Origin: Medicago truncatula | Lineage: Eukaryota > Streptophyta > Magnoliopsida > Fabales > Fabaceae | Direction: 5' to 3' | Assembly (NCBI RefSeq): GCF_003473485.1 | Contig: NC_053048.1 | Location: 44,016,755-44,080,754 of the forward strand | Length of the DNA: 64,000 bases | Part shown: positions 1 through 64,000 of the stretch, one piece after another | Layout of the letters: each line of letters begins with the position of its first letter | How positions within the stretch are numbered: position 1 is the first letter of the stretch | The notes under the pieces: generated by a model | Database searches by the model: none | What the model was told of the DNA's origin: nothing | What the model saw: the letters and a program-made list of their open reading frames with translations, nothing else | Position numbers and translations under genes: made by a program

Positions 1-1103
1 TTGACAGGCCAGACTTAGGCCTTGCAAAGCCTAGCCTATTCCCATCCCTACTCGATATATTCAGAACAATGAATCGTTAAGTAGTGGTTGGACCGAAAGA
101 TCGTTATGATCTTTGTTAAAAGCATCAAAGTTTTCATGATATATAAATTTCACCCTTTTGGAATTCAATAAAAATCATTAATTTTTATTTTTAACTAATT
201 TATTATATGTGGTGTAAAGCATGTGATTTGTCTAAATCAGATACTCTTCATGCAATTTGAAAGCTAATAAAAAGAATAACAGTGGTGAATGGTGATATTT
301 TCATTTGTTGCCCCCGGTTATTACTTTTGATGACAATAATACCTTGAGTTCTAAGAATTAGGTCATTTGAAAGCTACAAACAAGGTTAATAGTTCTTAAG
401 GATACAACGAAGTTAAGTAAAATTGTTTTAAGTGTCACATTATCATTCAAAATTTGTTATTTAATTTTGTTTAACACTTCAAAAACTATAGTGTTAGAGT
501 AGTTTTGATAATTGATTAGCAAATATTGTATAGCTACTCGATGATAAAGTGCAGCAATATTTACACCAAATTCTCATTTTGCATCGTTTGCTGCCACTTT
601 ATATTTTCTGTTTAATTTTGAAAGAAATACAACGAACAGAGGCCATACATAACATTGGTATGAACCATTAATTAATTTTTTTTTATCAAAGTCTAAAAGT
701 ATGACCCACCAGTATGACCCATGCTTTTGTGTGATGAATGTACAGCGGGAGATTGCACCAATCTTAGTGTGTCGGTGAAGGCGCGTTTAGAAATTGGAAT
801 ATTTTCTTGAATTGGTTTGCAATTGGCATTTTTTTAAAAGAAAATTTTAAATTATTGTGATGGGAACTCTCCTAAATAAGATTTTTGGAAAATAATTAGT
901 TATTTTAATAAGAAAAAAAAATAGTTTATTTTTAGGGAAATAAGAAAAGAAGAAAGTTATTTTTAAAATAAGAAAATAAAAATAGTTGTCATTTAAGGTT
1001 TGCAAAATGTTCATCGATTCATGCTTCTTATGAAATTTAACCTCTCGTGTTAACCAAATAATTGAGTTCGAGTGTTTAATGAGCTTCACTAAAGACTAAT
1101 TCT

Positions 1104-1590
1104 TTGAGAGAACATGAATTTAATTTATAAGTGAATAATTTTTTATTAGACTATCTTTATTTCATGACCGAACACTAGATAATCAATGACTTTTTCCCTA
1201 AAGTTGTTTGGGAGAACTGAATTTAATTTATAGGTGAATAATTTTTTATTATACTACTCCCTCCGTCCCCATAATAACTGAGTCATTTGCACACAAAAAA
1301 AAAGTCCTAAAATAACTGAGCTATTTCACTTTTCAATACAATATTAATTATTTTTTTCTTTTATAACTCTAATTAATACTTTTTTCATCATTTTCAATTT
1401 AATATATTCTACTTTACATTTATGATAGTGGAAAAATGCACCAATACTTAAAATTATTTTTCTCTCTCCTTCATCTATACATTTTTCTTAATACGTGTGA
1501 AATTAATTTTTGGCTCAGTTAATCCAAAACAGATGATATCTTTATTTCATGACCTAACTCCAGAGCATCAATGACTTTTTTCCCCTAGAA
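1104..1590. repeat. Tandem duplication (~100 bp unit), second copy split by a MITE
   Basis: About 100 bp is present twice in direct orientation. The first copy runs from about 1110 to 1205. The second is in two parts, about 1211-1256 and 1537-1585. Shared landmarks are the tract around 'gaatttaatttataagtgaa', the poly-T stretch, and 'tctttatttcatgacc' followed by 'atcaatgacttttt'. The second copy is interrupted exactly at a TA dinucleotide by the 280-bp element listed at 1257, so the first copy serves as a natural unoccupied site. There is no coding potential. Confidence 0.75.
1257..1536. mobile_element. Stowaway-like MITE
   Basis: The left end reads CTCCCTCCGTCCCC, the terminal motif of plant Stowaway (Tc1/mariner) MITEs. 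The insert is flanked by the dinucleotide TA at 1255-1256 and 1537-1538. The left subterminal 'ataactgag' recurs inverted near the right end ('ctcagttaat', about 1514-1523), but the last bases on the right have lost the GGGAG terminus. It is non-coding and AT-rich. The neighbouring unoccupied duplicate confirms where the insertion begins and ends. Confidence 0.7.
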
Positions 1591-2352
1591 AGTGAGGGGT
1601 TAGCACAAAAGAAAAATATTAGCTCTCACACTAAACAATAGTAAGCTTTATACGTGTTTGTTTTTTAAGAAAAAGGAGTTAAAGGCTCGCAACAACTTAT
1701 AATTATAAACCTTCTTTCTTAAAAAAAAAAAAAAAAACTTATAATTATAAACCTTTGAAAAATGAAATACAAGTTGAATTTCCAAAATAAGAAGAGAATG
1801 GAAATAAAATAAAACAAAAACATAAAAATAGTTAAAGAAACAAATTGGTTAAGATCATGGCTTAGACTAGGGTGTATGACCTTATTAGGTCTCCTACCGT
1901 ATGAGACTCGGATATTTTTTTTTTTTTTTTGTGTAAAATGGATGTAAACCATTGAGATCTATTTGAAAGGTATTGAATGGTTGTGATTTGGAGATATGTG
2001 ATCCACTAATATATCATTATTTAAATATATATATATATATTATTTTTTAAAACGCAATTGAATTTAGAATAGCATTTAACAAAGAGTGTTTTCGCTATTG
2101 TCCTAAATTGGATTTTTTATAATTACCATTAAACCCTTAAAATTAAATTTCATTTTAATTAAATTCAACTGTACTCTCCTTTACTGTCAATGAATATTTT
2201 TATATAGTATTTTTTTTTTGTTTGAAATTTGTACTAATAGGTTTTCTGTGTTTGAATTCACAAAATAAAAATTGCTAAAGAAAATTTCATGTTTTTGTTC
2301 ATAGAAATTCTTGTTAGGAATGCTTATTAATGAGCTTAGATAATTTTAAAAG

Positions 2353-2410
2353 TTCATGTGAACTTATCTCACTTGGTATTCGGGGTTCAAACCCCGGCCA
2401 CAAAAAAAGA
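2353..2410 (+). repeat. tRNA-derived SINE remnant
   Basis: A box-A-like stretch (gtgaacttatctcacttggta) runs almost directly into a box-B-like stretch (cggggttcaaaccccgg) followed by an A-rich tail. In plant tRNA-derived SINEs the two promoter boxes are normally about 30 nt apart, so this copy seems to have lost the segment between them. Strand is inferred from box order. Confidence 0.45.
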
Positions 2411-3236
2411 ATATAATTTTAAAAAACGGGTTAAGTTTTGTATTATAATCAAGTTTCGGTGAATTGAACTATCCATAAAATAATATGAAATAATATTTAT
2501 AATTTATTGATGGGAAATGTTAACGCGTGCCCCGGGCACTCTTTTGAACACTTTAAATAATAAATTTTTTATAAAAAATTATGTATTCACTGCATTGAAA
2601 ATTGTAATAGTTGACTTTTTAAAATAATAATTACTAAATTTTGGATTCTTAAAAAGTGTCTCGGTGAACTTGTTAACAAGTCCCTTTATTAATTTATGAT
2701 ATATGAATTATACTTGTAGAATTTAACTCCAAGCTCAATTGCATTTTTTTATTTTTGTTTGACAGATTTCTAAAATTAATAATATTAAAATATAAAAATA
2801 ATATTTTGGTAGGTCAAGATACCATTAGATCACAACCATCCATTACCTTCCAAATATATCTCATATCTGCAGACCAAAATAAAAAATAAAAAAAAAAAAA
2901 TTGCTCTCGTACAGTGCAAGACCCATATGGGTCGCGTACGGGAAACGGCACCTAAGATCATACTATTTAATAAGGATATCAACCACTTGACTAGATTCAT
3001 TTAAACACATTGCAAACAATTTCAGATAAGAAAGAACATAACACCTTGATTTTAGGCCAAAAATTATGAAAAGCATTTTAATCACTAGCATTAAAATTAT
3101 CTTCAATTCAATCAATCTATTGGCTGAAACAAAATCATTCTCTGCAATAACATATCGACTAGGCATTAGAATATATTTTAAATTTCAATTCGTTATTGCG
3201 GAGAGTGATTATCTTCAACTTAGCATAATTGTTATA

Positions 3237-3238
<2 letters not shown>

Positions 3239-3280
<42 letters not shown>
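3239..3280. repeat. (AT)21 microsatellite
   Basis: This is an uninterrupted run of AT dinucleotides, about 21 units. Short open frames across it encode only Ile-Tyr repeats and are not genes. Confidence 0.95.
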
Positions 3281-3285
<5 letters not shown>

Positions 3286-3809
3286 TTACAATATGTTATT
3301 GTATGGTCCTTAAAAAAAAGCTCAATTTTGTTTTTTGAGTGAAACAATTTATTAAATATAAATTGTAAATTAATTGAAGATGAATAATAATAATTGGATT
3401 TAAAAATTAAAACTTAAATAATTTAAATAGTTCCAAAACAAAGAACTATCTGAAGATGAATAGGTTGACCACAATCCACAAACAGTATCTGAAGATGAAC
3501 ATATCTATCCCCATCTCGATTATCGACCCCATACTACACCGTACCACTAAGACCTCCGTACATGTGATTGCGTGCGCATTGCGATTATCGATCTAAATTC
3601 AACTCAACGGCTTCGATTCGATCTATGTTACATAAGGACTTCTGCCACTTTTAATAATCTCACGCTCCTTCATGTCTACGTAAACCACACGCTCTTTGCT
3701 TTGCTCTTCAATCACTGTCCCCTCTTTTTTTCTTTTGGGTACTAATTATTTTTCTCTTTTTAAAAGAGATACCGTGTGTAGACAATTTTTTTTTTTACTA
3801 AAAGACTTT

Positions 3810-4115
3810 GATCATTGTAAATAAATCTCGTTTTGATTTTAGTCTTGTAAAAAAAAATTGTTATTTTTGGTCCTTGTAAAATATTTTGTTTTTGAAAATA
3901 GTCATTTCAGGGATTATTTTCAAAAGTAAAATATTTTGCAGAAACCATTTTAAAAATCAAAAGATTTTGCAGGAACTATTTTTCTAATAAATGGGTTCAA
4001 CCATCATATGACACGTGTGCAAATCATCACAAAAGTTGCGTCAGGGAACAAAACCAAAACGAAACATATTTGCAGAAACCAAAATCATATTTTAGTTTTT
4101 TTTTTTTTTTTAGAG
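3810..4115. repeat. Interspersed legume-type repeat with internal inverted symmetry
   Basis: The segment has 'aaaatattttg' tracts repeated on both sides of a centre near 3910. To the left is 'ccttgtaaaatattttg' and to the right 'agtaaaatattttgcagaaacc', with 'agtctt..' and '..aaccaaaat' phrases typical of abundant short legume repeats. No terminal motif or target duplication was identified, so the class is unassigned. Confidence 0.35.
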
Positions 4116-5182
4116 AATACTGTGTGGAGACATGTCCATCTCCATTAAAATGTGTGGTCAATTACATATTCCTGATTATTATTTTATCTAAATTTAAATG
4201 TGGTGCATTTCAACTACACTTATGCCTAAACAAGTAGGAGTAATTGTCATTAGCACTATTATGTTATGACTATTTCTCTAGTTTTGGCACACTAGCACGA
4301 TGCTGCATTGAATTTGTGTCACATTCTTAAACCAAACACTTCCCCACACTACCGACTTCAAACCTCTCAATTTTATATCATGTGAATGCCTAACAAAATG
4401 ATTTATTCCAATTTGAACACCTTGTCGTCACTCTTTGTAATAATGTGCATAAAACTGTACTATTTTGACATTTTGTACTTTTTTCTCCTAGCTAGTATTT
4501 TTATTTGGAATACTATTTTTGTGTCATGTTGCTTCCTATTCAATTTAATTATCTGGCCTTTCCACCCTTTCAGCAATGAACACATGGCGCCTGCTGTCCA
4601 TATTTCATCGTCCTAGATTATAACTTTCTAGACTAGAGTATGGATTTAATACGTGTCCCTTCGTTTTATATTTTTGGTGAGTGTCAATATCATATAATAG
4701 AGGAAGAGTATATAAAAAAATGAATGTTGTATTTAAGTCCTATAATCCATGTTGTATTTAAGTCATAATACTTTTTCACGTGGCAGATTAGTCTTTTATA
4801 TTCAATTGTCCTCATATAAGCTTAAAGTTCTAATAACTTGTGCTCGTTGAGATAAATTTGACTTTTCTCTAAATTGAGGGGAAAATTTTGGGATTGTTCT
4901 TGTCTAGAACATAAAATCAATCTTGAGAGTGGTTGATGGTGGTAGAACTATGGCGACAATGATGGTTGTTGAGGTGGAGGTATCTGCAAAAAGCATTGAT
5001 GTAGAAGTTAGTTTGGGCGCCCAATATAGAAGAGAGATACCATAGAGCAATTGCATGCTTTTTTATATAGGAAGTGAAGGGCCCTTTGTGGGTCATATGT
5101 ATTTATGTGATATAACAATATTGGTCACATTCATTCTGTTCGACCAATCATGACAATAATCCTTCCTTACCCTAACCATTTT

Positions 5183-5431
5183 GCCAAGCACCAATCTAGT
5201 TGATCCCTTAATCTTTACTCGATTTGTTATCCTTGTGTAGCGTGACCGCACTCTTATAGAACGACATTCTTGGTATAGAACACAATCCCAGAACATCAAG
5301 CCCGCCAAGCACAAATCTAGTTGATCACTTAATCATTAGTATTTACTCGCTTTGTTATTCTTGTGTAGCGTGAGCCCAATCTTGTAGATCAACATTCTTG
5401 ATATAGAACTCAATCCTAGAACATCAAGCCC
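5183..5431. repeat. Diverged two-unit tandem repeat (~121 and ~128 bp)
   Basis: Unit 1 (5183-5303) and unit 2 (5304-5431) both begin 'gccaagcac', continue through 'aatctagttgatc' and 'cttgtgtagcgtga', and end 'agaacatcaagccc'. Unit 2 has a small insertion near 5330 and scattered substitutions. An open frame on the minus strand across unit 1 has no recognisable protein features. Function unknown. Confidence 0.8.
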
Positions 5432-6479
5432 ATATGTAAAGGTTTACCTTAATGACAAAACGACACAAAATACTTAGTTCCAAACCCAACTCTTGAGTGT
5501 CGAGTCTAAAATGTAAAGGCGTTTGGAGTGAGATTTTGAGAGTCTAAAATGCTTGATACTGAACAAAGTTGAACTTCATATAATTTTGTTTTCTTTTTTT
5601 CTTTGGTTATCGCTAATTTTTTAACATTGCTTTCATCTTTTATTTTTTTAACATATATACAACCAAAAAAGTGTAACGACCCTAAAAAAAAAAAAAGCTC
5701 ATCGATCAAAAAAAGGGAAAAAAGAGGGCTGGTCACATGATGATTTATGTAAAAAAAAAAAAAAAGTTTGAATTTTGTACGAATAAAAAAATAAAAAGAA
5801 AAGGAAAAAAGGGCATCGAATGGAATGAATGATCCACCGACCAAATTATATAATGTGAGTAACGTATGCTTTGCGGTCACTACCAACAAAACTACTATTA
5901 TCCTGCTCTTCCTTCCTTTCTAAATAAGCTTCTAAATGAAGAAGCATATGCACCCTTATATTCAATATGCATGCATGCTACCTCTATCTATTTATGAAGC
6001 TGAAACACCTCTTGAAGTAAGATATACTTATATAGGACCATCACCAATTGCTTCACAAACATTTTACATAATGAGGGTACTTCATGTTTTGACATTCTCC
6101 CTGGTCCTATTGTATGTGACGATAATTAAATATATGTTTGTTTGGACTCTCACCAAAATTAATTTTATTAAAATTGACTTCAATGTAGATTATTTTGCTT
6201 AAATATATTTAGTAAAAATGAATCAAACAATAAATTTGATGTTAAAAATTGATTCTTGGAACAATTTTTAAATATCAGCTTCAAGTTAAAAGTATTTGTT
6301 AGTATGTAGATGAAAACCAATTTTCTCCAGCAGAGATGAAAACTAATTTACTCGAGCACTTCCCAAAAAAGCAATATCAATTCAATGTTTTCTAAAATCA
6401 TCCTTGTCTCTTACAAAATAAAATTCAAACATGCAATGAGAGGGTAAAAAATGAGCCAAGTAGAATCTAAAAAACCTTA

Positions 6480-6631
6480 CAAAATGAATAGTTTTTTTTT
6501 AAGAAGCTAAACTAATCCCCTCAAATTGGCACCAGAGAGAATCGAACTTGAGACCTTGAGAAGAAGCACACTCCCAAATCTCAAGTCTTTACCACTAGGC
6601 CAACCGAAGTGGATTTGCAAAATGAATAGTT
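6480..6631 (-). mobile_element. tRNA-derived SINE with 14-bp target duplication
   Basis: Read on the minus strand, the element has a box-A-like sequence (TGGCCTAGTGGTAAAG), a box-B-like sequence (AAGTTCGATTC) about 40 nt later, and an A-rich 3' end (the plus-strand T run at 6492-6500). The 14-bp sequence CAAAATGAATAGTT flanks it on both sides (6480-6493 and 6618-6631), as expected for L1-type retroposition. The element body is about 6494-6617. Minus orientation follows from box order and tail position. It is short, intact-looking and probably a fairly recent insertion, because the duplication is perfect. Confidence 0.85.
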
Positions 6632-7796
6632 AATAAATTTCATTTTAAAATTTATCATGACTTGCCTTAACCTAAATAAAACTGATGATAATTTTAAACT
6701 TTTAGTACAAGTTGATTAAATTTCTAGGATTTGAAGAATATACACCGTCAGAAGAAAACAGTTTTACACTAATATCCAATCAAAATCCACTATTTTGCAA
6801 CATTACTCCACTCTTGTATGGGCAGTCAGAAGTTAATAATGCCATATAAAAATACAGCATTGCTATACATCGCGAGAATTTTTTCGCGAGTGTTATCCCG
6901 ACAGCAAAAAGCCTTTGATAACAAAAAAAAAAAAAAAAGGCCCCACATAGCTTTCAGGCGGTTACCACAATACAGCACTGGTGAGGGACTGCACTTACAT
7001 AACATTGTGGCGGGCTATGTCACATGACATAGCCAGTAAAATTGTGCCATGTATTGCTTCTTTTTAAAAAAAAAAAAAATCAAATGAAATAAAAGAAAAG
7101 AAACAAAGCAGAAGCAGAACACGTTCCCTTGGTAGCACACTCCTCTTCTTCTCAAAAACAAAACCCACCACCGTCAATCATTTGCTTTTCCTCCACCACC
7201 GGTTGTCACCTCCAATTGCCATCGCCTCCGCAGCCGTCGACCTACCATGAACCTGCCATCATAAGGTTTTTTTTCTTTATCTATTTTTTTTTTTAATGAT
7301 TGAAATGCTCATATGAATGAGAACAAACCATAATAGAAATCAAAATTTCAATGAAAGGAAAGAATAGGAACACTTGATTAGGAACAAAACAAACCTTTTT
7401 GAACTAGTTTCAATTCATTGGGATTTGATTTTAGGAAATTTAGGGTTTTTATTGAAGGATGATACATAACCCATTGCAATGTGACATAAACTCTGTTTTA
7501 ACTCTGTTTTTTTTTAATGGCTTGACTAATGCTATTGTTGTTGTGAAATAGAAAAAAGGATTGATTGATCCTTGAGAATCTGTCCTTATCATTCATTCTT
7601 TATTAATGTTTTGTATGCACTGTTTGATTGATCACCATGTCAAGCTAGACCCTTAGTTCAATTCATACTTCAAAATACCATGTCATGATAATTTTAGTGT
7701 TTCTTTTTCTTCTTGTTACATAAACTCTAATTCTTCTTTTTTTAATAGCTTGACTAATGTTGTTGTTTTTGTTGTTCCTTGATAGTTTGATCAAAC

Positions 7797-8726
7797 ATGG
7801 CATCTACAAATGTTGATTGGAAGCCAGAGGTTGGAATGAGATTTGATAATATGGAAGAGGCTAAACAATTTTGGCTTGCTTATGGTTTACGTGTGGGCTT
7901 CGGAATTAGAGTACGTTTTACAAACAAGAAGAAAGATGGTAGTGTAACATCATGTAGGTTGGTTTGTTGTAAGGAAGGGCTAAAGAATAAAGGGAACAAA
8001 AATGCATATGAAGGAAAATATGAGAGAGCCGATATTAGAACAAATTGCCTTGCAAGAATTACACTTTCACGCTGTAAGAACGGAAAGTTGGTCATACATG
8101 AGTTTAAAGATGAACATAACCATGACCTACAAAATCCGGAGACTACACACATGCTTCGATCACATAGAAAGATAACTGAAGTACAAGCATATGAAATTGA
8201 TATGGCCAATGACTCTGGATTAAGACAGAAGTCCACATTTCAACTTATGAGCACACATGCAGGGCATAGAGCTAATGTAGGATTTACAGAGAAGGATGTA
8301 AGAAACTACATCATTGCAAAAAGAAAAAGAAGTATGGCGTATGGTGAGATTGGATGTCTTTCACAATATTTTCAACGACAATTGTTGGAGAATCCATCCT
8401 TCTTTCATGCATATCAGATGGATGCCAAAGAACAAATTACAAATGTGTTTTGGTGTGATGCACGTATGATTTTGGATTACGGGTATTTTGGTGATGTTGT
8501 TTCATTAGACACCACATATTGTACCAACCATGCCAATAGACCACTTGCTTTTTTTTTTCTTTCTGGTTTTAACCATTATAGAGGTTCAATCATTTTTGGT
8601 GCAGCACTAATGTATGATGAGACAATTGAGTCATTTAAATGGTTGTTTGATACCTTTTTACAAGCACACAACAACAAAATGCTTGTATTTTTCATAATGC
8701 TTGTATTTTTTTTTAGCTACATATAA
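7797..8726 (+). CDS. FAR1-related sequence (FRS) protein, C-terminally truncated
   Basis: The 309-residue frame belongs to the FAR1/FHY3 family of transposase-derived transcription factors. Residues about 20-112 form the FAR1 DNA-binding domain of the WRKY-GCM1 zinc-finger type, ending in the E-H-N-H-D metal-ligand signature. Residues about 200-292 match the start of the MULE transposase core, including the first catalytic Asp in VSLDTTY. The frame then runs into low-complexity sequence (VFF repeats) and stops, so the second Asp, the Glu and the SWIM zinc finger of a full FRS protein (usually over 600 residues) are absent. No continuation was found in the next 1 kb. The start fits the family (MASTNVDWKPEVGMRF). 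A 5'-UTR intron at about 7266-7785 is plausible. It could be a pseudogene or a DNA-binding-only FRS-like protein. Confidence 0.75.
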   Translation: MASTNVDWKPEVGMRFDNMEEAKQFWLAYGLRVGFGIRVRFTNKKKDGSVTSCRLVCCKEGLKNKGNKNAYEGKYERADIRTNCLARITLSRCKNGKLVIHEFKDEHNHDLQNPETTHMLRSHRKITEVQAYEIDMANDSGLRQKSTFQLMSTHAGHRANVGFTEKDVRNYIIAKRKRSMAYGEIGCLSQYFQRQLLENPSFFHAYQMDAKEQITNVFWCDARMILDYGYFGDVVSLDTTYCTNHANRPLAFFFLSGFNHYRGSIIFGAALMYDETIESFKWLFDTFLQAHNNKMLVFFIMLVFFFSYI

Positions 8727-10100
8727 GGGTTCGAAGCCCAGTAAATTTAAAAAACATGTAAAACAACTAAAGATGATATGTATTCAGAAGTCAATTAGAG
8801 ATAATATGTATTTTGAAGTGAGGTCGTGATAAAATAGCTAGATTCTGCATAAACACGGGTTATTCCATTACCAGCCTTGTAAAACAATTAGAAATTATAT
8901 GTATTTGAAAAGATTAACACATGCTTACCTTTACAGGCCGAGAGAATAAACGTACATGGTTGTTTGATAAGTATCTCAAAATTGTTCATATTTTTTTAAA
9001 AAATAAAAAATATTGGTTGAAAGTAATTACGACTCGATTAAAATTTACTCACAAGAACAACTAATTGGGAGTTACAATCCAATTGAAAGCAAAATTGAGA
9101 GGACTATTGAACAACTGTATAAGTTGGCTATGGAAAGTGGAAACCCACTTCTTTCACATGGGCTTGTCTTTGCTAACTTTCAGTGAGACTTTAAGCATAT
9201 ATTCAATTCTAGCTTTTGCTGCACAATCCTATCAAAATAATCGATGCTTTTCCTTAAATATGCAATAACTTTTCCTTGAAAGAAAACAAGTTCTTCAACA
9301 CCAAATACTTTAAAACGATGTTATGAATAATATGGATGAATTTTTCATTAATAACTTCCAGAAAAAAAGTTGTAAAACTCTTTCAGATATTATTAGATTA
9401 ACTGTTGGCATCAGGCTTATAGATCATGATTAGTATTTTGAGGATTTCAATTATAGATGATTAGTACATATGTGACTTATTAATTAAAAAAGAAAAAAGT
9501 ACATACATAATTTGAATGCACTTTTGATCCTCTATATTTCTTGAATCAGAATTTAGTCTTTCCATTTAAAATTTGAGATTTTTGATTTGCATGTTTCACA
9601 CATTGGTACAATTTTAGTCCAATCCATATATTAAGACCCAAACATGTTGTTTTAGCTCTCAAAAGTGGTAATTGTTTGCCACGACTTGGAATTCGAAGAG
9701 ATAACATGAAGAATTATCAATTTTGGACCCAAAAATTACTTGTTTTTTAGCCCTAAAACTACCATTTTGGAGGTCCAAAATCTGAATTCGGATGAAAATT
9801 GCAATAGTGTGAAAGTTGCAAACAAAAACACATTTTAAAATAAGGCGGCTAAAGTCCTACTTCAAGTAAAATATGGTGACTAAAGTGGATTTAAATAAAT
9901 CTTTTAATTCTTTTTGACTCATGAAACTTATTTTATTCTTTATTACTCAACTCAACTAAACTTTTATTTGCACAACGCATGAGCAAATGAACTAATTATA
10001 AATTATTAATACTTCACTAAGTAACACTTTCAACAATCTTTTTTCTATATGTTATTGTAAAAAAAATAAAATCTATATATAGTAAGTTTTTTTTAGAAGT
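8727..10100. other. Intergenic DNA, no gene seen
   Basis: No coding region is supported. Sequence at about 9480-9900 has the alternating 'ttagtc / gacccaaa / taaagt' phrases of short legume interspersed repeats. The 67-codon frame at 9065-9268 has no family resemblance and follows no promoter or splice structure. Confidence 0.5.
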
Positions 10101-10107
10101 TACTTGA

Positions 10108-11305
10108 TAGATTTTTGGCAAGTGTACCAAATACTATCGAAGTAGTAAAAATATCGTTTCCATAAGGACTGGTTTTAATCACAATAATTCAATTACGTTG
10201 TAAATTAGGATGTATAAAGGTTCTTTTAATTTGCCACTAGGCAGTTGATTGGTTTGTTTGCATAAGCAATAACAGAAAATAAAGATTGGTTTAAAGAATA
10301 AGAGAGAGATGAATTTAGGTCTTTCGAATCATTTATGTTCCCCTAATTGGTATACTGCACCTATTCTTGTGAATGAGTCCCTAGTTTTACGATAGTTAAC
10401 AAAGTAGTCCTAATCAATCCCTTGAGTTAGGACTCTCTTCTAGGGTTACAACCCCTAATTCCTTAGGTGGTCTAATAACCTTTGAATGTTTAAGCACGTT
10501 AACCTAATATCACTAATAAATGATTATCCATTCCTAGACTAACCATGTTTATTAGAACAATTCAATTAGGTCTAAGTCGAAAGCTATGGTCAGTAGTCGT
10601 TCGTTCTCACTAAATCATATTTATATTTGATCAAGATATAAAAAGCATTAAGAACAATTGAATTGAATAAAAACTAGATTGTCGTTCACAATAAATAGAG
10701 TTTCACAGCAACATGGCTCAATTAGGGTTACAAAGAATCATCTCAGACCTAACCTCTAATGGATTTAGCTACTCATAATGATGTTTACAAATATCATAAT
10801 CATTAGAGGAATCAATACATACATGAATTGGTAAAAGAGTGAAGAAATCGCCCTTCTCGCCGTCTTGTAGTCTCAAAATCGCACTTTGCTCTCTCAAAAT
10901 CGTAACCCTTGTCTTTGGAATAGACTTAAGCTTAAATAGGCACATAATTTCGTCTAAAATCGTGTCACGTTTTAAGTAAATCGTGCCACGATTCTCCTTG
11001 AATCGCAAATCACTGAATTAGGGTTTCCTTAGATCGTGCCACGATTATGCCATCGTGACACGATTTCTTCAATGTCGAAGCTTGATTTTGGTCTTCTAAA
11101 ATCGTGTCACGTTTTTACCAAATCGTGACACGATTCTCTTCTTTGTATTTTCTTCAGTTTTCTACTCTTTTGCTGCATAAGTTGTCTTGTGAACTCCAAT
11201 TTGTGATCAAAATACATATAAAAAGACTCTAAAAATAGCGAATGACTGACTGTCATCATTACTTAATTGAAAATTAGCTCTTCAATTTTGATGACAGACC
11301 ATCAT
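10108..11305. mobile_element. LTR-like retroelement remnant (possible solo LTR)
   Basis: The segment begins with 'ttttggcaagtgtacc' and 'atcgtttccataaggact', phrases that recur in plant retroelement LTR-type repeats, and is non-coding for about 1.2 kb. Its second half (10945-11150) holds a cluster of palindromes of the form ATCGTGnCACGAT. It ends in a hairpin-forming 'ctgtcatcatta ... ttttgatgacag' (about 11249-11303). I could not define a target duplication, so boundaries and class are inference. The 79-codon minus-strand frame inside it is not a recognised protein. Confidence 0.4.
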
Positions 11306-11928
11306 ACATAAAAAATAAAAAATAAAATAAAAATAAAAGTCTATAGTAAAAAAAAATCATGATGAGGCGACATCACCTAGTACATCAAAATCTTCAAACT
11401 CTATACACTTATAATGAAAGTAACAACATGAATAATTTACCTCACTCTAAATAAACAAGTAACCAACATGAAACTGCAACATGTCATATACAAGCTTGTC
11501 ATGCTCCAATAGGCCAATATATACTTTCATGAATCATAGTCCAATTCAGAATAATTTGCTTGTACCTTATTTTTGTATATTCACCCCCTACAAACGTCTG
11601 AAAATTCAAACTTTACCTTTTATCATTTAATTTTGTACATCTTAATTTTTCACCATCAATTTCACCCTTTATGAATCCGGCATGAATGAACCCCTACATT
11701 ATGATCTAGATATGTATTTTCCGAAAATCTAGATTTAAGATTTTCGGTTTACAATTTACTTTCAGAAACAATAAAAAAAATGTTTTTGGTTTCGTCAAAT
11801 TTCAAGGGAAACTCATATTAAACGTTTTCCAAATCAATATCGGAAAATTGTTAAAAACATCTGTGGAAATCTAAAATAACGAATTTCCAATATTAACAAT
11901 TATCTTAAACACTTTCAATTTGTCTTTG

Positions 11929-12195
11929 TGAGCTTAACTCAGTTGGTAGAGACAACGTTGTTGGTTTGAAAGTGTGAGTCATATGTTACACATGACCACA
12001 TCAGATAAAATAGTAAATGTTGAACAGAGTAAGAGGATCCATAAATCCATTGACTTAAAGTTTTGGGTAAGAGTGTGGTGTCTCTCTTGCTTGTGCGGTT
12101 GTTCTAGCCTCGATGTGGACGGTCCTCCGCGCTCCCCCCAGTGACCCATGTATAATATATCTAAGGTCCGGGGTTGGAACCACGACCAACACAAA
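11929..12195 (+). repeat. SINE interrupted between box A and box B
   Basis: A canonical SINE head (tgagcttaactcagttggta, 11929-11948) is separated from a matching box-B end (ggtccggggttggaaccacg, about 12165-12184) by roughly 215 bp, where about 30-40 bp is usual. The extra sequence includes a GC-richer stretch at 12090-12145. Either an insertion split one SINE or two different truncated SINEs lie side by side. A short A-rich tail follows. Confidence 0.5.
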
Positions 12196-12722
12196 AAATA
12201 ATAATTCCGGTTTAGTAAAAAATTAACCATGTTGCAAAATATATATATATAAAAAAAATACCCGGAAAACATTGCTGCAAATTTCCAAAAACAAACTAAA
12301 AATATATTTAAAAAAAAAAAAAAAAAAAAAAGGAAAATCATTGCAGTAAATTTCCGGTATCAATTTCAAACCGGAAATTTAAACTTTCCAGATTCATGGA
12401 ATACACTAGAAAAGTGAAATCTAGTTATTTGGTAAACCCTATCAAACCGGAGCTGATATACAATATTTTTCGATAAAACGAATCAAACCGAAAAAATTGA
12501 AAAAACATTTTCCAGTATTGTATTGGAATTTACTCTCTCAATTTCTCCCTCTATAAAAAGTATAAAAATACATTGCAATTATGTTGGATAAATAATTTAT
12601 ACAAACAAATAGCATGTTATACCACTCACAATTTTTTTTACTCAAAAAATAGTGTAGGCACACACCCACACAGTGGGCTACATAGATCCGTCCCTAGTTA
12701 CTAGTTAAAATTTTCTCTTATT

Positions 12723-12854
12723 CAAATCCAAGATTTTAAATTCAATAAAAGAGCCTTTTTATGTTGGGAGTGTAGGTTGAATTTATTGAGTATAAAAAGG
12801 AGATTGAAATTCATTCTCATATGTTATTTACTTGTGAATATGATAATGTTGTGT
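12723..12854 (+). pseudogene. Reverse-transcriptase zinc-binding (zf-RVT) fragment, left part
   Basis: Translation toward the MULE gives a Cys-rich stretch ending in LFTCEYDNVVW, resembling the zinc-binding region downstream of plant LINE reverse transcriptases (C-x-H-x-LF-x-C-x-Y...VW). The phrase is cut after the target duplication at 12846-12854 and continues in frame at 16353. It is an old fragment with no start or complete domain. Confidence 0.5.
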
Positions 12855-13005
12855 GAAATTTTTTTTTTTTTGCCCTTATTTAATTCCAAAAATACAAAAA
12901 TGCCCTAGTTTTGAAAAAAATTGCATAAATGCCCTACTTTTCAGAAATTTCTGGTACCTTGCAACCCCCACTTGCGGGGTACCTTAAAAAAATTTTAAAA
13001 ATTAA
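12855..13005 (+). repeat. MULE left terminal inverted repeat
   Basis: It matches the reverse complement of 16202-16352 with only a few substitutions and small length differences in homopolymer runs. It includes the tract 'ggtaccttgcaaccccca' and one copy of the CCCACTTGCGGGG motif near its inner end. Confidence 0.92.
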
Positions 13006-13009
13006 CTAC

Positions 13010-13185
13010 CCCGCAAGTGGGACTTGCGGCCTACATTTTTTTTTTTTTTTTTAAATTAAATAACTACCACTTGCGGCCTATATGTTTTTTTTTTTTTTTT
13101 AAAATTAAATAACTTGCTACCCCAACTTGCGGGGTATTTAATTTTTTATAAAAATTTTTTAATACCCCGCAAGCCCCACTTGCGG
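13010..13185. repeat. Left subterminal repeat cluster of the MULE
   Basis: Several copies of CCCGCAAGTGGGG or its reverse complement, some partial, lie between about 12970 and 13185, separated by T- and A-runs. An equivalent cluster lies at 16050-16245. Subterminal repeats of this kind are often transposase-binding sites in DNA transposons; that role is inference here. Confidence 0.7.
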
Positions 13186-13289
13186 GTTTGTTTTTTGTTT
13201 TTTTTTTTAATTTTTAAAATAAAAAAAATAATAAAAAAAAGAAGGAAAAAAAATAATAAACATATTAAATATCATGATATCTACAATTA

Positions 13290-15306
13290 TTATAAATGCC
13301 CGGCTGTCCCACACCCTCGTCTTCGACGATTTCTTCCGCGATTTACTTGAGGGTCATGTTGGTCTTCGTCGTTGTTATCTGCAGCTGATTGTATTTGACT
13401 ACCATAACCCAATGACAATGACACATCGTGTTCCCTTGTTGGCCATCCCATATCCAGAAATTGATCACTAGAGTTCAACGAAGCCGGAGAAAAGTGAGAT
13501 AATAGGTTTGTTGGTGTTGGTGGGTGGTTGTAGTTTTGGTTGGTGTACATTGGGTATTGTGGGTTGCTGTAGGGGGGGTAATTGGTGTTGGACGGTCCAG
13601 CTTGGTTTGGGTCATTATAGGAGAAGTAGTTGTTGTTGGATGCGCCAGCTTGGTTTGGGTCATTGTAACCATAAGTTGACTGATAATGGGGCTCATATGC
13701 ATTTCTCGGGGAGGTATATGGTGGTGGTTGGATGATGTTTTGTTGGGGGGTGTCGAGAAATTCATACATTACAGAACCATGAATGTTTTGGGTTGTATGT
13801 GGTTGGGATTGATGATCTTGTAGTTGAGAAAAAATGTCTTGATCCCAAAAATCATCATGAATTGGTGTTTGGTTGTTGCGAATTTCAGGTTCATGTTCCG
13901 GCTCTTCTTCTTCGGCTTCGTCTGGATCTGAATTTGATGGGTTTGTTTCAATTGAAATCCTTAGACGTGGGTTGCATGTGGTTGTCAACCACTCAATATA
14001 CGCATGAGTGTGGGTGAGTGATCTTGGCCGCATGCGTGGTAAAGTATGACTCCGTCGGTTATCCCAATGTTCGCTCTCTTGTGGAAAGCGAAAACCATTT
14101 GATTTGTACCACGTCTTGAACCGTTTGTCTATTACATGGTACTGTGTCATGTCTCGTGGGGGCCCTGGTATTTCTTGTGGCAGACCAAATTGGAGCTTGA
14201 CCCTATCAGTTGGATGCCATTCAACTTTGTCAAAACATATAAGGTAAGATGTTGCAGTCCACTCCCAATATTCTTCAGGCAAGTTGTGTGGAACATTCTT
14301 GTATGGTCTCCATTTAAACTAGCACAAGAGATAAGATGTAGTGTAAGGTTAACAATTTTGATATATATATATAAAGTCATAATTAAAAAATCAATTATAA
14401 TATTACATCATGGGGTAGTATGTCATCAAACTTTTTTCGGTAAGAAATAGTGTCATGGCTTGGATTTTCATAGTATCTTGAACCTGCACCTGTCCATCTA
14501 ACAAATGATATAAACAATTTAGTAACTAATTTATCAAATAATAATATTAATAAGAAGTGAGAAAATGTGACGAAATAAATATTAAAAAAAAAAATTGATC
14601 ACGATTACTTTAATCCAAGCGGCCACTGGAGTGGGTTATCATTTTTCGGAGCGATATAACTCAACCGACAATATCCCCAAACTTGTAACAGGAAATGACA
14701 TCCTGTTAGTGCTTTTATATTTGGGTGTGATGCCTCACACAAGCCACGATAAAGGTAAGTCAACACTGCCGATCCCCAACTATAGTTTCTTGTTAGATTA
14801 AAATCCATTAACAAATACAACCAGGAGTTGTGCACAAATAATCCAGTTGTATTAGGAAACAAGAACCCTCCAAAGAGGTATAGTAGGTACCTCCTAGTGT
14901 GTTGTATTTTTACCTCCGGAGGAGATTGTTCACTGAAGTTATTATCGACCAGATTATCCTTTAACCACGACAATGAGAGGGTAAAACCATCAGTTTTATT
15001 TGCTGGAGGAGTTATTCCCAACAATTGAGCACAAATGTTCCACGCAAGATTTGGAGGAGCCGTAACAAATGGTCCGCAAAAAGGTAATCCGAGTAACATA
15101 TATACGTCTTCCAACGTGATTGTGCATTCACCCGTTCGAAAATGAAAAGTATGTGTTTCAGACCGCCACCTTTCTACAAGAGCGGTTACGATGTGTCTAC
15201 CGAAAGGCTTTAGCATGGGTCGACAATATTCCCAAACAAAAGTGGACTCAATCACATGATGATGGTCGACGATGGGGCCATATGACAAGTAACTTGGTAG
15301 AGTCAC
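13290..15306 (-). CDS. Plant mobile domain (MAIN-like) protein carried by the MULE, 5'-truncated
   Basis: The gene reads right to left in three exons: about 15306-14609, 14497-14407 and 14319-13290, with GT-AG junctions. Exon 1 holds plant mobile domain motifs (ALVERWRSETHTFHF, GECTITLEDVYMLLGLP). Exon 2 adds the RW(T)GAGSRYYENP region. Exon 3 gives FKWRPYKNVP, then VEWHPTDRVKLQFG, followed by a Pro/Asn/Gln-rich tail of about 200 residues and a basic C-terminus (RNRRRRGCGTAGHL). This domain occurs in MAIN/MAIL proteins and is known to ride in MULEs and Ty3 elements. Homology begins only at about 15200 (GRHIVTALVERW); the stretch from 15306 to there is antisense to the transposase, so the normal N-terminus is missing. 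Whether the product is made is unknown. Confidence 0.8.
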
Positions 15307-15956
15307 AAAACAACGTGTATAAGGGTATTCGAGGACTTCCGATCACAGCTATCGTGAAAGCATCATATTACAGGTTGGCGGCCTTGTTTGCTAAAAGAGG
15401 ACATGAGGCAGCGGCAAGGGTAAATTCTGGTGAGCCATTCTCCGAAAACAGCATGAAATATCTCAGGAATGAGGTGATTAAATCCAACATTCATCATGTC
15501 ACTCAGTTTGACCGAGATCGATATACCTTTTCCGTCCGTGAAACCATCGATCATAAAGAAGGATTGCCAAAGGGAGAATACAAAGTGGACCTGCAAAATA
15601 AATGGTGTGACTGTGGACGGTTTAGAGCGTTACACCTACCATACTCACATGTCATTGCCGCATGTTCTAGCTTTTGTCACGACTACAAGACTTTTGTCGA
15701 TAACAAATTCACGAATGAGTGTGTATACGCCGTATACAACATCCACTTCGACGTGGTTCACCACCAGACATATTGGCCTAATTATGAAGGACCGAAGGTG
15801 GTTCCCAACAAGTCAATGCGTAGGGCAAAGAAAGGTCGTCCACCAATTACTCGCATTAGGACCGAGATGGACGATGTGGAAACTGAGAGAAGATGCGGTG
15901 TTTGTAGGATGCCTGGTCATTCCCGCAAAGATTGCATTAATATTAGACATCAGTAG
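15120..15956 (+). CDS. MuDR-type (MULE) transposase, C-terminal half
   Basis: The 278-codon frame matches the end of Mutator transposases from about residue 30 (ALAWVDNIPKQKW, base 15207): SNLVESQNNVYKGIRGLPITA, a SWIM zinc-finger region at residues 162-185, and a CX2CX4HX4C zinc knuckle at residues 259-272 (CGVCRMPGHSRKDC). The N-terminal DNA-binding domain and the DDE catalytic core are missing. In the SWIM motif the first two Cys are present (CDC), but the usual PCSHV reads PYSHV at 15642-15644, losing a zinc ligand. Together these make it non-functional as a transposase. It stops 396 bp before the element's right end. The first 29 residues are antisense to the mobile domain gene. Confidence 0.85.
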   Translation: MCIHPFENEKYVFQTATFLQERLRCVYRKALAWVDNIPKQKWTQSHDDGRRWGHMTSNLVESQNNVYKGIRGLPITAIVKASYYRLAALFAKRGHEAAARVNSGEPFSENSMKYLRNEVIKSNIHHVTQFDRDRYTFSVRETIDHKEGLPKGEYKVDLQNKWCDCGRFRALHLPYSHVIAACSSFCHDYKTFVDNKFTNECVYAVYNIHFDVVHHQTYWPNYEGPKVVPNKSMRRAKKGRPPITRIRTEMDDVETERRCGVCRMPGHSRKDCINIRHQ

Positions 15957-16049
15957 AAATTTAGTCTTTATTTTGTTTATAGGATGTCTAGTGATTAATA
16001 TTATTATTAATAATAATTACGAGAAAAAATTAAAAAAAAAATCACATAA

Positions 16050-16245
16050 ACTAACCCGCAAGTGGGGCTTGCGGGGTGTATTAAAAACATTTTAAAAAAA
16101 TTAAGCATACCCCGCAAGTGGGGGTAGCAATCTATTTATTTTTTTTTAAAAAAAAAAAAAAAAAAAAAATTCATACCCCGCAAGTGGGGGTAGCAATGTA
16201 CTTAATTTTTAAATTTTTTTTAAGGTACCCCGCAAGTGGGGGTTG
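16050..16245. repeat. Right subterminal repeat cluster of the MULE
   Basis: Four copies of the CCCGCAAGTGGGG motif occur at about 16057, 16108, 16176 and 16226, mirrored by those on the left side. The three outer copies are followed by 'gtagcaat' or 'gttgcaag' and lie 50-68 bp apart. Confidence 0.7.
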
Positions 16246-16352
16246 CAAGGTACCAGAAAATTCTGAAAAGTAGGGCATTTATGCAATTTTTTTCAAAAGT
16301 GGGGCATTTTTGTATTTTTGGAATTAAATAAGGGCAGAAAAAAAAAAATTTC
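16202..16352 (-). repeat. MULE right terminal inverted repeat
   Basis: This is the inverted partner of 12855-13005. The 9-bp target duplication follows immediately at 16353-16361. Confidence 0.92.
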
Positions 16353-16615
16353 ATGTTGTGTGGTCAGGTGCTATGCAATGGATGAATATATATATCAATA
16401 CTAGCAATTGCCCGTCTATTTTGCAATATGTGCATTGTAAGAGGAACATTGATATACATCAAACTCACATAATGGTGTTGAGTGTGACCTTGTATATTAT
16501 TTGGAAGGAGAAAAATTGTAAAAGATTTCAGAATTGTTACGAGTCTGTTTATCAACTCCTTAACCAAATTAAATCAATTTTTTACATTAGAGGATTGCGA
16601 TTCAAGAAGGTGTAG
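16353..16615 (+). pseudogene. Reverse-transcriptase zinc-binding fragment, right part
   Basis: In frame with the left part at 12723-12854, the translation (SGAMQWM ... IIWKEKNCKRFQN ... LNQIKS) matches the C-terminal end of plant LINE zf-RVT proteins, where an 'IW(K/Q)ERN' phrase is typical. It ends at a stop at 16613-16615. The MULE insertion separates the two parts. Confidence 0.6.
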
Positions 16616-17476
16616 AATCTGATGATCAATAAAAAGTTTGTGGATTGGATTTTTTGTGCATAGCGAAACTCACTTAATTATTATAAAGTCAATAAATTTA
16701 TAACAATGTAAAGAGGGGATATAAAATTTTGGGCTGAATTTTTTATTCTTCAAATTATGTCCTTAAAAAAATTTGATTATAAAAATGTTATATTGTTTTT
16801 GAGAGAAAAATGTTATATTGTTGGTGACATTTGAAAACTATATAAATTTATATCATATTTATTATATCATTGATATTACATGAACAATTCTATCCAAACA
16901 CCATTAAGAAATAAATAATTTGAACCTTAGGTATTGGAGTTTTTTCCTCAAAAAAGGTATTGGAGTTATTTGCAATTTTGCGCTGTGCGTGGACCCAAAA
17001 TAACTTTTTTTCCATTCTTCTCTTTCGGATAAGCCCTGGTTCAACTTGCGCCATGTTTTTAAGAGCAATATATTTCTACATCTATTTTAGTGACAATTTT
17101 GTTTTTCTCTCTTTTTATTGATCAAAAACAATGTAGAAAGAAAAATGAAGAAAGATGATAAAACCATCATATAAGTATGAGAGAGAAATACAAAAGTTAT
17201 CACAAATTGGTTGTACAAATATCATTTCTTTATTTTTAAATACATCCAATTTAAATAACATTCTTTTCTTTTCCTTTTCCCTTCTATTTTCTTCTTCCAT
17301 GCTTCACACCGTCTTAACACCAAAGAAAATTTATCACCATTCTCTTTCCTTTTCTTAGCATCCAACTTCATGCCTTGTCCACTAAAACACTTAGAATTAA
17401 TCATTTCATTTTTAGTCCTTAATTAGTCATCAAAAGCCATCATCATCATCATCATTATCTTGCAGTCCAAAAGGTT
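16616..17476. other. Promoter-side intergenic DNA of the thioredoxin-like gene
   Basis: There is no gene. The stretch is AT-rich, with pyrimidine-rich DNA at 17260-17300 and 17330-17460 that probably includes the 5' UTR of the downstream gene. No clear TATA box could be assigned. Confidence 0.4.
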
Positions 17477-19658
<2,182 letters not shown>

Positions 19659-19937
19659 TGTCTTCTAATTTATTTCTTTCATTACTCCCTCCCTCTCTCT
19701 CCAAAATACCTAAAAATGTATGTTAAGAAAGTAATCTTCTAATATTTTTATTGTAATTGCGTATCATATATATATATAAAACAAAGAGGTTTACTTTCAC
19801 CACCTACATTGTTAATCATTATAAAACACAATGAATATTTTCTCTCTATCTTCAATTCAAGTTTCAACTTTAAAAATGCAATTGAAACCGAATAAAGTAA
19901 AGTATATATATTATTATATTCAAAATTAAATCAATAA

Positions 19938-20019
19938 GTCGCTTTGGCCGAGTGGTTAAGGCGTGTGCCTGCTAAGTACATGGGGTTTCCCCGCGAGAGT
20001 TCGAATCTCTCAGGCGACG
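19938..20019 (+). tRNA. tRNA-Ser (anticodon GCT)
   Basis: 82 nt fold as a class II (long variable arm) tRNA. The 7-bp acceptor stem is GTCGCTT with AGGCGAC (one G-T pair), the D arm contains GGCCGAGTGGTTAAGGC, the anticodon loop carries GCT, the variable arm pairs CATGGGG..., and the T arm is GAGAGTTCGAATCTCTC. The discriminator base is G, as usual for serine. It decodes AGC/AGU codons. No intron. CCA is not encoded. It lies 280 bp downstream of the thioredoxin-like gene, and a short T-run near 20024-20035 could serve as the Pol III terminator. Confidence 0.97.
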
Positions 20020-22522
20020 AATTTTTAATTTTTGTTGCATTTTACTATTTTTAGTATAACCCACCAGATATTAACACTGCTATGCTTACCATTCAAAATA
20101 AACTTGAATGGAAAAGTATTTGTTTAATCCATCTGATATTGACAGTGCTATTTTAACCAATACAAGGTTAGTTCATATGTTAGTTTTTGCTTGAACAGAC
20201 AAAACATTGGTTCCGTTATGCAGAAACCTTCCTTTATCCACAAATTTTAAATAGACTAACAGAAGATTAAGAGAAAATGGGACCTGCACCGACAGTGTAA
20301 ACAAGATTTACACTGACATTCAGTTGTTGTTTTTAAAAAACGGTTATAAATCCAACTTAGATGGTGATACAATGTGTTCTTATTGGATGTCGATGTAAAA
20401 TAAGTTTACCCTAACGGTTTTTCCCTTACTAAACTCAGATTTATTTTGATGCATAGTCGGTGTAAAACTTTTTACCCTGTCAACTAATCAAAATTAAAAA
20501 ATCACTATTTATATGACTTTGAAGATTAACATGATGATGATAATTAGTCATCTTCCCCATTCTTCCCTTTTGAAACATTTAAATTATCACTCATTTTCTC
20601 CCCCAACAAACAAAGCAGCGCCAAAGCCATGCTAATAGTGGTCACAGTGTTTTGATGACATTGTGCAGAGAAGTTTAATGCTGTATGACTGAACATGTGT
20701 GAGAGCTCTATATGTTGCAAGCAGGAATTCATCAACCATCATCCCATTTACTTGTATATTTTGTTGATAGTTTGGGTAATTTTTTTTTTGTTTCCACTAA
20801 AAATTAGGTGATGTCTTCATAAAAATATATTAAATCATTTTATTTTGTGAAGAATCAAATACACCTATACAAATAGATGTTTTGTTGTTTTATTTTTTTA
20901 TTTTTTCTGGTATAAAGGTATAGTTTTGCAATATCTAACTTTTTGTCCAGCAATAACTTTTTGAAGGAGCTATGAAATAATTTTATCACATATGCATTGA
21001 TTATTTTTCATATGGACATTTCATATCATATATGATAGTGCCTCCGCTAATTAACTTTTTTAGATCTGTTACTAGTTGATAGTCGAACTCCTCTGTTGTA
21101 AATGAACGTTAGTAAAAGGGGTGGCCTATTAGTTGTTTACACATATGAGAGATGTTTGTTTGTGTTCTATACAACAAATAGAGGGGGTATTAGATACGTA
21201 TCAAGAGACTTCAAGGTCAATATAATTTTCCAAATAAAATAACTGTCATTAACTTTGTGACATTTTCTTCTAAAAAAAAGAAAACTTTGTGATATTTTGT
21301 ATCAAAGCTATATACTACGTTTGTTTTTCATGTTTTTATTGTCTTTTTCTTTTTTTAGTTTCAAGCCTCTATTGCTCTTAAATTTGTTTAAAAAAATGAA
21401 TAACAAACAAAAAGAACAATTGCTTCTTCGAATCACTCACTCTTTTGATTTTAGATGATCAACACTCGCCATGAGTTTGCTTTAATGTGTGAAAATAGTA
21501 AGAGTTTAAAATTTTATAAAAGCTTCCTGAAATAATTGTGGTAAAAACATATTTTGTATGAGTAATAGTTAAATAATAAGTTAATTTATTCCTTCAAAAA
21601 AAAATTAAGTTAATTTATATTTAAGCAATGTTTTTAATTAATTCAACACAATTTGAGTAGCAGCAAACAACAGGTTAAAAATACATTGTTTTCACTTATA
21701 AAAAATAAAAACACACACAATACAACAACTAACCCAAAGGAGTTTGTAGAACAGTAGTAGATTGACGATGGTGCAAGTATGATGCCGAAACAAACATGAC
21801 TATAATACAGTGATAACCGGTCGATGCGCCCTCTGACTTGGTTGGGTAGTTCTTACCAGAGTATGACACTGACACTATATGATGACTTCAAATATCTCCA
21901 ATTATAAGAAGAGTCATTAGGCAATAGCATTCGTGATACATTATTCTAATCATAATTCTACAATTTCACTAATTGTGCATCACAACGACAGTATAAAGTA
22001 AGTTCTGCCAAATCTTAGCATTGAATATGCTTTAAGCATTTTAGGGACCAAAAATGTTAATGAATTTTTTTTACAGGAACTAACATACCTTAATGTCACC
22101 CAATAAGAGTATGTGGCAAAATTCATTAGCAAATAAGACTCTTAAATGCCGTGAGAAAATGTTTGCTAATAAGAAATCAGAACCACCGCTAATGAACCAT
22201 GAAAGACATCATCTGATCTCTTTCGGCCTAATTCAAGTTATACTTCAAAAAAACTAGTATGCAGTCAATTATGCATAATTTCCTAGTTCAAGTTCATCTT
22301 TGCAGAAAATGATTGTTAAAAGAAGAATTAACATCACAAAACTCATATTCAAACTAGACAAAGTAAGAAACATGTTATATTGCACAGTCAAAGATGCCTA
22401 CAGTAATAAAGATAATGTAACAGTAACCATTGCAATTTTCAGCATCCAATGTGAATCCATTAATCTTTCCTTATAAAAATCAAAATCTGCAAATCAGCAA
22501 GACACACTACATGAAAAAACAA
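20020..22522. other. Intergenic DNA between tRNA-Ser and AHA1
   Basis: No gene is supported. At about 20285-20500 there are repeated 'cgacagtgtaaa / acactgacat / gtcggtgtaaaa' phrases and 'caactaatcaaaatt', which look like a decayed short inverted-repeat element; a related fragment is near 6740-6790. The remainder is unremarkable AT-rich DNA. Confidence 0.5.
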
Positions 22523-25500
22523 TCAGATTCCAAAGCCAAAAACAGCACGTATCCTTTGGAAAATAAGTTCCCTCCATCCCCTTTCAGTGTTCTCCACCAC
22601 AGTAGCATTCCCATACCTATATAAGAAAACCAACCATATCAGCAAATCACCCAGAAAGATAATAAAATAAACATTCCAATCATTCCCAATATTTAAAATA
22701 CTAACCTATCTTCCTCAGGTACATCGGTATGTGTCAGGTTTACAACAGTAACTCCTGGTTCAGGCTCCTCGAAAACAAGTCTCACCTGCAAAAATAAACC
22801 ATTAATAATTCGACACCATTCAATGACAATTTAACACACAATGACAATTTTGAAAAAAGCCGTCAATAATTCGACACCATTCAACACAACAACATTTGAC
22901 ACACAATGAAGATTTTGAAAAAGGTCATCAATGGTGATCGAAACCATGACATCATATATATTTTGTAGGTCTAAACTGTAAACAACTGTGATTCAACCAC
23001 GATTAATGCGACATCAGCTGATTCTTCACGGTATCAATAATAATCGCAACGAGGGGGTGACTTATAACGAATAGTATTCACTTCGGTCTATGAAATTATA
23101 GGACAGTTTAAAGTTTCAACTTAATCCTTTAAAATTGTAAAAAATTAATCAATGAGTAAATATCAAAGTTGGTCCTTGAAATTGTGGGGAAATGTGTTAA
23201 TTATGTTCATCCCTATGTCTAAATTCTCTAGGAAATGCATCCCTAGCATTATTCAATTAGATTCAAATCCATTCATGATATATCAACTTTAATGTCATTC
23301 TAGTCCTTGCAAATACCAAGGGAGGGACGAATTTGACTAAATTTTAAAAATTTCAAAGACATTTTATAGTACCACCATACAATTTCAAGTACCAATCCTT
23401 GCATATACCAAGGAAAGGAAAAATTTGATTAAAATTTAAAAGTTTTGAAGACATTTTATAATATAAAATCTCGATAATCTGAGGGTCTAGATTGATACTG
23501 CCTTACAATTTCAAGTACTCCCTCCATTCCTTTTCTTTTGATGTTTTAGCTCTTGACACAAGTTTTAAGGAGTAATGAAAGTATATAGACATTTGTGTGT
23601 TTTTTTACTTAAATGTCCTTGTTTATCATTAAATTCACATGTGATAAACCAAAGGTCACAACTACTTTAATAGTTTATTGTGTTTTCCAACAAGGGTAAA
23701 CTTAGAAAACAATAATAAATTCACTAAAACATCAAAAGTTTTGGAATATAGTTGAAGTTCTAAAACATCAAAAGAAAAGGAATGGAGGGAGTACCAATTT
23801 GAGTATTTACTCATTAATCAGGTTCATCCCTATGTCTGAATCTGTTATCAAATGTATCCTAACATTGTTTATTTACTTATATTCAAATGCATCCACATCA
23901 TTACCAACTTAATGCCATTATAGTCCATTAGAATACCAATGCAGCAGAACCAATCTAACTAACATTCTAGAACACCGTCAGTGTATAAGACCAAATTGGG
24001 CAGTCCTACAAAATTTCCCTACTCAACTTATAAACTAACACACGATTAAAATAAAAATCAATACCACATTTCCAATCCAACGTCATTATAGTCATAGTAG
24101 TCAATAGCGGCGACAAACCGCTATGCTAATTGTTGTAGCGGTGCGGTATGAGATAGCGGCCGCTTCAGCTGCTATTTGATTTTAGTTGAAAATTTTCAAA
24201 TTGACACTATTTTAAAAACATGTTGTATGATTTCCAAATTTCTAAATTTATTTTAGGGCATTTTGGGGATTTTTAAAACCAAATTGACTCTGTTCTACGG
24301 TTTCTCTGTTCTTTTTTCTTCCTCTGTTTTATGGTTTCTCTTGTTTTATTATTTTTTTATCTTTAATGAATGTCTCATGAGATTTGAGTGTTATAATTAA
24401 TTTTATATTAAATATGTAAGTTTGTTTATATTTTATAACATTTTTTTTTTGAGAGAATTTATATTTAATAACATTATTCATGTAATTTGTTCAAAAAATA
24501 ATCAAATATCGGTGACCACTATTTGTCATACCACAATACGCTAACCCGATATCCCACTTTTGAGGTTGGCCTCTACGCACCGCTATCAGAGATTGACTAC
24601 TATGTTGAATTTTGATTAAGACTTTCGATACTATGTTGAAGACTTTAAAGCTTTCATAAGATTTGGGTGTTTTGTATGATTTATGAATGATTCATGAGTA
24701 AAAGCTTTCATAAGATTTGGGTGTTTTGTATGATTTATGAAATTTGTCAAAGAAGTTATCAAATAGCGGTGCTATGCGCTTTTGGGGGTCGGCCGCTACG
24801 CGCCGCAATCCGCAATTGACTACTATGATTATAGTCTATAATATTATAATACCAATGTACCGGGACAAATCTAACTAACATCTTACTAAATTATTGTGAA
24901 TGTATGAGACAAAATTGGTATCTACTAAACTTACGAACTAACACACACAATCAAAATCAAAACCACATACCTGAGATTGAGCACCATCAATCCAGCTCCC
25001 GAATCTCCACCTCTGCACAATCAACTTCCCTTCTTGCAACTCCACATTACTCCCAGTAACAGAACCATCAAAAATACTAAACTCACCACCAACCTCTTTA
25101 CTAATCCTCGCATTACTCTGCGTAAAACCCTTCCACCTATTCTCATCCATCAATATCTCAAACAAATCCTTCGCCCTACAATTAAACTTCTCCGTCATCA
25201 CAATATTCTTCCTTCCCTTCTTAATCTCCTTCTTCTTCTCTTCTTTCTTAACAGAAGCATTTGTCGCAGCTGTTGCTGTCACCGTCGCCGGAACATTAAC
25301 ATTATTCTGCTTCACCGCCTGCGCCGCCGGCTTCTTAACCTCCAAATCCTCCTTAACAGGACCACCTCTCGACATACTCTCAACCCAAACCCTAACCTTC
25401 TCCAAAATCACCCCCTTCCCTTTCTGAAACATCGCATCCTTAATCCTCCTCCCAATTGGACTTTCATCTTCAACTATAACCCTAACATCAGGATCCTCAT

Positions 25501-25861
25501 CAGCATTCTCATCAGAAATATACGGAATCTCAACAGAACCATTAACCTTCAACAAAGAATTCCCTTCATTATCCTTCGCTTCACCTTCCCAGGAAACAGT
25601 GAGATTGACTTCATACCCAGGGATGATCTTCCCCTTACGGATGTTGATGTAGGCTTCACCGGTGAGGCTACGTAGAGTGGTAGTTTTGATGAAGAGGTTA
25701 CCTTCGCCGTTGAGGATTGTGAGATTGGAGAGAAGGTTGGTGAAGAAGTTTCTAGACCATTCTAGACAGTTTGTTTCGGACCAGTGCCAGTTGTGGACGT
25801 TTGTCCCGTCGGGGCGTTCTTCAACGATCCATCGTTTATCGCCTTCGCCGTATTTCGCCAT
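22523..25861 (-). CDS. AHA1: Activator of Hsp90 ATPase (AHA1) homologue
   Basis: Three exons on the minus strand (25861-24971, 22785-22706, 22616-22523) encode 354 residues. Residues about 12-165 form the Aha1 N-terminal domain, which binds the Hsp90 middle domain (VHNWHWSE, IRKGKIIPGYEVNLTVSWEG). A Lys/Glu- and Ala-rich linker (about 175-222) leads to the AHSA1/SRPBCC C-terminal domain (about 225-345; TEKFNCRAKDLFEILMDENRWKGFTQ, GSVTGSNVELQEGKLIVQRWRFGSW). AHA1 stimulates the weak ATPase of Hsp90 in the cytosol. Intron 1 is 2.2 kb and has been enlarged by two DNA transposons (23518-23791 and 24093-24827). The ATG at 25861 gives MAKYGEGDKRWIVEERPDG, the family's usual start. The sequence is intact, with a length close to that of other plant AHA1 proteins. 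Confidence 0.95.
23060..23517. repeat. Diverged short direct repeats in AHA1 intron 1
   Basis: Two related blocks start 'aataccaagggagggac' (about 23315) and 'atataccaaggaaagga' (about 23402). Both continue through 'aatttgactaaa / aatttgattaaa' to 'gacattttataata / atagta' and 'acaatttcaagta'. They look like an old local duplication of an interspersed repeat. Similar phrases resume after the Stowaway-like MITE (23800-23960), indicating that the MITE landed in this repeat. Confidence 0.5.
23518..23791. mobile_element. Stowaway-like MITE in AHA1 intron 1
   Basis: 274 bp with long terminal inverted repeats. The left end is CTCCCTCCATTCCTTTTCTT followed by 'ttgatgttttag'; the right end is its inverse 'ctaaaacatcaa...ggaatggagggag'. 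It is flanked by TA on both sides (23516-23517, 23792-23793). Ends and target site are those of the Tc1/mariner-related Stowaway group. It encodes no protein. Confidence 0.92.
24085..24835. mobile_element. hAT-like MITE in AHA1 intron 1
   Basis: The element (24093-24827, 735 bp) has 18-bp terminal inverted repeats CATAGTAGTCAATAGCGG / CCGCAATTGACTACTATG with one mismatch. It is bounded by a perfect 8-bp duplication ATTATAGT (24085-24092, 24828-24835), the hAT target length. The internal sequence contains many 'agcggt/ccgcta' phrases. The 3' terminal phrase 'gattgactactatg' also appears internally at about 24590-24603, so the right end seems duplicated. A 41-bp direct repeat starting 'aaagctttcataag' (24647 and 24701) lies between the two copies. 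Confidence 0.88.
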
Positions 25862-26073
25862 CGTACGGTGAGAATTGGTGTTCGGTTTTGGATGTGGTTT
25901 TGTCGACGGAGTGAAGACAAGGGTTTGGTTTAAGAAAGAAGGATTGGAAAGGTCTAGAAAGAAGGATGGAGTGATTTGATTTGTGTTTAGGGGTTTGATT
26001 GGAGATTTGAGAGGAAGGGTCTAGACCTTTTTTCTATTGGGCTGGCTTTTAGTTGGGCTAACTACTTTGTTTC

Positions 26074-26649
26074 ACCAATACTAGGCATGACAATAGGGCG
26101 GGGTGGGGACGGATTTTACTTTCCCGTCCCCATATCCGATTCTCATATATTTATCTGTTACCCTACTCATATCAATGGATATGAGAAATTGAATATAATT
26201 CCCGTCTCCGACAGGTTTCGGTATCCCCGCCTCATCCCCATCCCCGCATCGAATAAATTTTTTTTAATAAAAAATAGAAGTTTTTTTTGTATCCCCAAGA
26301 GCAACGTTGTAATACATTATCCAACAATATGTTCACTTTAACATTTGTTAGACACAATGATTTAGTTGATCCTTTAAATATCAATGGTAGTTTTTATTAA
26401 CATGACAATTATCAAACAAAATAACATGACATATCAACATAAGATAATTTTTTACATTTGGGACGGGTATGGGTATGGGTTCGGATGAGTACCTATATAC
26501 CCGCTACCCGTCCCATACCCGTGTTTTGAATTCGGAGAAAACCCATACTCATACCCAAACCCAGTCAAAACGGGGAAAACCCGTCAAATTGAGTTTGATT
26601 CGGGCGGGTAACCGCGGATATGGGTTTTGTTGCCACGCCTAACCAATAC
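26074..26649 (+). mobile_element. hAT-type MITE, family copy 1
   Basis: The element (26082-26641, 560 bp) begins TAGGCATGACAATAGGGCGG and ends ...GTTGCCACGCCTA, giving terminal inverted repeats TAGGC(A/G)TG(A/G)CAA. It is flanked by the perfect 8-bp duplication ACCAATAC (26074-26081, 26642-26649). The two arms are GC-rich and full of 'gggtatgggta' and 'cccgtccccat' phrases; the middle is AT-rich. Copies 2 (40103-40638) and 3 (61766-62370) in this window belong to the same family. It lies 220 bp upstream of the AHA1 start codon, probably in its promoter region. Confidence 0.93.
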
Positions 26650-27323
26650 TAGGAATATTGCTCTTCTCCCATGAAAAATTGCTTGCTCCCAACCAAACTC
26701 TTGAAAATACTTTTGCATGACATGTCACATAAGTCACGCAACATGACTTGATTCACATTTTCACTACCATTTTCCTTCTCTTCTTCTTCTTCTTCTTCTT
26801 TCTTTACGTCTTCTTCTTCTATTGTTAAGAAATTTAATTTTTTAGTTAATTGTATTCGATAAACGGTGGTTATTGAATGGATTGAATAGTTCAAATAATA
26901 TATATATATATTTTTTTTTTTAACAAAATGTAGAATAAGTCCTTGTGTGTTTTAAATTATGCATATTTATCGCTATTTATTTCTCAATTTCTTTTGAGTG
27001 AAAAGAAAGGTTAGGTTTTTCTAGTCACACCCTTAAAACATTTAGATATATCCAAAATTTCATTAAAAAAATTCATAATACCAAAATAGCCCTTAATCTC
27101 ATATTAACTTGATAATTCAAATTACATTCTTCCTTTCAACTATTTATTTATTTTTTGATAATTTAGGTTATTAAAGGTTTCATACTTTAGAAAGGTTTTT
27201 CAAAAATCTGTTAAAGAAAATTAAGGAAGTAGCATGTAGCAAAAAAGAGCGGATTTCCGCTAGTGTAACAAAAAAAAAAAGATATGAAATAGGAAATAGC
27301 TTGCGTTTTAAGCAACCGTCCAC
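26650..27323. other. Intergenic DNA between AHA1 and the CWC22-like copy
   Basis: No gene. It contains a (CTT)n-rich tract at about 26775-26820, whose minus-strand reading gives an 81-codon Glu-rich frame that I do not accept as a gene, an AT microsatellite at about 26896-26910, and otherwise AT-rich DNA. Confidence 0.5.
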
Positions 27324-27334
27324 TATATATAAAG
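27324..27334 (+). promoter_or_regulatory. Putative TATA box for the CWC22-like copy
   Basis: The sequence TATATATAAAG lies 95 bp upstream of the first in-frame ATG (27429) and is followed by plant-like 5'-UTR sequence. The role is inferred from motif and position. Confidence 0.55.
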
Positions 27335-27428
27335 GTGAAGAGAAGCCATCATTCATTATAACCCAACCCTTATAGCAAAATCTCGTTACAGTTTCCTTAA
27401 AACCCTATCTCTCATCATAATCATCATC

Positions 27429-27627
27429 ATGGCAGCCACAAATGTATCCAAGGATACGATTTCGCCTTACAAACAGAAACTAAGATGAAATTCTTTGAGA
27501 AAGAGCTTTAATGGCATCATCAACAAGGTCATGACCATGGAATATATCACAGACATTGTTCCCGAATTGTTTTCTCAAAACTTGATCCGCGGGAGAGGGC
27601 TCTTCTGCAGATCCCTTATGATCACAG
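27429..27627 (+). pseudogene. Out-of-frame 5' part of the CWC22-like copy
   Basis: From an ATG at 27429 the translation gives 19 residues ending YKQKLR, then a TGA at 27486-27488 where the CWC22 family has Trp (…RLTW…). The same frame continues with family-like sequence (NSLRKSFNGIINKV, IVPELFSQNLIRGRGLFCRS) to a stop at 27651-27653, while the main frame picks up the homology at 27628 one base off. One nonsense codon and one frameshift therefore separate this segment from the downstream open frame. The first ~100-300 residues of a full CWC22 protein are absent. Confidence 0.75.
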
Positions 27628-28995
27628 ATGGCCTATCCGGAGTATACCATTGAGTTTGCCGCGCTTGTTGCGGTCGTAAATTCCAAGTTTCCTGAAGTCG
27701 GTAATCTTTTACTCAGAAGAATTGTTTTGCAATTCAAATGGGCTTATCATAGGAATGACAAGCCTCATCAGTTACATGCTACTGTTAAGTTTATAGCACA
27801 TTTGGTGAAACAGCTAGTTGCACATGAGATTATTGCTTTGGAAATACTCACGGTTTTGCTTGATAACCCTATTGATGATAGTCTTGAAGTAGCTGTTAGT
27901 TTTCTTATAGAATGCGGTTCAACTTTGCAGAATCTTTCACCTAAAGCCCTTCATGCTGTATTTGAGCGTTTTCGTTGGATTTTATATGGTGAAGTTGATA
28001 AGCGTGTTCAGTTTCTAATTCAAGACTTATTTGCTGTAAGAAAAACTAGGTTTCAGAGTTATCCAGCTGTTCCACCTGAATTAGACCTCGTGGACGAGGA
28101 GGATCAGTTGACGCATGAAGTGTCGTTGAATGAGAGTATAGATCCAGAGTTTTCGCTTGATGTATTTAGACTGGATCCAGATTATGTAGAGAACGAAAAA
28201 CATTATGAGCAGTTGAAGAAAACTATCTTGGGAGACGAAGAAGAAATCGAGGGTGATCAGGAAGGCGACTCAGTCGTTGAATCAGATGAAGAAGATGGCG
28301 AGAAGCATATGCAGATAAGGGATGAAGCCGATACCAATCTTGTGAATCTTCGAAGGGCTATATATCTGACCATTATGTCGTGTTTAGATTTTGAGGAAGC
28401 TGGTCATAAGCTTCTCAGAATTATTCATCGCCAGAAAGGTCAAGAGATCCAATTATGCAATATGATTCTACAATGCTGCAGGTATGAAAAAGTTTATCGT
28501 CCATACTATGGTCTTCTGGGGGAGCGTTTTTGTATGATCAACAAAGTTTATCAACAAAACTTTGAAAAGTGTTTTGCTCAACAGTTGTCAACAATTCACA
28601 GGCTTCAAACAAATCAACTCCGAAATGTGGCACAGTTTTTTGCTCATTTGCTTGCCACATCGACTCTCCCTTGGAACGTGTTATCATATATCCGGTTGAC
28701 TGAAGAGGACACAACTTCTTCTTCGCGGATATTTATTAAGATTCTGTTCCAAGAGTTATCTGAGCATCTTGGCATCCAGGTGCTGAATGATCGGTTGAAT
28801 GATCCAGTAATGCAGGATTGTTTTGAATCATTATTTCCCAAAGATAGCACAAAAAACACACGGTTTTCCATTAACTTCTTCACGTCGATTGGACTTGGCG
28901 AGCTTACTAAGAATCTAGGCGTCTATTTGAAAAATCTGACCTTGCGGAGCTCCCATTCATTGGATGAAAGTGGCAGAAAACGTAGAAGAAAATAA
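27628..28995 (+). CDS. CWC22-like splicing factor copy (MIF4G/MA3), N- and C-terminally truncated
   Basis: The 455-residue uninterrupted frame resembles the spliceosomal protein CWC22, which recruits the exon-junction-complex helicase eIF4AIII. Residues about 5-150 are most of the MIF4G domain (FAALVAVVNSKFPEVGNLLLRRIV, VAHEIIALEILTVLL, VDKRVQFLIQDLFAVRK). Residues 205-225 are acidic. Residues about 230-350 are the MA3 domain (LRRAIYLTIMSCLDFEEAGHKLL). It ends soon after INFFTSIGLGELTKNL with a short basic tail (GRKRRRK) and lacks the long C-terminal extension seen in plant CWC22. The Met at 27628 corresponds to an internal residue of the family. No intron is visible across either domain. The uninterrupted frame suggests recent origin or constraint; expression is unknown. 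A pseudogene or retrocopy is the likelier reading. Confidence 0.7.
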   Translation: MAYPEYTIEFAALVAVVNSKFPEVGNLLLRRIVLQFKWAYHRNDKPHQLHATVKFIAHLVKQLVAHEIIALEILTVLLDNPIDDSLEVAVSFLIECGSTLQNLSPKALHAVFERFRWILYGEVDKRVQFLIQDLFAVRKTRFQSYPAVPPELDLVDEEDQLTHEVSLNESIDPEFSLDVFRLDPDYVENEKHYEQLKKTILGDEEEIEGDQEGDSVVESDEEDGEKHMQIRDEADTNLVNLRRAIYLTIMSCLDFEEAGHKLLRIIHRQKGQEIQLCNMILQCCRYEKVYRPYYGLLGERFCMINKVYQQNFEKCFAQQLSTIHRLQTNQLRNVAQFFAHLLATSTLPWNVLSYIRLTEEDTTSSSRIFIKILFQELSEHLGIQVLNDRLNDPVMQDCFESLFPKDSTKNTRFSINFFTSIGLGELTKNLGVYLKNLTLRSSHSLDESGRKRRRK

Positions 28996-29856
28996 AGCAA
29001 ATGCATTTTAAGGCCCTTGCAAACCTTTTGATTTAGAATCAATGGTTTTACAATATGTTAAGTTAGTTTACTTTCCTTTTTCATAACTGTTGATAGTTAG
29101 AATTGGATTCTGCTGATGTAGAGGGATGTTGAGTTTGTTCTGCTCGGATTTTATCTATCTGGTTTATTTTGATTTCATTCTTGAGAGACTATTTTTATAT
29201 TCATTTAATATCTTGTTGGAAAAGAATAAATCACTTGTCTCTGGTAAATGATGCTTTTTGGAGCTATTATTATAATGGATGTTTTTTTGATTAATCTCAA
29301 GTCTTAACTGAAATTTATAAACCATACAAGTTCAACTAAATTATAGCCATTTTTTAACGAAATTGGAAATATAATCTTCAATGGGGGAAAACCGTACATA
29401 TATGATCGGAACATAAAAAACATATATGATCGGAACATAAAGCATATCATTAATAAAAAGAATGGGGGAATTAGGAACAAAAATTGAAGAGTTTTATTGG
29501 GGAAATGGTTGTGAGGGCCAATTAACCTCTGCATATTCTAAGTTGCATCTGCCAATTAACCGGAAAAACTTATGCAGTAAAGAAATCAATATTGTGCATG
29601 TATGAGAGCGTGATAAGGCGCTCACATCAATTTTTAATTTGCAGGATGTGTCAACACTCAGCAGTATTCCTTAGGAATTAGCTGTGGTTATGAATTATTG
29701 AAAGTACATGGACTTCCGCTGATGCAAATCCTTAGAGTGGAAAAATGTTGGACTTTATTGAAGGTCTAATATGTGGCTTGTAACTTAAGCTTGTTAGCAC
29801 ACTTGGTTGTACAATGCTAGTACTAAATGTTACGGCAGTGGAAATCGTTGGTTCGC

Positions 29857-29905
29857 TGTAGCCGACCCACTTAGTGGGATAAGGCTTGATTGGTATTGAT
29901 ATGTA
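29857..29905 (+). repeat. Retroposon-tail-like motif
   Basis: The phrase 'gtagccgacccacttagtgg' followed by 'gataaggcttgattgg' resembles a widespread plant repeat that usually precedes a (TTG)n tail of non-LTR retroposons. Only this fragment is present; class assignment is from memory of the motif. Confidence 0.35.
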
Positions 29906-30549
29906 TAAGACTAAAATTTACATGCACAGAAGTACTTTGCATGAACAAACTTGACATGAAGTACTTCTGACTAAAACTTGCGGTGCTTGCGATTAATCAA
30001 CATTTATCTTTCAATTGTGGTGAAATTCACCAACCAATTTGTTCACAACACTAATATACTTTGTGCTTTGCAAATACTTGTTCTCTTGCTAAAGCCTAAA
30101 GGCAACAAGTTAGTAATTTCTTCCAACCTGAACAGTTGTTTAGTTTCCTGCAAGCATTAAAAATATGGCATAAATATATTCTTGTGTGTAAGTGTAACAG
30201 AAACCGTGTGTAGTCTCATGAAATTAAGAAACTTAATTATAATAGTCCCTTGACTTGGTGATGTTTTTACCTTTTGGTAAATAATTCCTAAGACTAAGAG
30301 TCTGATAAAGATATATATAAAGAAAATTTCCATTTTATACAGCTGAACAAATGTCCGGCATCATTTTTTGTCTTTAGCTCGAAGAATAATAGAGTGAAGT
30401 GATTCTACCTCTATCCAGGAACACATATGTTCTGTGAAGCACAAGAGAAAAAGAAAAAAAAAGCCTAAATATGTTTTTAGTTTTATAAAAAAGCCTAAAT
30501 ATGTTTAGTATTTTGTTTTGATATGATTCAAAAATCAAAATTATGACAA

Positions 30550-30616
30550 CCGACTCTTGGATTAGAGCACGTGACTATGAATCACGATGTATGTCAGGAG
30601 TTCGAATCCCTCCAGC
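30550..30616 (+). tRNA. tRNA-like remnant
   Basis: The segment contains a D-arm-like 'ctcttggattagag', a perfect 5-bp anticodon stem CGTGA/TCACG around the loop CTATGAA (anticodon ATG, nominally histidine), and a T-loop-like 'agttcgaatccc'. No 7-bp acceptor stem can be formed and the T stem is poor. An unmodified A34 histidine anticodon is not normal. It is most likely a decayed tRNA copy, possibly of organellar origin, or a SINE head. Confidence 0.35.
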
Positions 30617-32302
30617 AAATAGGGAAAGATTTGGGGGTAAGAAAACAATTATGAATTATGATCAGGTTAATGGAAGCAAAGCTATGGAACATCCATAGGT
30701 TCTTTCAAGCTATCGCTAAAAAAACTATGGAAACTAAGATTGTAACTAAGAATAACATTTCTTCATTAATAAGTTAATGCAAACACATTTGTAAATATAA
30801 CAACATCAACCAGACAAAAACAATGTTACCAAATAAATTATAATAGAATATGTTTAAAAAAATCCCCTTCTAAAACAAACTTGATGAATCATTATTTTCT
30901 TTTCTTAGTCTCCACAAACTTAAGTATCAACACGGTCAAGGATAAATATTGGTCAAAATGCTCCCATGAACCACATCACAACGTTTGAATTTTTGTGATG
31001 CAGCTAGGTTACAGTCAAAATACAAACCGCCTTAATTTTATAATGCTATCTGTATCCAACCTCATGACATAGAATTGTAAAAAAGGTTTTCTCACACGGG
31101 AAAGTGAGGTACTAGAATAAAGAAAGGTTTTATCATCTTTAGTTGGTCAAAGTGAAAAAACATTTTCAAGTTTAGTGGTTATATTATATGTCGTCCCTTA
31201 TGCATGGAAAAAACTCAATTGGACACACGATTTTTGTGTGGTTAGTAAAATCTTCGGTGGACTAGTCTAGAATCTAGATGGTTATGGATGCTTTTTGAAT
31301 GGCAAATCATATATAAAATGTATTTTATCAAGTTATAATTAAAAAGTTGGTAATTATATCTTGAAGTGCGGGTTGTTAAAAACTCCTTCATAAAAATTAA
31401 ATCGTGTTTTCTAACAACTCATATAGGTATCTGTTAAAAGACATCTATTAATTTTTATAAAGGTGTTTTTAACAAGTTATAATTAAAAAGTAGATAAAAA
31501 AGACCATGAAAAATCATCCAAATTATCGTAAATTTTTATTGTAAAAATATAATTTCTCTTAAAATAAAGATCATATTAACAAGTTTCTTATAAACGTTTA
31601 AAGAAATCTATAAAAGAAATATTTTTTTAAAAATACAAGTTAAACATAGAATAAGATATCTTTGCTTTGAATTTTCATGTCGTACTTGTATGTGCACTAT
31701 CATCTAATATGTTTTTACTTTTTAGTCTTTTCCTCACTTAACATATCTTTCTTTATTTTATCTTCTTTTACTAAAAATGTAAGATCTTTCACCTCATATC
31801 AAACCCATGAAATCGTAAACAATCAAACATATGTAAATATAATAAATATATAACTTTTTATATTAACTTTTGATTATTTAAACAGTTTTATAAGAACATC
31901 TGTCAACATTATTCTCTAAATAATAAGGTAAGAGTTGATCAACTTCCGTAAATTTAATTTAATTAGTAAGTGTATTACATATTATTTGGAGAGGTTGGAG
32001 TGGGGATAGAGTTCGAACCTTTAAATATTTTAGCTCTATCCAGTAGCTACTAAAAAAAAAGATAAGAGTTGATCAAAGGCGGTGAATGTTTTGCACATTA
32101 ATTGTATGGCTGGCTATTGGGTATACAGCATTTCATGCACAACCGCGTGTGATGATATCATTTGGGTGGGCATCCACCTATACCAAATCCAACCATGCCT
32201 TTACTTTACCCACTCCTCATTCCTCACCAACTTTCAACACCCCATACTATATCTTCAATTGAACCTTCTTGTAACTTTCCTTTCTTTTTGCACCCTAAAC
32301 CC

Positions 32303-32310
32303 TATAAATA
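32303..32310 (+). promoter_or_regulatory. TATA box of the XTH gene
   Basis: TATAAATA lies 80 bp upstream of the start codon in a C-rich, TATA-type plant promoter context. Confidence 0.75.
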
Positions 32311-32389
32311 CCTTGCCATTCTTCCAAAATATCACAATCCATCAACATTCAACTTTCTCACTATATATATAAAAATCCATTAGCTTTCT

Positions 32390-33433
32390 ATGGCATTTTC
32401 AAGAGTTACATTCCTAGTCATTTTAATCTCTACGGTTGCAATTGCCTCTGCTGGCAATTTTTATCAAGACTTTGATATAACATGGGGGGATGGACGTGCT
32501 AAAATACTCAACAATGGCCAACTTCTTACTTTGTCTCTTGACAAATCCTCTGGCTCTGGTTTTCAATCCAAAAATGAATACCTTTTTGGCAAAATTGATA
32601 TGCAGCTTAAACTTGTTCCTGGCAACTCTGCTGGCACCGTCACTGCCTATTATGTAAGCACATATTCAAATATTCATCCTTTTACTTTATAATATTTTTA
32701 ACTAATTGGAATCTTTATGCTCAATTAATTCAGCTATCATCAAAAGGTGGTGCATGGGATGAAATTGACTTTGAATTCTTGGGAAACTTGAGTGGTGACC
32801 CATACATTCTTCACACCAATGTGTTTAGCCAAGGAAAAGGTAACAGAGAGCAACAATTCTACCTATGGTTTGACCCAACTGCAGATTTTCACACTTATTC
32901 CATCCTCTGGAACCCACAACGAATTGTGTAAGTACTAAACTAATTCCTTAAAATAATTAAATAAACAAAAATTGTTTTTTTTTGCAATTACTTGTGTTGG
33001 AAGTAACTAAATAAGTCTAATAAATTCTGTTTATTTTTTCAGTTTCTCTGTGGATGGAAGTCCAATTAGGGAATTCAAAAACATGGAATCAAATGGTGTT
33101 CCATTCCCCAAAAGCCAACCAATGAGAATCTATTCTAGTCTTTGGAATGCTGATGATTGGGCTACAAGAGGTGGACTTGTTAAGACAGATTGGTCCAATG
33201 CTCCTTTTACTGCTTCTTATAGAAACTTCAATGCTAATGCATGTACTGTGTCTTCTGGAACATCATCTTGTAGTTCAACACAATCCAATAAGAATTCTTG
33301 GTTCTCTGAGGAGTTGGATTCTACAAGTCATGAGAGGCTCAAGTGGGTGCAGAAGAATTATATGATCTACAACTACTGCACTGATACCAAAAGATTTCCT
33401 CAGGGTCTTCCTCAAGAATGCATGATGGTTTGA
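32390..33433 (+). CDS. Xyloglucan endotransglucosylase/hydrolase (XTH)
   Basis: Three exons (32390-32653, 32734-32927, 33043-33433) encode 282 residues. Residues 1-21 are a secretion signal peptide. The GH16 catalytic motif is [11 protein letters not shown] in exon 2, with the nucleophile and acid/base glutamates in E-I-D-F-E. It is directly followed by the N-glycosylation sequon NLS, as in most XTHs. The first motif residue is Trp rather than the more common His, a variant seen in some XTH subfamilies. The C-terminal XET_C region has the expected cysteines ([26 protein letters not shown]). Such enzymes cut and religate xyloglucan in the primary cell wall during expansion. Start, length and intron positions are typical, and nothing indicates damage. 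Confidence 0.95.
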
Positions 33434-33460
33434 ATTTGAAATTCAGTTTATCTCAACCTT

Positions 33461-33485
33461 TTGTATTGTATTGTATTGTATTGTA
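33461..33485. repeat. (TTGTA)5 microsatellite in the XTH 3' region
   Basis: Five tandem TTGTA units begin 28 bp after the XTH stop codon, probably within the 3' UTR. Confidence 0.9.
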
Positions 33486-34891
33486 TTATTATCTTTTCTT
33501 TTGTAATTTTAATTTATATGATATATTCTTTAATTCATTGTATAAGTCACTATAAAGAATCCAATTTCTATGATACATTATTTCTTTTTTTTTTTTTAGT
33601 TTCTTCAAAGACCATGGCTACGAAAAAATAAAAAGTGCGAAAGTATTATGTTTGATTAATCATATTTTGGCAGACTAAACATAAACACGAGGGTGGTTAT
33701 TATTTGTATACTTGTTTTCACACACGAAGAGTGTTATAACAGTTTCAAACATTATCTACCTTATTGAATTTAATTGAAAATGGATTCAACATAAAGGGGT
33801 GATATTCACATAAATTTCATCCAATAAAAGAATGAGTGTTAGAAATAATATTTATAACATTTTTCTTTCACACATGTTATCTTTAGAGAAGTGTTGTTTG
33901 ATGCGACATACATACGAAGAAAATACTTATTTAAGTTGTATTGGATGGTCAAATTGAAATTTTCACTTTTGGTGGAATTTCATGGGGAGATGGTTGAAAA
34001 TATTTACACTTTGTTATTTGTATGTGGAATACTACCAATTCGCAACATAAATCGTTTTCCTTATGCTCATATCTTTTTGTAAGAGTCATTCGCAACAATA
34101 AACAATTTTTTTTTAAAGATTTTGTTTGATTTTTTCTGAAGTTTGATTTTAAAATCACTCAATACTAACAAGATTTGGATGCATGTTATCATCTAAGATT
34201 CAAATCTAACTTTGAAAACATAATGGTGTTAAATTTTTTGATTAAAAGTTTTGTTATTTATTGTATTTTTACTTTTTATTCGATTTTAACGGTTAATCTA
34301 TACAGTTTCACGCTGATGATATTCGATTTCAAACAAAAAATCATAATTTTTTTTGTTATTAAGATAATAAAAGGAACAAACAGGAAGAGAAAAAAAGGAA
34401 AAAAGGAAAAAGTGCCACCAGCATCGTTTCTAAGATCAACATGGGGCGACTTATGAATAATAAGGCTAACATAGAAAAGCTCCGAGCTTTGCAAGAAAAT
34501 CCATATATTACTTCCGTTCTCTGAGAGTGTGACAAACTGTAACAGTACTTTAAAGAAGCAAATTTTTATGTCTTGGATAAGGATCGATTAAACATAGTAT
34601 TTCTCCACGAGACCGATCATTAATAAAATTTATGCAAACAAGAGAGTCAGAATAAGACTAATTTCACATAACACAAATCCTTAGCCATAAGCTCATTTGA
34701 GTTTGGAATAAAACCTGAAAAACTCGATACAACAACTCTACATAGTTACGCAGAATTCCACCAGAAAGGGAATACCATGTCAGGGACCATCCACATTTAG
34801 GATTATACAAAAGAGACGTTGTTGTTGTTCCATTTTATGTATCGATCAACGTTAACGGCAGAAGCAATAGAAGAAAAGCTACATATGAAGC
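33486..34891. other. Intergenic DNA between XTH and the DNA glycosylase gene
   Basis: No supported gene. Short frames at 33891-34158 and 34175-34494 on both strands lack recognisable features. The last ~200 bp probably include the glycosylase promoter and 5' UTR; no unambiguous TATA box was seen. Confidence 0.5.
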
Positions 34892-37800
34892 ATGTCTTTC
34901 CCTCGTTCCATCCCGACCACGTCATCAACTCCCGAATCTTCTTCACTTGATTCATTCCGTTACCACAGCAACACCGTCGTAATGACCCCAAAACCACAAC
35001 GCTTCAAGCGAGTAGCCAAACCCCCAACCACCCCGCCACGTAAAACGCGGCGTTCCATATTACCCAACCCATCATCTTCATCAGAACCGCACATTTCATT
35101 CGAAAATACAAAACCTTTGCCTCGCGAGTTCTTTCAAATCGACGCACTAGACCTTGCCCCTCGTTTGCTTGGGAAGTTTCTCCGTAGAGACGACGTTGTT
35201 CTTCAGATTACCGAGGTAAGGCCCTTTTCGATAAGTCAATTTAATCCTTAATATCAGACATGTTTTGATTAACTTATTTTAACTTGAGCTTTGTGAGACT
35301 GATTGGGACTTGAGAATTGCGACAACTTTTGAAAACAACTTATCACATTGATCAGCTTGTAAAAACAGTTTATATCTTTGTAACTTCTAATTCAAGATAA
35401 CCGCAATCATTTTCTCTTAACAGTTCCTTAGTTTTAGGTACAATTTTTTTTCTTCCTTTTTTGGGTTTTTTAGGGGCTAAAGTTTTGTTTGTGTTTGTGT
35501 ACGATTTAACAAGGAATTAATGTTGGATAGGTTGAAGCATATAGATCAAATGACTCAGCTAGTCATGGTCGGTTTGGTATTACTCCAAGAACTGCTCCCG
35601 TTGTAAGATGCTTATTTTTTTGTCACCTTTTTTATCATTTACATAAGCTTGTTCATGTTGGGTATTTGAATTCTCTACCTTATATTGAAGATGCTAAGTT
35701 AAGTTATGTAGAGTGATGTTGTCATGTTGCTATGTATCTGGTCTTGTTTTGCAGTTTGGACCGGGTGGGCATGCATATGTTTATCTTTGCTACGGTCTCC
35801 ACACAATGCTGAATGTTGTTGCTGATAAGGAAGGAGTTGGAGCTGGTGTTTTGATACGTTCTTGTGCCCCCATTTGCGGTAGTACTCAATAATATAGCTC
35901 ATTCGTAGTTTACTAATAATACCAAGGTTTTAAATAGTGATAGAGAAGATATCAAAAACCTCGATGTCTCCGCTAAGATCACAGACCTTATTTTAAAACA
36001 CTTACTAATGATGCAAGTAACATCCTTTTACTTTGCCCTTGCCTACTTTTTTTTTTATTTAAAGAGCCGCTACCCTGCTAAATTATGTGTCCTCATATGC
36101 TTATGATTTTTGTCACTTATTCAGTTTATGGGTGAGTGAAAGAAATTAATGATATGCAAGTGAATCATTAAAATGAATAGTCGAATACCTTATTCTCTAA
36201 AAAGGAAAAGAAAAATCAATAAGAGATGAGTGTTTAAGAAAATAGATTCTCGACATTCTGCATTTTGGAAAAGCTTACCCCAAAATTTTATAGTGCATTA
36301 AAACTAAATATGTTAACAAATAAAAGCGATTCCTAAACAAATGAGTTCTAAATCATCACTGGCTAGTAGTTTTATCTTATTTTGGATGTGTATAACCTGG
36401 ACTATTTGAAAAGTTGCACTTGAACTCAGATTGTATGTACAACTATAACTATTTACTATTGTGATTATGGGTAAGCCAAAGTTGGAAGCTGGCTGACTAA
36501 TTGGAAAGTTGAGCCTTTCGGTACAAGTTCAGCATTGCTGTGGAAATAACATTATAGTTGCTGGTGTTCAATATAAGTAAACTTTGTAGAAACGACAATA
36601 ATTCTTTGCTAGCAATCTAGCATTCATTATAAGTTCAGTATTGTTTTTTCCCTCTTGAAGCAAGAGTTAAATCAACTCTAGCAGAAGACTACAATACTCT
36701 GCTAGCATTTATTATAAGGTAACCTTGAATACTTTATTTCTAGGTTTATTTTGTAATATTCAACAATGTCACAGGATTGGATGTTATTCAGCAGCGCCGA
36801 GGTCAAAAAACTGACAAACCTATACTTCTTACAGGCCCTGGGAAGGTTAGTTCCCTCTTTACACCTGTCTGAAATGTTTTCCAGGAAAATAATTCAGTTA
36901 GTTTTTTGCGCTACCATTGACTTCTGATTATCAGCTCAAAGTTATCCACATTTTAGTGCTTTACTATCAACTTGTTACTAGTAAAATATAGCAAGATGTT
37001 TTGCTCATAAAACTCAGTAGCTGTTATCACAGTCTTGCTTTAATTTCTTATCATTTTCCAAAATTTATTGTCTCAGTGTTGTATTGTACCCGTGTCGTAT
37101 TTCGTATCCGGGCTTCATAAGTCTTATCCCTTTCTTGGCAAAATTTTGGACAGATTGAAAAAAAGAAAAGAATGGAAACTGTATCTTAATTAATAATGAT
37201 CACTACATGGTTAAGTTTGATATATTAGATCTGTAAAATGTTCTTTGCATGACCCCACGTTTTATGATTTTATATGCTTTGTGATTTGTGAAATAATTTG
37301 CTGTCATGTTTATTTATGTTTTATGCTTCAACTATTCTGGAAAAGATCCACTCTCCGTGATAAACTTTTCCCATGTAGAGCTTATCTTGATTTAAGTTTA
37401 TAGAAATCTTGTCCATAAAGATTCAGAACTTAGAAGCACTAAAGTCAAACATTGCGCTTGATGGTTTCTAAAGTTTTGCATCATTTTTAAAATATTGACA
37501 CATTCTGACATAACAAAGTTGATCACAATTATTACACTGGTTCTTGCTAGAGTGGAAAAAATTCCATAGAAAGGTTTTATCATTTAGTTTACTTCCTCTT
37601 TTTTTTACCATTTTTCATGTTATTTATTAAATCTTAAGAACATAGTGGTGACAACTTTTTGTTTTCACACAAATGTCCATGCATATTTAAAGTATCTTCG
37701 TAGTTTCCTAAACTGATTAACCTGAATGTCTTCGTAAATCTTAGGTTGGTCAGGCACTAGGCCTTTCAACAGAATGGTCCAATCATCCACTATATACCCC

Positions 37801-38059
37801 TGGTAAGTTCTCTATAATTTGAGTGTTCCAAATGTGAAATTGAAAAATAGATATCAATGTTTTCTCAATAGGGAAAAAAATGTACAATGCAGGTGGTGTA
37901 GAACTCTTAGACGGTCCAGAGCCAGAAAACATATTGGTAGGTCCACGTGTTGGAATCCAATTCGCTCTGCCAGAGCATGTTGATGCACTGTGGAGATTTG
38001 CCATTGCAGATTCTGCTTGGATTAGTGCTCCAAGAAACACTCTCAGGCCACCCTTATAG
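34892..38059 (+). CDS. DNA-3-methyladenine glycosylase (AAG/MPG family)
   Basis: Six exons (34892-35215, 35531-35602, 35755-35878, 36775-36845, 37745-37802, 37893-38059) encode 271 residues. The N-terminal ~70 residues are Ser/Pro/Arg-rich and basic, likely a nuclear targeting extension. The enzyme core starts at about residue 80 (LPREFFQIDALDLAPRLLGK). The catalytic base corresponds to E110 in VEAYR, with Y112, followed by SHGRFG and the YVYLCYGLHTMLNVV stretch that carries the base-flipping Tyr and active-site Asn. Later blocks are LDVIQQRRG, LLTGPGKVGQALGLS and GPRVGI. It removes alkylated purines in base excision repair. An earlier ATG at 34885 is in another frame and gives only a short peptide. 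Confidence 0.95.
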
Positions 38060-38189
38060 AGTAGAGTGGTAGTAGCTTGAGAGAGAGAAAGTAGTGGTTT
38101 GATAATAATTAACAAGTTAATGTGTGTGTGTATACACCTTAGAAAAAGATTATATATGTGTCTTATCACCTTTGAATTTTGTAAGGATG

Positions 38190-38620
38190 CGTCATATATA
38201 ATATATATACCTCGTGATCTGATTAGACCGAGAAAGTTTGTCGGAAAGGAAAGCAGCGTCCCGCAGCGAATGTGATTGGGGGGTAGTACCTGCATGCACT
38301 CTGACGCTTAAGTCAGTAAGAGCGCAATGAGAGTGAGAGGTCCTAGGATTAGAGATTGTATACCCTGATGTTGAGGGCGATGAGGACATATATACATTAG
38401 GATGAGCTGATGAGGAGTTAAGAGCAGCCATTACGAACGGCATTATTCCACGAGTATTAGTCAGGTAGCTGTTGTGGGCATTAAAGGCGTAGGACGTTAC
38501 GAGTTTAAGGAGATCCGGTATGATGAGACCTACTCCGTATTTGGACTTGTTTGAATGCGATGAAAGTCATGAGATTCTTGGGCATCTAGGTCTAATCCGG
38601 AACACATCATATGTCTTTTG
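38190..38620. repeat. GC-richer segment, probably retroelement-derived
   Basis: Base composition shifts to roughly half GC here, in contrast to the AT-rich surroundings. Phrases such as 'tagtacctgcatgcactctg', 'cgcttaagtcagtaagagcg' and 'gggcatctaggtctaatccg' resemble plant LTR-retroelement untranslated or LTR sequence. The minus-strand 83-codon frame is not a recognised protein. Ends and class are undefined. Confidence 0.4.
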
Positions 38621-40094
38621 CAAATGTTAGAATTACCGCAAATAGAATTACCAAAGAAATTACACATTGAAGTTTGCATTTCTAATATTTTTCTAAGGTA
38701 AACTCGCATGTCTTCTCTTAAGTTATTTATGAGGTGTCATTGGCCATTAAATGCAGGTGTTTTTCACAGTTGAAATGCGATTCATTTTGTTGTGATAAAA
38801 TAAAACTAACTCTTTCTGTGGTGCCAAATTAAAAAAACTAACTCCTAAACTCAACTGCTGTTGTATCGATGTGGCTTTATATTGGTTTTTGGTGTGAATT
38901 CTAAGTGAAATATAAATCTTAATGAAAATATTATAGATACATTGTAATTGTGTTTCGTGAGAAACTGTGGATAATATATACGACTATTTTGTGTAAGGAA
39001 TAATATACTAAGCCTTGTTATTGCTTAATTTATTTTAAATAAACTGTAATTTTTAAACTCGTTAAATAAATTCCAGATAGTGATAAAAAATTTATAATCT
39101 CGACTATAAATTGTAATTTTTGCACTCGTTAATATAGAAGATGTCATTTGTGAGAAGCATTCAAATTGTGTCGATACAATTTCGATCTTGTGACTATAAT
39201 TCTCATCTCTCAAATTACAATTTGATGTATCAAGTGATTGAATATCAGTTAAAATCAAATCATTTGATATAAATTGAGTATAAATCTTTAGTAAAACAAT
39301 TTTTGATCGAACTTTTTTTATCTCTATGTTGATACCAGGTTGTCAAGACCCCCCTTCCTTGAAAACTGAGGGTTACAAACAAAACAAAAGTTCCAATTCG
39401 ATGTTAACTTAGTTAACGAATATGTTTGACAAATTTTCATTATCTTATATTTAAATATTTTTTCAAACTATAATTTGAGTACAACAAAAAATGTTACTCT
39501 TTTGGTGTATCTTACCAGAACTACCGAAACACTCTGTTAATACTTAAAAGATTATTTTGATGGGAATACTACTTGGAAATTGATTAAAATATATACAGCT
39601 TAAAATAATTACGAGGACTTTCTTATTCAGTTATCGTATACTTTGTGTCCAATGGATTTGTTTTACGGTTAAACTAATGAAAATTAAGAATTATAAAAGA
39701 GTAAGCAAGTACGTAAATACTTCGTTTGTACGTTACGATTTGTTCCCAATTATGGCTCCACCTATCTAGATACTTTCATTGTTCGAACCTAGATATGAGA
39801 TTACACAGCATGTCATGGTGTTTATGTATCTAGCTATTGCCAGCACTTGAGGTTAATAGAGACATTTTAATCACGTAGACAAATACAAATTTATTTACAC
39901 AGCCAATTGTTATATAATATTGTGTTCCAATCTCTCGGATCCTGATGTAGAGCCTCACAAGGATTTTGCAATGCTGGCAGCTTTCCCACAACAAAACTCC
40001 CCTCCAAATTTCCCTTTCTCTCTAGAATAATTAACTGGTATAGGAAGAACTATGTGAAGTAGGAAGTGGAGTGGATTTGGCCCCTCTCAATCAA
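38621..40094. other. Intergenic DNA, no gene seen
   Basis: AT-rich sequence without conserved coding frames or repeat ends that I can recognise. Confidence 0.5.
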
Positions 40095-40646
40095 CTTATG
40101 CATTGGCATGACAACAAAATCCATACCCGTGGTTATCCGCCCAAACCAAACTCAATTTGACGGATTTTCCCTGTTTTGATTAGGTTTGGGTATGGGTATG
40201 GATTTTCCCCGATTTCAAAACACAGGTAATGGGTATATAGCTACCCACCCCGAATCCATACCCAAACCCGTCATAAATGTAAAAAATTACTTTATGTTGA
40301 TATGTTATGTTATTTTGTTTGATAACTGTCATGTTAATAAAAACTACCATTGATATATAAAAGATCAACTAAATCATTCCGTCTAACAAATGTTAAAGTG
40401 AGCGTATTATTGGATAATGTATTACAATTGTTCTTAGGGATGCAAAAAACTTCTATTTTTTTATTAAAAAAAAAAAAAATCAATACAGGGACGGGGATAC
40501 CCGAACCCGTCGAGGACGGAGATGAGATTCAATTTCTCATCCCCGTTGGGTATGGGTAGGGTAACGGGTAAGTATACGAGAATCAGGTATGAGGACGGGA
40601 AAGGTAAAACCCGTCCCCACCCCGCCCCATTATGCCTACTTATGCA
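40095..40646 (-). mobile_element. hAT-type MITE, family copy 2 (inverted)
   Basis: The element (40103-40638, 536 bp) is the reverse orientation of copy 1. It starts TTGGCATGACAACAAAATCC and ends ...CCCGCCCCATTATGCCTA, and is flanked by the perfect 8-bp duplication CTTATGCA (40095-40102, 40639-40646). The internal AT-rich middle matches copy 1 ('aacaaaataacatgacatatc' on the opposite strand). It lies between the convergent glycosylase and GCP3 genes. Confidence 0.93.
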
Positions 40647-42413
40647 TACACCTCTCTCCACCATCCCTATTCTCTTAATCCCTTTTGATTTCATATCCTC
40701 TTCACCTGCAGCACTATATTGTGGTTGTAGAGAATTCATGTTCGTAACTCTACTAGAGAGGATTGAGATAGACGTAGAGAAGAGTGAGAGAGGATCCAAA
40801 TTGGAGTACAGCTTGTAATCGACTTCAATTTTGTCCAAAGCTTAAAATGATATCAAAGTCTATTCAAGAACCATTCATTATGCCACCTTTATTTATATGT
40901 TCAGTCTTGGATGTAATGAGGATACGTTTGAGATCCTATATTGACTAGCTATATGATGGCTAAAGTAATGATTATTATAAAGTGAGAGACATTACTCATC
41001 CCATGAGCCAATTTTTAGGATTGAGTTTAAAAGGATGGTGTGCAAGTTGATGCATTTATGAATGAAACTTTATAGAGTAACAATTTATTTTGATCTTTAA
41101 AAGTGTAAGACTCAGAATGAATGAAATTACAAATCCATTCTTGAGGTTGTCTTCTATTAGTACTTTTATGGACCAAACTGACCAACATAATACACATTTA
41201 AAGACCAAACTAACTAACGAAAGACACTTAGATTCGTGAATGGTATTGTAATTTTGATAGTTTTAAATTATAGTGACAATGTCTCACATTCAAAGACAAA
41301 TGATAGTTTACTCAATTTTTTGTTATTACAGTGTAGTTTATAATTATATAGCAATGCACTCCTTTTATAAAATGGATTACTATGAAAGTAATTGAATAAC
41401 TTCGAATTGACAAAAGGGCGTGTTGCCAATCCTTATAAGAAGGTGGTGATTGATAGTGCATATGCAACACAAGCCAATCATTGCAAGTCATGCAGACTCT
41501 AGATACCATTCCCACCGATCTAAAACAGGACTCGAATCATAATCAAATATTCCAAAATACAAATTACATAAACTATATTGAACCTCAGCTAATAATTCAA
41601 ACTATATCAAATTCACCGCATAAGTAAAATGATGAAAACTTCCCAACAGTAATGGACTGTGGTGCAAAAACATCAACACATTCATAATGTGACGTGTGTC
41701 TGGTATTTCAATCAAATTTTCTAAAAAAAGCCTTGTGCAGTCATACATGTCATCTAACTAAAAATAGAATTCCCACTTGAATATTTCATACCTTGATCAT
41801 CTTAGAGTCTTCAATTCACTGTATACCTATACACTTCAATCCCGCTATGGCAGGAGCTCTATAGCACTAGGTTGAGGTTCCCCTTTTGCATAGTGAGAAG
41901 ATACAGTAAACCAAAAAAAGAAATACAAAAGGATACAGAAACTAGATTTTTGGACACCCATTTCCATTCAAACAATACAAAATCTGACACAAACGAACAA
42001 TCTAAAGCACAACTAACAAAAGTTGTCAAAGACACTAACTAAATCATCGTATATTCAAATACTTACAAGGGTTTGCTCACATCACCAATCCAATCAGAAT
42101 ATGAAAAGCTTCAAATCTGTCACAAACTACCTGGCAAAACCACAAAAATTGATTACCTAGAGAAAATGAGAACGTCACAAAATCTTCTAAGAAAACATTT
42201 GGTGGGAAAATGAAGTGGTTGAGATATCCACCATACCTTTAGTTAATTAAGACTCGTTGAATCGTTGGTCTGCAGGAAGTTAGAACCGCAATTGTTCAAC
42301 TCAAAACACACAATGGAAGTTAGCTAAGTGCAAAGCTTTGTTGATGTCTTATCTTGTTGAAGTAAACAATGCATCGATCTGATCCTCGATCATATTCACA
42401 AACTTCCTATATG
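40647..42413. other. 3' flank of GCP3, no gene seen
   Basis: No coding region beyond short meaningless frames. The 200-300 bp next to 42413 should include the GCP3 3' UTR (minus strand). Confidence 0.5.
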
Positions 42414-45028
42414 CTACGACACAACCCGCCTATAAAATTCATTGAAGTCAAGACGGAAAAAGAGAAACTTTAGATCAACATGCTGCTGCACAGGCAACTG
42501 AGAAATGAAATCCTCTTGCAATGATGAATACTCCTTAGATATTGCATCCAGATCTTGTTCCATTTTTTGGAGAAAAACACCAGCGTGTTTTGTTATGGCT
42601 TTTCTCCCATCAGCAATCCAGGATTCTTCTTCCGATGACTTATCAGTCGATCGCTTCCGTGTTTTCTTCTGGTCTCGAGAGGACAGTGAGGACTCTGTGA
42701 TTCTGAAACAAACAGATGATCAAATGTTAAACATGGCAATATGGGGAGAAGAAATTGAGGAAGCAGTAAAGAAGAAAAGTGTGATCAATACCTTGCTTGC
42801 AACTCGTGAATGCCTTCGTATAAAATATCCGCATGGCTCCGAAAACGTAATATAAGATCAAATATTACTATTAGTGACTTGTAAAGGGACTGAGAGAGTT
42901 CTCCAAGGAGAGATTTCTCTACAATCGAATTCATATATTTCTCATGAGCTGCAAGTAGATCATCAAGATCCTTGGCTACTTCCATCTCACTTAAAAAGTT
43001 AGACCATGATATTTCCAAGACTTCAAACATTATATAATATTGCAAGTTTGAAATGAAGTGGTTAATTTCAACCCAAAGAACTTGGCAACGTCTCAATGCT
43101 GAAACTAGCTGCATCTTAACAGCATGTTGCAATCTATTAAAGGTATTAGAAGTTATGCAGTTTGGTTTCATGGTCTTCCAGGCACCAATAAGTGCATGTT
43201 CCACTCTCTTAAGCTTCCATAGAAAATTAAAAATTCTTAAATACCTCGCCATCACAGACTCTGTGAACACAGTATCTAGTGGAACTCTTGCATCATATTC
43301 CAGAGAGAATACATCCCAGCCCCTATCACCGCTTTCATGTGGCATCATTTTGACCCTGAGCCTATCCAAAATATCAGGGTCATCATACTGAGCATTTGAC
43401 GCCCGAATTGCAGTTTCCAGCAAACCTGCAAGTTTGAAAGAGCTTATTGTGTTCGCAGGCACAGAAAGTTCAGGCCCAACAATATCCATTAGATATTGCA
43501 CAAAATCACCTTGGCCAAGCAACAAATACCGCTTAATCGCAAGACAGTGCTCTTTGAATTTATACCTCTCATAAATTACATCCAATAGATGCTTATCAAT
43601 TCTTTTTGAAGCTTCATCAACCAATGACTCAAGGGTATCAGTTTCCCCGTAACCAAAACCACCACGTCTTGCCATTGCCCCTGTATCTTCAGTCGCGGCA
43701 CGAGCCCAGCCACGGTCCTCACAGCAAACACGGAGAAAATTTATGGACTTTCCAGTCCTCAAAATCCTCTGAGCAAGAGAAGCCGAAATAAAAGAAGGAA
43801 GCATAGCATCATAGAGCCGATATCCCTCTCTCCAAAGCGATTCAGCTTTCACAGGCTGCCCAACAATGAAAAACTCAACAAAAATATCTTCCAACTCCCC
43901 TTCCAAAACCCACCTCTTCACCATTTCAAAAAGCGGAGAACACACACGCCGAAGCAACCTCTTCATAAACTCATGAACCATCGGATCCCCATGTCTAGCG
44001 TGTAAATGAATCGCACCTGCCATCGCCCCACCTCTCAAAACCCTACACTTCTCAACCAAATCCGCCATCAACTTCATCTTCACCATCGGCTCAGCAAGCC
44101 AAACCGCCAATCTCCTCAAAGATAAATAATTCCCGGAACTCACACCCTCAGACAACAACGGAATCGGATTCGAACTCTGAGCCTCAAGCACAGCCAACAA
44201 CTTATAATAATCACTCAACTCATCCTGCAATGCAGCACAAAAAGCCTGCCCAACCGTCCCCACATCCTCCGCGGGAAACCTACCCAAACTCATCTCAATA
44301 AACCCAACAACCCTCTTAAACAAAACCCCTAATTCACAAAGCTTAAAAACCATACTAGAACTAGCCCTAGAAACCCTAATTGAATCCAACAAAACATAAC
44401 CATCACTCTCTTCATCAAATTTCACATACTTCCCATCCACACCTTGACAAGCATAAATCACATCAGTCACCATAGCTTCCTCAGTCACATCATTCTCTTC
44501 CTTTATCAATTTCACATATTCATTAAACGCTATTTCGCGACGATTCTTGGGATCCCTCGCAAGAATGACAACACCATCATTAAATCCATTATTTTCACCG
44601 CGCGGTTGAACGTTATTCTCCGAAATCGTTAAATTGGGAAGAAGAACGGAAGGGTCATTCGATTTAGCAGCGGATTTACGATCTTGAGAGATAATATTGA
44701 AGAGATGAAGTAGGGACCACTTATTATCGATATGAGTGGCTTTGGTGGAGAATTTGGTGTAAAGGTCAGCGAAGGAGAGGGCTTCGGAGGAACGACCATC
44801 GGTGGCGAGACGGCGTTTGATGGAATCGGCGACGGCGGCGGAGTCGGGGGTGATGGAGGGGGTTAAGTGGGAAGAGAGAATGCGGTGAGCGTAACGGAGG
44901 GAGTTTTGGAATTGAGGGGAGTTAGGGTTTATGGGTTGGGAATTTGGGGGGAGATTTTGGGAGAGGAGGTGGTGGACTAGGGCTTTCACTAGATCTGGGA
45001 GTTTTTGTTGTTCTTCTTCGTCGTCCAT
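42414..45028 (-). CDS. GCP3: Gamma-tubulin complex component 3 (Spc98 homologue)
   Basis: Two exons (45028-42792 and 42702-42414) encode 841 residues, the usual size of plant GCP3. The N-terminal ~190 residues are the family's variable region. The GCP N-terminal domain runs about 190-500 (IYACQGVDGKYVKFD, LRRLAVWLAEPMVKMKLMADLV, GELEDIFVEFFI, NFLRVCCEDRGW). The C-terminal gamma-tubulin-binding domain runs about 510-835 (KRYLLLGQGDFVQYLMD, FTESVMARYLRIFNFLWKLKRVEHAL, HEKYMNSIVEKSLL), ending in QHVDLKFLFFRLDFNEFY. GCP3 and GCP2 form the small gamma-tubulin complex that nucleates microtubules at the nuclear surface and cortex. The start MDDEEEQQKLPDLVKALVHH is family-like. Confidence 0.96.
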
Positions 45029-45779
45029 TGTTGCCGCCGGAGAGTCAGATGAAACGGTGTCGTTTTGAGTGTGGTTCAGAGTGAAAGAGAGAGAGAGAAA
45101 GGTTTTTTTTGATTTTTGGGTGGGCGCGGAAATGATTTTCTTTTTTGGGTTAATGGCGGAAAGTGAATGTTTTATTGCAGGTAAGTGTGATCATGGAATT
45201 GAAAGTACAGGTAGTATAAGGGATAGGTGATTATTGTCATTCAAATTGCAAATATATTTTAAGTTTCAATTTCTTTTTTGTTATTTTGGGGATTAAATTG
45301 AAATATACATTTGATAATCAACATGACATATACGAGGATCTCGTAAAAAAAAAATATATGAGAATTATTTTTTATGTTAATCCTCCAATTTTTATGCAGA
45401 AGTATTTTAATCATCGTTGTTCTATCCAAAAATTAAATTTAGGTTCTTCTAGATGTAGTAAAGCGGTTTGGTTTTGTTCTTGCGAGAAAATAAATTTGAA
45501 TGAATAAAAATTAATTGGTTTGTTTTTACAACCTTCTCGTGAAATTTGAATCAAACTAAATTGATGAAGATCATATTAGATTTGATTTGCTTCGATTGGG
45601 TTGATATTTTTATTTTAAAAAAGATAAGATTATAACTTATTTTAAAAATCTATGATAAAATAACTTTTATAAGAAATTTAAAATTCATTTAAAAAACATG
45701 ACATCACTTTTATTAGTAACAAAACAAATAATGTCTAATTTTTTTTTTTTGGCATTACATTAATCCAAAAGGAGTCGTA
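45029..45779. other. GCP3 promoter side and intergenic DNA
   Basis: This region includes the GCP3 5' UTR (minus strand; a GA-rich tract at about 45080-45105). There is no other gene. The 73-codon frame at 45286-45507 has no recognisable features. Confidence 0.5.
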
Positions 45780-47995
45780 TTAAGCCTTAAGTGTCGCACT
45801 TTAGAGTCTTTGGATGTATTGATCATGTACATGTGTCTGATACCAAAACGAAGAAGCTGGAAAATAGGAGCATAAGTTAACGTGTTTTGTTGGAAGTCAG
45901 TGAGGATTCTATAGCTTATATGATCATAACACAAAGTTTGGTGTAGAAACTACATAAAACAATTGTTAAGGGCTTGACTAATAAGACGAGACTAAAAGTT
46001 TGGTGGAGACAGGAACAATGAGAAAGATGACACTAATGATAATGAAGGAACTTTTATAAGACCGATGAGGTGAGGCTGGAAAAACCAATGAGAACATCAG
46101 TGTGAGACTCAAGTAAAAGCCAGGTTGGCTAGAAGAATATGTTAAGAGACATTGAAACAACAAATGAAGAATAACACACCTACCTTAGTCACTTTTACTC
46201 AATTTGAAGATCATGTGCACTTTGAATATGCAGTGAAGAATCTCAATTGGAGGAGAGCCATGGATGTTGAGATGAAAGCTTTATAGAGAGAAATGAAACT
46301 TGGCATGACTACACTTTCCGGTGGAGCTAAAAAAATGGATTTAAATGGGTATTTAATACCAAATATAATGAGAAAGGAGATGTTGAAAAGTACAAGGCAC
46401 GGCTAGTGGCAAAACAATACTCCCAAATACGTTTAACGAGGTGTTTGCATTAGTGACAAGATGGAATATCATAAGAACAACCATTGTTGTGCAAACTATT
46501 AGAGGTTGGAGCGTATACTAGTTAGAGATGAAAAGTGTTTTCCTACATGGAGAGATCACAAATACATTTTATGTTGGGAACCATAAGGGTTATGTGAAGA
46601 AGGATAGTAAGGATAAGTCTACAAGTTGAAGAAAGCTTTGTATGGTTTAAGGCAAGATCCCAAAGCTTGGTATAGCAAGATTGAAAGCTATTTTCAAAAG
46701 GAGGGATTTGAGAAGCGTACCTCCAAGCACGCGGGGGCGTAGCCTTTCCTTGCCAAGGGGTAGCCTTGGCTACCCAAAAAATATATTATTCTTCAATTGG
46801 TTGGTATATATTTATATCCTGCTGCCCCAAATAATAAATATTAAGCCATCTCAAACAAATTTAGTTGTCGAAAATTAACATAAGTAAGAAAGTAAAATTA
46901 TTAATACATGATGGATAAATTTATTTATATTGGTTTGATACTTCTGCTCTCAATAATAATTATGGTGAAAATTTTTTCAACATTAAAAGTTATTAAGACA
47001 ATAGTCATAAACAAATTAAATGGACATTCAGTTTCTTGCAAATAATCTATTTGTTTACATCAGAAAAAACATTATTAATCTATTTAGTAAACGGCCAACT
47101 ATGGGACTAAAAACATTTTTATCCTTAGATTTAACATATTCATTTTAAAAATATTTTACTATTTCTTTATAATTGGCCCCTGCGTAAATTTTTTGCTAGC
47201 TTCGCCGCTGCAAGCACGCTTCTTTTTTCTTCATGAAAACGGATTTGAACGATGACTTGTTGATTGTTAGTATTTGTGTGGATTATTTAATCCTCATGTG
47301 AAACAATGCGACCATGTTCATGGATTTCAAAGAATTTATGAAAAGTATATTCGACATTACTACTCTAGGCAAAATGAGTTATTTCTAAGGGGTGGAGGTG
47401 ATTCAGAAGAATGAAGGAATTTTCATTTATCAGATCACGTATGTTGAGAAAATATTGAGAGGTTTCAAGTGAAAAATGCGAATTCACAAAAAAAAAAAAA
47501 AAAAACTCCATTGTGCCTGGATGCAAACTGTCAAAAGAATAAGGAGACAATATATATAGTTCATGTTACCAACTACAAACAAATAGCTGGAATCTAATGT
47601 ATTTGACTCCAACCATACATGACTTAACGTTTTCAGTATGCTTGATCAACAAGTACATGGAAAAGCCAATTACGAAACACTTGCAAGTTATCAAGAAGAT
47701 CATGAGATACTTGAGTGTACTGTGAAAGTTGGTATTTGGTACAAAAAGAGTGAAGCTGATGAATTAATAACATACACTGATAGTGATTATAACGATGATG
47801 TTGATGATAAAAAGAACACATCAAATAATGTGTCAGCTGTCATTTCCTGGTCAACTTAGAAGCAACATATAGTTACACTTTCTACCACTGAAGCAGAATT
47901 TACAGTTGCTGCATCGTGTGTTTGCCAAGTAGCGTGGTTGAGAAGAATAATCGAGATATTAAATTGCCGTAAAATTTGTAATACGATGATGTGTG
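45780..47995 (+). pseudogene. Decayed Ty1/copia polyprotein, split by a hAT MITE
   Basis: Frameshifted and stop-ridden fragments appear in order on the plus strand: end of integrase (FGC.DHVHVSDTK..KLENRS, about 45810-45950), reverse transcriptase start (NWRRAMDVEMKAL, about 46235-46280), KKALYGLRQDPKAWYSKI (about 46630-46690), a YVDDL-equivalent region decayed to CVDYLI (about 47275), LGKMSYF (about 47370), and RNase H (TDSDYN.DVDDKKNTS, about 47775-47830; STTEAEF, about 47880). The order is that of Ty1/copia pol. No intact domain remains. A 479-bp hAT MITE (46732-47210) interrupts the RT part. No LTRs were identified. Confidence 0.85.
46724..47218. mobile_element. hAT-type MITE inserted in the copia relic
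   Basis: The element (46732-47210, 479 bp) begins CGGGGGCGTAGCC and ends GCTTCGCCGCTG, giving imperfect terminal inverted repeats C(G/A)G(G/C)GGCG(T/A)AGC. It is bounded by the perfect 8-bp duplication CAAGCACG (46724-46731, 47211-47218). On both sides the copia reverse-transcriptase homology resumes, which confirms the boundaries. It encodes no protein. Confidence 0.85.
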
Positions 47996-48049
47996 ACAAT
48001 AATACCTGCTCTAACAACTACCACATCCTCTATTAAGGGTGTCCATATT

Positions 48050-48620
48050 TTGAAGGCCTTCTCGACCGACGAACATTCATCCTCCTATTGTGCCTAGGAT
48101 TAAAGAAGTTTTATGGCGGCCTCCTTTAAATGATTGGATTAAATGCAACATTTATGGTGCTACAAATAGATGATGTCCTAGTTCTTATGCATGTGGTGCC
48201 ATTTTCAGAGACAACCAGGCTAATGCCTGGGGTGCTTCTCTGTTAATATAGATATCTCCATTCCTCTCAATGCTGAGATTACTTGTGTCATGAATGCTAT
48301 TGAATTGGTTTTTCAGAAAGATTGGATGGATGCATTTATGGATTGAGTCTAATTCACAACTCATTGTTCAAGCATACAAGAATTATAGCCGTTGGGTTAA
48401 TGCATCCAACTTAGATATATGAACTTTATTTTTTTTACTCTTTAAAGAGGGCGATCATTTGTGCTAACTTAATGGCTCTGCTCTAAAAGTGCATTTTAAT
48501 GGTCTGCATTGGTGGAATCAAGTCACTGCTAGTATCTCTGGTGACTATCATAAAAATAAATTGGGTCTCACAAGATATTAATTTGTACCTAGTTTGGTAC
48601 CACCTACATCTCTAAATACA
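48050..48620 (+). pseudogene. RNase H-like (RVT_3) domain relic
   Basis: Frameshifted plus-strand sequence translates in pieces to WRPPLNDWIKCN.YGATNR, YACGAIFRDNQAN, IPLNAEI and LWIESNSQLIVQAYKNY. This is the pattern of the RNase H domain found at the end of plant LINE polyproteins and related genes (Asp/Glu active-site phrases D-G-A, AE-, ESD-, decayed here). It contains several stops and frameshifts. Confidence 0.65.
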
Positions 48621-48734
48621 GGATGCCATCGAGTATATTGCTGGAATTAATAAAGTTGTTTATAATATTAACTTTGTTGAAAGTTGATATAATTTTTACA
48701 AATTTATATCATTCAAGAAAAAAAAAGTTGATTA

Positions 48735-49015
48735 ATGTTTTTATTAAAGTATGACTTAAATATGTTTTTAGTTCCCTAAATATACCAATTTTCATTTTTA
48801 GTCCATTTTTTTTATCAAATACCTTCTCTGGTCTTTTAACTTAGAATTTTTTAACAAGTTAGTCATTTTATTTTTTTGTAATAAATTGGTCATTTAAGTC
48901 ATAAAATATTTTCACCATTACCCTCCCTTCAACAAACTCAGATAAAAAATGTTTATGTGGAAGTTTAATGTTAAATTGGTGAGTTCTAATTTACTGCTTT
49001 TAAAACTAAGATACA
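48735..49015. repeat. Short interspersed repeat ('taaatatgtttttagt' type)
   Basis: The opening 'cttaaatatgtttttagttc' and the following 'ttttagtcca', 'gtcattttat' and 'ggtcatttaagtcat' phrases are characteristic of a very common legume non-coding repeat. Ends are not defined. Confidence 0.4.
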
Positions 49016-49019
49016 TAAG

Positions 49020-50235
49020 CATGGTTCTCAAATTCGTGAGTAGACTCGTACGAGTGTACGAGTCTAGAAGGCAAAAATGAGTGGAATCACTCATAGAATT
49101 GTTTTTCTGCTAGACTCGTACAAACTCGCATAGAATCACGAGTCTATGACGAGTTTATGATTGAGTTTTTTTAAAAAGATAAGTTTTTTTAAATAAAACC
49201 CAAAAAAGCTCAACTTGAAAGGGAAAAAAAACATAAAATCTTCTTTTCTTTTTCTACCTCACTCTCAATTTTGAAACAAAACTCTCACTCTCACCAAAGA
49301 TGGAAGAATTCAAGTCACGCTCACATTCTTCGACGACATTTTCTCCTTCCTTCATTGACGACGTTCTCTTGTTATGTGTCAAAATATTGTGAAAACTAAT
49401 GTTGTTAATAACGATGTGCAAAGTGGCTGTGGAGGTTTAAATAATCCAAGTCAGGTTACGGTTAATGATGAATAAGGTGTTTTATGTGCGGTTGAGTTTG
49501 ATGGTGATGGTCAAGATGTTTGTGAAGATGATCGGCGGCGAAGCTGATAATATTTTCACGAGGTGGCCACATATAAAGAAAAATATTTTTTTAAATAAAT
49601 TAATAGTAAATTTAACAAATAAGCAAAAAAAATTGTAATAACTATTATGTATATAAAATATACTTCATAAAATACACTTAAAGCAACAAAAACGACTTAT
49701 AAATGGTTGATAAAAGGTTATAATTTACTAAAGCGTTAATAAAAAGTCTGTTTTTACAATAATAAAGGGTTAATAAAGTGCCGTTAAATCTCTTTGAGCC
49801 AATGGTGATAAAAAAAATCTTGGGAGGAAGTGATAGATTATTGTTGTTGTCATATTTTCATTGTCAACCAAGGAATATATATATATATATGTACTTTTTT
49901 GTTCATCCTCCAGTTCCTAAAAGACAGGATTTCCAAAGTTTAAAAAGTAAATAAAATTAGATAGAAAAGTATTCCATCTAAAATCAAACTTGGGTAGCCA
50001 AATATATATTATAAGGGATAGCTTAATATAAAAATAAACCTACTCATTTAAATTTTTCATATACTCATATATTTTAAATTGACTTTATTATGGAGTTTGA
50101 AATAAACCTACTCATTTCTACCACCTACATATATTTTAAAGTCAATTTTGTTTTTTCATATACTCATATGAGTTTACGAGTTGAGTCTACAGACCATTTT
50201 CGAGTATGTGTAGACTCGTGAGTCTGACAACTTTG
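49020..50235. mobile_element. Candidate decayed hAT-like element
   Basis: The ends align as imperfect inverted repeats. The left end is CATGGTTCTCAAATTCGTGA and the right end (reverse complement) CAAAGTTGTCAGACTCACGA, with 'gagtctac/actcgtac' phrases extending inward. Flanks tacataag and tttatagg agree at only 5 of 8 positions, so a target duplication is uncertain. The interior (49300-49550) has a short ATG-initiated stretch but no recognisable transposase. Confidence 0.35.
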
Positions 50236-50279
50236 TTTATAGGTGCATTATTCAATGTTGTACGGGAATTTTTAGAAAA

Positions 50280-51000
50280 TCTCAATATCCCACCAAGCAT
50301 AAGGGAATGGGCCTGTAATTTACCTTGCGAAACAAAAGTGATACCTAGCCATCCATAAGTTAAATACCAAAGTTGACCGAAAAAATAAGTGATCTCGATC
50401 TTCCACTATATCACAACCAACCGAACAGAAAACATCCATATTTGCCAAGATATGATGTATAAACAAGTTGTCTTTAGTTGCATAGTCTATTTAGAAACAA
50501 CCTCCACGCAAAAATACTGACTTTGAGCGGGACCACTTTAAGCCACACAACATGATTAAGACCACCATTATCAACAACTTCAACAACAGTCAAATAATTG
50601 CACGCACTTCTAACATGTACCGTTGGGAGGAATGAAGCTTCCAAACCCTCAACGCAAAACATACATCTTTGCAACAGTGACTAGTTTATTTTTCGTCATT
50701 TCAAATAGTCTGCTAAACCGAATATCTAGAAAGGATCCAACAAGCCACGGATCCCTGCAAAACAACATATACATCCCGTCTCCCACCACTCTTTGAATAC
50801 TGTCTAACAACCACTGCTCCTCAACCACACCTTTCCCTGTTCAAATATGATTCAAGTTCTGCCACCAAGCCGATCCCCCACTTTCTCCTAAACACAACCT
50901 TCCACCTTCCTCTCCATGCCTCACACTCAACACTTTATACCACAAATTCTCCCTCTCCTCCAACACCAAATCTTCAATCTCTCTCTATATTTTTTTTTTC
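50280..51000 (-). pseudogene. LINE-type reverse-transcriptase zinc-binding (zf-RVT) relic
   Basis: The minus strand encodes, with frameshifts, WWETG-like text, a region like FAGIRGLLDPF, then the open stretch 50674-50474 with VWLKVVPLKVSIFAWRLFLNRLC, the signature preceding the zinc-binding domain of plant L1-type LINE proteins. The upstream sequence toward 51000 also fits this family. It is inactive. Confidence 0.65.
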
Positions 51001-51108
51001 AAAAATTATTTGTTTTAGACAAGGAGGTAACACATAAACAAAAAAAAATAGCTTTAATTTTTCTTGTTTGTTAAATCTCTATTTTTTTAAGTTGAAATAA
51101 TCACACCT

Positions 51109-51739
51109 TTAGAGTATGTTTGGATCCATGGAAAGATAAGGGAAAGAAAGGATAGGGAAAGAAAGTGAGTGCATACAGTAGTTTCCCACCCTTTAGCAGG
51201 ACTAAGAAAGGATAGGGAAAGAAAGTTTTGAGGTGGGATCCATGCTCAAAAACTTTCCGCAGGTCCAAAGACGAAAACAAGAAAAATGCACCAACTTCAT
51301 GAAAAATGTCCAAAATAGCCTTGATGTAACATATTATTTGCATTGTGCCATTATTTTAGGCATTAATGTGGTGCTGGTGCATAGTACATGCTAGGCAAGT
51401 TATGATTTTGACACATACTCTACAAATTTATTCTCCCACCGTAAAAATATAATTAAATTGTTTTTTTTGGAGAGAATTGTTATATCTAAATTAAAATATA
51501 TTTTAATGTGTAGATAAAATATTTAATTTAAAATGACATATGTAGCCAAAACTTTTTAAGGATGTAATTGTCCTTTTACAAATATACACATCACTCTTTT
51601 CTTTCACTTTCTATTCACTTTCTCTTATACCAAACAACTAAAAAGATCGTCTCACTTTCTACTATCATTCTTTCTTTATACTTTCATTCCTTTCACTTTT
51701 TTTCCTTAAACCTTCTTCTCCAAACCAAACATACCCTTA
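51109..51739. mobile_element. Tourist-like (PIF/Harbinger) MITE
   Basis: A 625-bp segment (51112-51736) starts GAGTATGTTTGG and ends CCAAACATACCC, giving terminal inverted repeats G(A/G)GTATGTTTGG flanked by the trinucleotide TTA on both sides (51109-51111, 51737-51739). Such ends and a 3-bp TTA/TAA target are those of Tourist MITEs. The left arm has two direct copies of 'aggatagggaaagaaag' (about 51149 and 51206). Frames inside it are Phe/Leu-rich low complexity. Confidence 0.65.
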
Positions 51740-54129
51740 ATGTTGCTTTGTCCTTTTTTTTTTCTTCCTTTTTCTATTTTTTCTTTCGAGTTTTCTTTAG
51801 AACGTGTTTAACGGGGCAGCGTACTACCCACTTTTCTTTGAATCATGCCAACTGCCAAACTTAGTTGAAAAAAAAAAAACAATTATAGTTAAATAAACTA
51901 CACTTAGCAACATTTGTAACAAAAAACACTTATCACTTTCCTTACAAATCAGTTTTAATTAAAATTAATTTTAAGTAATCAATGCATTAAAAATCAATTC
52001 TTATCAAAGAAGAATCAAACATACACTTATAATTAAGCTGAACTATCCAAACGATTTATACACTCTAATTAGGACAAATAATTTGATTTTTATTTTTGGT
52101 AGATAACCAATAATTTGATTAAACATGGTATTATTTTATTTTTTCCCGATTTCTGAATAAAAAAACTCTATTCTCATTAGAATCACACGGTTAAAAAGAA
52201 GGAATTTGTTTTTTAAAAAAGTTACCCTTTCATTAACGGAAAACAAATGTAAGAAAAATTGATGTGAAAGGACAAGAAAAAGGTTGTAAAAAGAAAAACC
52301 TAAAAAGAATAAAAAAAAAAGAAAAGAAAAGAAAAAGACAATTAATTGTGTTTTAATTTTTAACTTTTTGTAATTTTAAACGTCGCGTGCGGGAAGAGTC
52401 ACAGGACCACCCTTGTTATCTTGGCAACGTATCGTTGAAAAGAAAAATAGCAGAAACAAAAAAATTACCAAAAATTACTTTTTTGTTTCCAAAATTTCAG
52501 ATTAAATTAAATAAAAAAGAAGAAGAAGAGAGAGAAAGATAAATAACTCAACGAAAGAAACATAGCAGAAAACAAGAAACAAAAATCTTAACGATTTCGA
52601 AACAGAAGAAACAACAACGTTGTTGTGTTGGTCAACTCAACAACATCATCCATAATCGATACCAACAAAGACACACTTTTTTTCAATATAAGGTGCTAAT
52701 TTCCGTAACTTCAGGAGCTCTTTTTTCTAAATGTTCCATTTTTGCATTTATGTTTTTATTAATCTCAAGTTTTAATTTTTATTGTTTTTGACACGCATGG
52801 ATATAAATAAGACTTGGAATTCTCAATTGGGTGTTTGTTTTTATTTGATATTTTGTTTTTCATGGTGTTTATATGTTGTGGTTTTTTTGTTTTTTCCTTT
52901 GATTGGTATAGTTTTGGATTCTTTTGTTTTCAGATTTGTCTTCACTTGCTGACTTTTTATTGGTTTGTCAAATTGTGATTCTATTTATGGCTTGCTTTGG
53001 ATACTTGTTTGTCATGAATTGTTAAATTGTAGTTTTTGAGATTTTGCATTTCATTTTTTATCTTTCTTGTTTTGGTCCAGTTTTTGATTGGTTGGATTGA
53101 TGGTTCCAAGGTAGTGTTCTTTCAAAGCCAACTATACTTTTGATGCTTGGTTGAATTTCTGAGTTTTTATTTGTTTCTATAATTTTGGTCTGTTTTTTTG
53201 TTAATTTAAATGTAGAAGAGATATGGAATGTTAATCTCTTTCGTAACTCTGTGTCTTGTGAAATTGAAGGCAAAATACATCAGATTGCTACTATGAAGCA
53301 ATTTTTTTTTGCTTCCATGTTGTTGCAATAGCGGTATAATGCACTAAGATGAGGGGATCTGGGACAAGATTATTGCTTACTCTTATGATTGTATGTTTTG
53401 GCTATGTTGTTTATTCTATTGTTACTCCTCAAGTTGAAGTACTTTGCAACTATAAGATAAACTTACCAATAGTATAGCAGTTGGAATGACATATTGTTTG
53501 TTAATCAATATATGTTCCACTTGTCTTCTGAGATATGTAGCGATTAGTGAGGCACATGGATTGGAATTTGGAATATCATTTGCTAGATATATGCAAAATC
53601 AAATTATATTTGTACTATGCTTTAATTATGACTTCAGTTTTAATATCTATAACATGCAAAAAGTGTTAAAATTTATACATCTCAGCGTTGTTTTGAGTTT
53701 GAGAGGTTCTGTTTACACATTTCACTTTTGTGTAACTAATGTTGCTTGATGTTGTTGTCTTTCAGGCATGCTTTTTTTTCTTGATTCGCTGGATCTTGGT
53801 GAGCACTGCCAAAAATAGTTATTTCTTACATGTTAAGTGTTGGCCAGAGACTTTTGTGCTTGAATGTAGCTTACTCGTGCTAGATTATCTTAGGGAAACT
53901 CTATAAGGTATTATTCTGACTGAAAAAGCGCATCATAATTGTCCTCGTATTGTGTGTGTATTCAAATTTCATATTTTGAACTAAAGAATATCAAAAGTTG
54001 ACTATAGTAGCTTTTACTCTGCAAAGTTCTTATGCACTAACCATTTTGCTACTTAACAGTTGTAGCATGCCACAAATATAAACTCAAAGCTAAAGAAATT
54101 GGAAAGAAAACCTTTAGATCGGATCAGAA
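51740..54129. other. 5' flank and probable 5'-UTR intron of the SINA-like gene
   Basis: No other gene. Purine-rich sequence at 52500-52680 (repeated GAAACA/AACAAC) looks like a plant 5' UTR. A T-rich, intron-like stretch follows to about 54110, just before the ATG at 54130. I infer a long 5'-UTR intron, but the exact splice sites are not fixed. The 71- and 87-codon frames inside are rejected. Confidence 0.45.
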
Positions 54130-56145
54130 ATGGCTCCTGGAGGAGGTATTTTCAAAGAAGTTCTCGAGTCTCACCTCTTGACTTCAGATTATGAAACAGG
54201 CAAGGCTAAATCTGAGGCCAAGATTAACAGTACACTTACAAAATCCACTAGTGTTGGATTGAATGGAAAGCACGGAACTAGTTCAAAGAATGGTGTGCAT
54301 GATTTACTCGGGTGCCCTGTCTGCAAGAATTTGATGTATCCTCCAATTTACCAGGTGCACTGCTTGCAATTTCTTTCTTTTCTTCAAGCGTCTATTCATG
54401 TTTCGGGAAAACCTTTTTTCAAATGCGCTATTGCACACATGAAAGTTGTGAAGTTATCATAGATATCTATTCAATTTATTTGTTAAGCAAGTTACATGAT
54501 AGCTTTTTGAGTTTAATATAGTAAAGTGAATATTTTAGAGTCATACCAAGCAATAATAAACAGATAAAAACCTTTAGTTTATAGGTATTTCACTGTCACT
54601 TTCTATTGTGAGTTTAGTTCCAATTCCAATAATAGTTACCAATATTGTAATATCCTGCTAAATTTTAAATTTCTAATATTTCTGTTTTGTATGCATTGTG
54701 TGTTTCAGTGTCCAAATGGCCATACATTATGTTCAAATTGTAAGATTGAAGTCCATAATCTCTGTCCCACCTGTCACCATGATCTTGGGAATATAAGGTG
54801 TTTGGCTCTGGAGAAAGTGGCGGAATCTTTGGAGCTTCCTTGCAGATATCAGAGTCTAGGGTGTAATGATATTTTCCCTTACTATGCTAAGCTTAAGCAT
54901 GAGCAAAATTGTGGATTTCGTCCATACAATTGTCCGTACGCTGGATCTGAGTGCTCTGTGATGGGTGACATTCCAAATCTTGTTGATCATCTCAAGGATG
55001 AACACAAGGTTGACATGCATGATGGATTCACCTTCAATCATCGATATGTCAAAACAAACCCACATGAAGTTGAAAATGCCACATGGATGCTCACTGTAAG
55101 TGACTCAATGGCCTGTTTGTTGATTTGATTGACTATATCTTCTAGATTAGCATTTTTGCATTATGCTTATTGTTTAATTTTTAAAAATCTCAGACATATC
55201 TTATAACTTATAACATGTGACATTTAATTTTACGTTCACATATGGCATACTTGTTTTGTTCTATTGACACACACAAAAAACTTCTGTGGTATTTTTTAAC
55301 ATTCTCCCTTTTATTAGCTACAAGTGGTGTTGGCAGTTTCTTAATTAGTCATATTTTCTGAGAAGCACCTCACTAATTATTGAATATGGATCACATGACA
55401 TACACTTAGGCATGTGCTCTTTTGACTTTTGATGAATAATTTTAAGTTTTAACTCATCCAATTTAGTTGCATGGTTGAATTTGTTTTTCCTTTTTCTGTT
55501 TGATCTTCATCTAAATATTACCTTAGTCTAAAGCTATGGTATATAGGTTCTGCTTTGGTCTTCAGTATTGTGACCTCATTTTTAACTTCTAGTCTAAGAT
55601 TTACAAATGTAACAAATCAGAGTGGGGAAATGCAAAGTAGCTACAGCACGATGGTTTGAAGACGAGAAATTGCATTGGAAAGATAACAAACGTGATACAC
55701 AAAATCACTATTTCTAGGGAGCTTATCACATTGATGAACCAACTAATAAATATTTAAAGTAACTTGAACTAACTTTTATTCTAACATAAAACCCCTCTTG
55801 CATTTCAAATTCTTTGGCTTTCAGGTTTTCAATTGCTATGGAAAGCATTTCTGTTTGCACTTTGAGGCTTTCCAGCTTGGTACAGCTCCAGTTTTTATGG
55901 CCTTCTTACGGTTTATGGGCGATGACAACGAATCAAAAAAATTCAGTTACAGCTTAGAAGTCGGTGCATATGGGCGCAAACTTATATGGCAAGGAATTCC
56001 TAGGAGCATACGCGACAGTCATGGTAAAGTTAGAGATAGTCAAGATGGACTAATAATTCAGAGGAATCAAGCCCTTTATTTTTCGGGTGGGGATAAAAAG
56101 GAGTTGAAATTGAGAATCACTGGTCGTATATGGAAAGAAGATTGA
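54130..56145 (+). CDS. SINA-like RING E3 ubiquitin ligase (SINAT type)
   Basis: Three exons (54130-54354, 54709-55095, 55825-56145) encode 310 residues, the normal SINAT length. The C3HC4 RING finger starts at C62 (CPVC...CPNGHTLCSNC...CPTC). It is followed by the SIAH-type zinc-finger region (LPCRYQSLGCNDIFPY, HEQNCGFRPYNCPYAGSEC, HLKDEHKVDMHDG) and the TRAF-like substrate-binding domain (NCYGKHFCLHFEAFQLG, FMAFLRFMGDDNE, YSLEVGAYGRKLIWQGIPRSIRD). SINAT proteins ubiquitinate targets such as transcription and trafficking factors, acting as dimers in the nucleus and endosomes. The exon 1 boundary splits the RING after the second Cys pair, as in other SINATs. No damage is seen. Confidence 0.95.
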
Positions 56146-58628
56146 CAGATGTAAATATAATAATAATGTATTAAGCGTGAAGAATGTTCGAGTGATCATT
56201 GTATAGAGCTTATTACCGGTTGTTGTAAGATTTTGCTCTCTGGCAAAGTGTATCACTTATGATCTATTTATATCTCCATATATAGATTCTCTTTCAGTTC
56301 CACACATCTTAGACTTCAGGGTTACTTGTGATTTGTTCTTCAGCTTTCTTTCACTTTTATCTTTTAATTACACTTTTTGAGGTGTCAAATTATTTATTAT
56401 ATGAAAGGATATTTTGGTAGTATGAGTATATATAAAAACGAAGTCACGGTTCAAAGGATTAAAATACTTTCAAATGTTAACTTTCAGAAAACATTTTCTA
56501 TACGTTTAAAGTTATGCTTTCTGTCTTGACCAAAGAAAAATAAAATAAAGTTATGCTTTCTGAAGCGTTCAAGTTAAAAAAGTAAACTTGCAAATTGGTG
56601 TATTTTGGGGAAATGATTTTGCAGCCGAGAGATGAGTGGATGAGAAATACGGGGAGATCAGAAAGCACCGGCTGGAGTGTAAAACAGTTTGATCAAGCCT
56701 GAAATTATTTTTAATCGAGCCACTTGAAAAAAGAAAGTTGACCCAATAAAATATGTTTTGCTATTTTTTTTTACGCACGAGCGTTTAGATGAGTTGACAC
56801 AAGTTTCTTCTAACTTAACCGAGATCATGAGTTTGAATCCAGCCTTAGGCATTCAACATCGTTAAAACCTTTTAGGGAGAGTTTGCTTTGAATCCAACTT
56901 TAACATGCAACAACGTTAGAACTCATAGGAAGAGTTTGCCGTTCATTTGTGTTCCACGGGGCTTGAGTGATTAGTCTCTACAGTTGCGCTAATTTTTTTC
57001 TTTTTATAAAAATAATAATAATATTCGACCAACCCTGTTAGTTTTTACATATGGCATATGATTTTACATATGATGTTGTATGTCTTTTGTTATCTGTATG
57101 GTGATTGCTTGCGCCCAGTGGATTGCTCAACATCTAAAATAAGTTTGATTAGGAGTTATTATTAGATGTAAAAAATGCAGATTGTATCTCTTAATAAGTT
57201 TTGTGCGATCCGGAGTTACAATCCAAAATATATCGAAAGGACTTATGAGCAGAAGGATTTGTATAGCAATTTGCTTATTGTAATATTTATTTATGTCATT
57301 ACTTTTTGTCATTTTAGAATACAAATGGAGTATTAGTTACTTTTACACCAATTTCCCTATTTATTCTCAACCTACCTAATTATTCCATTAATTATCATAC
57401 TAAGAGCATCTCTAGTAAAGATATCTAATTGAGTTTCATAAAATAACAAGCCTTTCTTTATTTTTTTTCTCCTCATTAGAGGAAACATAATGTGACATAG
57501 ATGATATAAAGATATATCCATAGATTTCATTTATAATAATAGCCAATATTAAAATGAATTTTTTTTCTTTTTTTCAAAGGATTTTTTTTAGGCATATTAA
57601 AATGAAACATTGTTTTTATGACGAACGAAACATGTAAATGACTTTAGATGATCACATATTTTGTGGAGTTAATTATAGCTCATATTATCTACCGTGCTAT
57701 ATGGTTTTATACCACCTCTCCAAACAAAGTAGTATAATTTTATTATTATGTAGTTATGAGCATATTTGAATTTGAGTTGTGTTTTGCTGTGTGTGAATGA
57801 GAATGAGAATAACAAAGCATGAGCCATGAAGAGAGCACTAAAATAGAATGTAACGAGCGAATAACATGCATCTATGGTCACATTTTTTTCATCACCAACC
57901 GATATTCCGCAAAACACAACAAAACATGCCCCGTTCTTCCAAAACGGACCTTCATTATACTACACCAAATTAAACTCTCTCTCCTCTTCCTCCTTCTGCA
58001 TGCATGCATTTCTTTTCCAGAAATCTTATTGTAATGTAATTATTATTGTACATAATATAATTTTTTTTTCTTTCTTTCTGCCAAATAGTCCTATTGAGCT
58101 TCCGGTTGGATCCGGTAACGCGTTACAGGTAATCTTCATTTGTATGCTGCTAGCTGATTTTGTTATGTAATGATGCCACAAAACACAGTTATAACCCTGC
58201 ATTTTATTTTTGTTAATTTGCAGACAAGGTTTCTTATTAGGGACTTGGATTGTGTCCATAAACAATAAATTTAATTTTTATTCAATGTTAAATAAAATTG
58301 TGCCTATTATTTTTTTTTTAAAACTCAGTATCTGACACCGACTAATTCAAGGGATCAATCTCGTTGTCCACTAGCGAGAATTGTGCCTATTGTTACATAA
58401 TGTGTATCCGTGCTATATATGTTTGTGCCTTGATCATAAAGCGATATATATGGTTAACTTCCAATAGTATATAGAATCTGAGAAAATTTATTGAGATTTC
58501 ATAATTGAAATGCAAAGCTATGAACATCATTCCCTCCCCAGTTGCACAATGTGATTTGTCTTTATTTTCAGGTGATTCATTATTAAAGCCAATGGGTTAT
58601 TGAGAGTGGATACAGGAGTATTTGAAGT
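56146..58628. other. Intergenic DNA and 5' leader of the Pti1-like kinase gene
   Basis: The segment 56765-57000 contains repeated 'ttgaatccaaccttaacatg / ttgaatccagcc' and 'gagtttgc' phrases that may be a decayed tRNA-derived SINE. Pyrimidine-rich sequence at 57960-58020 and a GTAATC donor near 58131, with an acceptor near 58571, suggest a 5'-UTR intron for the kinase gene. No protein gene is supported. Confidence 0.4.
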
Positions 58629-61293
58629 ATGTTGTGTTGCGGAGGTTCAGAAGAAGATACCAGCGGGCCACCTGCAAACCAATACACTGCACCATCAAGA
58701 GGGGGTAACTCATATGGCGCCGGCGGTGGAGGTAATTAATAATCTCTTCATTTTTATCTATTCATCTTTACTTCTTTTTCTTTGTATCTAGAAGGCTAGC
58801 TTCAACATTAGTGTTTTTGCATTTATTGCCAAAATAAGTTCTGCTTGCTTTTGGACAGTCACAAACTAAAACAATTTTGAGCCAAAGTATAAGAATTTCA
58901 TTTTGCATGTGATATTTATAGTGATTGAACGTGATCCTATATAATGTTATGAAATGATTTGAATGTGATAATTTAGAGTAGCCTTGTATGAATGAATATA
59001 GGCAATGATAGAGGAGAGCCAAGGAGCAACATTACCAAGAGTGGTGGTCCACAGAAAGTATTACCAATTGAGATACCCTCGATATCATTGGCTGAGTTAA
59101 ATAGATTAACAGGAAACTTTGGTTCAAAGGCCTTCATTGGTGAAGGTTCGTATGGAAGGGTTTACTATGCAAAAATGAATGATGGTACTGAAGCTGCAAT
59201 CAAAAGGCTGGATACAAGTTCTTCACCTGATTCCGACTCCAACGATTTCGCGGCTCAGGTAAGAAAAAATTATTTAAAGCAATGATTTGGCTCTTGGTGT
59301 TGTCACTCATATTTTATCATGTTACTATATGGATTTTGCAGTTATCAGTTGTTTCAAGACTCAAGCATGACAATTTTGTAGAGTTGACGGGATATTGTCT
59401 AGAAGCAGACAACAGAATTTTGGTTTATCAATATGCAAGTTTGGGTTCTTTGCATGATGTATTACACGGTAGGCCTATAACCATATAAATTTAATTTAGA
59501 AATGCTCTTCCCAACACACACTCTTGTACTAGTTAAAATTCATATAGGTTATATCAAATTTATGTGAGATCCACATGATTTGAGTAAGACGCATTTGAAT
59601 TTCAAATAATAGAAATAGAATATGTTTCTAGAACCTTATTTTGTTAAGGATATAGTTCATGTTCCTTGATTAAAACCAAGGCTTTCGCTTTTGCAGGAAG
59701 GAAGGGCGTACAAGGTGCTGAACCTGGTCCAGTTTTAAGCTGGAACCAAAGAGCAAAAATTGCATTTGGTGCAGCAAAAGGATTAGAGTTTCTTCATGAA
59801 AAGGTTCAGCCTTCTATAGTTCACCGTGACGTTCGATCCAGCAATGTCTTATTATTCAATGACTATGAGGCCAAGATTGCTGATTTCAGCTTGACAAATC
59901 AGTCTTCTGATACGGCAGCTCGGCTACATTCAACAAGAGTCTTGGGAACATTTGGCTATCATGCTCCAGAGTATACCTTTTACTTTTACATTTCTCATAG
60001 TTTATTTTGAGATCAAGTTATGGTGAATAATGTTAATATATTTTTTCTATTTTGATAGTGATAAATTTCATCATCTTCAGGTATGCAATGACAGGGCAGA
60101 TAACACAAAAAAGTGATGTTTATAGTTTTGGAGTTGTGCTTTTAGAACTCTTGACTGGAAGAAAGCCAGTAGACCACACAATGCCTAAAGGGCAACAAAG
60201 TCTTGTGACTTGGGTATGTACCTATCCCCTCAAATTTTGATTTTTCTTCTCAAGTTAATTAACTTAATTGGTTTATTTTCTGTTGTATATTCTACTCTTT
60301 TGCCAATGTGTTTTTTTAATAACTATTTCAGGCAACTCCAAGGTTGAGTGAGGACAAAGTGAAACAATGTGTGGATCCTAAACTAAACAATGACTACCCC
60401 CCAAAGGCAATTGCTAAGGTTTGCTCCTTCATTATTTTTTATTGGTCTGTCTGGATTTAGAAAACGTTTTCTGTTTTTACTTTTGATTGCAAAAATGTTA
60501 CTGTTTTCCATTATGTTTTCAAAGATTTGTAAAGGGAAGAGTTCAAGTAATTTGTACAAACCAGCAAATAGGCAAATTGATCCTCAAAATTGTAAGGATA
60601 AGACTGTTATTGGTTTTTGCAAATTGACAAATACTTTCACCGTGCAAAGATTGAATGTTGATCGCACGTTAATGTCACCAGACCAAAGACTATTATGACA
60701 TATAGGGACTAATTTGTCGAGTAATCGAGTCGCTACACAATTTTAATTACCGACAAATTTGTTCCTAAGATAACCTAAATATCATATGCAAATTAGTCCC
60801 TAATGATGAATTGACATTGATGTAGGATCAATATGCAATGTCACATGTTCAATTAATGTGTCATATCATAGTCTCTAATGACAAAAGTTAACAATTCCAG
60901 GGATGTATTTTTTAAGTCGCAAAAAATGAGAGACTGTTTTAAATGATGCTTACAATTTCAAATTGAGGACTAATTTGCCTATTCACTCTTTTACAATTCT
61001 TCGGAAACATGAAACAAAGTGATAACAAAGAACAAATTTGCATTAAAAGTGAGAGAATAGAGAACAGAGAATAATATTTTCAGCCCAACATGCCTTAAAT
61101 TGAACTAAGATAAGATAGTTCCAAGATACTTTGATACTGTGACTGATCATTTGATGTGGATATGTAGTTGGCAGCTGTTGCAGCACTGTGTGTGCAATAT
61201 GAAGCTGATTTCCGGCCAAACATGACAATTGTTGTCAAAGCTCTCCAGCCACTTCTCAATGCAAAACCGGCTGGTCCTGACCCTAATGCTTGA
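58629..61293 (+). CDS. Pti1-like Ser/Thr protein kinase
   Basis: Seven exons (58629-58731, 59002-59258, 59342-59468, 59697-59970, 60081-60213, 60332-60418, 61168-61293) encode 368 residues. The N-terminus MLCCGG has two cysteines suited to membrane anchoring by S-acylation. The kinase domain starts at about residue 75: glycine loop [11 protein letters not shown] (81-91), AIKR with the catalytic Lys at 102, [11 protein letters not shown] (205-215), DFS in place of DFG (225-227, usual for Pti1 proteins), [16 protein letters not shown] and [26 protein letters not shown]. Pti1 homologues act downstream of receptor-like and OXI1-type kinases in defence and oxidative signalling. There is no extracellular or transmembrane part, as expected for this cytoplasmic class. 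Intron 6 holds a MITE-like inverted repeat. Confidence 0.95.
60566..60985. mobile_element. MITE-like inverted-repeat element in kinase intron 6
   Basis: The left end 'aataggcaaattgatcctca' followed by 'aaattgtaagg' is mirrored at the right by 'cttacaattt' then 'gaggactaatttgcctattc'. The arms are about 30 bp with a few mismatches, and the segment is about 420 bp. No target duplication could be identified, so the superfamily is unassigned. It does not touch the splice sites at 60419 or 61167. Confidence 0.6.
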
Positions 61294-61757
61294 CATGTCA
61301 TTAAATTATCAAGAGTCATAACAAAATTTGTGCATAAAGTTGAACTTAGATTGCTTGGTCACCTACTCAATAGGAAATATATAATGTATGATAGAGATCA
61401 TGGAAAAAGAAATTTCAAAGACCTTGCCTTAGTTCAAACTGTCATTCACCTTTTGATTTTCTTAGCTTGTGCTATATGATATATATAGTACACTTTTTAT
61501 TTGGTGAATCAATTACAATATTCGACATTTGTTGCCACTTATGATCATTTACTCCTAGGTCCCCGTAAGGATTTATCTCCCTTGTATGTTTACTAGCATG
61601 GCTGTGTAAAACTTACTCTTCTTTTAGAAATCAAATAAAATTAATGCAATTTTTTTTTAATTTTTCTGAGAATATAAAAATAAAAAAAATTAAAAATGGG
61701 TCTAAACGATGGAATTTTGGATTATATAAACCGAACTGTTTTTCCCTTGAAAAAGTG

Positions 61758-62378
61758 TGTTTAGGTAGGCACGGCATTGGGGGGGGGGGGGACGGGTTTT
61801 ACCTTCCTCGTCCCCATACCCAACTCCCATATATTTACCTGTTACCTTATCCGTACCTAGCAGGGATGAGAAATAGAATCCCATCTTCGTCCCCTACAAG
61901 TTCGGGTATCCCCGTAGTGGATAATTTTTTTTTATAAAAATAAAAGTATTTTTTAGTCCCGAGCACAATGTTGTAATGCATTATCCAGCAAGGAGATGAT
62001 GGTAATCGATGGCTATGGTGATAAAGAAAAGAGAGGCCGAGAGTGTGAGATATGGAAGGAGAGAAGAGAGAACTATGATATGTGAGTGTCATATGAAAAA
62101 CCGAGACTCTGATTGTGTTAGTAAAATGATTTAGGCATTGAGTTTCTATTTATACAAAAGAGATAATAATTGATTTTCTATATTCAGGACGGGTTTGGGG
62201 TATGAGTTCGGGCTTGGTACTTATATCCCCCGTTACCCGTCCCGTACCTGTGTTTTGAAATAGGATAAAACTCAAACTCATACCCAAACCCAGTCAAAAC
62301 GGGGAAAACCCATCAAATTGAGTTTGGTTCGGGTGGGTATCCGCTGGTATGAGTTTTGTTGTCATGCCTATGTTCAGG
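61758..62378 (+). mobile_element. hAT-type MITE, family copy 3
   Basis: The element (61766-62370, 605 bp) begins TAGGCACGGCATTGGGGGGG and ends ...GTTGTCATGCCTA. It is flanked by TGTTTAGG (61758-61765) and TGTTCAGG (62371-62378), an 8-bp duplication with one mismatch. Both arms match copies 1 and 2 ('acgggttttacctt', 'ccaaacccagtcaaaacggg'). The middle (about 61990-62155) differs from the other copies and is purine-rich. It lies 470 bp downstream of the kinase stop codon. Confidence 0.9.
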
Positions 62379-63809
62379 GGGTGTTCATATTATATAATCC
62401 GAAAAAATCAAGGAATGTGCCCTATTTTTTGAAGTTTTCGGATTATAAAATCCGAATTGGTGAAGAACTCATTTTTTCTCCACCCTATAACAAAAGAAAA
62501 ACTCAGTTCGGGTTTTAAAATCCGAAAATCACAGGGCCATTTTTGAAAAAAATCACAGGACGCGTGAGAATGAGATAGGATGGGAAAAGTAAGAGTCTAT
62601 ATTTATAAGAAAATTGAAATATTTTGAGGTCTTATTCCAACCAAGAATTTTGGGGCCTAAGCCCTTGCTTAGGCCATGTGCCCTGACCCAAAATCGCATT
62701 ACATCTTAAAATCCACAAACTAGCAAATTTCTTCTACTAGAAGTTGCGACTGAAAAACCTTTGCTTCCACATTTTTATGTGTAAAGCAACCCTATCACAT
62801 AAATGGTGGGATTGTGAACATAAGTGTGTTTCAATTTAAAAAAAAAAAAACAAACTCTTCCCTTGTGTATTCAAAAAGGAAAAAAATTAAAAGGCTAAAT
62901 TGGCACGTCAATAAAAAAATAACTTCATATTACAATCAATGTGGCTCACTGTTTGTCGTATCATCTAACATGTATGGAAATGTGACGTCAGTAATTAATT
63001 TTCTTCTTCTTGTGAGGGATTAAAATTAGAAATAGCTCATATCATATGAACTAAAAGAGTACTTTATCCTTTTTTTCTATTAAATTTATGTGATTTTTTC
63101 TTTCATTTTCAAGATATCCTACACACATTTTTCAAAAAATGAAGAAGATATCTTACACGCAAAAAAAAAAAAAAAAGATATCTTACACGCAAAACTTATT
63201 TCTCTGTAATGTTTTTTGGTACACATTTCATGTGATTTTTTAGATTATTTTTTCTTTTTCTCTTACATTCTTTATTCAAAATCCTATTACTGAAGTTATC
63301 GTGCAATCAAGTTTTGGAGCGTTGTGTAAAAAGAGACGAATTTCTCACTTAATCTAATAGCATACAATTGACTATGCGGTAATAGTACCAAACGTAGAAG
63401 ATTCAATTTCGTGCTTTCTTGCTACCACTTTTTTATAAGGAAATAAAACTAATGTGAGTTTATTTTAATTATTGTTTTGTTTTATTGTTTAGGGGATAAG
63501 TATTTTGTTTTTGACATAGGTTAAATATTTGTTGATAAAATAACGGTAGAGATCGTAGTGGTAGATATTGTAGATTTGTGTGAATGATCGCGTGTTTAAA
63601 CATAGCACACTTTATTCATATTTATAATAAAAATAAAATTAATTATAATTAATGCTATTTTTTTTTGAAAAGGCTAAGGAATGATATATTAACAAAAAAA
63701 GTTAAGTTGTTTCAGCACAAGATGTACTAAAAACAACCCACCAAATTACAGAATCATACAATTAGTCTTGTTACTGTACAAAACAGCGAAAGCACATAAA
63801 CAAACAACA
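62379..63809. other. Intergenic DNA with small repeats
   Basis: At 62390-62530 the phrase 'aatccga / tcggattataaaatccga / ttttaaaatccgaaaatcac' occurs in inverted and direct forms, suggesting a short foldback. At 63150-63200 'agatatcttacacgcaaaa' is tandemly duplicated around a poly-A run. No gene. The part near 63600-63809 may be the 3' UTR of the LINE on the minus strand. Confidence 0.45.
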
Positions 63810-64000
63810 CTAAATAACACTAGAGAAACACAAAATAGGATTAAGCCTAAAAAATTGGTAATCATAATCGAAATCAACATATTTCAACTTTAACCACCAA
63901 AAGGATAGAAGCTTGACCCTTCCACAAAGTGTCTGGATGCTTTCGTCTTTATTATGGAAAATGCGCCGATTCTGCTCCTTCCATATGACCCAAACAACAA
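63810..64000 (-). CDS. C-terminal end of a LINE-type polyprotein (partial, runs off the window)
   Basis: The minus strand from the window edge reads VVWVIWKEQNRRIFHNKD, then LLSFWWLKLKYVDFDYDY, ending in a TAG at 63810-63812. This is the usual C-terminus of plant L1-type LINE proteins after the zf-RVT domain ('IWKERN.RIF.NK ... SFWWLK'). The visible 62 codons have no stop, so this copy may be less decayed than the relics at 48 and 50 kb. The rest lies beyond 64000. Confidence 0.7.
   Translation of the reverse strand, partial: VVWVIWKEQNRRIFHNKDESIQTLCGRVKLLSFWWLKLKYVDFDYDYQFFRLNPILCFSSVI

Follow-up and report, generated by a model that had tools for sequence, protein, structure and literature searches.

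The window, a 64,000-nucleotide stretch of Medicago truncatula DNA, carries a mobile element with pieces of two genes. This is very probably a young, non-autonomous derivative of a recently active Mutator-like element (MULE) family, formed by internal deletion. The element is 3,498 bp long (12855-16352) and is flanked by a perfect 9-bp duplication, ATGTTGTGT. At the base composition of the window, chance agreement of two given 9-mers has p ~1e-5. The 151-bp terminal inverted repeats (TIRs) differ at 5 positions. Further inward, the match breaks up into short GC-rich repeats. Long TIRs with a 9-bp target duplication identify the element as a MULE. A plant mobile domain (PMD) gene antisense to transposase, in one element, fits a PMD-bearing MUDR type. 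An earlier sequence-only reading had described the same ends and duplication, and these were confirmed. The features are as follows.

12846..12854, no strand: left target site duplication, 9 bp, ATGTTGTGT, read from the sequence
12855..13005, plus strand: left TIR, 151 bp, from end-to-end comparison
12966..13186, no strand: left array of GC-rich CCGCAAG / CTTGCGG motifs, candidate binding sites
13290..14318, minus strand: PMD gene, last exon (PF10536, E 4.3e-13; 97.95% to the full-length sibling L012)
14407..14501, minus strand: PMD gene, small middle exon, boundaries placed by eye from splice consensus
14605..15202, minus strand: PMD gene, main exon, without its 5' part and the start exon (PF10536, E 2.7e-47; compared with L012)
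15199..15203, no strand: deletion junction, where the PMD piece meets the transposase piece, from comparison with siblings
15199..15956, plus strand: transposase gene, 3' exon only, exon 1 lost, from match to siblings
16056..16241, no strand: right array of CCGCAAG motifs, from the sequence
16202..16352, minus strand: right TIR, 151 bp, from end-to-end comparison
16353..16361, no strand: right target site duplication, 9 bp, ATGTTGTGT, read from the sequence

Profile searching placed the PMD in two minus-strand frames, on the strand originally proposed. The last exon is an open frame, of 342 codons in the window copy and 340 in L012. Apart from the lost start, the PMD frame of the window copy is open. 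Hence, this piece may have some expression. The plus-strand frame 15120-15956 is the counterpart of the transposase 3' exon in sibling copies, which bears out the earlier recognition of half a MuDR transposase gene. Alone, this frame gives a sub-threshold SWIM match (E 0.058), and one SWIM cysteine is replaced in the window exon. The MULE transposase domain is absent from the window copy, with exon 1, and present in L012. There, exon 1 matches PF10551 (E 2.4e-16) and PF03108 (5.9e-8), and exon 2 matches SWIM (E 3.2e-6).

Siblings were identified with an inverted-end query of 155 bases, covering most of the left TIR. This gave 41 genome matches (40 scored of 172 candidates), two of which are the window element's own ends. 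Perfect flanking duplications of 9-10 bp, all different, occur in 18 of the 19 fetched copies besides the window copy; none was found at L015. In this search each end was allowed a shift of at most 8 bases, and duplication lengths from 8 to 11 were considered. Six full-length siblings, of 6.6-7.6 kb, were fetched from the 430 Mb source genome. They have the two genes of the window copy, pointing outward from a central region and separated by the 3.06 kb that it lacks. Four tested exons are stop-free in five of the six (L009-L013); L023 has stops in both PMD exons tested. Consistent with the view that the window element is a non-autonomous MULE with full-length relatives, transposase frames are open in siblings. 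The window copy is 0.25-0.9% diverged from its siblings (mismatches 0.25-0.88%), and this low divergence supports its youth. Recent movement had been argued from the near-identity of the TIRs. The youth stands on the sibling mismatches, but TIR similarity is itself no clock. A search for a paralogous empty site, using the 500-bp left flank only, returned 11 matches at other places, each of at most 141 bases, and thus no such site.

Compared with full-length siblings, the window copy lacks a centre of about 3.06 kb that includes both gene starts. It corresponds to L012 element positions 1-2350 joined to 5409-6645. Hence, what had been described as a head-to-head, doubly truncated arrangement has indeed lost both gene starts, but is the usual divergent arrangement with the middle removed. 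The full-length parent would have had a non-coding region at its centre and a divergent gene on either side. One would encode a MULE transposase, with MuDR-type DNA-binding domain, MULE transposase domain and SWIM finger, and the other a PMD protein. Faulty break repair in such a copy probably removed this region together with the start of each gene. The overlap at the junction is 1 bp if counted strictly, or an imperfect 4 of 5 (ATCGA in siblings, ACCGA in the window). With so short a strict overlap, interrupted gap repair and end-joining after a break of any kind are equally possible. The shortened copy could still move with transposase supplied by a sibling.

The sequence-only reading had favoured a distinct composite non-autonomous subfamily with a fixed internal structure. 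PMD and transposase pieces do share one element with good ends, and the family does include amplified derivatives; for example, L019, L020 and L027 have one right-hand internal breakpoint in common. However, a 24-base pattern across the window junction occurs at a single place in the 430 Mb genome, allowing up to 2 mismatches. A 401-base junction-spanning query is likewise contiguous at the window locus only (40 scored of 128 candidates). The fetched siblings are either full length, with the same two genes, or differently deleted, with breakpoints unlike that of the window. The single junction and the state of the siblings contradict a composite subfamily in this assembly, and we consider it highly unlikely. 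The genome search with the TIR, suggested in the same reading, did uncover many copies with different duplications, but the window's internal structure is not repeated among them. An intact MULE exists, and the truncation arose later, by a deletion that this assembly shows at the window locus only. The sequence-only reading had itself named such an outcome as one that would refute it.

The window copy itself is ordinary and matters little, being a known kind of element. Antisense PMD genes in MULEs have already been published, and most MUDR members are described as carrying a PMD in antisense (Dupeyron et al. 2019, PMC6446971). The MUDR, MUDRAVI2 and MDR plant MULEs of that study resemble the window family in long TIRs, 9-bp duplications and a SWIM finger; the window copy differs in lacking both gene starts. 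The PMD-MULEs of grasses and Amborella are also single elements that combine a PMD with a MULE transposase (Ikeda et al. 2017, PMC5418596). The proteins described there are fusions, whereas here the genes are separate and divergent. MuTAnT (PMC4486113) is likewise a Medicago truncatula MULE family. By its description, it targets TA microsatellites. The window family does matter, because it is very young, five of the fetched copies have every tested exon of either gene open, and it resides in what is probably a model genome.

Selection and linkage support the view that the PMD is an accessory gene which the family inherits together with its transposase. For the PMD main exon, dN/dS between subfamilies A and B is about 0.24 (Fisher p 7e-8), and A/B comparisons range over 0.20-0.32. 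In family C, ten pairwise values run from 0.07 to 0.97, with few differences. A divergent PMD lies within 8 kb at 21 of 27 A/B and 12 of 27 family-C transposase loci entered. No PMD match was found near the transposase at 6 of 27 A/B loci and 15 of 27 family-C loci entered, nor at any of 4 other transposase loci (43-66% identity). The count took in 58 of 140 transposase matches and 60 of 170 PMD matches, among the matches listed. Fragments and PMDs of low identity were not counted, nor were the window copy and those matches that fell on the antisense transposase part of the query. We conclude that the accessory gene is under purifying selection. A strict need for it is disfavoured, because a PMD match is absent near many transposase loci.

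These data also bear on whether the window element is a Pack-MULE that captured fragments of a host PMD gene and a transposase gene by chance. MULEs can capture gene fragments (Ikeda 2017, PMC5418596). However, two diverged families both have the PMD linked to the transposase, with the same divergent orientation, and the A/B dN/dS of the PMD is far from the value near 1 that capture predicts, so that this origin is scarcely credible. It is just as improbable that the gene pieces were joined by assembly error, to which repeated sequence is prone and which bears on an element known here from the assembly rather than from reads, given the matching duplications on either side and several other copies with internal deletions.

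A single origin of the MULE-type PMDs is likely on sequence comparison, if not settled. In a first tree (32 rows), all fall in one clade (100/97). Its neighbour is L052, which a 99/96 split places on the same side. L052 is presumably a host MAIN-like gene, of which the PMD alone was tested. For a second tree, 8 of 10 fetched single-exon PMDs were added and 8 rows dropped before the build; here, the fork joining A/B with C is unsupported either way. Both trees gave long-branch warnings. The PMDs of L051 and L069-L072 may belong either to Ty3 elements or to the host.

In the literature, the PMD is described as a domain whose function is unknown (Nicolau 2021). Among the Foldseek matches listed, one non-trivial PDB match, VANC21, is common to two predicted PMD models. 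For one model the probability is 0.97, with TM 0.42 and E 0.11; for the other it is 0.47, with query TM 0.50 and E 1.4. Neither is significant alone. VANC21 binds DNA and counteracts the silencing of VANDAL transposons (Hosaka et al. 2017, PMC5735166; Sasaki et al. 2023, PMC10398659). As described in these papers, VANDAL21 is likewise a MULE; it has an accessory gene, and its non-coding parts contain motif arrays specific to the family. The PMD, known here from gene sequences and predicted models, differs in being below the DUF1985 cut-off. In the PMD accessory protein, the best DUF1985 match has 17.7 bits against a curated cut-off of 35.1; weak matches occur in 13 of 22 A1 and 7 of 24 A3 members. 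A search for DUF1985 proteins in the source genome found one weak match, below cut-off and with a stop. The A1 and A3 PMD profiles matched no PDB sequence at E up to 10. Hence, the VANC21 link is invisible to plain sequence search.

The ends and centre of the elements are filled with arrays of GC-rich motifs, which differ between families, CCGCAAG being the motif of family A and CCCGCCA that of family C. Motif enrichment of the left-array type was measured on L012. The likely job of the PMD would be to bind these arrays and guard their activity from silencing, in the way that VANC acts in VANDAL elements. We propose, tentatively and at somewhat less than even confidence, that the PMD is a diverged VANC relative. 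In the MULE families that carry it, the protein would recognise family-specific GC-rich arrays in the ends and divergent promoter of the element and hold off silencing there; from one family to the next, the motif and the protein would change in step. The same superfamily of DNA-binding proteins would then take in host MAIN and MAIL1.

A possible, slightly more doubtful, alternative is that the PMD acts on transposition itself, as a mudrB-like helper, or on host genes, rather than on silencing of the element. The second MULE gene mudrB is of unclear function and apparently needed for integration (Dupeyron 2019, PMC6446971). MAIN and MAIL1 are reported to be required both for silencing and for host-gene activation (Nicolau 2020). 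The family-C transposase loci with no PMD found nearby also fit such a role. Conversely, no other non-trivial structural match was common to the two models among the matches listed. If the PMD does share the VANC21 fold, what MAIN, MAIL1 and the PMDs of MULE and Ty3 elements do can be asked directly in terms of DNA binding. The anti-silencing use of PMDs, a speculation of Ikeda et al. 2017 (PMC5418596), would then gain a mechanism and candidate sites. Were the PMD a VANC relative, membership of a DNA-binding superfamily might also explain the silencing role of host MAIN and MAIL1.

The element within the window is well bounded, as the sequence-only reading had claimed. Its inverted ends, 151 bp long with 5 mismatches, are flanked by a perfect 9-bp target duplication, ATGTTGTGT. 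The same reading placed a minus-strand plant mobile domain (PMD) gene beside the 3' part of a plus-strand transposase gene, and this also holds. The minus-strand frames match PF10536 (E 2.7e-47 and 4.3e-13), and sibling copies identify the plus-strand frame as the 3' exon of a MULE transposase. Approximately 4 kb from the element, a FAR1-like frame (window 7791-8723) combines a FAR1 DNA-binding domain with the beginning of a MULE domain. Host-type genes in the window encode an Aha1-type Hsp90 activator (24938-26017), an MA3-domain protein (27622-28992), a gamma-tubulin complex component (42788-45190) and a SINA-like protein (54568-55125).

We searched the source genome (429.9 Mb, 42 contigs), in which the window occupies C7:44016755-44080754, for relatives. 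With a 155-base query that takes in most of the left inverted end we obtained at least 41 matches, two of which are the ends of the window copy; 40 of 172 candidates were scored and hence this count is a lower bound. We examined 19 further copies at both ends: 18 are flanked by perfect duplications of 9-10 bp, all different, and at the remaining one, L015, none was found. Six of the 19 are full-length elements of 6.59-7.57 kb. In one of these, L012, the PMD gene lies on the minus strand (main exon frame of 239 codons, last exon frame of 340) and the transposase gene on the plus strand (tested over 600 codons in exon 1 and 282 in exon 2). The two point away from each other on either side of a central region of about 1 kb. 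The central region contains a candidate PMD start exon with a plausible splice donor and acceptor, read by eye. Transposase exon 1 encodes MuDR DNA-binding and MULE transposase domains; exon 2 encodes a SWIM finger. All four tested exons are stop-free in five of the six full-length copies (L009-L013); in the sixth, L023, both tested PMD exons are interrupted by stops. At about 1.5-2.4 kb in the oriented L010 element, a PMD intron holds a 0.9-kb insertion whose matching flanks overlap by 15 bases and which is perhaps nested.

The window copy equates to positions 1-2350 of the L012 element fused to 5409-6645. The missing stretch of approximately 3.06 kb took with it the central region and parts of both genes: on the PMD side the start exon and the beginning of the main exon, and on the transposase side exon 1 and the beginning of exon 2. 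Strict overlap at the junction is 1 bp. A 24-base pattern spanning it, with up to 2 mismatches allowed, occurs at a single place in the genome. Similarly, among 40 scored of 128 candidates, a 401-base junction-spanning query was contiguous at the window locus only. Compared with 9 sibling copies, mismatches (gaps not counted) were 0.25-0.83% for the left part and 0.38-0.88% for the right. One cysteine of the SWIM finger is replaced. Judged from its sequence, the window copy should not make active transposase, because motifs with two of the three catalytic residues, which we take to be the DDE residues, sit in the lost exon 1.

Other deletion derivatives (L014-L018, L024 and L025) have different breakpoints, where BLAST ends overlap by 3-12 bases or leave 1-12 bases of filler. 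Three short copies of 1.03-1.09 kb have one right-hand internal breakpoint in common and different duplications:

G000 (source genome) C5:5964536 region, short copy L019
G000 C4:34384027 region, short copy L020
G000 C6:10157500 region, short copy L027

They probably represent a short non-autonomous form of the window copy's family that has been amplified. The window copy had itself been proposed to represent a distinct non-autonomous composite subfamily. With its junction found once in this genome, and the short copies instead resembling an amplified form, that proposal is not supported. We conclude that the window copy is an ordinary defective member of an already known element type, and that the earlier reading saw it correctly but misread it in part.

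Comparison of the PMD main exon (239 codons) between subfamily A, represented by L012, and subfamily B, represented by L049, gave 34.5 synonymous and 31.5 nonsynonymous differences. The dN/dS is 0.24 (Fisher p 7e-8, rounded counts), and values for the transposase exons are 0.16 and 0.09. Relative to L012, dN/dS is 0.20-0.32 in all 11 PMD copies compared (L049 and L053-L062), which are related sequences and not independent. Within family C it runs from 0.07 to 0.97 across ten pairs. The PMD of L050, a family C copy, is 42.6% identical to that of L012, and the divergent PMD/transposase layout is the same. Among loci entered, a PMD match lies within 8 kb of the transposase at 21 of 27 A/B loci and 12 of 27 family C loci, and all 33 are divergently oriented. 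No such match accompanies the four other transposase loci (43-66% identity). Given this constraint and divergent linkage, the PMD appears to be an accessory gene passed down with the element rather than picked up by chance, although no PMD match lies within that distance at 21 of the 54 A/B and C transposase loci entered. The architecture is not new: Dupeyron 2019 (PMC6446971) lists antisense PMDs for the majority of MUDR elements and frequently for MUDRAVI2, and for half of VANDAL members records a PMD, a DUF or both. Separately, a cluster of single-exon PMD genes at G000 C3:23.03-23.27 Mb contains 12 nearly complete stop-free matches (frames of 615-803 codons); those sampled fall far from MULE PMDs in the tree.

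The family behind the window copy provides a testable, fairly surprising lead on plant mobile domain function. AlphaFold2 models were built for two PMDs: the main exon of L012 (alignment of 22 sequences, mean pLDDT 65.2, pTM 0.64) and L076, a single-exon PMD of the same genome (24 sequences, mean pLDDT 64.6, pTM 0.67, with 18 of its first 21 blocks of ten residues exceeding 75). Both were compared with 350,542 PDB chains using Foldseek. VANC21 bound to its target DNA (9lnj) ranked first for L076 (TM 0.42, probability 0.97, E 0.11; best 50 of 97 matches) and tenth by E for L012 (query TM 0.50, probability 0.47, E 1.4; best 50 of 160). Other matches in these two sets reached at most query TM 0.17 and probability 0.08. 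Hence VANC21 appears to stand out for both predicted folds, with neither E-value significant alone, models of moderate confidence and alignments that share rows. Profile searches of PDB sequences with the PMD alignments found nothing.

According to the portion of Hosaka 2017 consulted, VANC proteins carry DUF1985. Four of eight PMD types scanned (L060, L052, L070 and L051) match DUF1985 weakly, with E-values of 0.0037 to 0.064 that fall short of the curated cut-off, always within profile stretch 76-139. Two others match DUF7745 instead and two match neither. Among members of the alignment behind the L012 model, 13 of 22 match DUF1985 and 14 of 22 DUF7745; for the alignment behind the L076 model the counts are 7 of 24 and 6 of 24, with L076 itself matching neither. 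In this genome, itself rich in PMD elements, the only DUF1985 match reported among 64 candidates scored is L075 (G000 C1:29038471-29038710), which is below cut-off and has a stop.

PMD-MULE fusions of grasses and Amborella are described in Ikeda 2017 (PMC5418596), where an anti-silencing use is offered as speculation; Nicolau 2021 repeats that idea. Part of a meeting report mentions the VANC21 structure, then unpublished. In open-licence PMC literature we found no paper joining DUF1985 with PMD, and the accessible text of papers there mentioning both VANC and plant mobile domain does not call them homologous. Earlier publication of a PMD-VANC link is possible, because the search covered open-licence PMC only.

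According to Hosaka 2017 (PMC5735166) and Sasaki 2023 (PMC10398659), VANC proteins target arrays of motifs located in non-coding parts, and these arrays vary from one related element to another. The L012 element contains 15 occurrences of CCGCAAG or its complement (mean 0.39, highest 2, in 200 dinucleotide-frequency sequences), and family C contains 8 of CCCGCCA (mean 0.35, highest 2). Both motifs were selected from among the most frequent words, which accounts for part of the enrichment, and the sites are repeats, hence not independent events. CCCGCCA is absent from the L012 locus; CCGCAAG occurs twice at the L050 locus, never in its ends. By eye, none of the 15 CCGCAAG sites of L012 falls within the four tested exons; all are in the ends or the central region. 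The L050 CCCGCCA sites divide into 6 at the ends and 2 central ones, which lie within an open frame yet upstream of the likely transposase start (also by eye).
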